Position numbers and translations under genes: made by a program | The notes under the pieces: model-generated | Told to the model about the DNA's origin: nothing | Databases searched by the model: none | Seen by the model: the letters and a program-made list of their open reading frames with translations, nothing else | Virus record (IMG/VR): IMGVR_UViG_3300010885_005330 | Span: 1 to 35,925 of that record | DNA length: 35,925 nucleotides | Strand: one strand, 5' to 3' | DNA from: a virus | Part shown: piece by piece, positions 1 to 35,925 of the stretch | Position numbering within the stretch: the first letter of the stretch is position 1 | Layout of the letters: every line of letters begins with the position of its first letter

Positions 1-123
1 CTGCCAAGCGTATTCAACAAGAAGGCCAGCGGATCGGCCTAGACGCGCGGCGTGTGGGTGTGCTGGAACAAGACGCAGCGCAAAAAAGCGATCCTGCTTT
101 TCAGCAGTCTATGGCGGCGGCCA
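1..123. repeat. Terminal direct repeat, left copy
   Basis: These 123 bases are identical to the last 123 of the window (35803-35925). The reading frame of an ejection-protein gene runs through both copies, so joining them restores one uninterrupted gene. This is what a circular assembly cut at an arbitrary point looks like. A physical terminal repeat lying inside a coding gene is less likely, and P22-type phages usually package by headful with permuted ends. Confidence 0.95.
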
Positions 124-656
124 AAGCTACAGGTGTGGCTATTGCACAAGGCGACGTCAAGGCCGCGCAGGCGCTGCCTAAGATCATCAACGAAGGCCAA
201 CTGGCAGTCGATACTATTGACCAGATGGTCGGTAAGCAGGCGGTTAAAGACACCACTGGTAAGGTCATTCAAAAAGCCACCGCGCCGCACCCAGGCTTTC
301 AAGACGCTGTCGGCGCTACGTGGAAACCAGGTTTCCGGTTTGTACCAGGAACCGATGCGGCAACTTTTCAAACTTTTCAAGATCAAATTGAAGGTCAAGC
401 GTTTTTGTCGGCTTTTGAATCGCTCAAAGGCGGCGGCGCTATCTCTGAAAAAGAAGGCGCGAAAGCAACGGCGGCCCGTATGCGTATGAAAACATCGTCA
501 GATGAGAAAAGCTACATGGAAGCCGCGCGAGAGTTCCAAGACGTTGTGCGAAAAGGTGTTGAAACGGCCCGTAGTCGAGTGCCTGGGGCCAGTAGCATGC
601 CTGCACCCGCCGCTGGCGGTACAAACATTGATGCCCTTCTTGATAAGTACAAATAA
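3..656 (+). CDS. Ejection (internal virion) protein, 3' part of a gene split by the window ends
   Basis: The frame is open from base 3 to the TAA at 654-656. It continues without a break from the reading frame that starts at 35121, giving a 445-residue protein when the genome is closed. A caller treating the window as linear would start at the internal GTG at 54. The protein is Ala/Gln/Lys-rich, mostly helical, has no membrane segment, and ends in a short Leu-Leu-Asp-Lys-Tyr-Lys tail. It lies between a gp7-like gene and a 714-residue virion protein, which is the position of the P22 ejection genes 7-20-16. The role, pilot protein injected with the DNA, is inferred from order and composition; the sequence itself is not a recognised enzyme. 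Confidence 0.85.
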   Translation, partial: AKRIQQEGQRIGLDARRVGVLEQDAAQKSDPAFQQSMAAAKATGVAIAQGDVKAAQALPKIINEGQLAVDTIDQMVGKQAVKDTTGKVIQKATAPHPGFQDAVGATWKPGFRFVPGTDAATFQTFQDQIEGQAFLSAFESLKGGGAISEKEGAKATAARMRMKTSSDEKSYMEAAREFQDVVRKGVETARSRVPGASSMPAPAAGGTNIDALLDKYK

Positions 657-658
657 TT

Positions 659-2803
659 ATGGCAACACTTGAACAACTCACCGCAGCGTTGGTCAAGGCC
701 GATGTTGCGGGTAACGCCGCAGACGCCAAAGAACTTGCTGATGAAATTCGACGTGTTCGTGCTGTGCCAGCAGCGCCTACAAACATAGGGTTATCCCCTA
801 CTGTTGGCACTGAAAGCGGTATGCCTGGGCCGCGTCAAGACCTGACGATGGGCCAACGGGTGTACCAAGCCGCACGGCCGTACATTGCGCCTCTCGTCGA
901 AGCTGGCGGCGCTATCGGTGGCGGCCTGCTAGGCGCAGCCGCTGGTGTTCCAGCCAGCCCCGTGGGCATGGCAACGCTAGGCGTTGCTGGCGCGGGTCTT
1001 GGCTACGGCATGGCGAAAGAAGGCATGGAAATGGCTGACGTGGCGATGGGCATGAAACCCCGCCGCCAAGGCGCAGCGCAAGTCGTAGAGCCTGTACGTA
1101 ACGTCCTTGAGGGCGCTACTATGGAAGCCGGTGGGCGTGTAGCGGGGCAAGCGCTTGGCTACCTTGGCGGCAAGATTGCTGACCTACGCCAGATTCCGTT
1201 GCAAAAAGCCGCGCGGATTGCCAAAGACGCGTTGGGCGAAGACTTGCCACAAGTAATCAATACGCTGCGTGCCAGTAAAGGCACTGGCACTAGCGCGGCG
1301 CAAGCGGCGGCTGACATCAACAGCCCGACATTTCAAGCGTTGGTTGACCGTGCTACGGCCCGTGATCCACGGTTTACACGCGCTTTGGCGTCGCTGCAAG
1401 AAAAAGGTTCTGTCAACGCGCTGGCTGACTTGGCCGGTGGGGCTACGGCTGCTGAAGCCAGAGGCACGACTGAAGCCGCCAAGAACGCGCTCAACGCTGT
1501 TCAAGGCCCAGTTCGTGAGACAGCCCTTAACCGCGCCAACTTGGGCAAAGACGTAGCCGCGTTTGAAGCGCAGGCTGGCAAGCTAAGCGCAGACGCAACA
1601 GCTAAAGTTGCTGACGTTCGCCGTCTGATAGACGCAGGCCAGATTGCAGAAGCCGCTGGTCGGTTAGAGTTGATTAAGAAGGGCGTCCCCGTCGGCTTTA
1701 CCAAGTACACCTACAAAGGTGAGTTGGGCAAGATGGCTGATGAGTGGGCCACAGGCGCGGCTAACGCTTCGCTTGACTTAGGTCAAGGCGCGCGGTTCTC
1801 ACAAGGCGCTGCTGATGCGCTGCGTTCGGTAGGCGTCAAACCGCTAGAAGGCGAAAAGATCGTAAGCTCTATTCGTTCAGTGGCTAATAACCCTGAGTTT
1901 GCCGGTAATGACGTGCTGCTTGGCGCGGTCAAAAACGTGGCCGACGACGTCGCCAAGTGGACTAGCGGCGGCGGCATCATCGACGCTAAAGCGCTTGATG
2001 CTATCCGCAAGAACTCTGTCAACGCGGCTATCCAGCAACTGCGCCCAGGCATGGACGCTACGGCCCAGCGTAACCTAGCGGCCAGCGTCATGAACGACAT
2101 CAAGCCGACGCTGATCAACGCAATTGAAGACGCAGGTGGCACAGGCTACCGTCAGTACTTGGCCGACTACACCAAGGGTATGCAGAACATTTCTGAGAAG
2201 AAACTGTCCGGTAAAGCCTTGGAGTTGTGGAAAACCAACAAAGATGAGTTTGTGCGCTTGGTGCAGAACGAATCGCCTGAAGTTGTCGAAAAGATTCTAG
2301 GCCCAGGCCGCTACAACATCGCATCTGAACTGGCTGACACGACTATGGCTACGCTGCAAGAGCAGGCCAAGAAGCGCCTGACTGAAGTAGCGGTCAAAGA
2401 ACAGGTCGGCGCGGGTCAAGAAGCGCTGAAAACGTTGCTTTTAGACAACATGTCTAAGCTGCGTTTGCCGTCTTATTTGAGCGCCGTATCGTCAACGACC
2501 AATAAGGCGTTGGACATTTTGGAAAACAAAATCGGCCGTAAGACAATGACTACGCTGACTGAAGCGCTTAAAACACCTGGCGCGGCGGCTGATCTGCTAG
2601 AGACACTGCCAGGGCAGGAGCGTGTTCGTGTGCTTAAACTTTTATCTAACCCTAGTCAATGGACTTCGGGCGGTAAGGCTGCGGCCACTGGCAGTATGTC
2701 GATGGGGGTTAATGCACTAGCTCCAGAGCGCTACAATGAGGACGCCATACAAGCTCAACCGACTCGTATCATCCTCAACAATATGGCTCCTGGAAGACTC
2801 TAA
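659..2803 (+). CDS. Large ejection/internal virion protein (714 aa)
   Basis: This is the third and largest of three consecutive Ala/Gly-rich virion proteins, matching the place of P22 gp16. The N-terminus (about residues 5-35) is a short helical module (LEQLTAALVKADVAGNAADA) that I associate with phage virion proteins. Residues about 80-125 form a Gly/Ala-rich hydrophobic stretch that could cross or perturb a membrane. The rest is long helical, Lys/Glu/Ala-rich sequence without obvious catalytic motifs, and I see no lysozyme active-site pattern. The start lies two bases after the preceding stop, and the stop TAA shares one base with the next ATG (TAATG). It probably leaves the capsid with the DNA to help build a periplasmic channel; that is an inference from position. 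Confidence 0.8.
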   Translation: MATLEQLTAALVKADVAGNAADAKELADEIRRVRAVPAAPTNIGLSPTVGTESGMPGPRQDLTMGQRVYQAARPYIAPLVEAGGAIGGGLLGAAAGVPASPVGMATLGVAGAGLGYGMAKEGMEMADVAMGMKPRRQGAAQVVEPVRNVLEGATMEAGGRVAGQALGYLGGKIADLRQIPLQKAARIAKDALGEDLPQVINTLRASKGTGTSAAQAAADINSPTFQALVDRATARDPRFTRALASLQEKGSVNALADLAGGATAAEARGTTEAAKNALNAVQGPVRETALNRANLGKDVAAFEAQAGKLSADATAKVADVRRLIDAGQIAEAAGRLELIKKGVPVGFTKYTYKGELGKMADEWATGAANASLDLGQGARFSQGAADALRSVGVKPLEGEKIVSSIRSVANNPEFAGNDVLLGAVKNVADDVAKWTSGGGIIDAKALDAIRKNSVNAAIQQLRPGMDATAQRNLAASVMNDIKPTLINAIEDAGGTGYRQYLADYTKGMQNISEKKLSGKALELWKTNKDEFVRLVQNESPEVVEKILGPGRYNIASELADTTMATLQEQAKKRLTEVAVKEQVGAGQEALKTLLLDNMSKLRLPSYLSAVSSTTNKALDILENKIGRKTMTTLTEALKTPGAAADLLETLPGQERVRVLKLLSNPSQWTSGGKAAATGSMSMGVNALAPERYNEDAIQAQPTRIILNNMAPGRL

Positions 2804-3042
2804 TGAATCCTGAAGAACGCGCGCTTCTTATTGCTGAGATTACTGAGGCGGTCAAAGTAATACCGACCGTATTATCTGACGATGAGCAGCGCTGGGTTCG
2901 CTTGGCTATTAAAAAAGAAGCGCAGTCTATCGCGTTTCGCACCGCCATTATTGAGAAGTCATTGCTGGGCGTTGTCGCCATGATTGGCGCTGGCGTCATC
3001 TACATCATCGCCGACTTTTTGAAGAATCACGGCTTCAAATGA
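2803..3042 (+). CDS. Small single-pass membrane protein (79 aa)
   Basis: A charged N-terminal half (residues 1-45, rich in Glu, Arg, Lys) is followed by one hydrophobic helix at about 50-71 and a short basic tail. It starts on the last base of the preceding stop (TAATG) and overlaps the next gene by ATGA, so it is translationally coupled on both sides. It opens a run of membrane proteins just before a clear holin and endolysin, so a role in lysis (antiholin, second holin or accessory) is plausible. No family signature confirms this. Confidence 0.75.
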   Translation: MNPEERALLIAEITEAVKVIPTVLSDDEQRWVRLAIKKEAQSIAFRTAIIEKSLLGVVAMIGAGVIYIIADFLKNHGFK

Positions 3043-3530
3043 TCGATCCGTTTACCGCTTTAGCGGCGGTAAACACCGCAATTAAGCTCGTCAAGACTAC
3101 GGTTAAGACCGTTCAAAATCTTGAGAGTCTAGGCCCGTGCCTTGGGCAGTTCTTCAGCGCCAAGGCTGAAGCTGTTGAAGTAGTCAAAAAGGGCGGGTTC
3201 GCAGGCTCTGCTATGGGTAAGGCGCTAGAGCTAGAACTTGCGATTGAACAAGCGCGTGCTTTTGAAGAAGAAGTCAAGATGCTGTTCTTTCAGTCCAACA
3301 AAATGGAAGTCTGGCAGAAGATCGTAGCGCGTGCAGCCAAGATGACTAGCGACCAGATACAGGCCGACAAGCGGGTACGTGAAGCCAAGAAACGCCGTGA
3401 AGCTGAGATTGATGAGTTACTGACAATCATACTAATCATGGTTGTAACTGTGGTCGTGCTTGGCACTGTAGGTTGGTTTGTTTGGGAAGCCGTGCAGCGG
3501 TGCAATGGCGCTTGTGGTTACAACCGATAA
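3039..3530 (+). CDS. Membrane-anchored coiled-coil protein of the lysis region (163 aa)
   Basis: Residues 1-60 are mixed hydrophobic, and 70-125 form a long charged helix likely to be a coiled coil. Residues 127-150 are a strong transmembrane segment (IILIMVVTVVVLGTVGWFVW), followed by a short tail with two cysteines. The anchor is C-terminal, which is opposite to the N-terminal anchor of Rz-type i-spanins, so I do not call it a spanin. It overlaps its upstream neighbour by ATGA and is followed eight bases later by the holin gene. A function in lysis or at the host membrane is inferred only from position. Confidence 0.75.
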   Translation: MIDPFTALAAVNTAIKLVKTTVKTVQNLESLGPCLGQFFSAKAEAVEVVKKGGFAGSAMGKALELELAIEQARAFEEEVKMLFFQSNKMEVWQKIVARAAKMTSDQIQADKRVREAKKRREAEIDELLTIILIMVVTVVVLGTVGWFVWEAVQRCNGACGYNR

Positions 3531-3538
3531 GGACTGAC

Positions 3539-3994
3539 ATGGACACCTTACTTAATATCCTGAAGAACGTAGCGCCTGGCATCGCTACCTTAGTGGCTGG
3601 CCCTGCTGGTGGGATGGTCGTCTCTGCACTGGCTGCTAAATTTGGGGTGACTGATACGGTAGAAGAAGTTGCCAAGGCTATTGCCGGTGATCCTGCGGCT
3701 GCTCAAAAGATGGCTGAGATGGACTTAGAACGGTTCCGTGTAGAGCAGGCTGCTATTACGTCCCGCTGGGAAGCTGACATGGGTTCAGACTCATGGTTGT
3801 CCAAGAACATCCGTCCGATGGCGCTGATCGCTATCTTTGTGGCGTTCTTTCTATTCACCATGATGTCAGCGTTTGGTTACAACGCGCAAGAGAGCTACGT
3901 GCAATTGCTCGGCCAATGGGGTCAGATTATTTTTCTGGCTTACTTTGGCGGCCGCACCGTTGAAAAACTTGCTGACATGAAGGCCAAAAAATGA
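3539..3994 (+). CDS. Holin, GTA-type three-transmembrane family (151 aa)
   Basis: An N-terminal hydrophobic Ala/Gly segment (about 12-35) is followed by a charged linker. The family hallmark SWLSKNIRPMALIAIFVAFF comes at about 84-103, with a final hydrophobic helix near 121-138. This order matches the 'holin of 3TMs, for gene-transfer release' family found beside phage endolysins. An upstream in-frame start at 3473 exists, but it lies inside the preceding gene. The ATG at 3539 has a nearby AAGGA (3529-3533) and gives the normal family length. It would form the inner-membrane lesion that releases the endolysin. The stop overlaps the endolysin start (ATGA), which couples the pair. Confidence 0.85.
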   Translation: MDTLLNILKNVAPGIATLVAGPAGGMVVSALAAKFGVTDTVEEVAKAIAGDPAAAQKMAEMDLERFRVEQAAITSRWEADMGSDSWLSKNIRPMALIAIFVAFFLFTMMSAFGYNAQESYVQLLGQWGQIIFLAYFGGRTVEKLADMKAKK

Positions 3995-4413
3995 CCCCAC
4001 ACTTTACCCTTGCCGAACTGACGGCCACCAGCCACCGCGAGTTTGATAACACGCCAAACGCAGATGAGATGGCTAACCTTCAACGGCTGGCTGAATTTCT
4101 AGAGCAAGTCAAAAAGGCGTTGGGCGGCAAGCCAGTCATGATCAATTCTGGGTTCCGGTCTAAGGCCGTCAACGACAGCGTAGGCAGCAAGGACACGTCC
4201 CAGCACCGCATTGGCTGCGCGGCTGATATCAGAGTACCAGGCATGACGCCAGACGCCGTAGTGAGGCTTCTAATCGACGCCAAGCTGCCCTACGATCAAC
4301 TGATCCGCGAGTTCGACGCTTGGACGCACGTTAGCGTTGTCAGCACGCCAGGTTTACTGCCGCGCCGCCAAGTCCTCATCATTGACCGTTCTGGGACTCG
4401 CGTATTCGCATAA
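3991..4413 (+). CDS. Endolysin, M15-family zinc peptidase (140 aa)
   Basis: The protein has the peptidase M15A layout: an N-terminal FTLAELTATSHREFDNTP segment, then INSGFRS (51-57), the SQHRIGCAADI motif with zinc ligands H72 and D79, and the second histidine motif WTHVSV with H113. The family cleaves peptide bonds in peptidoglycan stem peptides (D,D-carboxypeptidase/endopeptidase type). There is no signal peptide, so export must depend on the adjacent holin, whose stop overlaps this start. Its last 35 bases overlap the end of a gene on the opposite strand, and no terminator hairpin is visible between the two. Confidence 0.92.
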   Translation: MTPHFTLAELTATSHREFDNTPNADEMANLQRLAEFLEQVKKALGGKPVMINSGFRSKAVNDSVGSKDTSQHRIGCAADIRVPGMTPDAVVRLLIDAKLPYDQLIREFDAWTHVSVVSTPGLLPRRQVLIIDRSGTRVFA

Positions 4414-4561
4414 GCGATCGGTAGGCTTCTAGCGCGTCCTTCACGTCGCGCTGAAGGTACTCAATACGCTCGTTCTGTTCGATCAGTCTGGCGTTGGCTT
4501 CTTCGGCAAACTTAGCCAAGTTTTCATGCGTCCAAGTAGCGAATGTAGTCATAGCAGGCAT
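4379..4561 (-). CDS. Small coiled-coil protein (60 aa)
   Basis: This is the last gene of the leftward operon. It is almost entirely helical and charged, with heptad-like spacing through about residues 12-55, suggesting a dimeric coiled coil. The start ATG at 4561 lies three bases beyond the preceding stop, with GTGAAGA just before it; a second ATG three codons in is possible. It overlaps the tail-to-tail neighbouring endolysin gene by 35 bases. I do not recognise a family. Confidence 0.65.
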   Translation of the reverse strand: MPAMTTFATWTHENLAKFAEEANARLIEQNERIEYLQRDVKDALEAYRSLMRIRESQNGQ

Positions 4562-4564
4562 TCT

Positions 4565-4759
4565 TCACGTTCCGGTTTTGGCATTAGTCGCGGGTCTAGT
4601 CTTGTGAACGGCCACCAAGCCTTTAACTCGCTTTGGGTTAACACGTTCTTCGGTTGTGAATGTGTGCCCGTTGGCGCATTCTCGGCGTCGCGCCATGTAC
4701 TCTTTTTTGTTTCTTGTTTCATTTACTGTAGACCATGCGTTGCAGATAGGGCAGTTCAA
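4565..4759 (-). CDS. Small zinc-ribbon protein resembling the NrdR N-terminus (64 aa)
   Basis: The protein begins Met-Asn-Cys-Pro-Ile-Cys and continues to RRRECANGHTFTTEE (24-38). This resembles the zinc ribbon of the ribonucleotide-reductase repressor NrdR, but without the ATP-cone. The likely metal ligands are C3, C6, C28 and H32, so the second knuckle is C-x3-H rather than C-x2-C. The only start that keeps the first knuckle is TTG at 4759, overlapping the upstream TGA as TTGA. The role may be nucleic-acid binding or regulation of host genes; the target is unknown. Confidence 0.7.
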   Translation of the reverse strand: MNCPICNAWSTVNETRNKKEYMARRRECANGHTFTTEERVNPKRVKGLVAVHKTRPATNAKTGT

Positions 4760-4971
4760 AGTTTGTGTACGTTAAAGTGTTTAGGTTTTTGCGCCATCAT
4801 GACAGCGGTTTTTGTGCCGATGCCAACTGTACCGTAGTTAGGCGTGCCCAGCCGCGACCGTTCAACGGCTTTGGTAGACGCAACGCTACGCAACAGCGCC
4901 GTGTTGTTGTCGTCCTTCTTGCCCTGACGTTCTTCGTCAGTGTATTGTTTCCAGTTAAATGCGTTGGTCAT
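4756..4971 (-). CDS. Hypothetical small protein (71 aa)
   Basis: I chose ATG 4971 because it overlaps the upstream stop as ATGA, like the neighbouring genes; a TTG at 5007 would add 12 residues. The sequence is polar (MTNAFNWKQYTDEERQGKKD at the start), with a Thr/Gly-rich middle (about 43-60) and a basic end. No membrane segment or known motif is visible. It lies in a translationally coupled chain of small early genes, so it may be a host-interaction protein, but nothing in the sequence says which. Confidence 0.65.
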   Translation of the reverse strand: MTNAFNWKQYTDEERQGKKDDNNTALLRSVASTKAVERSRLGTPNYGTVGIGTKTAVMMAQKPKHFNVHKL

Positions 4972-5174
4972 ATTGGTTTCTTTGGTAGGGGACACCAGTG
5001 CGTCCAAAATTTATCGCCGTAGTACGTGCCGTAGGTGGCAACGTTGCCTTTACCCAACAGTTGCACCTTCACGCCCCTCGGCGCTGTCTCTATGGGTATC
5101 CAGTACACGTCTGTCGCTACGGCCACGGTCTTGGCCCCATTCAAAGCATACGACGGCAGATAGCTATCCGTCAT
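4968..5174 (-). CDS. DUF551-like protein (68 aa)
   Basis: Starting at the ATGA overlap (ATG 5174), the protein carries WIPIETAPRGVKVQLLG (about 25-41) and the closing WTHWCPLPKKP (about 57-67). These two segments are the signature of the DUF551 family of small phage and prophage proteins. The biochemical function is unknown. An upstream start at 5252 would extend into the preceding gene and is not needed. Confidence 0.75.
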   Translation of the reverse strand: MTDSYLPSYALNGAKTVAVATDVYWIPIETAPRGVKVQLLGKGNVATYGTYYGDKFWTHWCPLPKKPI

Positions 5175-5365
5175 AGTAGTTTCCCCACAAAGAATGAAAT
5201 AGCAGCAGCGCAACCTGTCAACACCAGCACAACAACAGCCCACGACACCCACGCCAGATGGTCGCTTAGCACCACAAATCGTTCAAGTTCTTTCTCGCCG
5301 CACCAGTTGCAGCAACCACTAATCATCATGTGGGACTTTTCTACTTTGCAGTAGTGCGGGGTCAT
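5171..5365 (-). CDS. Small membrane protein with Cys pairs (64 aa)
   Basis: The ATG at 5365 overlaps the previous stop as ATGA and has a strong AGGAG six bases upstream, which decides the start over the earlier candidate at 5395. Residues about 18-33 contain CCNWCGEKEL, a possible metal or redox site, and about 42-62 form one transmembrane helix. The function is unknown; a membrane location is the only firm prediction. Confidence 0.7.
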   Translation of the reverse strand: MTPHYCKVEKSHMMISGCCNWCGEKELERFVVLSDHLAWVSWAVVVLVLTGCAAAISFFVGKLL

Positions 5366-5994
5366 GTATTTTTCTCCTGAATATCGTAAAACCAATCATC
5401 GCCTGCCGACCATTTGCGTGTGCCGTCAACTGTCCATAACCTTTGCGCGGCTTGGAAATTTGGAAACTTTGTCTCAGCAGGGATCAGGCTCTGGTCGTAC
5501 CACAGGCATCTGTTGTTGGGCTGGCACGCGAACTGGCCGTTGTCTAACGCAATCCAGTTGAACGACTTGTGTTCTTCTGCCTGCTCGGTAAAGCCTGTAT
5601 CTAACGACAGTTCATCAGCACAAAAGTCCACGGTAAACAAGTAGCGCCCAAAGTGCCACTCACGGTCTTTGCCCAAGAACTTCACGCCCAAGTTGCGTAG
5701 ACCAATCTTTTCCAAGATGGTAAACCTGTAACCCATGCAGTCCCACAGTTGCAGGGTGTCCACTGGCAGATTACCAGCGTCTGCGTGCCACACATACGCA
5801 TGGATGGGCAGCTTGTCGTACAGCGCTCCATAGGCAGGCAACAGTGACTCAATGCGGAACACTTGACCACGCAAGGCTTTCAGACTGACCCAGATGGCTG
5901 GCTCTAACTCGCCGTGACCTTTGTGGTCGTTGTACAGAAACTCGCGCTTAACAAAGCACTTCATGGGCGGCAGCGATGCAATGATGTAGCTCAT
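5362..5994 (-). CDS. Conserved phage protein of unknown function (210 aa)
   Basis: This is a soluble, aromatic-rich protein that begins MSYIIASLPPMKCFVKREFL and contains GELEPAIWVSLKALRG and a Trp-rich C-terminal half. The beginning looks like a conserved phage protein I have seen among early genes, but I know of no assigned activity. No Walker, nuclease or helix-turn-helix motif is seen. It overlaps both neighbours by ATGA. It is the largest protein of this operon after the helicase and a reasonable candidate for structure prediction. Confidence 0.8.
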   Translation of the reverse strand: MSYIIASLPPMKCFVKREFLYNDHKGHGELEPAIWVSLKALRGQVFRIESLLPAYGALYDKLPIHAYVWHADAGNLPVDTLQLWDCMGYRFTILEKIGLRNLGVKFLGKDREWHFGRYLFTVDFCADELSLDTGFTEQAEEHKSFNWIALDNGQFACQPNNRCLWYDQSLIPAETKFPNFQAAQRLWTVDGTRKWSAGDDWFYDIQEKNT

Positions 5995-6185
5995 TCCGTC
6001 ACCGTCGCAATGTACGCCTTCAAGCGTTTGATCTGCGCTTTGTTGAACGCCACCATTGACGAGGCGTATTCCACGCCAGTCTCGGCTTTGAGTAGCTCAT
6101 GCTCGGCGATCACAAGTTGCGTTGCTGCCGATTCCAGCGGCGTAGGCGGCTTAAATAACTTCTTAATTTCGGTGTAGATGATCAT
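5991..6185 (-). CDS. Hypothetical helical protein (64 aa)
   Basis: ATGA overlaps at both ends support expression within the operon. The sequence after residue 14 is predicted helical (AATQLVIAEHELLKAETGVE), with heptad-like Ala/Leu spacing and a basic patch near residues 50-55. No family is recognised. It may be a small dimeric or protein-binding peptide. Confidence 0.65.
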   Translation of the reverse strand: MIIYTEIKKLFKPPTPLESAATQLVIAEHELLKAETGVEYASSMVAFNKAQIKRLKAYIATVTE

Positions 6186-6373
6186 GGTTGTTTTGCCTCT
6201 TGTAGTAATTCAATTCGTTCGCGCGACACACGCAGCGTGTTGTACCGCTGGTGCAGGCGCTGCAAGACCGACACGCGGCGCTCATTTGTTCTCTCATGTG
6301 TCAGCATCTCCAGTACCTTGACCTCATCCAAGGTACGCAGTTCTGCGTTAAGACTTCGCCAGGTGAGTGTCAA
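6182..6373 (-). CDS. Small helical, Arg/Leu-rich protein (63 aa)
   Basis: The protein starts MTLTWRSLNAELRTLDEVKV and continues with a charged helix rich in Arg, Glu and Leu up to RERIELLQEA. This pattern resembles small phage proteins I have seen in early operons. It overlaps the next gene by ATGA. Its start lies 26 bases inside the end of the preceding 53-codon gene. The function is unknown. Confidence 0.65.
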   Translation of the reverse strand: MTLTWRSLNAELRTLDEVKVLEMLTHERTNERRVSVLQRLHQRYNTLRVSRERIELLQEAKQP

Positions 6374-6509
6374 TTTTTATCTCCAGTTGATCAATCGTCA
6401 GTTGTATTCGGTAGGCAGTCCTTGCCGCCGCTTTAAGGTCGCGTACCCTTATCTTTTGTTCGGCCCTTGCTGCCTTCAGCTTGGCCTTCCATAAATCTAT
6501 TCGTTTCAT
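6348..6509 (-). CDS. Short basic helical protein (53 aa)
   Basis: An open frame runs from ATG 6509, which overlaps the helicase TGA as ATGA, to TAA at 6350-6348. The product is very basic (MKRIDLWKAKLKAAR at the start) and helical throughout, with a likely coiled coil at about 8-45. It fills what would otherwise be a gap between the helicase and the 63-residue gene. Its start overlap fits the operon's rule, which is the main reason to believe it. Confidence 0.65.
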   Translation of the reverse strand: MKRIDLWKAKLKAARAEQKIRVRDLKAAARTAYRIQLTIDQLEIKIDTHLAKS

Positions 6510-7798
6510 TTCAAAGACTCCATAGCTATGTCTGACAGCGCACGCTTATCATGAAGCGCCGCCCAGATTTTTTCATCAATAGTTTTGTCGGTGATAAACA
6601 CGTAGCACCACACGGGGCGCGTCTGACCGCTGCGGTGCAGACGGCCCACAGTCTGTTCGTAGAGTTCCAGCGACCAAGGCAGCGACAAGAACACAACGTG
6701 ATGGCCGCCGTGCTGCAAATTAAGTCCGTGCCCTGCTGACTTCGGATGTACTAAAAGTAGCTCGACCTCGCCAGCGTTCCAGCGCTCAATAGCGCGGTCA
6801 TCGTCCAGCGTCTGTGCGTTCGGGTGGCGACGCTTGAGTTCTGCAAGTTCTTCTTTGTACGTGTACACAACCAAGGTATTGGCGCGTTGGTTCTCAGCCA
6901 GCAATTCGTCAAGCCGGTCAAACTTATGCGCTGACGACCAGACAGGGCCGTTGTCGGTATAGAGAAACCCGCTTGCCATCTGTTGCAGCTTCTGCGTCAC
7001 TACGGCCGCGTTGACCGCCACCACTTGCGCGTCAGGGAACTGAAGCACGAAGTCTTTCTTCATGGTGCTGTAGTCAACCATGTCCATCTGGCAGCGCACC
7101 TCGACTGTGTGTAGCGGCGGCAGTTTGTCCTTATACTCAACTGCCTCCAAGACAAATGTGGCAGGCTTAATTACGTTCATGACGGCGTCTAATGAACCAA
7201 CGCGGGGAGCCCAATCGCCGTACTCTTTGTTGATTAAGATGAAGTACCGCTGCATGAACGCGCCCTTGCTGCGGCCCAGCAGCGACTGATCGACAATTTT
7301 GCACTGGCCGAACACGTCCTCTAACCCGTTGCTGGTGAACGATCCGGTCAAGCCCCAACGTATACCTATGCCGCCGATGACTTTGTTCAGCGCCTTAAAG
7401 CGTGTGCCTGACGGGTTCTTCAGCCGCGTCAATTCGTCGTAAACAATGCCGTCGATGTGCGACAGGTCTTGCTCTGCCAGCCACTGAATGTTGTCGTAGT
7501 TGGTTACGATGATGTGCGCGTCACTGTAAAGCGCTGCTTTACGCTGCGCTGGTGTGCCGACTGCTACCGCCAGCTTGAGTCTGGTCGCCCAAATCGGCTG
7601 CTCGACCGGCCACACGTCGGTGCAGACGCGTTTGGGGGCTAAGACAATAAAGTGCTTGACGACGCCTGCTTCAATCATGTCTTGCATGGCCGTCAGCGTG
7701 ATGGCGGTCTTGCCTGCGCCCACTGGCGCTAGGATCATGGCGCGGTCGCGCTCAAACAAGAAGTCAGCCGCTGTCTCTTGGTAGTCACGTAGTTTCAT
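6506..7798 (-). CDS. SNF2/DEAD-like superfamily 2 helicase (430 aa)
   Basis: The order of motifs is that of a short SF2 ATPase. It runs RDYQ (Q-motif, residues 4-7), Walker A PVGAGKT (25-31), APKRV (54-58, motif Ia), VTNYDN (98-103), a DEAH-like YDEL with D121/E122, LTGS (motif III), and motif VI QTVGRLHRSGQ at 382-392. Motif VI of this form is typical of Swi2/Snf2-type translocases encoded in phage replication clusters. It would use ATP to move along or remodel DNA during replication or recombination. Its start overlaps the VRR-NUC gene by 14 bases, so helicase and nuclease are made together. Confidence 0.9.
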   Translation of the reverse strand: MKLRDYQETAADFLFERDRAMILAPVGAGKTAITLTAMQDMIEAGVVKHFIVLAPKRVCTDVWPVEQPIWATRLKLAVAVGTPAQRKAALYSDAHIIVTNYDNIQWLAEQDLSHIDGIVYDELTRLKNPSGTRFKALNKVIGGIGIRWGLTGSFTSNGLEDVFGQCKIVDQSLLGRSKGAFMQRYFILINKEYGDWAPRVGSLDAVMNVIKPATFVLEAVEYKDKLPPLHTVEVRCQMDMVDYSTMKKDFVLQFPDAQVVAVNAAVVTQKLQQMASGFLYTDNGPVWSSAHKFDRLDELLAENQRANTLVVYTYKEELAELKRRHPNAQTLDDDRAIERWNAGEVELLLVHPKSAGHGLNLQHGGHHVVFLSLPWSLELYEQTVGRLHRSGQTRPVWCYVFITDKTIDEKIWAALHDKRALSDIAMESLK

Positions 7799-8060
7799 TT
7801 ATCCATCCGTCTATCTGTTCTTTGTTCCACAGGCACGCGTAGTTCTGACGCATGAGCGCCATGTCGGACGCAAATACCTTCTGCAAAGGCGACAGCCTGC
7901 CGCCTTCGGTCTTGACCTCAACAAACCATGTCTGGCCGTTAGGTAGACACACGATGCGGTCAGCGACGCCTTTGTGCGCGGGGCTGGTGAACTTGTACGC
8001 CCTGCCGCCAATCGCTTTGACACGATCGACTAGGTAGCGCTCTATTTGTTTTTCTAACAT
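7785..8060 (-). CDS. VRR-NUC domain nuclease (91 aa)
   Basis: This is a compact PD-(D/E)XK fold of the VRR-NUC type. E7 lies in the first helix, the catalytic D34 is in GVADRIV, and E48/K50 are in WFVEVKT; the surrounding HKGVADRI and KTEGGRLSPLQK are typical of the family. Stand-alone phage VRR-NUC proteins act on branched DNA (Holliday-junction or flap type). I chose ATG 8060 because it gives the family length; the longer start at 8099 would enter the promoter region. The predicted transcription start falls at the ATG itself, so this may be a leaderless message. Confidence 0.88.
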   Translation of the reverse strand: MLEKQIERYLVDRVKAIGGRAYKFTSPAHKGVADRIVCLPNGQTWFVEVKTEGGRLSPLQKVFASDMALMRQNYACLWNKEQIDGWINETT

Positions 8061-8067
8061 GGCCGCA

Positions 8068-8095
8068 ACTATACATGTAAAAAAGATTTGCACAA
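8068..8095 (-). promoter_or_regulatory. Leftward sigma70-like promoter
   Basis: Read on the minus strand, TTGTGC (8095-8090) is followed after 16 bases by TATAGT (8073-8068). The predicted start of transcription is about 8061-8062, right at the ATG of the VRR-NUC gene. It would drive the leftward operon 8060-4379. Its -35 box overlaps that of the rightward promoter. Confidence 0.5.
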
Positions 8096-8117
8096 GCATT
8101 TATTTTGATGCTAAGAT
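8088..8117 (+). promoter_or_regulatory. Rightward sigma70-like promoter with extended -10
   Basis: TTGCAC (8088-8093), an 18-base spacer and TGC-TAAGAT (8109-8117) form a good sigma70-type promoter with an extended -10. Transcription would start near 8124, about 20 bases before the TTG start at 8146. It would drive the replication block 8146-14252. Confidence 0.6.
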
Positions 8118-8145
8118 CAAGGCTCACAAACTAAAGGACAGTAAA

Positions 8146-9258
8146 TTGCAACATTCAAACATCGTCGGCGGCTCTAGCGCCAAGCGCGTCATGAACTGCC
8201 CAGGCTCAGTAGTCTTGGTGCAGAAGATGCCGCCGCGCCCCAGCAACAGCCACGCCGATCAAGGCACACTCTTACACGACATCATTAGCGAAGTGCTTGA
8301 GAAAGACGCAGCGCCTGAGTCGTTCATCGGCCGCAAGTACGAAGGCGAAGTTTTTACGCAAGACTTGCTGGACGACAAGCTGCTGCCAGCCTTGGCGCTG
8401 CTGGATGAAGTAGATCCCGACAAGACCATGCTGTACGAAGTTGAGACACGCGTCGGCTTTGCTGACTTGCTGCCTGGCGTGTTCGGCTCGACTGACTTGA
8501 TGGGCCGCATCGGTAGCAAAGCCGTCATCCTAGATTGGAAGTTCGGTAGCGGTGTAGCCGTGTCGGCTGAAGAAAACGAGCAGTTGATGTTCTACGCTGC
8601 TGCTGCTATGCGTACCCCCGCCGCGCAGTGGGTGTTCGACGGCGCAACAGAAATCGAACTGATCATTGTGCAGCCGCCAGAAATTAAGCGCTGGACTACA
8701 ACCCGCGCCCGTATCGAACAGTTTGAAATTGATCTGGTAACGGCCGTTAAAGCAGCAGAGCAGCCAGACGCTAAGCTGAAGCACGGCGACCATTGCCGCT
8801 GGTGCGCTGCGAAGCCGGTGTGCCCTATCATGACCGGCGCTGTCGATCGTGCAGTGCAGATGAAGGTTGACGCAATCGACGTTGACAAGCTAGGCGCGTA
8901 TCTACACAATGCAGACCTCTTAGAAGCGTGGATCAAAGAGCTACGCAGTCTGGCAGAAGAAATGCTGAAGAAAGGCAAGCCCGTAACAGGTTGGAAGATG
9001 GTTCCAAAACGGGCGACAAGATCGTGGGTGAAGGAGGAAGACGCTAAGACGGCGCTGCTCCAGCACCTCAAAGAATCTGAAGTGATGGTGTCTAAGTTGA
9101 TAAGTCCGGCGGCCGCTGAAAAGCTGCTTAAAAAGCTGCCGGACGGTTTGACAGTCTCTATCAGTTCAGGTAACACAATTGCGCCGGAGAGCGATCCCCG
9201 CCCCGCTGTTGTGTTAATCGGACAGCAATTAACCGCTGCCCTCTCTAAAATCATGTAA
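8146..9258 (+). CDS. DUF2800-type PD-(D/E)XK nuclease with Fe-S cysteines (370 aa)
   Basis: The protein resembles phage DUF2800/RecB-Cas4-like nucleases. HSNIVGGSSAKRVMNCPGS comes near the start, with H44 in LLHDII. FGSTDLM with D117, LDWKFG with D130/K132, and Q146-x3-Y150 complete the active site. C18, C217, C220 and C226 have the spacing of a Cas4/AddB-like iron-sulfur cluster (distant N-terminal Cys, then C-x2-C-x5-C). I start it at TTG 8146 because AAAGGA (8134-8139) lies seven bases upstream and the conserved sequence begins at once. The ATG at 8059 would place the promoter inside the gene. It probably trims DNA ends for recombination-dependent replication. Confidence 0.85.
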   Translation: MQHSNIVGGSSAKRVMNCPGSVVLVQKMPPRPSNSHADQGTLLHDIISEVLEKDAAPESFIGRKYEGEVFTQDLLDDKLLPALALLDEVDPDKTMLYEVETRVGFADLLPGVFGSTDLMGRIGSKAVILDWKFGSGVAVSAEENEQLMFYAAAAMRTPAAQWVFDGATEIELIIVQPPEIKRWTTTRARIEQFEIDLVTAVKAAEQPDAKLKHGDHCRWCAAKPVCPIMTGAVDRAVQMKVDAIDVDKLGAYLHNADLLEAWIKELRSLAEEMLKKGKPVTGWKMVPKRATRSWVKEEDAKTALLQHLKESEVMVSKLISPAAAEKLLKKLPDGLTVSISSGNTIAPESDPRPAVVLIGQQLTAALSKIM

Positions 9259-9267
9259 AGGTAAATT

Positions 9268-9927
9268 ATGTTAACTGTATTCAAATCCGCTGGTCTGCCA
9301 GCAGTCGCTTCCCTTGCTAACTCCCTTCGCGCTATCTCTACTGACGTCGGCCCTGCTGGCGTTGTGATCCTCAAGATGGATAAGACCGGCCACTGGGTGT
9401 TCGGCGCTGATCAGACTGAAGTTGAAGACGAAGCCACTTGGGCTATCAACCCGTTCAGCTTTGTCCACGGCTTTATTGCTTGGGGCGACGGCGAAGTGTT
9501 GGGCGAAAAGATGGCGAGTGTTAGCCACCCGCTGCCAGAACTGGACGCTGCGCCAGCCGGTGCTAAGCGTGGCTGGGAAACGCAAGTCGGTATGAGCCTG
9601 AAGTGCTTGACCGGCGAAGACAAGGGCATGGAAGCACGCTTCACAACTACGTCAGTGGGCGGTAAGCGTGCGGTGCAGACTTTGGCTGTCGCCTTGGCTG
9701 AACAAGTTGAGAAAGATCAGACTAAGCCTGTAGCGATCGTCAAGCTGAAGAAAGACCATTACGCCCATAAAAGCTACGGCAAGATTTACACGCCTGTGTT
9801 TACTGTCGTCGAGTGGGTCGGCATGGAGCCTGACGCTGAAGAAGAACTGACGCCTGAAAGCGCGTTAGCCGCTAGTGTTGAGGCTGAAGCCCCAGCACCA
9901 GCCGGTCGCCGCCGCCGCGCAGCGTAA
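9268..9927 (+). CDS. Replication-block protein, possibly ssDNA-binding (219 aa)
   Basis: AAAGG precedes the ATG by about six bases. The protein has a mixed alpha/beta core with WAINPFSFVHGFIAWGDGEV (about 51-70) and a Lys-rich YAHKSYGKIYTPVF segment. It then has an acidic Glu/Ala/Pro linker and a basic Arg tail (GRRRRAA). It sits between an Fe-S nuclease and the DNA polymerase, where related phages often carry a single-strand DNA-binding protein such as DUF2815. The sequence does not clearly match that family, so the DNA-binding role is an inference from context. Confidence 0.8.
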   Translation: MLTVFKSAGLPAVASLANSLRAISTDVGPAGVVILKMDKTGHWVFGADQTEVEDEATWAINPFSFVHGFIAWGDGEVLGEKMASVSHPLPELDAAPAGAKRGWETQVGMSLKCLTGEDKGMEARFTTTSVGGKRAVQTLAVALAEQVEKDQTKPVAIVKLKKDHYAHKSYGKIYTPVFTVVEWVGMEPDAEEELTPESALAASVEAEAPAPAGRRRRAA

Positions 9928-9937
9928 GCCTTTCCTG

Positions 9938-9961
9938 ATGCCCATTGGTGACAGTGGGCAT
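9938..9961 (+). other. Hairpin before/at the DNA polymerase start
   Basis: ATGCCCA (9938-9944) and TGGGCAT (9955-9961) can form a 7-bp stem with a 10-base loop. The left arm begins at one candidate polymerase start codon (ATG 9938), and the right arm ends seven bases before the next (ATG 9968). There is no T-run, so it is not a terminator. It may influence which polymerase start is used. Confidence 0.45.
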
Positions 9962-9967
9962 TGGAAA

Positions 9968-11911
9968 ATGCTCTACCTAGATTTTGAAACTAAAAGCCGC
10001 TGCGACCTACGGGCCAAAGGCGTCTACAACTACGCGCAAGCCGCTTCGACTGAAGTGCTTTGCATGTCCTATGCATTCGACGATGGCGAGGTTATAACGT
10101 GGCTGCCTAGTCAGCCCTTCCCTGAAGCTGTACGCAGCTACACCGGCCTGATCTACGCCCACAACGCGGCGTTTGAGCGCCTGATCTTCTGGTATGTCTT
10201 GCAGATCGACTTTAAGTTAGAGCAGTTCTACTGCACTGCTACGCAAGCACGCGCTAACTGTGCGCCTGGCAGCCTTGAAGACGTCGGCCGGTTTGCCAGC
10301 GCCAGCATGAAGAAAGACCATCGCGGCAGCCAACTGATCCGGCTGCTGTCTATTCCGCAAGCTAACGGCGAGTTCAGGCAAGACACTGCGCTGATGGCTG
10401 AGATGGTCGCCTACTGCGAACAAGACGTTAAGGCCATGCGTGCGGTCAGTCAGGCCATGCGTCAGCTATCTGACGAAGAACTGGCCGACTATCATGTGAA
10501 CGAGCGCATCAACGACCGTGGTGTGTTGGTGGACGTGCCGCTGTGCGACGCGGCTGTACGGTTTGCCGAAGCTGAAAAGATAGAAATTCAGCAGATCGTT
10601 TCTGAAGTGACCGGCGGCGAGATTACCAGCGTTCGTTCACCTAAAATGCGCCAGTGGGTACAAGACCGCGTCGGCCCTGAAGCCTTGAAGCTGATGCTAG
10701 TTCATAAGGACGGCGTCGCCAAGATGAGTATTGACAAAACCGTCAGGGCCAATCTTTTGGTCTTGGCAGAGGAAAACCCAGATGAAATTCCGACCGCTGT
10801 CGCAGACGTCATTCAATGTGCCGACGATCTCTGGGCGTCGTCAGTTGCGAAGTTCAGCCGCCTTGCACAGCTATCTGATGAAGAAGATAGCCGTGTTAGA
10901 GGGGCGTTTGTTTTCGCGGGAGGATCAGCTACTGGCAGAGCCTCAAGTTATGGCGCACAGGTGCATAACTTCACCCGTAAATGCGCTGGCTCCCCTAGTG
11001 ACGTTCGCAACGCTATGGTGCGCGGCCACGCAATCACCCCAAGATACGGAAAACGCGTTACTGATGTTCTCAAGGGAATGCTCCGGCCCTCACTGACGGC
11101 TGGGCTTGATAACGTTCTGATTGCTTACGATTGGGCAGCCATCGAAGCTAGGGTTAACCCTTGGCTATCTAACTGCGCTGCCGGTGAACGCAAGCTAGAC
11201 ATCTTTCGCACTGGTGAGGACGTCTACAAAGTCAACGCCAGCGCTACTTTTCATTGTGCGGCTGCCGACGTCAACCCAGAGCAGCGCCAGATCGGTAAGG
11301 TTCAAGAGTTGGCCTGCGGCTTTGCTGGTGGTGTCGGCGCGTTTGCCGCTATGGGCCGCGCCTATGGCGTCAGCCTGCCAGAGCCTGTCGCTAAGCGCAT
11401 GGTGGATGGCTGGCGGCGTGCTAACCCTTGGGCTGTGCCGTACTGGCAGAGCCTAGACGAAGCCTACACACGCGCCATGCGGAACAAAGGCCATGAGTTC
11501 AGCGTCGGCCGTGTTACCTATCTTTTTGATGGTCAGCACCTATGGTATTCCCTACCTTCTGGCCGTGTGCTGTGCTATCCGTTTGCCAAGCTGGAAGACG
11601 ATGGCGTCACTTATGCAAAAGCTGCATGGAAGCCTGCCGCTGATGCAAAAGAATGGCCGCGTGCCCGACTATGGAAGGGTTTGGCGTGTGAGAATATAAC
11701 CCAAGCTGTTGCTAACGATATTCTGCGCCATAGTCTGCGCCAGCTTGACGATGTGGTGCTGCATGTGCATGACGAAATCGTCGTAGAAGTACCCGCAAAA
11801 AGCGCCGATGAGGTTAGCAAGCGGATGCTAGAAGTAATGTGTACACCGCCAGCATGGGCCACTGGCCTGCCGCTGGCGGCTGAAGGTGTGACGACTACGC
11901 GGTACTCATAA
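9968..11911 (+). CDS. Family A DNA polymerase with 3'-5' exonuclease domain (647 aa)
   Basis: An N-terminal DnaQ-like proofreading domain shows YLDFETKS (D5, E7), YAHNAAFER and YCEQDV. The C-terminal palm carries motif A IAYDWAAIEARV with D388, motif B RQIGKVQELACGFAGG with R440/K444, and motif C LHVHDEIVVE with H601-D602-E603. This is the compact bifunctional Pol I-like replicase of podoviruses and related phages. ATG 9968 puts the first exonuclease motif at residue 3. ATG 9938 would add 10 residues, and neither start has a strong ribosome site, while a hairpin lies between them. It is probably the genome replicase, working with the downstream primase-helicase. Confidence 0.93.
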   Translation: MLYLDFETKSRCDLRAKGVYNYAQAASTEVLCMSYAFDDGEVITWLPSQPFPEAVRSYTGLIYAHNAAFERLIFWYVLQIDFKLEQFYCTATQARANCAPGSLEDVGRFASASMKKDHRGSQLIRLLSIPQANGEFRQDTALMAEMVAYCEQDVKAMRAVSQAMRQLSDEELADYHVNERINDRGVLVDVPLCDAAVRFAEAEKIEIQQIVSEVTGGEITSVRSPKMRQWVQDRVGPEALKLMLVHKDGVAKMSIDKTVRANLLVLAEENPDEIPTAVADVIQCADDLWASSVAKFSRLAQLSDEEDSRVRGAFVFAGGSATGRASSYGAQVHNFTRKCAGSPSDVRNAMVRGHAITPRYGKRVTDVLKGMLRPSLTAGLDNVLIAYDWAAIEARVNPWLSNCAAGERKLDIFRTGEDVYKVNASATFHCAAADVNPEQRQIGKVQELACGFAGGVGAFAAMGRAYGVSLPEPVAKRMVDGWRRANPWAVPYWQSLDEAYTRAMRNKGHEFSVGRVTYLFDGQHLWYSLPSGRVLCYPFAKLEDDGVTYAKAAWKPAADAKEWPRARLWKGLACENITQAVANDILRHSLRQLDDVVLHVHDEIVVEVPAKSADEVSKRMLEVMCTPPAWATGLPLAAEGVTTTRYS

Positions 11912-11939
11912 AAAAAGCCCCCGTGGATTAGACGGGGGC
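11910..11939 (-). terminator. Hairpin oriented as a minus-strand terminator
   Basis: The arms GCCCCCGT (11917-11924) and ACGGGGGC (11932-11939) make a perfect 8-bp GC-rich stem with a 7-base loop. Read leftward, it is followed by seven T (complement of 11910-11916), which is a textbook intrinsic terminator. Read rightward, in the direction of the genes on both sides, there is no T-run. It may stop antisense transcription or protect the 3' end of the polymerase message. Confidence 0.7.
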
Positions 11940-11963
11940 GAATTATCAACCAAGGAGAACAAC

Positions 11964-14252
11964 TTGCAATTCCTCGATTTTATATCATCATTAGCCCCAG
12001 AGGGTGAGACTGCTTTGATTGTCAGGCAAAAGCCACAACTAAAAGACGGCATGATGCAGTTCCACGCTGATGGCGCGATCAAGGCGACATGGCCTGCCAG
12101 CCTGCCGACCAAGGGCGTTAAGGCTGGGCAATCATGGTACGGCAACACCGCCTCGTACATCATTGAGCGCTTCAAAGACGGGCATGTCAGCGCGAGTTCA
12201 TCTAACTGCGAGTACTGCCTAGTGTTGGTTTTAGACGACATTGGCAGCAAGTCCAAGACGCCGCCGGTCGAGCCGACATGGAAGATGGAGACGTCCCCCG
12301 ATAACTTTCAATGGGGCTACGCTTTCAACGAGCAGCCGACTAAGGGCGAGTTCAGCGCCGCTATCAAGGCTATGGCCGAGGCTGGCTACACAGACCCTGG
12401 CGCGATCAACGCCGTTCGTAACTTCCGTTTGCCTGGTAGCGTTAACCTAAAGCCTGGCCGCGATAACTTTGCTGCTGTGCTGTCTGAGTTCAACCCTGAC
12501 CGTGACTTCACACTGGCCGAGTTGTGCGCTGCCATGAACGTGACGCCAGCGCCTGCCGACAGTATGACTCTCAAACCCATCAGGCTGTCGGACGATGGCT
12601 CTGACGATGTCATGACGTGGCTGTCCAGCGAAGGGCTGCTGTTGTCCAAGCCTAACCAAGAAGGCTGGGCCGGTGTCCTGTGCCCTAACTCTGCTGAGCA
12701 TACCGATGGCAACCCAGAAGGCCGGTACATGCCAGCCAACCGCGCCTACTGCTGCCTGCATGGTCACTGCATCGACTTCGGCTCGTCCCTGTTCTTGCAG
12801 TGGGTCGCCGACAATGGCGGCCCCAAGCATACGCCTGGGCTGCGTGAAGAACTGTTCACGGCCGTGATGAGTGACGCGCTTGCCAAGCTGACGCCTAACG
12901 ATATGTTCACCGACGCGGCTGCCGAGCGTGTCGCCGAGGTTGAGCGTAAAGAACTTGGCCGGATCGAAAAAGCTGATTGGTACGACCGCTTCGCGTACAT
13001 CCAAGACGACGAATCGTATTTTGATATGCAAGACCGCCGCGAGGTGTCACGCCAGACGTTTAACGCCTTGTTCCGGCATATCAGTTGCAAGTCAATCCAC
13101 ACCGGCCGCAAGGTCGAGGCGTCTATCTGCTTTGATGAGAACCGGCAAGCCAAAGGCGCTAAGGCGCTGGTCGGTATCACTTACGCGGCCGGTGAGACTG
13201 TCCTAGTCGCCCGTGATGGCGACATCTACGGCAACCGCTGGCGCGACGCGCGGCCGGTGGGCGTGGCCGGTGATGTGACCCCTTGGCTGGATCACTGCCG
13301 TGCGCTTGTCCCCGATGCGCGTGAGTTGGCGCATATCTTGGACGTGATGGCGTTTAAGGTGCAGCACCCTGAGATTAAAGTCAATCACGCTATCTTGCAT
13401 GGCGGCGATCAAGGGTCAGGCAAAGACACCATGTGGGCTCCGTTCATTTGGGCGGTGTGTGGCCCCCATCAAAAGAACCGTGGCCTGCTGGACAACGACA
13501 CTATGAGCAGCCAGTTCGGCTACGCCTTGGAGTCGGAAATACTGATCTTGAATGAGTTGAAAGAGCCGGACGCCAAGGAGCGCCGAGCGCTGGCTAACAA
13601 ACTCAAACCGATCATCGCCGCGCCGCCTGAGATGCTGTCAGTTAACCGTAAGGGTCTGCACCCTTATCAGATGGCTAACAGAATGTTCGTCTTGGCCTTT
13701 TCTAATGACAGCGTTCCCATTAGCCTTGATTCTCAAGACCGCCGCTGGTTCTGCGTCTGGTCACATGCGCCGCGTATGGCCCCAGAGGCTGCTGCTAAGC
13801 TGTGGGCGTGGTACACGTCCGGCGGGTTTGCTGCCGTGGCTGCGTGGATGGGATCGCGTGACGTGAGCGCGTTTAATCCTGGTGCGACTCCCATGATGAC
13901 AGAATTTAAAATGAACTTGGTCGAGCAGGGCATGAGTACGGCCGAATCGTTTCTGGTGGAACTGATGCGCCACAAACTAGGCGAGTTTGCCAAGGGCGTG
14001 GTCGGATCGCCCTTTCACGCGCTTTGCGACCGTGTCGCTGGCGCTGCCCCATCTGGCGTTAAAGTACCACAGGCGGCGCTGCTGCACGCGTTCAAAGAGG
14101 CTGGATGGGTCGATCTTGGCCGCGTGGCGTCTGCTGACTTCCAGAGCAAGAAGAATTTGTTCTGTGCCCCTGACATGGTCGGCACACCTAAATCTACGCT
14201 GCGGCGCATGGTCGAAGACCTACCGGCCGCAGGGCTTGTCAGGGTGAAATAA
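11964..14252 (+). CDS. Primase-helicase with zinc finger and D5/NrS-1-like ATPase (762 aa)
   Basis: The start is TTG 11964 with an ideal AAGGAG (11952-11957) six bases before it. Residues about 1-190 look like a RepB/archaeo-eukaryotic-type primase region with INAVRNFRLPGSVNLKPG near 145-162. A zinc-binding segment follows (C240, H246, then CCLHGHC at 263-269). The C-terminal helicase has Walker A GGDQGSGKD (480-488, K487), an ILNELKEPDA Walker B-like segment and a QDRRWFCVWS arginine/sensor segment. This resembles the DUF5906/NrS-1 polymerase-like helicases and the poxvirus D5 group. It should unwind DNA and make primers for the family A polymerase. Whether the N-terminal part is catalytically complete I cannot tell by eye. 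Confidence 0.85.
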   Translation: MQFLDFISSLAPEGETALIVRQKPQLKDGMMQFHADGAIKATWPASLPTKGVKAGQSWYGNTASYIIERFKDGHVSASSSNCEYCLVLVLDDIGSKSKTPPVEPTWKMETSPDNFQWGYAFNEQPTKGEFSAAIKAMAEAGYTDPGAINAVRNFRLPGSVNLKPGRDNFAAVLSEFNPDRDFTLAELCAAMNVTPAPADSMTLKPIRLSDDGSDDVMTWLSSEGLLLSKPNQEGWAGVLCPNSAEHTDGNPEGRYMPANRAYCCLHGHCIDFGSSLFLQWVADNGGPKHTPGLREELFTAVMSDALAKLTPNDMFTDAAAERVAEVERKELGRIEKADWYDRFAYIQDDESYFDMQDRREVSRQTFNALFRHISCKSIHTGRKVEASICFDENRQAKGAKALVGITYAAGETVLVARDGDIYGNRWRDARPVGVAGDVTPWLDHCRALVPDARELAHILDVMAFKVQHPEIKVNHAILHGGDQGSGKDTMWAPFIWAVCGPHQKNRGLLDNDTMSSQFGYALESEILILNELKEPDAKERRALANKLKPIIAAPPEMLSVNRKGLHPYQMANRMFVLAFSNDSVPISLDSQDRRWFCVWSHAPRMAPEAAAKLWAWYTSGGFAAVAAWMGSRDVSAFNPGATPMMTEFKMNLVEQGMSTAESFLVELMRHKLGEFAKGVVGSPFHALCDRVAGAAPSGVKVPQAALLHAFKEAGWVDLGRVASADFQSKKNLFCAPDMVGTPKSTLRRMVEDLPAAGLVRVK

Positions 14253-14277
14253 AGAAAGCCCCTTACGGGGCTTTTTT
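14253..14277. terminator. Bidirectional intrinsic terminator
   Basis: AAAGCCCC (14255-14262), a TTAC loop and GGGGCTTT (14267-14274) form an 8-bp stem continuing into TTT on the plus strand, with an A-rich 5' flank that reads as a T-rich tail on the minus strand. It directly follows the primase stop, and the stop of the 19-codon leftward gene falls in its T-run. It separates the two convergent operons. Confidence 0.9.
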
Positions 14278-14335
14278 ACAGTTCTAAGAGTATTGCCAGC
14301 AGACCGGCCGCGAGTACCGCGATGGCTAGGATCAT
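14276..14335 (-). CDS. 19-residue transmembrane microprotein
   Basis: ATG 14335 overlaps the preceding TGA as ATGA, and the frame ends with TAA inside the bidirectional terminator. The peptide MILAIAVLAAGLLAILLEL is one uninterrupted hydrophobic helix ending in a single Glu-Leu. The start overlap used throughout this operon makes translation likely. It may be a tiny membrane effector (superinfection or lysis timing), but no homology can be judged at this length. The alternative of a 60-codon frame from 14458 lies almost wholly inside the neighbouring gene. Confidence 0.5.
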   Translation of the reverse strand: MILAIAVLAAGLLAILLEL

Positions 14336-14526
14336 GACTCTGCGGCCTTTTCTTCCATCGCCTGCACAATGGCAGGGTCTAGTATCCCCAGCACTTCGAC
14401 GCCTTTGTACTTGGCCGATATTAGCGTATAAATCGCCGCCCAGCCTTGCTCGTCCCATGACGCCGGTTCAGCAGGTTCGTAGTCAAACTTACAGTCGAAT
14501 TCGTGGCCGTGTGCTGTTAATTCCAT
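14332..14526 (-). CDS. Small acidic phage protein (64 aa)
   Basis: The N-terminus (MELTAHGHEFDCKFDYEPAE) and the central SAKYKGVEVLGILD resemble a widespread group of small acidic phage proteins of unknown function. Its start overlaps the end of the methyltransferase-like gene by 10 bases, and it is coupled to the 19-codon gene downstream. No catalytic motif is seen. Confidence 0.75.
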   Translation of the reverse strand: MELTAHGHEFDCKFDYEPAEPASWDEQGWAAIYTLISAKYKGVEVLGILDPAIVQAMEEKAAES

Positions 14527-15107
14527 TGTGCCGCCATCGCGTTGGCGATGCCCTCGTAAGTGGTTGATCTAATTTTCCAGCGGTCTGCGCTGGGCGGTAG
14601 CCGGTTTTGACCGGTGTCGGTCTGGTTGGCCCATCTACGTTTGCCGTCTACTATGCGAGGCATGACGATGCCGGTGGGCTTGAGTAAGGGTAAACCCTTG
14701 AGCCATAAACAGGTAGCTTTGCTGGCGTCCGCGCCGAACATCCACGGTTGAATCGTTTGGTCGGGTTTGCGTATCTGCGTGCTTATGCAGCCGATCGGGT
14801 TTTCCAACGCGATGCGGTCAATAGGCGCGTCCAGTAGCCGCCGCACGAACGCCAGCGCGTCAGCGGTCTGCGCGGCGCGTTCCGGCCGCTTTGTATTCCA
14901 ATGCAGACCGCTAGAGCATAAGTAGGTGCATGGCGGGTGTGCGACCATCAAATCCCAATCGTCGGCGATGATGTCGAACACGTCGCCCGTGTAGTGCGGC
15001 CCTTCGCGTTCCGTGGGCAGTAGGTCGCATGACATGGCATAGTGACCGCACGCGCGAAACGCGTCCCTTACCGTTCCGCTGTACTCGCACGCTATGAGTA
15101 CTCTCAT
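14517..15107 (-). CDS. C5-cytosine methyltransferase-like protein (196 aa)
   Basis: The start RVLIACEYSGTVRDAFRACG resembles the SAM-binding motif I region. AHPPCTYLCSSG carries the PPC of motif IV with the candidate catalytic cysteine. ALENPIG resembles the ENV motif VI, and the C-terminal STTYEGIANAMAAQW looks like motif X. At 196 residues it is much shorter than full C5 methyltransferases and lacks a clear target-recognition domain. It belongs to a compact phage group whose activity is uncertain: it could protect phage DNA from restriction, or bind without methylating. The start is supported by an ATGA overlap. Confidence 0.78.
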   Translation of the reverse strand: MRVLIACEYSGTVRDAFRACGHYAMSCDLLPTEREGPHYTGDVFDIIADDWDLMVAHPPCTYLCSSGLHWNTKRPERAAQTADALAFVRRLLDAPIDRIALENPIGCISTQIRKPDQTIQPWMFGADASKATCLWLKGLPLLKPTGIVMPRIVDGKRRWANQTDTGQNRLPPSADRWKIRSTTYEGIANAMAAQWN

Positions 15108-15244
15108 GGGTACAACTCCATGAGTAGCGATGCTATCTCGCTGGTTTTCATGTTGTCGTACTCGCTCAAGTCGCCTCTAGCCGCTTCAATTGCTTCGGGT
15201 GACGCTGTCCCGATTTCGCGTAGTTCGTCTAATACGGCGTTCAT
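15104..15244 (-). CDS. Short acidic protein (46 aa)
   Basis: The frame from ATG 15244 to TGA 15104 overlaps its neighbours on both sides by ATGA, filling an apparent gap exactly. The product begins MNAVLDELREIGTASPEAIE and is helical and acidic. No family is recognised. The double overlap is strong positional support. Confidence 0.65.
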   Translation of the reverse strand: MNAVLDELREIGTASPEAIEAARGDLSEYDNMKTSEIASLLMELYP

Positions 15245-15708
15245 GATCTAGGGCCACTTCGGCGGGTTTCGTCGGTCGCGGTCGGGTCAAATTCGTTCAA
15301 GATGTAGGCGCATGGATCATCCATATAAATGCGCGTTTCTTCTACGCGTAGGCGTAGGTTCACGCATTCCGCTGGCGTGAACAAAGGGCCGCCGGTAACC
15401 GTGCGGATAATACCGGCCGGATCATCGTCCGGATGAAAAATCCGGTCGCTGTTGTGCAATTCGTAAAAAAAGTCGGCCGCGTCCTGCTCCGATTTGATGG
15501 GCGTTGAATAGCGGGTAACGGTTAAATCTATCCATTGACCCGCGTTATTGTTACCGGCCGCGTTTTCGTCATAGAACGCGTCCAGTGAATCGAACAATAT
15601 GACGCAATCGTCAGTTATCGACAGAATGCGCCCATCGTTCAATTCGACCATGTCAACCATGCAGTTGCCGCCGGTATTCTCACTGAATATTTTCTTAACG
15701 TAGTTCAT
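15241..15708 (-). CDS. Hypothetical acidic phage protein (155 aa)
   Basis: The first half is beta-rich (VELNDGRILSITDDCVILFD). The second half contains DRIFHPDDDPAGII and GGPLFTPAECVNLRLRVEE, and I have seen similar sequence in other phage hypothetical proteins. Its strongly acidic character, together with the operon of small host-takeover-type proteins, would fit a DNA-mimic or inhibitor, but that is speculation. Both ends overlap neighbours by ATGA. Confidence 0.75.
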   Translation of the reverse strand: MNYVKKIFSENTGGNCMVDMVELNDGRILSITDDCVILFDSLDAFYDENAAGNNNAGQWIDLTVTRYSTPIKSEQDAADFFYELHNSDRIFHPDDDPAGIIRTVTGGPLFTPAECVNLRLRVEETRIYMDDPCAYILNEFDPTATDETRRSGPRS

Positions 15709-15860
15709 GATGTAACCCTCACTGGTGCGATGTATGCCTCAAACCCGTTACGCCGCAGCCATGCGACGACCCGCTGCGCCCGATGTCGCGCCATCAGACG
15801 ACGACCTAGCGGCTTAGACGTAGCGCCGCCGCAGAATAGATTGACCGTGTAGAGTGTCAT
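15705..15860 (-). CDS. Short basic protein (51 aa)
   Basis: The frame from ATG 15860 to TGA 15705 overlaps both neighbours by ATGA. The product (MTLYTVNLFCGGATSKPLGR, then an Arg-rich helix and a beta-like end) is very basic, so nucleic-acid or acidic-protein binding is conceivable. No known motif is present. Confidence 0.65.
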   Translation of the reverse strand: MTLYTVNLFCGGATSKPLGRRLMARHRAQRVVAWLRRNGFEAYIAPVRVTS

Positions 15861-16216
15861 TCGGTTAGCTCCTTTGGTATTTCAACTTCATCACCCAGCT
15901 TGCTGGAAACGTAGCAGCGCATAGCTGCGATTAGTGGTGTCTGGCCTTCTGACGCCATGTGTGTCTCGGCGATGTAAGCATCCCAATCTTCACCGTTTGG
16001 AACAATCTCTAAACGCTCGCGCTCAATGATCGGGCCACCTTGTGCCCAGTTTGTTGATGGGGTGTATGACTGTGCCCAACCTTTAGAGAGTGCGCGGTCT
16101 TTTCCGTCTAGCGTTATCCAGTAGGTGGCAACGGTGTCATGCCATAAGCCTGTCCCGCCTTCACACTTCGCCACTGCCCAATCAAGTTGAGCACCAATAA
16201 GTTCAGATGTTTTCAT
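15857..16216 (-). CDS. NinX/DUF2591-like protein (119 aa)
   Basis: The signature of the family is present: KTSELIGAQLDWAVAKCEG at the start, then YTPSTNWAQGGPIIERERL, and the ending PLIAAMRCYVSSKLGDEVEI. DUF2591 includes the NinX proteins of lambdoid phages and many related phages; the biochemical role is not established. It is close to the usual family length and coupled on both sides by ATGA overlaps. Confidence 0.88.
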   Translation of the reverse strand: MKTSELIGAQLDWAVAKCEGGTGLWHDTVATYWITLDGKDRALSKGWAQSYTPSTNWAQGGPIIERERLEIVPNGEDWDAYIAETHMASEGQTPLIAAMRCYVSSKLGDEVEIPKELTE

Positions 16217-16410
16217 GATAAAGCCCGATCTAATTGCATTTGCAAGTCTTCCGCGTGATTCTCTGCGCGTGTCAGTTCCAGCTTGACCGCTTCCAGTTCG
16301 GCGACCGTCTCGCCTATGGCTTGCGCCAACTGCTCAAGCCGGTGATATAGATCGGCAATTGCCAAGTTACCGGCCATATATGCCGCGCGTTCGTTTTCGT
16401 CGTTGGTCAT
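16213..16410 (-). CDS. Small coiled-coil protein (65 aa)
   Basis: ATG 16410 is preferred over a much longer upstream extension because AAGGGG lies seven bases before it and the extension would run antisense-like through the next gene's frame. Residues about 20-64 form a continuous Leu/Glu/Ala coiled coil (AQAIGETVAELEAVKLELTR). It overlaps the NinX-like gene by ATGA. The function is unknown. Confidence 0.7.
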   Translation of the reverse strand: MTNDENERAAYMAGNLAIADLYHRLEQLAQAIGETVAELEAVKLELTRAENHAEDLQMQLDRALS

Positions 16411-16420
16411 GCTAAGCCCC

Positions 16421-16750
16421 TTAGAATTGTGCGTAAACAATAGTACCGGCGGCCGTTTCGCCGATAACGGATGTGTTGTCGTTAAGATATGCGCGTGCAT
16501 GGTCACGTTCGCCGTCTGTGTCGCCTTCCTCAATGGCGCTAAATTCCAGCCCGTAATTTTCCGCAATCTGCTCGATTGTTTCTTCTGCGTAATCGCAGCA
16601 AATAGCGATAACGTCAAGTTCCATATCGGGATCGGCTTCCTCAAAGTAGTCGAACAACAGACCCAGCGCGTCATATGAGAATTGTTTAGCGCGGCCCATT
16701 GAATGAAACGCGTCACGGAACTGACCAGCGGATGAAATAGTTGTGTGCAT
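16421..16750 (-). CDS. Conserved phage protein with SAGQFRDAF motif (109 aa)
   Basis: AAAGGA lies nine bases before ATG 16750. The protein opens with SAGQFRDAFHSMGRAKQFSY and has LDVIAICCDYAE in the middle. This is a recurrent phage protein of unknown function that I recognise from its pattern rather than from an assigned family name. It is acidic and ends in a short beta-like segment (TIVYAQF). A 9-bp perfect inverted repeat lies in its leader (16786-16809). Confidence 0.78.
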   Translation of the reverse strand: MHTTISSAGQFRDAFHSMGRAKQFSYDALGLLFDYFEEADPDMELDVIAICCDYAEETIEQIAENYGLEFSAIEEGDTDGERDHARAYLNDNTSVIGETAAGTIVYAQF

Positions 16751-16785
16751 TTTGGTTTTCCTTTAGTTGACTGGCGTGATTGCCC

Positions 16786-16809
16786 GTTAACCCTCTGCGA
16801 AGGGTTAAC
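16786..16809. repeat. Perfect 9-bp inverted repeat
   Basis: GTTAACCCT (16786-16794) and AGGGTTAAC (16801-16809) are exact complements around a 6-base loop. There is no T-run on either side, so it does not look like a terminator. The arms contain GGGTTA, the same core as the repeats at 17.3-17.7 kb, so it may be an outlying binding site. As RNA it would form a stable stem in the leader of the 109-residue gene. Confidence 0.7.
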
Positions 16810-16815
16810 AGTCAG

Positions 16816-16932
16816 TCACTTAGTTAGAACGTCAAAATAGGCCAGCATCAGGACTACGCCTACGCTGACGATGACTATCGCGCCCATGATGTCGAACAGT
16901 GCGCGGCGTGCTTTGGTAGGTATGCGGTTCAT
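16816..16932 (-). CDS. Short single-pass membrane protein (38 aa)
   Basis: ATG 16932 is preceded by GAGG about nine bases upstream. The product has a basic head (MNRIPTKARRALFD) and one transmembrane helix at about 15-33 (MGAIVIVSVGVVLMLAYF), ending TGA at 16816. Positive-inside topology puts the head in the cytoplasm. A good promoter lies just upstream. The function is unknown. Confidence 0.6.
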   Translation of the reverse strand: MNRIPTKARRALFDIMGAIVIVSVGVVLMLAYFDVLTK

Positions 16933-16962
16933 TTTCTGCCCTCGTTTGTTGTTGATGTATTG

Positions 16963-16990
16963 AGTGTACACGATTCTTTTACACTGTCAG
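16963..16990 (-). promoter_or_regulatory. Leftward sigma70-like promoter
   Basis: Read on the minus strand, CTGACA (16990-16985), a 16-base spacer and TACACT (16968-16963) make a promoter about 30 bases before ATG 16932. The region also contains the inverted pair AGTGTA/TACACT spaced by 11 bases, which could be an operator. It would give the operon 16932-14276 its own transcript start. Confidence 0.5.
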
Positions 16991-17009
16991 GGATTTATTT
17001 ACTAAGTGT

Positions 17010-17264
17010 TTACCCTGCAAAGACTTCCGCGCGGTTGTTGACGCGGTAATGATGCTGTCCGATCTGCACATAGGTTGCGCCCTTCTTGTCGCGCTGCTCG
17101 ACTGAGGCGATGCACGGCCACGGATGCGCGGCGGCGCGTTCTAATATGTTGGTCGTTTGGTTGCGCGACAAAAAGCCGTAACGTTGTAAAAGGGAGAGTT
17201 CAGCGTCGAACGAGGCGAGGGTCAGATGCTGCACGGGTTGGGAGATGAACAGGCGTTTTGTCAT
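17010..17264 (-). CDS. Hypothetical protein at the head of the leftward operon (84 aa)
   Basis: This is the first leftward gene next to the repeat-rich control region. A weak GGAAA precedes ATG 17264. The protein has a helical first half (LASFDAELSLLQRYGFLSRN) and a beta-rich second half (ATYVQIGQHHYRVNNRAEVF), a layout compatible with a small winged-helix-like fold. I cannot show a DNA-binding motif. Its position makes it a candidate regulator; the call as a gene is moderate. Confidence 0.6.
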   Translation of the reverse strand: MTKRLFISQPVQHLTLASFDAELSLLQRYGFLSRNQTTNILERAAAHPWPCIASVEQRDKKGATYVQIGQHHYRVNNRAEVFAG

Positions 17265-17292
17265 GGTTTTCCGATAAAGTTAAAGAACTGTA

Positions 17293-17322
17293 ATTTTACC
17301 CTAGATTGTCTTTTTACGTCGA
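17293..17322 (-). promoter_or_regulatory. Possible leftward promoter for the 84-residue gene
   Basis: On the minus strand TCGACG (17322-17317), 18 bases, then TAAAAT (17298-17293) gives a plausible but imperfect promoter with a leader of about 20 bases to ATG 17264. The -10 is good and the -35 is weak. Confidence 0.35.
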
Positions 17323-17469
17323 GCTGTATTTTGTCTGGGTCAGTTGGGTTATGGTTTGGGTTATGGTTTGGCGGGGATGACCCATCGCGGAAGCCTTATA
17401 GCGCCTCACTATTTACCGCTTATGGGTCATTTGGGTTATGGGTTGTATTTTTAGATAAAAGTATTAAAA

Positions 17470-17489
17470 CACTGTATATACATACAGTG
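17470..17489. promoter_or_regulatory. LexA/SOS-box-like operator
   Basis: CACTGTATATACATACAGTG is a 20-bp dyad with perfect 8-base arms and contains CTG-N10-CAG with the alternating TA centre of the gammaproteobacterial/betaproteobacterial LexA consensus. It lies in the control region among the iterons. A TATATA inside it, preceded by TG, could be the -10 of a rightward promoter, which would place the operator over the promoter as in host SOS genes. Confidence 0.65.
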
Positions 17490-17638
17490 GTGTAAAATTA
17501 CACTATTACAAGTCAGCAACTTCGTTGGGTCAGCCTAAATGACCCATAAACCCATGACCGCGCTATCGGCCACGTTTTATGTATGGGTCATTTGGGTCAC
17601 TGGTTTGAGCTTGACCCATATGACCCATGATGTATGTG

Positions 17639-17683
17639 TCTGCTCCTTAATCGATAGCAAGCTCTGCTCCTTAATCGATAGCA
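17639..17683. repeat. Tandem 21-bp direct repeat, 24-bp period
   Basis: Two identical 21-base units (17639-17659 and 17663-17683) are separated by three bases. Each contains CCTTAATCGATAGC with an ATCGAT core. Spacing of 24 bp places them on nearly the same helical face, as expected for cooperative protein binding. Confidence 0.8.
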
Positions 17684-17791
17684 GCATGTTGTAAGCGGTC
17701 AACTTGTTTGGGTCAACCTAAACGACCCATGAATCCATTCGTTGATGCTTATATAAGCAAGTACCAGGCTAATCGCAAAAACAAAAAAGTC

Positions 17792-17812
17792 GGGGCAGGG
17801 GGGTGGGCAGGG
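17792..17812 (+). other. G-quadruplex motif
   Basis: Four G-runs of 4, 6, 3 and 3 with loops of 2, 1 and 2 bases satisfy the strict G3+N1-7 rule. It lies about 110 bases before the small terminase start, between the repeat cluster and an A/T tract (17852-17883), all non-coding. Confidence 0.6.
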
Positions 17813-17850
17813 CCGACGACAGGGCCAGCCGTTGCCGTAGGGGCTGCACG

Positions 17851-17888
17851 GAAAATTTTTTCTAGCAAAATTTTTTTAATATATGATC
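17851..17888 (+). promoter_or_regulatory. A/T tract and possible late promoter before terminase
   Basis: A decamer AAAATTTTTT occurs twice in phase, followed by TAATATATGAT. TATGAT (17882-17887) or TAATAT (17877-17882) could be a -10, but I see no good -35. The tract is likely bent, and a phage- or host-factor-dependent late promoter is possible. The region 17265-17919 holds no gene I can support. Confidence 0.35.
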
Positions 17889-17919
17889 CAAGCACACGCA
17901 TACCGTGGCTGGAGAATCC

Positions 17920-18363
17920 ATGTTTTACTCGCTTCCATACGAAGCGCGCAAAGTCGAAGCGACTGAGGCGCGCCTCAACGCCATATACGACGCCGCCAAA
18001 CTTGGCCTCAAAGGCGACACCCTAGCCTTGGCCGCAGGGATGCTGCCGCAAGAGTACCGGCAACTGTGCCAGCTAGACCCAATCGCCGAAGTGGCAGCGC
18101 TAAAAGGCCGCGCCGATGGCGAGATCACGGCGTCTAGGCAACTGCACGCGGCTGCTGCCGAAGGCGACGCCAAGGCCAGCTTGGCTATCTTGCAGAACGT
18201 TCACGGTTGGGTGGCTAAGCAAGCCATCACCATCGACGTCGATCAGCGCATCAGCATCACCGCCGCGCTGGCGCAGGCCGAACAACGCGTTATGGAAGTG
18301 ATTGAAAATGATGTACGTGATCGTGTTCTTATGCCTAGTCTTCTTGATAAACAAGTGGTTTGA
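17920..18363 (+). CDS. Terminase small subunit-like protein (147 aa)
   Basis: TGGAGA lies four bases before ATG 17920; a GTG at 17905 is possible but puts the ribosome site inside the gene. The N-terminal half is helical, with a helix-turn-helix-like stretch around residues 25-60 (GDTLALAAGMLPQEYRQLCQ). The C-terminal part holds a beta segment (ITIDVDQRISI) and a helix. It directly precedes the large terminase with a 4-base gap. The small subunit recognises the packaging site, which may lie in or near this gene. Identification rests on layout and fold pattern, not on a catalytic motif. Confidence 0.78.
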   Translation: MFYSLPYEARKVEATEARLNAIYDAAKLGLKGDTLALAAGMLPQEYRQLCQLDPIAEVAALKGRADGEITASRQLHAAAAEGDAKASLAILQNVHGWVAKQAITIDVDQRISITAALAQAEQRVMEVIENDVRDRVLMPSLLDKQVV

Positions 18364-18367
18364 CTAG

Positions 18368-19894
18368 ATGCAGTCAACAATCTACTCAGCCGAAGATGAA
18401 CAAGCGCTAATGGCCCGTCTGTGGAGTCCACAGATCAAGGACAACCCGTTTGCGTTTGTGATGTTGACGTTTCCTTGGGGCGTCAAGGGCACACCGCTGG
18501 AAAACTTCAGTGGGCCGCGCAAGTGGCAGCGCGAGGTGCTGCAAAGCATAACGGCGCACGTCCAACAAAACAACGGCAAAGTTGACTTCAACACGCTACG
18601 GCAAGCGGTGTCATCCGGTCGAGGGATCGGCAAGTCGGCGCTGGTGTCTTGGCTAGTGATCTGGATGCTGTCCACACGGATCGGCTCGACGACCATCGTG
18701 TCGGCTAACTCAGAGTCACAACTGCGGTCGGTGACATGGGCTGAGATAACTAAGTGGCTGGCGATGGGGCTGAACAGCCATTGGTTCGAAGTCAGCGCAA
18801 CGCGGCTAATACCAGCAAAGTGGCTGACGGAGCTAGTCGAGCGCGACCTGAGAAAAGGCACACGCTACTGGGGCGTCGAGGGGCGACTATGGTCAGCAGA
18901 GAACCCAGACGCGTTCGCGGGGGTACACAACTACGACGGCGTATTGGTCATATTTGACGAAGCGTCAGGTATCGACGACACCATCTGGGCGGTGACGGCT
19001 GGCTTTTTTACTGAAAACACACCCAATCGGTTCTGGCTGGCGTTCTCTAATCCGCGTCGCAACACAGGCTACTTCTACGAAACATTCCACTCTAAGCGCG
19101 ACTTTTGGGAAACCAAGGTAGTGGACGCCCGAACGGTCGAGGGGACAGACAAACAGGTCTATCAACAGATCATCGACGAATACGGGCCAGACTCCAGCCA
19201 AGCGCACGTCGAGGTGTATGGTCAGTTCCCCAACGCAGGCGACGATCAGTTTATTGGGATCATGCTGGTTGAAGACGCCATGCAGCGGGAGAAGTACAAA
19301 GACCAATCCGCGCCGATCGTGATCGGTGTAGACCCAGCACGGTTCGGGGCTGACGCGACAGTCATAGCTATCAGGCAGGGGCGGGACATAGTCAAGATCA
19401 TCCGGCATCGGGGCGACGACACCATGACAGTGGTCGGCTACGTAATCGAAGCTATTGAGGAGTTTAAGCCGACGCTAGTGGTCATCGACGAAGGTGGGCT
19501 AGGGGCTGGTATTGTCGATCGTTTAAAAGAGCAGCGGTACAAGGTCAAGGGCGTAAACTTTGGCAATAAGTCCAAAAACCCTATCATGTACGGTAATATG
19601 AGGGCGCAGATGTGGGGCGACATGCGGGAATGGCTCAAGACGGCTAGTATTCCAAACGATCGGTTCTTGAAAACTGACCTTATTTCGCCTATGATGAAGC
19701 CAGACTCGCGCGGGACGATCTTTTTAGAATCCAAAAAAGACATGAAGTCACGCGGTTTAGCGTCGCCGGACGCTGCTGACGCCATTGCGGTGACGTTTGC
19801 ATTTCCAGTGGCACACAGAGAGTACAATAATCGGGCCGTGCGTCGGAGCTACGCTGGCTCAGCAGAAACTGCAACTTCTTGGATGGGGTCATAG
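18368..19894 (+). CDS. Terminase large subunit, ATPase and nuclease (508 aa)
   Basis: The N-terminal ATPase has Walker A SSGRGIGKSA with K89, Walker B VLVIFDEASG with D197/E198, and a coupling segment LAFSNPRRNTG. The RNase H-like nuclease shows VIGVDPARFGADAT with D322, LVVIDEGGLGAGI with D374, and SPDAADA with D468/D471. All parts needed for translocation and cutting are present. The length is normal for P22/headful-type subunits. The stop TAG is followed immediately by the next ATG. Confidence 0.96.
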   Translation: MQSTIYSAEDEQALMARLWSPQIKDNPFAFVMLTFPWGVKGTPLENFSGPRKWQREVLQSITAHVQQNNGKVDFNTLRQAVSSGRGIGKSALVSWLVIWMLSTRIGSTTIVSANSESQLRSVTWAEITKWLAMGLNSHWFEVSATRLIPAKWLTELVERDLRKGTRYWGVEGRLWSAENPDAFAGVHNYDGVLVIFDEASGIDDTIWAVTAGFFTENTPNRFWLAFSNPRRNTGYFYETFHSKRDFWETKVVDARTVEGTDKQVYQQIIDEYGPDSSQAHVEVYGQFPNAGDDQFIGIMLVEDAMQREKYKDQSAPIVIGVDPARFGADATVIAIRQGRDIVKIIRHRGDDTMTVVGYVIEAIEEFKPTLVVIDEGGLGAGIVDRLKEQRYKVKGVNFGNKSKNPIMYGNMRAQMWGDMREWLKTASIPNDRFLKTDLISPMMKPDSRGTIFLESKKDMKSRGLASPDAADAIAVTFAFPVAHREYNNRAVRRSYAGSAETATSWMGS

Positions 19895-20158
19895 ATGGCT
19901 ACAAAGAAAAATGTATCGCTAAGCGTTGGACGCGGTGAAAAACTGCCTGTGTCTAAGGGCGCTGGGCTGACTGCCAAGGGCCGTGAAAAATACAACGCTG
20001 CTACTGGCAGCAATCTTAAAGCGCCAGCACCTAACCCTAAGACTAAGGCAGATCAAGGCCGTAAAGATTCATTCTGTGCGCGTATGGAAGGCGTGGTAAA
20101 GAACGCCAAAGGCGACGCAGAACGTGCCAAAGCATCACTTAAACGATGGAAGTGCTAA
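19895..20158 (+). CDS. DUF6321-like phage protein (87 aa)
   Basis: The Lys/Ala-rich protein contains GAGLTAKGREKYNAATGSNL (about 22-41), KDSFCARMEGVVKNA and a final LKRWKC, the pattern of the DUF6321 phage family. It starts directly after the terminase stop. Its function is unknown; its basic character and place beside the packaging genes suggest DNA or capsid association. Confidence 0.8.
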   Translation: MATKKNVSLSVGRGEKLPVSKGAGLTAKGREKYNAATGSNLKAPAPNPKTKADQGRKDSFCARMEGVVKNAKGDAERAKASLKRWKC

Positions 20159-20160
20159 TC

Positions 20161-20316
20161 ATGGCTACAAAACCTAACCTCTACTCAAACATCAGAGCAA
20201 AGCAAGCACGCATAGCCGCTGGCTCTAAAGAGAAGATGCGTGCGCCAGGTAGCAAAGGCGCACCGACAGACGCTGACTTCAAGATAGCAGCTAAGACGGC
20301 TAAAAAGGGGAAGTAA
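20161..20316 (+). CDS. Short basic phage protein (51 aa)
   Basis: The frame from ATG 20161 to TAA 20316 abuts the next ATG. The product (MATKPNLYSNIRAKQARIAA, then GAPTDADFKIAAKTAKKGK) is Lys/Ala-rich and recalls a recurrent small protein between terminase and portal in related phages. Unknown function, possibly DNA- or capsid-associated. Confidence 0.75.
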   Translation: MATKPNLYSNIRAKQARIAAGSKEKMRAPGSKGAPTDADFKIAAKTAKKGK

Positions 20317-20751
20317 ATGAGCTTTACAAAGCCTATCGGGGTGGCTTACCTTGACCAAGATATTATTGGCGCGGACACCGTTAGTGCTACGGTGGTCTAC
20401 GCTACTTCGCAACTTGGCTACACCAACGGCGCTTACGGGACAGTCACCCAGCAAAATAATAAAGCTACTGGCGTAACGTTGAACAAGACCGCTGGAACGA
20501 TTACAACTGCCAATGCTCAGATGGCCCCAAACGCTAAAGTTGCGTTTATTGTCACCAACAGCCAAGTGTCTGCCTTGGACACAGTCATTGTCAATATCGC
20601 ATCTGGTGCTACGGCTACCTTTGCTTATCTTATTGCTGTGGTAACGGTGCAAGATGGATTTTTTACAATTAACCTAGATAATGTGTCGAGCAACGCTTAT
20701 TCAGACATACTCAAGATTAATTTTGCTATTCTTCACGTTATGCCAGCATAA
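20317..20751 (+). CDS. Beta-rich structural protein, possible decoration or fibre protein (144 aa)
   Basis: Thr/Val/Ala-rich beta sequence with TGVTLNKTAGTITTANAQ and SALDTVIVNIASGATATF suggests an Ig-like or jelly-roll virion domain. The N-terminus (TKPIGVAYLDQ) matches that of the 172-residue protein at 29583 (TKPVGVAFSDP), so the two may share origin or an attachment element. It has no signal peptide. A surface decoration role is inferred. Confidence 0.75.
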   Translation: MSFTKPIGVAYLDQDIIGADTVSATVVYATSQLGYTNGAYGTVTQQNNKATGVTLNKTAGTITTANAQMAPNAKVAFIVTNSQVSALDTVIVNIASGATATFAYLIAVVTVQDGFFTINLDNVSSNAYSDILKINFAILHVMPA

Positions 20752-20759
20752 GGATTGTT

Positions 20760-20897
20760 ATGCCACTCGTTAAATCACCAAGCAAAGAAGCGTTTCGCAA
20801 GAACGTAAAAGCTGAAGTTAAAGCTGGCAAACCGCCAGCCCAAGCAGTAGCGATTGCATACGCTGTCAAGCGTGCAGCCGCGCCAAAGAAAAAATAG
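20760..20897 (+). CDS. Short basic phage protein (45 aa)
   Basis: The frame from ATG 20760 to TAG 20897 gives MPLVKSPSKEAFRKNVKAEV followed by KPPAQAVAIAYAVKRAA and a Lys tail. This is a recurrent small phage protein next to the portal gene. An in-frame extension of the portal gene starting at 20854 would overlap it; the portal start at 20899 avoids that. Function unknown. Confidence 0.8.
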   Translation: MPLVKSPSKEAFRKNVKAEVKAGKPPAQAVAIAYAVKRAAAPKKK

Positions 20898-20898
20898 C

Positions 20899-23118
20899 AT
20901 GGCACAAGACCCTACTGGAATCGTAGCAGCGGCAGCAGTCGCTGTCGGCGCGTCGAAAAAAGCCAAGAGCAGCGCAGACATTTTGGCGACAGCACGTTCC
21001 CGCCTCGATTTAGCAGTGTCTGCGTTGTCTGAGTCGCGCGAGGATGAAATTGACGACTTGAAGTTTTACGCTGGGTCACCAGACAACCATTGGCAGTGGC
21101 CTGCTGACGTGTTGGCGACTCGCGGTGCGGTGCAGGGCCAGACCATCAACGCTAGGCCATGCCTAACGATCAACAAGCTGCCGCAGCACGTTCGTCAAGT
21201 GACCAACGACATGCGTCAGAACCGGCCAGGCGCTAAAGTCATTCCAGTGGACGACAAAGCTGACATCCAAGTCGCTGAGATTTTCAACGGCATGATCCGG
21301 CACATTGAGTACATCTCGGACGCTGACGTTGCATATGACACGGCCTGCGAAAACCAAGTGGCTTACGGCGAAGGTTACATCCGCTTGCTGACTGAGTACT
21401 GCGACGACGACACGTTTAACCAAGACATCAAGATTGGCCGTGTCCGTAACTCGTTTTCAGTCTACATGGATCCAACGATTCAAGACCCAACTGGCGCAGA
21501 CGCCAAGTGGTGCTTCATTACCGAAGATGTGTCCAAAGCTGATTACATGCGTATGTATCCAGACGCAGCGCCTATCACAACGCTGCAATCGCTGGGCGTA
21601 GGTGATCAGTCAATATCGAACTGGCTCAATGAAGACACGATCCGCATTGCAGATTACTACTACGTAGACTACGACCGCACTACGCTGAACATGTACACCG
21701 GCAACGCCACAGCTTTTGAGGGCACGCCTGAAGACAAGATGTTGCGCGAAACATACGGTAAGCCAAAGCGTTCGCGTGAGGCTGACCGCCCACGCGTGCG
21801 GTACTGCAAGATCAACGGCTATGAAATCTTGGCCGAAAACGATTGGGCAGGCAAGTGGATTCCTGTGATTCGTATTGTTGGTAACGAGTTTGAAGTTGAT
21901 GGCCGCCTGTATGTGTCTGGTCTTGTGCGTAACGCCAAGGATGCTCAGCGCATGTACAACTACTGGGTTTCGCAAGAGGCTGAGATGTTGGCCTTGGCCC
22001 CTAAAGCACCATTTATTGCGTATGGTGGTCAGTTTGAAGGGTACGAAGACAAGTGGAAGTCTGCTAACACGACCAATTGGCCGTATCTGGAGGTCAATCC
22101 TGACGTTACAGATGGTCAAGGCAACGTGCTGCCACTACCACAACGGGCGCAGCCGCCAATGGCTTCTAGCGGCCTTCTGCAAGCCAAGGCAGGCGCTGCC
22201 GAAGACATCAAGGCTACAACCGGCCAGTACAACGCATCGTTAGGCCAAGGTGGCAACGAACGGTCTGGAAAAGCTATCCTTGCGCGTCAGCGTGAGGGTG
22301 ATGTCGGCACGTACCATTACGGCGACAACCTGACCCGTGGCGTTCGTCATATTGCACGCCAGTTGATTGATCTGATCCCTAAAATCTATGACACTCAGCG
22401 CATCGCCCGAACAATCGGTGAAGATGGCGAGACAAAGATGGCGAAGATTGACCCAGAGCAAACCGCACCAGTGCGGGAAGTTCGCAACGCCGAAAACATC
22501 GTCATTGACACGATCTACAACCCGAATATTGGCAAGTACGACGTAGTGGCAACCACTGGCCCAGGCTACGCAACCAAGCGTCAAGAAGCCTTGGCAGCAA
22601 TGGGCCAGATGCTGCAAGGAAACCCACAATTGTGGGCTGTGGCTGGAGACTTGTTTGTTAAAAACATGGACTGGCCTGGCGCACAAGAAATGGCAAAACG
22701 GTTTGCCAAAACCATTGACCCTAAGTTTCTTAGCGACGACCAACAGTCGCCTGAACTGCAAGCCGCGCAGCAGCAGATTCAAGCGATGGGTCAGCAGATG
22801 GATCAGATGGCCGGAATGTTGGACAATGTGCAGAGTTCTGAGATTGCACGCACAAATGAGATTAAAGAGTTTGAAGCAATGGTTAAAGCGTTTTCTGCCG
22901 AAACGCAGCGTATATCTGCGGTTCAAGCCAGCATGTCGCCAGAGCAGATTCAGGACATCGTCATGGGCACAGTTCACGGCATGATAACCAGCGGCGATCT
23001 TGTAAGCGAAATGCCTGGCCGCGAGTCAATGCAAGAAAATATGGGCGAGATGGGTAACATGCCACCGCCACAACAGCCTATGCAGCAACCTATGCCACCA
23101 CAAGGAATGCCACAATGA
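20899..23118 (+). CDS. Portal protein, P22-like (739 aa)
   Basis: The opening domain has DDLKFYAGSPDNHWQWPADV and CLTINKLPQHVRQVTNDMRQ, followed by GEGYIRLLTEY and the SFSVYMDPTIQDPTGADAKW region. I associate these with large P22-type portals. The end is a Gln/Met/Pro-rich tail after a coiled coil (about 620-690), corresponding to the barrel and tail region. The start at 20899 lies one base after the preceding stop. Twelve copies would form the DNA entry channel and bind the terminase and the gp4-like adaptor. The stop overlaps the next ATG (ATGA). Confidence 0.93.
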   Translation: MAQDPTGIVAAAAVAVGASKKAKSSADILATARSRLDLAVSALSESREDEIDDLKFYAGSPDNHWQWPADVLATRGAVQGQTINARPCLTINKLPQHVRQVTNDMRQNRPGAKVIPVDDKADIQVAEIFNGMIRHIEYISDADVAYDTACENQVAYGEGYIRLLTEYCDDDTFNQDIKIGRVRNSFSVYMDPTIQDPTGADAKWCFITEDVSKADYMRMYPDAAPITTLQSLGVGDQSISNWLNEDTIRIADYYYVDYDRTTLNMYTGNATAFEGTPEDKMLRETYGKPKRSREADRPRVRYCKINGYEILAENDWAGKWIPVIRIVGNEFEVDGRLYVSGLVRNAKDAQRMYNYWVSQEAEMLALAPKAPFIAYGGQFEGYEDKWKSANTTNWPYLEVNPDVTDGQGNVLPLPQRAQPPMASSGLLQAKAGAAEDIKATTGQYNASLGQGGNERSGKAILARQREGDVGTYHYGDNLTRGVRHIARQLIDLIPKIYDTQRIARTIGEDGETKMAKIDPEQTAPVREVRNAENIVIDTIYNPNIGKYDVVATTGPGYATKRQEALAAMGQMLQGNPQLWAVAGDLFVKNMDWPGAQEMAKRFAKTIDPKFLSDDQQSPELQAAQQQIQAMGQQMDQMAGMLDNVQSSEIARTNEIKEFEAMVKAFSAETQRISAVQASMSPEQIQDIVMGTVHGMITSGDLVSEMPGRESMQENMGEMGNMPPPQQPMQQPMPPQGMPQ

Positions 23119-23477
23119 AAGCCGCTGAATTTGTAGGTCTGCTATTTTTGGCAAGAGATGTCACCCACTCGGTGCATCTCAACACTAGAAGCTATTCCAA
23201 GCATGTTGCGTTAAACATATTCTATGATCGCATCATAGGCGTTGCGGATGACTTTGCAGAAGCGTACCAAGGACGGTACGGTCTGATTGGCCCGATTGCG
23301 TTACATTCGGCTAAAAAAACAACCAACGTAATTGAATTTTTAGAAGACTCGCTTAAACAGATCGAAGACGCGCGGTACGAAGTGTGTGATAAATCAGACA
23401 CTTCGTTGCAGCAATTGATTGACAATGTCATCGAAGTTTATTTGCGAACGCTCTACAAATTGAAATTTTTGGCGTAA
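23115..23477 (+). CDS. DUF5856-like helical protein (120 aa)
   Basis: The sequence shows EFVGLLFLARDVTHSVHLNT, SYSKHVALNIFYDRIIGVAD and DDFAEAYQGRYGLIGPIALH. This resembles a phage family with a ferritin-like four-helix layout bearing spaced His, Glu and Asp residues. Those could bind metal. Coupled to the portal by ATGA. The role in the virion or infected cell is unknown. Confidence 0.8.
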   Translation: MKAAEFVGLLFLARDVTHSVHLNTRSYSKHVALNIFYDRIIGVADDFAEAYQGRYGLIGPIALHSAKKTTNVIEFLEDSLKQIEDARYEVCDKSDTSLQQLIDNVIEVYLRTLYKLKFLA

Positions 23478-23497
23478 TTTAAGCGCTATGTTATATT
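23469..23497 (+). promoter_or_regulatory. Internal sigma70-like promoter
   Basis: TTGGCG (23469-23474), a 17-base spacer and TGT-TATATT (extended -10, 23492-23497) form one of the best promoters in the window. It is followed by AAGGAG (23506-23511) six bases before ATG 23517. It would boost the receptor-binding, scaffold and coat genes independently of the terminase transcript. The -35 box lies over the last codons of the preceding gene. Confidence 0.65.
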
Positions 23498-23516
23498 TAA
23501 GGCACAAGGAGCCATC

Positions 23517-23819
23517 ATGGAACTTTTAAACCCTCTAGCCGATACGGTGTTCCCCGCAGCAACTGTTTCGTACTCGGGCACGGCTGGATCGACTTCTACT
23601 TGGGCCGCAGGCCCACAAGGCGTTGTGGTGTGGTCAACGACCCCCGCCTACGTCGTAGTCGGTGAGGGCGTCACTGCTACTACCGCCAGCACACCTATTC
23701 CAGCTTTTACACCCATTCCATTTGTTGTGCCTAATGGCACTGGTGGACAGTGGCGGGTGAGTGCTATTCAGGTATCAGCGACCGGATCAATCTACTGCAA
23801 AGCGGTAAACATTCGATGA
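23517..23819 (+). CDS. Small beta-rich virion protein (100 aa)
   Basis: An optimal AAGGAG precedes the start. The protein is Val/Thr/Ala/Pro-rich beta sequence without charge clusters (FPAATVSYSGTAGSTSTW, TPIPAFTPIPFVVP). The composition is that of a surface or fibre-associated structural protein. It is the first gene of a set of small virion proteins and is coupled by ATGA to the next. Confidence 0.72.
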   Translation: MELLNPLADTVFPAATVSYSGTAGSTSTWAAGPQGVVVWSTTPAYVVVGEGVTATTASTPIPAFTPIPFVVPNGTGGQWRVSAIQVSATGSIYCKAVNIR

Positions 23820-23980
23820 GTTTCGGTGTCGCGCTCAGAAATGCTGTGTCAATCGGGCTTGGCGGCATCGCCACGCTATTCTCAGGCACGTTTGACGCCA
23901 GCTTGACGGTAGACAATCTGCTGACTGAATCCGACGCGAACATTGTGCAAGAAAATGGCGATTATATTCTTTTGGAGTGA
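23816..23980 (+). CDS. Small protein with LLTE...LLE motif (54 aa)
   Basis: Starting at the ATGA overlap (23816), the product begins MSFGVALRNAVSIGLGGIAT, an amphipathic or membrane-prone segment. It ends with LLTESDANIVQENGDYILLE. That ending is closely similar to a motif found twice in the gp10-like tail protein (31066-32721), suggesting a shared folding or docking module. The function is unknown. Confidence 0.7.
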   Translation: MSFGVALRNAVSIGLGGIATLFSGTFDASLTVDNLLTESDANIVQENGDYILLE

Positions 23981-23984
23981 TTAG

Positions 23985-24797
23985 ATGGCTGACTTAAAAA
24001 TTTCCCAGTTGCCAGCGGCAACAACACCTCTTACTGGCACTGAAGTTTTACCTATTGTTCAATCAGGTACAACTAAACAGGCGACTGTTGCTAACGTGTT
24101 GGCAAGCGCTGCGGTTCTTGGCGCTAACACTTTTACCGCCGCGCAAGAATGGGCTACGGGCACAGCCATAACAAGCGCGACTACGATAAACCTTAACACT
24201 GCCACGGGCAACCGCGTCCACATTACCGGCACAACGGCAATTACCACGGTTACTTTGACGCGCGGCCCACGCACTTTAATTTTTGATGGCGTTTTGACAT
24301 TAACGCATAACGCCACGACCAACAATTTGCCAGGCGCTGCCAATATTACTACGGCAGCAGGCGATCGGGCTATCTATGAAAGCGATGGCACTACGGTTTA
24401 TTGCGTAAGCTACATCAAGGTGAACGGTACAGCTACAGTACCAGGGGCTACGTTACTTGCCAACACATTTACCGGCGCTCAGATTGGCACTGTGACCGCG
24501 CTAACGTCAAGTGGCGCTTCAGTTGCTATTAATCTTGCGACCAACAATAATTTTTCGTACACAACGGCTGAAAGCAGCACGCTTGCAGCGCCATCTAATC
24601 CAGTTGCCGGACAGTCTGGCGTTATTACCATTACGCAAGGCGCTACGGCACGCACTTTAGCATATAACACGTTCTGGAAATTTCCTGGTGGGACTGTGCC
24701 AACATTGACCGCGACAGTCGGCGCGGTGGATGTATTTGCCTACAGCGTTGAATCAGGGAGCCGCTGCACATGCCAGTTAATTAAGGATGTGAAATGA
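23985..24797 (+). CDS. Tail or head fibre-like protein (270 aa)
   Basis: The N-terminus MADLKISQLPAATTPLTGTE, followed by VLPIVQSGTTKQATVANVL, is a common opening of phage fibre and appendage proteins, where it forms a trimeric attachment part. The rest is Thr/Ala-rich beta-helix-like sequence with a duplicated ANTFT-containing segment (about 48 and 160). It lacks a visible enzyme domain. Receptor binding or decoration is inferred. The stop overlaps the next start by ATGA. Confidence 0.78.
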   Translation: MADLKISQLPAATTPLTGTEVLPIVQSGTTKQATVANVLASAAVLGANTFTAAQEWATGTAITSATTINLNTATGNRVHITGTTAITTVTLTRGPRTLIFDGVLTLTHNATTNNLPGAANITTAAGDRAIYESDGTTVYCVSYIKVNGTATVPGATLLANTFTGAQIGTVTALTSSGASVAINLATNNNFSYTTAESSTLAAPSNPVAGQSGVITITQGATARTLAYNTFWKFPGGTVPTLTATVGAVDVFAYSVESGSRCTCQLIKDVK

Positions 24798-25822
24798 TAG
24801 TCGGTGGGATACCTATGCTATTTGGGGGCGCAAGCGCGGCATACGTTGCTGTTGCTCACGGCACAGCCCCTAATGTTTCTGCTTATCCTTGGTCTAGTGC
24901 TGGTTTTGGAACTAAGTTTGCTGACCCATCTACTCAACCATCTAGTACTGGAAACGGCGTCGCGTTTTCCCCCGCCAATACTCAAATAGCGGTAGCTAAC
25001 GATGGCGGTATTGGTGTCACAGCTTACCCTTGGAGTATATTAGGCTTTGGAACTAAGTTTGATAACCCAACTACAGGCGCAGATAGCGATGGTAACGGCG
25101 TAACATTTTCGCCTTCTGGTACTCAAATAGCAGTCTGCCATCTTTCGTCTCCTTACGTTTCTGCCTATCCTTGGTCTAGTTCAGGTTTTGGGACTAAATA
25201 TACTAACGCCTCGCCATTACCTCCTAATACTTGTTACAGCGCAGCATTTTCGCCTGCTGGCACTCAAATAGTTATAGCCCACGGCTCATCTCCTTTTGTT
25301 GCTGCTTATGCTTGGTCTGGATCAGGTTTTGGAGCAAAGTTTGCTGATCCTGCTACTCTGCCTGATGGTACTGGCCGAGGCGTAGCATTTTCTGCATCAG
25401 GAACGCAAGTAGCAATTGCTCACGCCACATCACCTTATGTTTCTGCCTATCCTTGGTCTGGTTCAGGTTTTGGAACTAGATTTGCTGACCCTGCTACGCC
25501 GCCTGCTGGTAGTGGACAGGGCGTAGCAATTTCCCCCGCCGGTACTCAGATAGCTATAGCTCACAGCGGGACTCCTTATGTTTCTGCGTATCCTTGGTCT
25601 GGATCAGGTTTTGGAACCAAGTTTTCTAACCCACTTACTTTGCCTACGGGTAATAGCCGAGGTGTAGCATTTTCTTCAACAGGAACAGAAATAGCTATAG
25701 CTCATGACACCTCCCCTTATGTTTCTGCATACCCTTGGTCTGCTTCAGGTTTTGGAACTAAGTTTACCAACCCTGCTACGCCGCCTGCTGGCACTGGCAA
25801 TGGCGTAGCATTCTCAAACTAA
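24794..25822 (+). CDS. Seven-bladed beta-propeller protein, WD40-like repeats (342 aa)
   Basis: After an 18-residue leader the protein is built of repeats carrying VAFSPAGTQIAIAH, then SPYVSAYPWSGSGFGTKF and a Pro/Gly/Thr linker. Six complete units of exactly 47 residues (56-337) follow a partial unit lacking its first strand (about 19-55). The C-terminus stops at VAFSN, which would supply that missing strand. This is the 'velcro' closure of a seven-bladed propeller. There is no catalytic motif; a receptor- or glycan-binding virion protein is most likely from its place beside fibre genes. Related propellers occur in aquatic viral sequences as I recall, but their role is not established. Confidence 0.85.
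   Translation: MIVGGIPMLFGGASAAYVAVAHGTAPNVSAYPWSSAGFGTKFADPSTQPSSTGNGVAFSPANTQIAVANDGGIGVTAYPWSILGFGTKFDNPTTGADSDGNGVTFSPSGTQIAVCHLSSPYVSAYPWSSSGFGTKYTNASPLPPNTCYSAAFSPAGTQIVIAHGSSPFVAAYAWSGSGFGAKFADPATLPDGTGRGVAFSASGTQVAIAHATSPYVSAYPWSGSGFGTRFADPATPPAGSGQGVAISPAGTQIAIAHSGTPYVSAYPWSGSGFGTKFSNPLTLPTGNSRGVAFSSTGTEIAIAHDTSPYVSAYPWSASGFGTKFTNPATPPAGTGNGVAFSN
24959..25819 (+). repeat. Coding tandem repeat, 141-bp period
   Basis: Six in-frame units of exactly 141 bp, plus a 15-bp start of a seventh, encode the propeller blades with no length change between units. The DNA copies differ at many third positions, so they are old or diversified rather than freshly duplicated. They are protein repeats, not a CRISPR array. 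Confidence 0.9.
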
Positions 25823-25830
25823 ACGTAAAA

Positions 25831-26136
25831 ATGAAATATACCCAACTACCCCAAACTTATTGCGACGATGTACTTGCAGAGGCTATCTACGCGCGTGAAG
25901 TTGAGTTCTTTCACTATTCATTTGATAAGACAAATTTTGTCAAACTGCTGCAAGACTTACCACTTGGCGATTACCGAGCTAATATTGAGCAGCGGCTTAC
26001 TAGCACAATTGAACAAATGACAAATGTAGAAAACATTTACAACGCTCTATTAGCGCAAGTAACTGATGCAGAAGCGCACGCTGCGGCTATTTTACGGACG
26101 ACTGAAAAAAGGAAAAATCATGTTCTTGCTAAATAA
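25831..26136 (+). CDS. Hypothetical helical protein in the fibre region (101 aa)
   Basis: The protein begins MKYTQLPQTYCDDVLAEAIY and is helical and acidic to about residue 85, with a basic end. It overlaps the tail assembly protein start by 17 bases. Small helical proteins next to fibre genes are often chaperones, which is a reasonable but unproven guess. No membrane segment is seen. Confidence 0.7.
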   Translation: MKYTQLPQTYCDDVLAEAIYAREVEFFHYSFDKTNFVKLLQDLPLGDYRANIEQRLTSTIEQMTNVENIYNALLAQVTDAEAHAAAILRTTEKRKNHVLAK

Positions 26137-26539
26137 TGTCAAGGTTCACCAAGATATTCAGCGCACCATTGGCGATGTGCAATACCCCGCCGGTTGGTTT
26201 AGCAATGCCGAAGCGCGTGCTGTAGTTGGAATGATTGAAGTGCCTGATCCTGTCAGGCCAGACGACAGCCTTTACACATCTGTTGAAAATCCAGATGGTA
26301 GCTATACAGCAACATCGCGCAGCGCGGACAATATCGCTGCATACAAAGCTGCTAAAGATGCAGAGCAAGCCAAGTCAGTACGCCGGACTCGTAATGACAA
26401 ACTTACTCAATCCGATTGGACACAGCTTGCCGACAGCACTGCGGATAAGGCAGCTTGGGCAACCTACCGCCAAGCATTGCGCGACATTACACTGCAAGCT
26501 GGTTTTCCGTGGACTGTTATTTGGCCTGATGCTGCGTAA
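26120..26539 (+). CDS. Tail fibre assembly chaperone-like protein (139 aa)
   Basis: ATG 26120 has AAAAAAGG upstream. The C-terminal part, RRTRNDKLTQSDWTQLADST followed by WATYRQALRDITLQAGFPWT and a terminal WPDAA, is the signature of the phage tail assembly chaperone family (Phage_tail_APC). The N-terminal 70 residues are a small beta domain. It probably helps fold or attach the neighbouring fibre or spike proteins. The longer in-frame start at 26066 lies inside the previous gene. Confidence 0.85.
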   Translation: MFLLNNVKVHQDIQRTIGDVQYPAGWFSNAEARAVVGMIEVPDPVRPDDSLYTSVENPDGSYTATSRSADNIAAYKAAKDAEQAKSVRRTRNDKLTQSDWTQLADSTADKAAWATYRQALRDITLQAGFPWTVIWPDAA

Positions 26540-26541
26540 TC

Positions 26542-27021
26542 ATGGTTGCTACTCTTAGCCCATCACCTAAAACGCAGTTTTTTACGGCTGCGGGTATACC
26601 CTTAGTAGGTGGAAAACTGTTTACATACGCCAGTGGCACAACTGTGCCCTTGGCTACATATACAGATAGCACCGGCGTCACTGCAAACGCAAACCCCGTC
26701 ATCTTAGATTCGCGCGGCGAAGCAAACGTATGGCTTGGCCCTTCGCGTTACACATGGCTGCTTAAAGATTCATTAGACAATCTAATCTGGACTGCGGCTG
26801 GCGTCAACAGCAGCCCAAGCGCTCAAAGTGCTACAACAATTGCTGCTGCCGCGCAAACAGTGTTTACCGTTCAAGAATACGGCCTTGGTGGCTATCTGAT
26901 GGTGATTGTTGATGGACTCGTAAAAGAGTTTAATTACGACTATACTGAAACTAACACGACGACAATTACTTTTGGCACTGGCCTTAACGCCGGTCAACGA
27001 GTAGTGACCCGAATGCTATAA
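26542..27021 (+). CDS. Tailspike/fibre N-terminal-domain protein (159 aa)
   Basis: The sequence LSPSPKTQFFTAAGIPLVGG, then LATYTDSTGVTANANPVILD and RGEANVWLGPSRYTWLLKD, is the conserved head-binding or particle-attachment domain of many tailspikes. Residues about 100-159 form a second beta domain (GGYLMVIVDGLVKEFNYDY). No depolymerase or beta-helix domain follows, so this is a short adaptor or a truncated spike. It would link a receptor-binding protein to the tail. Confidence 0.82.
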   Translation: MVATLSPSPKTQFFTAAGIPLVGGKLFTYASGTTVPLATYTDSTGVTANANPVILDSRGEANVWLGPSRYTWLLKDSLDNLIWTAAGVNSSPSAQSATTIAAAAQTVFTVQEYGLGGYLMVIVDGLVKEFNYDYTETNTTTITFGTGLNAGQRVVTRML

Positions 27022-27033
27022 ACAACAACCGTA

Positions 27034-27065
27034 CCGATGAGGTTCATCGGGGAATCCAAGGATTC
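27034..27065 (+). other. Two adjacent hairpins in the scaffold leader
   Basis: CCGATGA (27034-27040) pairs with TCATCGG (27044-27050) around GGT. GAATCC (27052-27057) pairs with GGATTC (27060-27065) around AA. The second hairpin contains AAGGA, the ribosome-binding sequence of the scaffold gene starting at 27070, so folding would hide it. Neither is followed by a T-run. This may be a translational control element. Confidence 0.55.
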
Positions 27066-27069
27066 ATGA

Positions 27070-27855
27070 ATGACTGAAGAAGTCCAAGCCCTAGCGGAAG
27101 TAGACTCCGCGCCAGCGAAGGTTGTGACGGCCACACCTGAAGTTGCAGCAAATTTGCCGGAAGTAGCTGAAAATCAGCCCACCAAGACATTCTCGCAAGA
27201 GGAACTTGACGCTGCTATTGGCAAGCGCCTCGCAAGAGAACAGCGCAAATGGGAACGCGATCAAGTCGCTAGGCAAGCAGAAGTGCAAGCCAAGCAAGTT
27301 GTATCAAAGGATATTCCGTCTATCGACAATTTTGACAGTCCGGACGCCTATGCAGAAGCATTGGCCGTTAAAAAGGCTGAAGAACTAATCGCTACGCGTG
27401 ACCGCCAGATACATCAAGCTGAAGTCGTAGAGGCATATAACGAACGTGAAGAAAAAGCACGGGATAAGTACGACGACTTTGAAGACGTTGTTTACAATCC
27501 CAAGCTGCGAATCACTGACGTCATGGCTGAATCGATTCAATCATCTGACAACGGCCCCGATCTAGCCTACTGGCTGGGATCAAATCCGAAGGAAGCTGAA
27601 CGCATCTCCCGCATGTCGCCTATGTTGCAGGCAAAGGAAATCGGAAAGATTGAAGTCAGGTTGGCTGACAGTCCTCCGGTAAAGAAATCAACTTCTGCGC
27701 CGACGCCTATTAGTCCGGTAACTGCGCGGTCTTCGGGAAGCCCGAGTCATGACACGACTGACCCACGGTCAATCAAAACCATGACTACATCGGAGTGGAT
27801 TGAAGCCGAACGCAATCGCCAGATTCGTAAGCACGAAGCACAACGCAACCGCTAA
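27070..27855 (+). CDS. Scaffolding protein (261 aa)
   Basis: The protein is acidic at the N-terminus, then strongly helical and charged (KTFSQEELDAAIGKRLAREQ at about 39-58), with a Ser/Thr/Pro-rich linker (about 205-240). It ends in a short very basic helix (EAERNRQIRKHEAQRNR). This is the P22-type scaffold architecture, in which the basic C-terminal helix binds the coat protein. It lies directly before the coat gene, as expected. The ATG three bases upstream (27067) meets a stop after three codons, so 27070 is the start. Confidence 0.9.
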   Translation: MTEEVQALAEVDSAPAKVVTATPEVAANLPEVAENQPTKTFSQEELDAAIGKRLAREQRKWERDQVARQAEVQAKQVVSKDIPSIDNFDSPDAYAEALAVKKAEELIATRDRQIHQAEVVEAYNEREEKARDKYDDFEDVVYNPKLRITDVMAESIQSSDNGPDLAYWLGSNPKEAERISRMSPMLQAKEIGKIEVRLADSPPVKKSTSAPTPISPVTARSSGSPSHDTTDPRSIKTMTTSEWIEAERNRQIRKHEAQRNR

Positions 27856-27871
27856 CATTTAAAGGACTTTT

Positions 27872-29083
27872 ATGTCAAACAGCATTCTTACGATCGACAT
27901 GATCACCCGCAAGGCTCTGGAAATTCTGGAGAATAACCTTGTTTTGACCCGCAACGTAAACCGTCAGTACGACGACAGCTTCGCTGTTGAAGGCGCTAAG
28001 ATCGGTTCTACACTGCGTATTCGTTTGCCTGACCGCGCTCTGGTTACAGACGGCGCGGCCCTGCAAGTTCAGGACGACAACGAGCAGTTCACTACTCTGA
28101 CCGTCGCTAACCAAAAGCATATCGGTGTCAACTTCACATCTGCTGAACTGACCATGCAGTTGGACGACTTTGCAGAACGTGTTCTTAAGCCACGTATTTC
28201 GCAGTTGGCTTCCAGCATTGATGCTGACGTCGCTAATGCGTACAAAACCATCGGTAACACCGTTGGTACGCCAGGCACTACGCCTTCGACTTCTTTGGTG
28301 CTGTTGCAAGCCCAGCAGAAGCTCAACGAGAACGCAGCTACTATGTCGCCACGTTACGCTACCGTCAACCCTGCTGCTAACGCTGGCTTGGTTGAAGGCA
28401 TGAAAGGTCTGTTCAACCCAACAGACACGATCAGCAAGCAGTTCCGTAACGGCATGATGGGCACTGGCGTGTTGGGCTACGACGAGATTAATATGTCTCA
28501 GTCGATCAAGCAGCACACCACTGGCTCACGTAGCGCCAGCGCTTCCACACTGGTCAAGACACCTGGTGTCACTGCCGAAGGTTCATCGACCATTCTGTTG
28601 GAGCAGGGTTCTGTAACCACGACCATTAAAGCTGGTGACGTGTTCACGATCAGCGGCTCTAACGCTGTCAACCCACAGACCCGTGAAACCACTGGTTCGC
28701 TGTTCCAATTCGTTGCTTTGGCTGATGCCACCGCTTCGTCTGGCACATGGACTGTGACCGTGGCGGCTATGTACTCTGCTGCTCACGCGCTGGCTACTAT
28801 GGATGTGTTGCCTGCAACTGGCGGCGTTGTGACCTTCGTGGGCGCTGCTTCTACTGCTTACGCACAGAACTTGGTTTACCACAAAGACGCTATCACCTTT
28901 GCTACAGCCGACTTGCTGTTGCCACAAGGTGTTGACATGGCTGCCCGTGCGGTTCACAACGGCATCAGCCTGCGTATCGTTCGTCAGTACGACATCAACA
29001 ACGACCGTATGCCTTGCCGTATTGACGTGTTGTATGGCTTCAGCACGATCCGTCCACAAATGGCTTGCCGCATCTGGGGCTAA
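27872..29083 (+). CDS. Major capsid (coat) protein, P22 gp5-like (403 aa)
   Basis: AAAGGA lies before ATG 27872. The protein has a P22 coat-type N-terminus (ITRKALEILENNLVLTRNVN), the region GAKIGSTLRIRLPDRALVTD, and a Thr/Val/Ala-rich beta insert around 230-330. It is close to the length of P22 gp5 (430). Hundreds of copies would form the icosahedral shell. Codon choice is noticeably uniform (many CTG, GCT, CGT), as in highly expressed genes. It is followed by a strong terminator. Confidence 0.93.
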   Translation: MSNSILTIDMITRKALEILENNLVLTRNVNRQYDDSFAVEGAKIGSTLRIRLPDRALVTDGAALQVQDDNEQFTTLTVANQKHIGVNFTSAELTMQLDDFAERVLKPRISQLASSIDADVANAYKTIGNTVGTPGTTPSTSLVLLQAQQKLNENAATMSPRYATVNPAANAGLVEGMKGLFNPTDTISKQFRNGMMGTGVLGYDEINMSQSIKQHTTGSRSASASTLVKTPGVTAEGSSTILLEQGSVTTTIKAGDVFTISGSNAVNPQTRETTGSLFQFVALADATASSGTWTVTVAAMYSAAHALATMDVLPATGGVVTFVGAASTAYAQNLVYHKDAITFATADLLLPQGVDMAARAVHNGISLRIVRQYDINNDRMPCRIDVLYGFSTIRPQMACRIWG

Positions 29084-29090
29084 ACCGAAT

Positions 29091-29111
29091 GGGGCTCCGG
29101 CCCCGTTTTTT
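29091..29111 (+). terminator. Intrinsic terminator after the coat gene
   Basis: GGGGC (29091-29095), TCCG, GCCCC (29100-29104), then G and six T. It lies seven bases after the coat stop and is the first of three similar terminators. Confidence 0.88.
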
Positions 29112-29134
29112 AAAACTTTTTTAAGGAAATTATC

Positions 29135-29542
29135 ATGGCTATTCCTAATGGCGCAGGCGGTTATCAAGTTGGTGCAGGCAACCGCGCCGAAACTATTATG
29201 GGCGCGATGGCTGCCCCCCAGACAGCTACGGCTACTGCAACCCTGACAGCAGCGCAAATTGTTAACGCAATGTTGGTGGCTAACCCTAGCGCAACCGCTG
29301 CAACATACACGTTGCCTACTGGCGTTTTGATTGACGCTGCTGTTCCTAATGCTACTGTTGGCAGCACTTTTGACTTGTCAATTGTCAACATTGGCACTAG
29401 CTCCGGCGCGGTCACATTGGCTGTTAGCACTGGTGTAACTGACGGCGGCAACGCTGTGGTTGCTATCGCTGTGACAACTAGCTCGTTGTATCGTTTCCGT
29501 AAAACGGGCGATGGCACTTACGTTGTGTATCGTTTGGGCTAA
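29135..29542 (+). CDS. Beta-rich capsid decoration-like protein (135 aa)
   Basis: AAGGAAA precedes the ATG. After a Gly/Ala-rich N-terminus, the sequence is Thr/Val/Ala beta structure (ATYTLPTGVLIDAAVPNATV, GSTFDLSIVNIG) ending in a short positive segment (YRFRKTGDGTYVVYRLG). Position directly after the coat gene, its own terminator and composition suggest a surface decoration or cement protein, inferred. Confidence 0.75.
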   Translation: MAIPNGAGGYQVGAGNRAETIMGAMAAPQTATATATLTAAQIVNAMLVANPSATAATYTLPTGVLIDAAVPNATVGSTFDLSIVNIGTSSGAVTLAVSTGVTDGGNAVVAIAVTTSSLYRFRKTGDGTYVVYRLG

Positions 29543-29549
29543 ACCTAAT

Positions 29550-29571
29550 GGGGGCTTCGGCCCCTGTTTTT
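29550..29571 (+). terminator. Intrinsic terminator, second of three
   Basis: GGGGGC, a TTCG tetraloop and GCCCC (29550-29564) are followed by TG and five T. The hairpin and its flank closely resemble those after the coat gene. Confidence 0.85.
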
Positions 29572-29582
29572 AAAGGAACATC

Positions 29583-30101
29583 ATGGCAAATACAAAACCT
29601 GTCGGCGTTGCTTTTAGCGACCCTGAACTGACTGCGGGTACTACTATTACCGGCGCGGTTATTGATTCAACATCAAAAGTTGCGTCTAATATTGCGAATG
29701 GTTTTTCTACGTCTATTCAGGGCGCAACCATTGCAACAACCGGAAACAGCGATGCTTACGTTATTGCTCAAACCGCAGGAACTATTACATCCGCAGTTTT
29801 TTCGGGTGTAGACGCTCTTACGGCAAACGACACTAACTACGTCACGTTTTCGATCACCAACCTTGGTCAAGCCGGTTCTGGCTCCGCTGCTTTGTTGGCT
29901 GCTACAGATGCAAATACCACTAAAGCAACAGGTGGCACTGCATTGGCTGCTAACACCGCGCGGTCTTTGACCCTTAACGGCACGGCTGCTAATCTAATTG
30001 TGGCTGCTGGCGATCGTTTGCGTATTCGGGCTGCTGCGTCTGGAACACTCGCCAATACGGTGACGTTCCCGACTTATCGCTTGAATTTTACGGTTGCATA
30101 A
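29583..30101 (+). CDS. Beta-rich structural protein, possible decoration protein (172 aa)
   Basis: AAAGGA precedes ATG 29583. The Thr/Ala/Ile-rich sequence contains AQTAGTITSAVFSG and TNYVTFSITNLGQAGSG, typical of a beta-sandwich surface protein. The N-terminus (TKPVGVAFSDP) resembles the 144-residue protein at 20317. Located in the coat gene region with its own terminator. Decoration is an inference. Confidence 0.75.
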   Translation: MANTKPVGVAFSDPELTAGTTITGAVIDSTSKVASNIANGFSTSIQGATIATTGNSDAYVIAQTAGTITSAVFSGVDALTANDTNYVTFSITNLGQAGSGSAALLAATDANTTKATGGTALAANTARSLTLNGTAANLIVAAGDRLRIRAAASGTLANTVTFPTYRLNFTVA

Positions 30102-30108
30102 ACCCAAA

Positions 30109-30132
30109 TGGGGGTTTCGGCCCTCATTTTTT
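30109..30132 (+). terminator. Intrinsic terminator, third of three
   Basis: TGGGGG (30109-30114) pairs with CCCTCA (30121-30126, one G-T pair) around TTTCGG, followed by six T. It is weaker than the preceding two but has the same position and flank. The next gene starts six bases further on. Confidence 0.75.
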
Positions 30133-30137
30133 AAATA

Positions 30138-30347
30138 ATGAACATTTATCTTAGCCACCCTGACCACGGCTGCAAAGTTGCCACAATGGAACTTGAAGCT
30201 GAATATGACGAAAAAAATGGCTGGACACGCTACAATCCAGACACGCCTTCGGACGCCGAAGTTGCGGCCCCACTAAACACACTGGGGACAAAGCGCAAAT
30301 ACACCCGTCGAACCGAAGTTGTTGAGGGTGCAACCGAAGGAATTTAA
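30138..30347 (+). CDS. Small conserved phage protein (69 aa)
   Basis: The protein begins MNIYLSHPDHGCKVATMELE, then EYDEKNGWTRYNPD, and ends with a basic Lys/Arg-rich stretch (GTKRKYTRRTEVVEG). Similar small proteins sit between coat and tail genes in related phages. There is almost no ribosome site; translation may depend on read-through from the terminated upstream gene. Function unknown. Confidence 0.72.
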   Translation: MNIYLSHPDHGCKVATMELEAEYDEKNGWTRYNPDTPSDAEVAAPLNTLGTKRKYTRRTEVVEGATEGI

Positions 30348-30349
30348 GC

Positions 30350-31066
30350 ATGGCTACGTACACCGCTGGCGATCAAATCAACCGAGCATTGCGATTGCTG
30401 GGCGTACTGGCTGAAGGTGAGACACCTTCGGCAGACATGTCAAATGATGCGTTGGTCGCGCTCAATCAAATGATTGATTCGTGGAACACTGAGCGCTTGT
30501 CAGTGTTCAATACGCAAGACCAAGTTTTTACATGGCCTGCTGGTCAGATTACGCGCACGCTTGGCCCAACAGGTGATTTTGTAGGCAACCGTCCAATTCT
30601 GTTGGACGACGCTACCTACTACCGTGACCCAGGCACAAACGTGTCGTTCGGCATTAAATTTATCAATCAGCAGCAATATAGTGGTATTGCGGTTAAGACT
30701 GTGACATCCACGTACCCACAGGTCATGTGGGTCAACATGGAGTACCCTAACATCACGATGACCGTGTACCCCAAGCCTACACGGGACTTGGAGTGGCATC
30801 TTGTTTCAGTGGATGAGCTAACGCAGCCAGCTACGCTGGCAACGCAAATACTGTTTCCACCAGGCTATCTGAGGGCGTTCAGCTACAACTTAGCGATGGA
30901 GATCGCGCCAGAGTTCGGTGTCGAGCCAAGCCCTCAAGTGCAGCGTATTGCTATGACTAGCAAGCGTAACCTTAAACGCATCAACAACCCTGACGATGTC
31001 ATGTCGATGCCTTACGCAATTGTCGCCACACGCCAGCGCTTTAACATCTACGCCGGTAACTATTAA
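30350..31066 (+). CDS. Tail accessory factor, P22 gp4-like (238 aa)
   Basis: The N-terminal AGDQINRALRLLGVLAEGET, followed by ALVALNQMIDSWNTERLSVF and QDQVFTWPAGQITRTLG, is the conserved signature of P22 gp4-type head-completion proteins. It is helical, longer than P22 gp4 (166), and ends in RFNIYAGNY. Copies would bind the portal ring and close the DNA channel. The stop TAA shares its last A with the next ATG. Confidence 0.9.
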   Translation: MATYTAGDQINRALRLLGVLAEGETPSADMSNDALVALNQMIDSWNTERLSVFNTQDQVFTWPAGQITRTLGPTGDFVGNRPILLDDATYYRDPGTNVSFGIKFINQQQYSGIAVKTVTSTYPQVMWVNMEYPNITMTVYPKPTRDLEWHLVSVDELTQPATLATQILFPPGYLRAFSYNLAMEIAPEFGVEPSPQVQRIAMTSKRNLKRINNPDDVMSMPYAIVATRQRFNIYAGNY

Positions 31067-32721
31067 TGAAGACGCCTATTCTTGGGTCGTCCTACGTAGC
31101 GCGTAGCGTTAACGCTGCCGACGCGCGGATGGTCAATCTTTTTCCAGAGGTTGTGCCTGAAGGCGGTAAAGAAGCTGCGTTCTTAAATCGCGCGCCAGGG
31201 CTGCGTTTTTTGGCAAGCATGGGTGATGGCCCTGTACGCGGGTTGTGGCAGTTTGGTGGATATGGCTATGCTGTATCTGGCGAAACGTTGTATAAAATTG
31301 ACAGCCTCTGGAATGTGACCGCGCTTGGTACAGTGGCCGGATCATCCGGCCCTGTCAGCATGGTAGACAACGGCACGCAGCTATTCATTGCGTGTAACGG
31401 CCCCAGTTTCATCTACAACAGCCTGACGTTAGAATTTAAGCAGATTACTGATCCTGACTTCCCTGGCGCGGTTACGGTAGGCTACATCGACGGTTATTTC
31501 GTGTTTAACGAGCCTAACAGCCAGCGTTTGTGGATCACTCAACTGCTTGACGGCACGTCCATAGACCCTCTGGACTTTGCAAGCGCTGAAGGCTCTCCTG
31601 ACGGCTTGGTGTCGATTATTGTCGATCACCGCGAGATATGGCTGTTTGGAACCAATTCGGTTGAGGTCTGGTACGACGCTGGCACATCGCCGTTCCCGTT
31701 AGCGCCCGTTCAAGGCGCGTTCAATGAGGTCGGGTGCAGCGCAGCGTTCTCAGTAGCCAAGCTAGACAATGGCATTTTCTGGCTGGGCGCTGATGCACGC
31801 GGTAAGGGCATCGTCTACCGTGCCAATGGGTACACCGCCCAGCGGGTGTCTACGCACGCTGTAGAGTGGCAAATCCAGCAGTACGCAAACATCTCAGACG
31901 CTATTGCGTACACATACCAGCAAGACGGCCACCCGTTTTACGTGCTGATCTTTCCATCAGCCAATACGACTTGGGTGTTCGACGTTGCTACTTCCTTGTG
32001 GCATGAACGCGCGGCGTTTATCAATGGCTCGTTCACCCGTCACCGTTCCAACTGCCAGATGGCGTATAACGGTCAAATTGTTGTGGGCGACCATGAACTT
32101 GGAAACATCTACGCATACGATCTAGATGTGTTCACCGACAACGGCGCTGTACAGAAATGGCTTCGGTCATGGAGAGCGCTGCCAACCGGCATGAACGATC
32201 TAAAGCGTACAGCCCAGCATTCGCTTCAACTTGACGTTGAAACAGGTGCTATTAGATCAAATGTAACTACGCCAATTGTAATTATCGATATTTCAAATCC
32301 AAATGACGATTTGTTAACCGAAGGCGGTGATTTTCTTGCGTGGGAATATATTGACCCAACAATCAGTGAAGTGTTGCTAACTGAAAGCGGTGATAATCTA
32401 ATACAGGAAGATGGAGGTCGACTTGTTTTGGTTTACAACACATCAGTTGGCGGTAAGTTACTGATTGAAAATGGCCTTGCAACAGCGACCGCTATTAACC
32501 CTCAAGTTATGCTGCGCTGGTCTGACGACGGCGGCCATACGTGGAGCAACGAGCATTGGCGATCTATGGGCCTGACAGGTGAGTGGGGGCGACGTGTCAT
32601 CTGGCGTCGGCTGGGCATGACGGTAAAACTGCGTGACCGTGTATATGAAGTTTCTGGCACAGATCAGACCAAAATAGCGATCATGGGCGCTGAACTTAAC
32701 GTAAGCCCAACCAATGCCTAA
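31066..32721 (+). CDS. Packaged-DNA stabilisation protein, P22 gp10-like, with an insert (551 aa)
   Basis: The protein opens with VARSVNAADARMVNLFPEVV and FLNRAPGLRFLASMGDGPVR, and includes NEVGCSAAFSVAKLDNGIFW and HSLQLDVETG before QVMLRWSDDGGHTWSNEHW. These mark the gp10 family that bridges gp4 and the needle or tailspikes. Between about residues 393 and 480 it carries an insert with repeated LLTE-G-D-L motifs. The DNA of this stretch (about 32240-32490) is more A/T-rich than its surroundings, so it may be a later addition. Confidence 0.9.
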   Translation: MKTPILGSSYVARSVNAADARMVNLFPEVVPEGGKEAAFLNRAPGLRFLASMGDGPVRGLWQFGGYGYAVSGETLYKIDSLWNVTALGTVAGSSGPVSMVDNGTQLFIACNGPSFIYNSLTLEFKQITDPDFPGAVTVGYIDGYFVFNEPNSQRLWITQLLDGTSIDPLDFASAEGSPDGLVSIIVDHREIWLFGTNSVEVWYDAGTSPFPLAPVQGAFNEVGCSAAFSVAKLDNGIFWLGADARGKGIVYRANGYTAQRVSTHAVEWQIQQYANISDAIAYTYQQDGHPFYVLIFPSANTTWVFDVATSLWHERAAFINGSFTRHRSNCQMAYNGQIVVGDHELGNIYAYDLDVFTDNGAVQKWLRSWRALPTGMNDLKRTAQHSLQLDVETGAIRSNVTTPIVIIDISNPNDDLLTEGGDFLAWEYIDPTISEVLLTESGDNLIQEDGGRLVLVYNTSVGGKLLIENGLATATAINPQVMLRWSDDGGHTWSNEHWRSMGLTGEWGRRVIWRRLGMTVKLRDRVYEVSGTDQTKIAIMGAELNVSPTNA

Positions 32722-33388
32722 TACTACGCCGAACATAACCAAGATACCTTCCGCACGGGTAGCTTTGGTCGAAGAAAACACGGGTTTAATTTCGCGTGAA
32801 TGGTTTCGGTTTTTAAACAACATATATGTTGTATCCGGCGGCGCGACATTAGGCATAACCCAGATAGTTAACGGTGGAACCGGCGCAAATAACGCAGCGC
32901 AAGCGCGCGCTAACTTAGGTGCGGGGGTTGGCAACGTTACACAAGTAAATGGAACTGGCACTGTCAATGGCATTACATTGACGGGCAATGTGACAACATC
33001 TGGTGATCTGGCGCTTGGCGGCGCGTTATCGGGCGTTAGCTTAACAAGTCAAATCGCGGGTATTTTGCCTATTGCCAACGGCGGCACAGGCACAGCCGCA
33101 ACTACTGTTGTAACTAAAAACGTTGACTTTACGCTTGCCAATAATGAAAAATGGGTTATCAACAATAAATCCGGTTCGACTTGTACGGTCACACTTCCCG
33201 CAGCGTCAGCTTGGGGCGGTCGATCAGTAACGTTTAAAAACTTGCAAGCACAGACGCTGGTATCGGCATCTAGCAACGTTGCGCCTATTGGCAGCGCCAC
33301 GCCAGGCACAGCGATTCTGCCTGCTACTGTAGGCGCATGGGCCACGCTCGTATCTGACGGTACAAACTGGGTGGTAATGGCATCATGA
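32714..33388 (+). CDS. Tail fibre/spike-like protein (224 aa)
   Basis: It starts eight bases before the gp10-like stop. After an attachment segment with ALVEENTGLISREWFRFLNN, the protein carries the fibre motif VNGGTGANNAAQARANLGAG and a second IANGGTGTAATT. It ends with a beta-rich tip (LPAASAWGGRSVTFKNLQAQ). Such NGGTG repeats are typical of trimeric phage fibres. It probably contributes to host recognition; no enzymatic domain is visible. Confidence 0.82.
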   Translation: MPNTTPNITKIPSARVALVEENTGLISREWFRFLNNIYVVSGGATLGITQIVNGGTGANNAAQARANLGAGVGNVTQVNGTGTVNGITLTGNVTTSGDLALGGALSGVSLTSQIAGILPIANGGTGTAATTVVTKNVDFTLANNEKWVINNKSGSTCTVTLPAASAWGGRSVTFKNLQAQTLVSASSNVAPIGSATPGTAILPATVGAWATLVSDGTNWVVMAS

Positions 33389-33924
33389 TCACAGTAACCT
33401 ACGGCAAAGGCTTCGGGCTGTTAGCAGAAACAGCAAAAGTTGCATTCCGCGAAAAAATCATGGTTGTACAAGACGGTATGCAAGCCCTGATTAATAGCGG
33501 CGCAATGCGGTCAACGCTTGAAGACTGCACGCTGAAACATTATTTTTCACCCAAAGATGAAAAATACGGCTGCTGCACCTACGCGCGGGAAATGATGATT
33601 CCCAAAGGAACGCTTATCATCGGCAAGATTCACCGCCATCAGCATCTGAACTTTATTGCCAAAGGTAAAGTCATTGTGTTCACAGAGTTCGGTCAAAAGC
33701 ACTTAGAAGGCCCATGTACTTTTGTATCTGAGGTAGGGTTAAAACGCGCGGTCTATGCTGAAGAAGATACACTATGGACAACCGTACACATGACGCAGTT
33801 CCAATCGGAAGCAGAGTTAGATAAAATCGAGCAAGAAGTCATTTCTCCCACATACGCTGAGATGGGTCTGATTGCTTCTGTTAATGATCTGCCTAAATTA
33901 ACGGCACAAGGGGAAAAATTATGA
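33385..33924 (+). CDS. Cupin-like phage protein (179 aa)
   Basis: The central part, KGTLIIGKIHRHQHLNFIAK, has H83, H85 and H87, which could bind metal. It continues with a second beta block (FVSEVGLKRAVYAEEDTLWT) as in double-stranded beta-helix (cupin) folds. The protein is often found beside tail genes. It is coupled on both sides by ATGA. The substrate or structural role is unknown. Confidence 0.82.
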   Translation: MITVTYGKGFGLLAETAKVAFREKIMVVQDGMQALINSGAMRSTLEDCTLKHYFSPKDEKYGCCTYAREMMIPKGTLIIGKIHRHQHLNFIAKGKVIVFTEFGQKHLEGPCTFVSEVGLKRAVYAEEDTLWTTVHMTQFQSEAELDKIEQEVISPTYAEMGLIASVNDLPKLTAQGEKL

Positions 33925-35111
33925 CATGGGGATTTGTAGCCATCGCGGGGGCCACGCTTGTTGGCGGCGCAATAGCTTCTAGCGGCGCTCAAAGCGCTGC
34001 GGAAACTCAAGCTAACGCCGCTGCACAAGCAGGCACAACAAGTCTTGAAGGCTTGCAGTTGCAATTAGCAGCCGACAAAGAGAACGTCGATAAGCAAATG
34101 GCGGCGCAAAAAGCGGCGCTAGATCAAACGCTGGCGGCGCAAAAAACGGCGGCTGATACCGGAAATGCGGTAGCTCAAAACATGCTGACCCAGCAGTTAG
34201 CAGCGCAGCAATCCGCGCTTGACCAAACGCTTGGCTTGCAACGTGAGTTGTATCAGAAACAAGTTGAAAATCTTAGCTCGTTTAAAGACGCGGGTGAGGC
34301 TGGGCAGGCGCGGTTAATGGATTTGCTTGGCTTGAGTGGTAACAAAGACGCGCCAGGCTACGGGTCAGCAACAACTACGTTTAAAGTTGAAGGGTTTGAC
34401 CCTAACACACTGCTTGACAGCTTTAATACGCAGCAGATGGAGCAAGACCCAGGCTACGCGTTTCGATTGTCTGAAGGTCAGAAAGCTATTGACCGATCAG
34501 CGGCTGCTAGAGGCGGTTTGCAATCTGGCGCTGCGCTGAAGGCTGCTGCTGAGTACGGCCAGAACATGGGTTCGCAAGAGTACGGCAACGCGTACAACCG
34601 ATTCATGACAACGCAAGCTGCACAAGCCCAAAATTACGGCAACGCTTTTAATCGCTTTCAAACTGAACGCGCTAATCAATTGGCTCCTTTGCAGGCTTTG
34701 CAGGCTGTCGGTCAGGCTTCAGCGGCTCAACAAGGGGTTGCTGCGGGAAATTTGTCGCAAGGGGCTTCGCAAGCTATTCAAAACTACGGCGCTGGTACTT
34801 CAGCCGCTTATGGTACGGCAGGCGCAGCGCAGGGTCAAACCGCAGCAAATTTAGGCGCAGGGTCTTCGGCGGCTTACGGTAGCTACGGTGCGGGGACGGC
34901 TAACATCTACGGCGCATCAAACCAAGCGCGTCAAAGCGCATATGGCACAAACACCGCTAACCAGATTGGTGCAATTACAGGCGCTGGAAACGCTATGGCA
35001 GCCGGTCAAGTCGGCGCGTCTAACGCGTATACAAATGCTATCGGCCAAGCTGGAAGTTTGTACGGTATGTACAACCAGAATCAGTTGCTGCAAAAATATC
35101 TCACGCGATAG
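33921..35111 (+). CDS. DNA ejection protein, P22 gp7-like (396 aa)
   Basis: It opens with a Gly/Ala hydrophobic helix (VAIAGATLVGGAIASSGAQS at 6-25). An Ala/Gln coiled coil with repeated AAQKAALDQTLAAQK units follows at about 30-115. The conserved RLSEGQKAIDRSAAARGGLQ comes near 181-200, and the end is Ala/Gly/Asn/Tyr-rich with AYGNAFNRF-like repeats. This is the architecture of phage DNA transfer proteins of the gp7 type. It probably leaves the virion first, helping the DNA cross the envelope. The next gene starts nine bases after the stop. Confidence 0.85.
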   Translation: MTWGFVAIAGATLVGGAIASSGAQSAAETQANAAAQAGTTSLEGLQLQLAADKENVDKQMAAQKAALDQTLAAQKTAADTGNAVAQNMLTQQLAAQQSALDQTLGLQRELYQKQVENLSSFKDAGEAGQARLMDLLGLSGNKDAPGYGSATTTFKVEGFDPNTLLDSFNTQQMEQDPGYAFRLSEGQKAIDRSAAARGGLQSGAALKAAAEYGQNMGSQEYGNAYNRFMTTQAAQAQNYGNAFNRFQTERANQLAPLQALQAVGQASAAQQGVAAGNLSQGASQAIQNYGAGTSAAYGTAGAAQGQTAANLGAGSSAAYGSYGAGTANIYGASNQARQSAYGTNTANQIGAITGAGNAMAAGQVGASNAYTNAIGQAGSLYGMYNQNQLLQKYLTR

Positions 35112-35120
35112 GAATTAGTC

Positions 35121-35925
35121 ATGGCACTTGACCCAAGTATTCCCCTTCAGGTACGGCCTGTAAACATTGACATGGCGCAGTTGTCGCCGATGAACACTAT
35201 GCTGGGCGCGATGAAGCTGCGCCAGCTAGAGCAAGAGGGGTCGCTAAACGCGATGACTTTGGCCGAACGCAAGGGCGTTAAAGAATACCTAGCCAGCGGC
35301 GCGGACATATCCAAGCCAGACGTAAAGTACAAACTTGCTTCTGAGTTCGGCGATTTTGGTCGGAAGATTGCGGAAACCGGCGCAAGTATTGGAAAAGCTG
35401 CAACAGAAGAACAGACACGTCGGACAGCGCTTACAGCGTCTAAAACACTTCAGTACCGCGACGCATTGCAAAATGTTGACACACGCGAAGACGCGCTTAG
35501 CTGGATTCAGAAACAGCAAGCCGATCCTGATATGGCCGGATCACCAATCGCCGATATTTCGATGATGGACGCGGCGCGTAAGATTCCGGCTGACCCTGCT
35601 GGGTTTGCACAGTGGAAACAACAAGCCACGTTGGGCCTGACTAAGTACACTGAAATGAACGCGCCTAAGTTTATGGCTCAAGATAGAGGCGCTACAGGAG
35701 GCATTACTGCTGTGCCAGGCATGGGCGGCCCTGCTACAACAGTTCCAGGCAGCGAATTTACAAAAACAATGACGCTGGCAGAAGAACGTGCAGCCAAAGA
35801 CTCTGCCAAGCGTATTCAACAAGAAGGCCAGCGGATCGGCCTAGACGCGCGGCGTGTGGGTGTGCTGGAACAAGACGCAGCGCAAAAAAGCGATCCTGCT
35901 TTTCAGCAGTCTATGGCGGCGGCCA
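35121..35925 (+). CDS. Ejection protein, 5' part of the gene split by the window ends
   Basis: The ATG at 35121 opens a frame that runs off the window end and continues in phase at base 3 (see 3-656), for 445 residues in total. The N-terminus (ALDPSIPLQVRPVNIDMAQL, then LGAMKLRQLEQEG) is typical of ejection proteins in related podoviruses, with a Gln/Ala-rich helical body. A GGAA lies seven bases upstream. It stands between the gp7-like and the 714-residue gene, the place of P22 gp20. Confidence 0.88.
   Translation, partial: MALDPSIPLQVRPVNIDMAQLSPMNTMLGAMKLRQLEQEGSLNAMTLAERKGVKEYLASGADISKPDVKYKLASEFGDFGRKIAETGASIGKAATEEQTRRTALTASKTLQYRDALQNVDTREDALSWIQKQQADPDMAGSPIADISMMDAARKIPADPAGFAQWKQQATLGLTKYTEMNAPKFMAQDRGATGGITAVPGMGGPATTVPGSEFTKTMTLAEERAAKDSAKRIQQEGQRIGLDARRVGVLEQDAAQKSDPAFQQSMAAA
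35803..35925. repeat. Terminal direct repeat, right copy
   Basis: Identical to bases 1-123. Removing one copy closes the genome to 35,802 bp and restores the split ejection gene. Confidence 0.95.

Follow-up and report, generated by a model that had tools for sequence, protein, structure and literature searches.

A positionally conserved iteron array that covaries with the wing of a primase-helicase is a probable replication origin in uncultured podovirus-type phages

The IMG/VR record IMGVR_UViG_3300010885_005330, analysed here over its full 35,925 nt and referred to as the window, carries a 123-bp terminal repeat and represents a complete circular contig of a podovirus-type, uncultured virus of bacteria. 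Its gene set includes a P22-like portal, TerL, a family A DNA polymerase, a DUF2800 nuclease, an SNF2-type helicase and a 762-aa primase-helicase. A repeat-filled region lies between an 84-aa ORF on the minus strand (17010–17264) and a putative TerS gene on the plus strand (17905–18363, with a possible start at 17920), the latter followed by TerL (18368–19894, plus strand; phrog_2, E = 8.8e-43), which served as a positional anchor; the repeats thus sit between divergent genes, as an earlier note on this DNA had described. The primase-helicase gene (11964–14252, plus strand) ends at 14252, ~3 kb before the repeats begin at 17336, and several small minus-strand ORFs occupy the interval. No Rep_1/Rep_3-type initiator was found among the ten window proteins scanned, a subset of its ORFs. 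Just upstream of terS, a G-rich block followed by an A/T stretch (17789–17880) has similar counterparts in the related loci L008, L012, L029, L034 and L076 and is possibly a packaging or termination element.

The repeat region (17336–17738) is an array of the unit TGACCCAAA in both orientations, comprising 13 exact TGGGTYA copies and additional degenerate ones, which confirms the bidirectional cluster of about 14 GGGTYA cores reported from inspection. The window contains 31 TGGGTYA against an expectation of 6.05 (s.d. 2.46), a number that none of 100 shuffles reached, and 13 of these fall within the 380 bp from 17336 to 17715, nine on the plus and four on the minus strand. By comparison, the densest 400-bp cluster in 300 first-order Markov genomes held three copies, and no more than three appeared in any of 2000 resamplings of the local sequence. 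A motif-free search likewise returned TGACCCA, with 10 copies, as the densest 7-mer cluster of the window, compared with 3–5 in 20 Markov genomes.

The array is organized around an AT-rich gap (17440–17520), a proposed DNA-unwinding element that contains a palindrome at 17470–17489 and whose AT content reaches 72–73% in the 60-bp windows starting at 17430 and 17460. To its left lie three plus-strand iterons (TGGGTCA at 17336–17342, TGGGTTA at 17345–17351 and TGGGTTA at 17357–17363), a lone reverse TGGGTCA on the minus strand (17378–17384) and, at the edge of the gap, a plus-strand tandem pair starting at 17423 and 17432 (17423–17438). To its right, inverted double pairs (17583–17628; starts at 17584 and 17593 on the plus strand, 17612 and 17621 on the minus strand) form the dyad with 17-bp arms that had been noted before (17583–17599 and 17612–17628, 94% complementary). 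The tandem copies at 17336/17345, 17423/17432, 17584/17593 and 17612/17621 share a 9-bp spacing, a feature that, like the AT-rich gap, was absent from the earlier note. That note also described two ~40-bp copies framing the cluster; two plus-strand 39-bp copies with 85% identity do exist, but one lies mid-cluster (17517–17555, containing iterons 17526–17532 on the plus and 17540–17546 on the minus strand) and the other at the right end (17700–17738, containing the plus-strand iteron 17709–17715). A perfect 21-bp direct repeat, TCTGCTCCTTAATCGATAGCA, occurs at 17639–17683 with 24-bp spacing, between the array and terS; L076 carries a near copy, whereas repeats of GTAAGTGAGTGCTCAC occupy this place in L008 and L012.

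An Rfam scan of the region for an RNA element returned no match at E values up to 1, and a strong single-strand fold (z = −7.2) is no evidence for a structural RNA, because the iterons are inverted. GC skew, which had been suggested as a check, neither supported nor located an origin, its detrended extremes falling at 3951 and 31095.

To compare the array across relatives, we scanned IMG/VR with the primase-helicase, which yielded 80 related loci, and again with a 54%-identical relative as query, which yielded more; two further scans enlarged the set, so that ~160 related virus sequences were compared in all. Most loci whose contigs reach terS carry a dense short repeat just upstream of it, and the candidate-origin reading survives this comparison. 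Loss of the repeats from close relatives was half of what the earlier note had held would speak against an origin, and that half fails because the repeats are conserved in position. The place of the array is conserved whereas its unit sequence varies, including TGACCCAAA (class A, the window), TTGTCCACA (class B), ATGACTAC, TGACAATTT, TGTAAACAT, TTGCCAA and others. The 9-bp spacing is common to class A and class B arrays, and in 65 class A or B loci an AT-rich 50-bp segment lies at a median relative position of 0.33 of the array. The window's unit, TGACCCAAA, is not a DnaA-box-like 9-mer of the TTATCCACA type; only the class B units presumably resemble the DnaA box. In L019 and L020, sixteen overlapping copies of a AGGCAGGC-type tandem repeat lie upstream of terS besides the class B units.

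The primase-helicase comprises a RepB′-like AEP primase region, an SF3 helicase (DUF5906; Pfam PF19263, E = 6.7e-13) and a predicted C-terminal winged helix. An AlphaFold2 model of residues 640–762 (mean pLDDT 78.5) adopts a winged helix with helices at 684–694 and 703–713 and a β-hairpin wing formed by strands 716–723 and 726–734. The proposed origin-binding domain (residues 659–751) is thus encoded at 13938–14216 and the predicted wing (residues 716–734) at 14109–14165, both on the plus strand. Structural comparison of the full model matched the NrS-1 CTR (6k9c, Z = 19.5, aligned over 405–735), the SaPI5 primase-helicase (7ola/7om0, Z = 15.8) and the PriRep1-dsDNA complex (7pds, Z = 11.3), and the N-terminal region matched AEP folds (S-2L PrimPol, Z = 13.9; RepB′, Z = 11.8); NrS-1 was also matched in sequence over the helicase (hmmsearch, E = 5.7e-9). 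With the C-terminal domain alone, Foldseek returned no match at E ≤ 0.001 and VIA-align only general winged-helix matches (best Z = 6.4). The P4 α origin-binding domain is absent from both lists, which carries no weight against it.

The sequence of the array covaries with this winged helix. In an alignment of 81 primase-helicases, with 75 loci in classes A and B, columns 718, 721, 722, 724, 727, 732 and 740 discriminate the 45 class A loci from the 30 class B loci without any overlap, the next best column reaching 0.14, and no class-separating column was found in polA, TerS or TerL. Given the hairpin strand positions in the AlphaFold2 model, the separating residues up to 732 fall within the wing; residue 740 lies just past it, and the neighbouring helix 703–713 is nearly constant among relatives. 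In a partial Mantel analysis of 101 loci corrected for primase residues 1–600, for which window sizes, anchors and motif measure were chosen after inspection of the data, the correlation peaked at 0.61 for residues 711–730 and was 0.60 for 721–740, compared with at most 0.21 in primase windows not touching 711–740, 0.08 in TerS and 0.10 in TerL, and with a maximum of 0.17 when motif labels were permuted within clades. By single column, 722 (0.71) and 727 (0.62) ranked highest.

The covariation persists through independent switches of array class. On a tree of residues 1–580 we counted at least six switches on supported branches, with wing and array agreeing in 6/6 independent pairs; six loci had been left unclassified by the first count, of which L043 and L064, which show no array, were labelled from wing residues before this tree test, and L029, L040, L072 and L078 were labelled after that count. 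One of these, L072, combines class A wing residues with a TGACCCA cluster at its contig end. Some pairs are nearly identical as far as residue 690 and diverge sharply from there on: L008 and L012, the arrays of which are different, show 14 differences in the 689 residues preceding position 691 and another 14 in the 72 that follow. A rule based on wing residues recovered the array class in 38/40 (A), 48/54 (B), 13/13 (D), 6/6 (E) and 2/2 (F) loci, counts that include the loci from which the rule was derived. Among later loci sharing no 50-mer with the first set, the rule covers seven, of which five agree (one B, two D, two E) and two disagree: L234 and L235 carry class-A-like wing residues and were predicted as A, and neither has a TGACCCA array, although the script tally counted one of them as agreeing, solely on account of counts that were all zero. 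In the 59 later, more diverse loci taken alone, the Mantel analysis ranked residues 501–520 first (0.33) and placed the wing outside the top seven windows, while column 722 ranked second. The wing of the C-terminal domain changing in step with the repeat sequence would expose a natural origin-recognition code.

The L029 array (5554–6110) is chimeric, with class A units giving way to class B units; the wing of this phage is of class A, and the arrangement has the appearance of an ongoing switch.

The earlier note had left the binder of the array open between the primase-helicase, the 84-residue protein and some other factor, and the covariation with the winged helix, and not with TerS or TerL, strongly favours the first. 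The 84-residue protein is an unlikely binder, as tblastn found no match to it among the 80 loci of the first scan, one of which has a 99%-identical primase. Covariation could also arise if another factor, either a small protein encoded between the primase and terS genes or a host protein, bound the array and the wing followed only through block recombination. The switches do exchange a block that extends from the primase C-terminus through the array and ends just before terS, so that linkage contributes to the covariation. In addition, one intervening ORF family is strongly biased between classes (39/44 A versus 2/32 B), and a few genes within the swapped block, belonging to some of the intervening families, have class-separating columns of their own (6/65 in one family, for example). 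However, none of the intervening ORF families occurs in every locus, the one with the strongest bias is missing from the window, several are about equally common in A and B without a separating column, and the signal is restricted to the wing rather than spread across the linked primase C-terminus. The lack of a universal family, the families without association and the narrow signal together speak against pure hitchhiking, and we regard a different binder as unlikely. Counting against the primase-helicase as binder, phage DSL-LC05 (L084; TerL 68% identical) carries an irregular TGGGTCA cluster upstream of terS (33598–33958) without a homologous primase-helicase.

The array could alternatively act mainly as an operator for the divergent promoters flanking it, with the primase-helicase or a regulator as the bound protein, as its location between divergent transcription units and its many bidirectional sites would allow. 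Promoter-like sites, however, occur at chance level (one found versus 1.3 expected, with a terminator scan also near chance), and at least ten sites around an AT-rich gap fit helicase loading better than simple repression, making an operator as the main function quite improbable, while a second role of this kind would be compatible with an origin. That the array is instead a pac or cosB-like packaging site, recognized by the TerS protein of the adjoining gene, is very unlikely despite the immediate proximity of terS and terL, as neither protein tracks the array class and a distinct G-rich block, with similar counterparts in the relatives compared, separates the array from terS.

Taking these observations together, we consider it highly probable, from sequence comparison and a predicted fold, that the array is the replication origin and that the phage primase-helicase is its initiator, binding the array. 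In this mechanism, the iterons would be contacted by the C-terminal winged helix, the wing hairpin (716–734) would determine which unit is recognized, and the neighbouring helix 703–713 would stay nearly constant. Bound copies of the primase-helicase would then form SF3 helicase rings at the AT-rich gap that separates the two iteron sets. The helicase would melt this gap to fire the origin, and the primase joined to it would make the primers that the phage DNA polymerase extends.

This organization is reminiscent of several characterized systems. In PICI/SaPI islands, the origin is described as two iteron sets flanking an AT-rich region (PMC6092414), a layout shared by the window with its gap at 17440–17520, and the Pri-Rep proteins are likewise SF3-helicase primase-helicases (PF19263, with the SaPI5 and PriRep1 structures matching our model) that occur in several allelic variants; the covariation supports a sequence-specific Rep–ori recognition of this type for the phage array. 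In contrast to the islands, the window phage has its own P22-like portal, terminase and structural genes and is a complete genome rather than a satellite, and its array is ~3 kb from the primase-helicase gene, whereas the island origin lies directly 3′ of the initiator gene. The P4 α protein, the C-terminal winged helix of which binds origin repeats (summarized in PMC4234260), similarly joins a primase, an SF3 helicase and a C-terminal winged helix (predicted in the phage protein) in one chain, but its primase is of the Toprim type and that of the phage is AEP/RepB′-like. The NrS-1 primase-polymerase is the best structural match for the helicase and tail, although the phage primase region is closer to RepB′ and S-2L PrimPol; the account of the NrS-1 Tail presents it as a novel fold required for hexamer assembly and, in the part bearing on it, reports no origin-binding role (PMC7102993).

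Covariation of an initiator with its repeats also has precedents. The DNA-binding domain of PLE RepA changes together with its iterons and the two are exchanged as a module, their cognate specificity having been established experimentally (PMC8263062), but RepA is a RepA_N initiator without helicase or primase and its semi-palindromic repeats are ~30 bp. In geminiviruses, iteron position is conserved, iteron sequences are diverse and Rep is cognate to them (PMC12548392), in the different setting of rolling-circle replication of ssDNA by an unrelated protein. The phage system appears to work like PICI, P4 α and PLE, yet belongs fully to none of them because it is a complete phage, its putative origin lies away from the initiator gene and its primase is AEP-like.

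The origin of an uncultured phage, and what binds it, are hardly ever known, and here sequence alone points to both. We tentatively extend this reading, with somewhat less than even confidence, to a large group of uncultured podovirus-type phages. These would use island-type origins that are recognized through the wing, instead of the recognition helix, of the winged helix attached to the primase-helicase, and would repeatedly have exchanged origin–initiator specificity modules. The origin layout reported for satellites would then extend to complete phages, and the C-terminal domain of DUF5906/NrS-1-like primase-helicases would gain a suggested function; an equivalent origin-reading role may fall to the Tail of NrS-1-like enzymes. 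The comparison also provides a residue-to-repeat table that is testable with short DNA probes, and prompts one to ask which selection lies behind the repeated switching of origins; such switching perhaps serves to avoid satellites, rival phages or origin-cutting nucleases.

Among more distant phages, the densest repeats of L147 and L148 fall in annotated coding regions and L149 has a weak cluster only. In the distant phage MW202496.1 (L150), a CGTAACAG-type array at 30909–31250 holds nearly all copies of its motif in the genome and has an AT-rich stretch inside. Two distant relatives also carry genes annotated as DnaA-type helix-turn-helix proteins (L083, 31423–31719; L150, 28052–28519).
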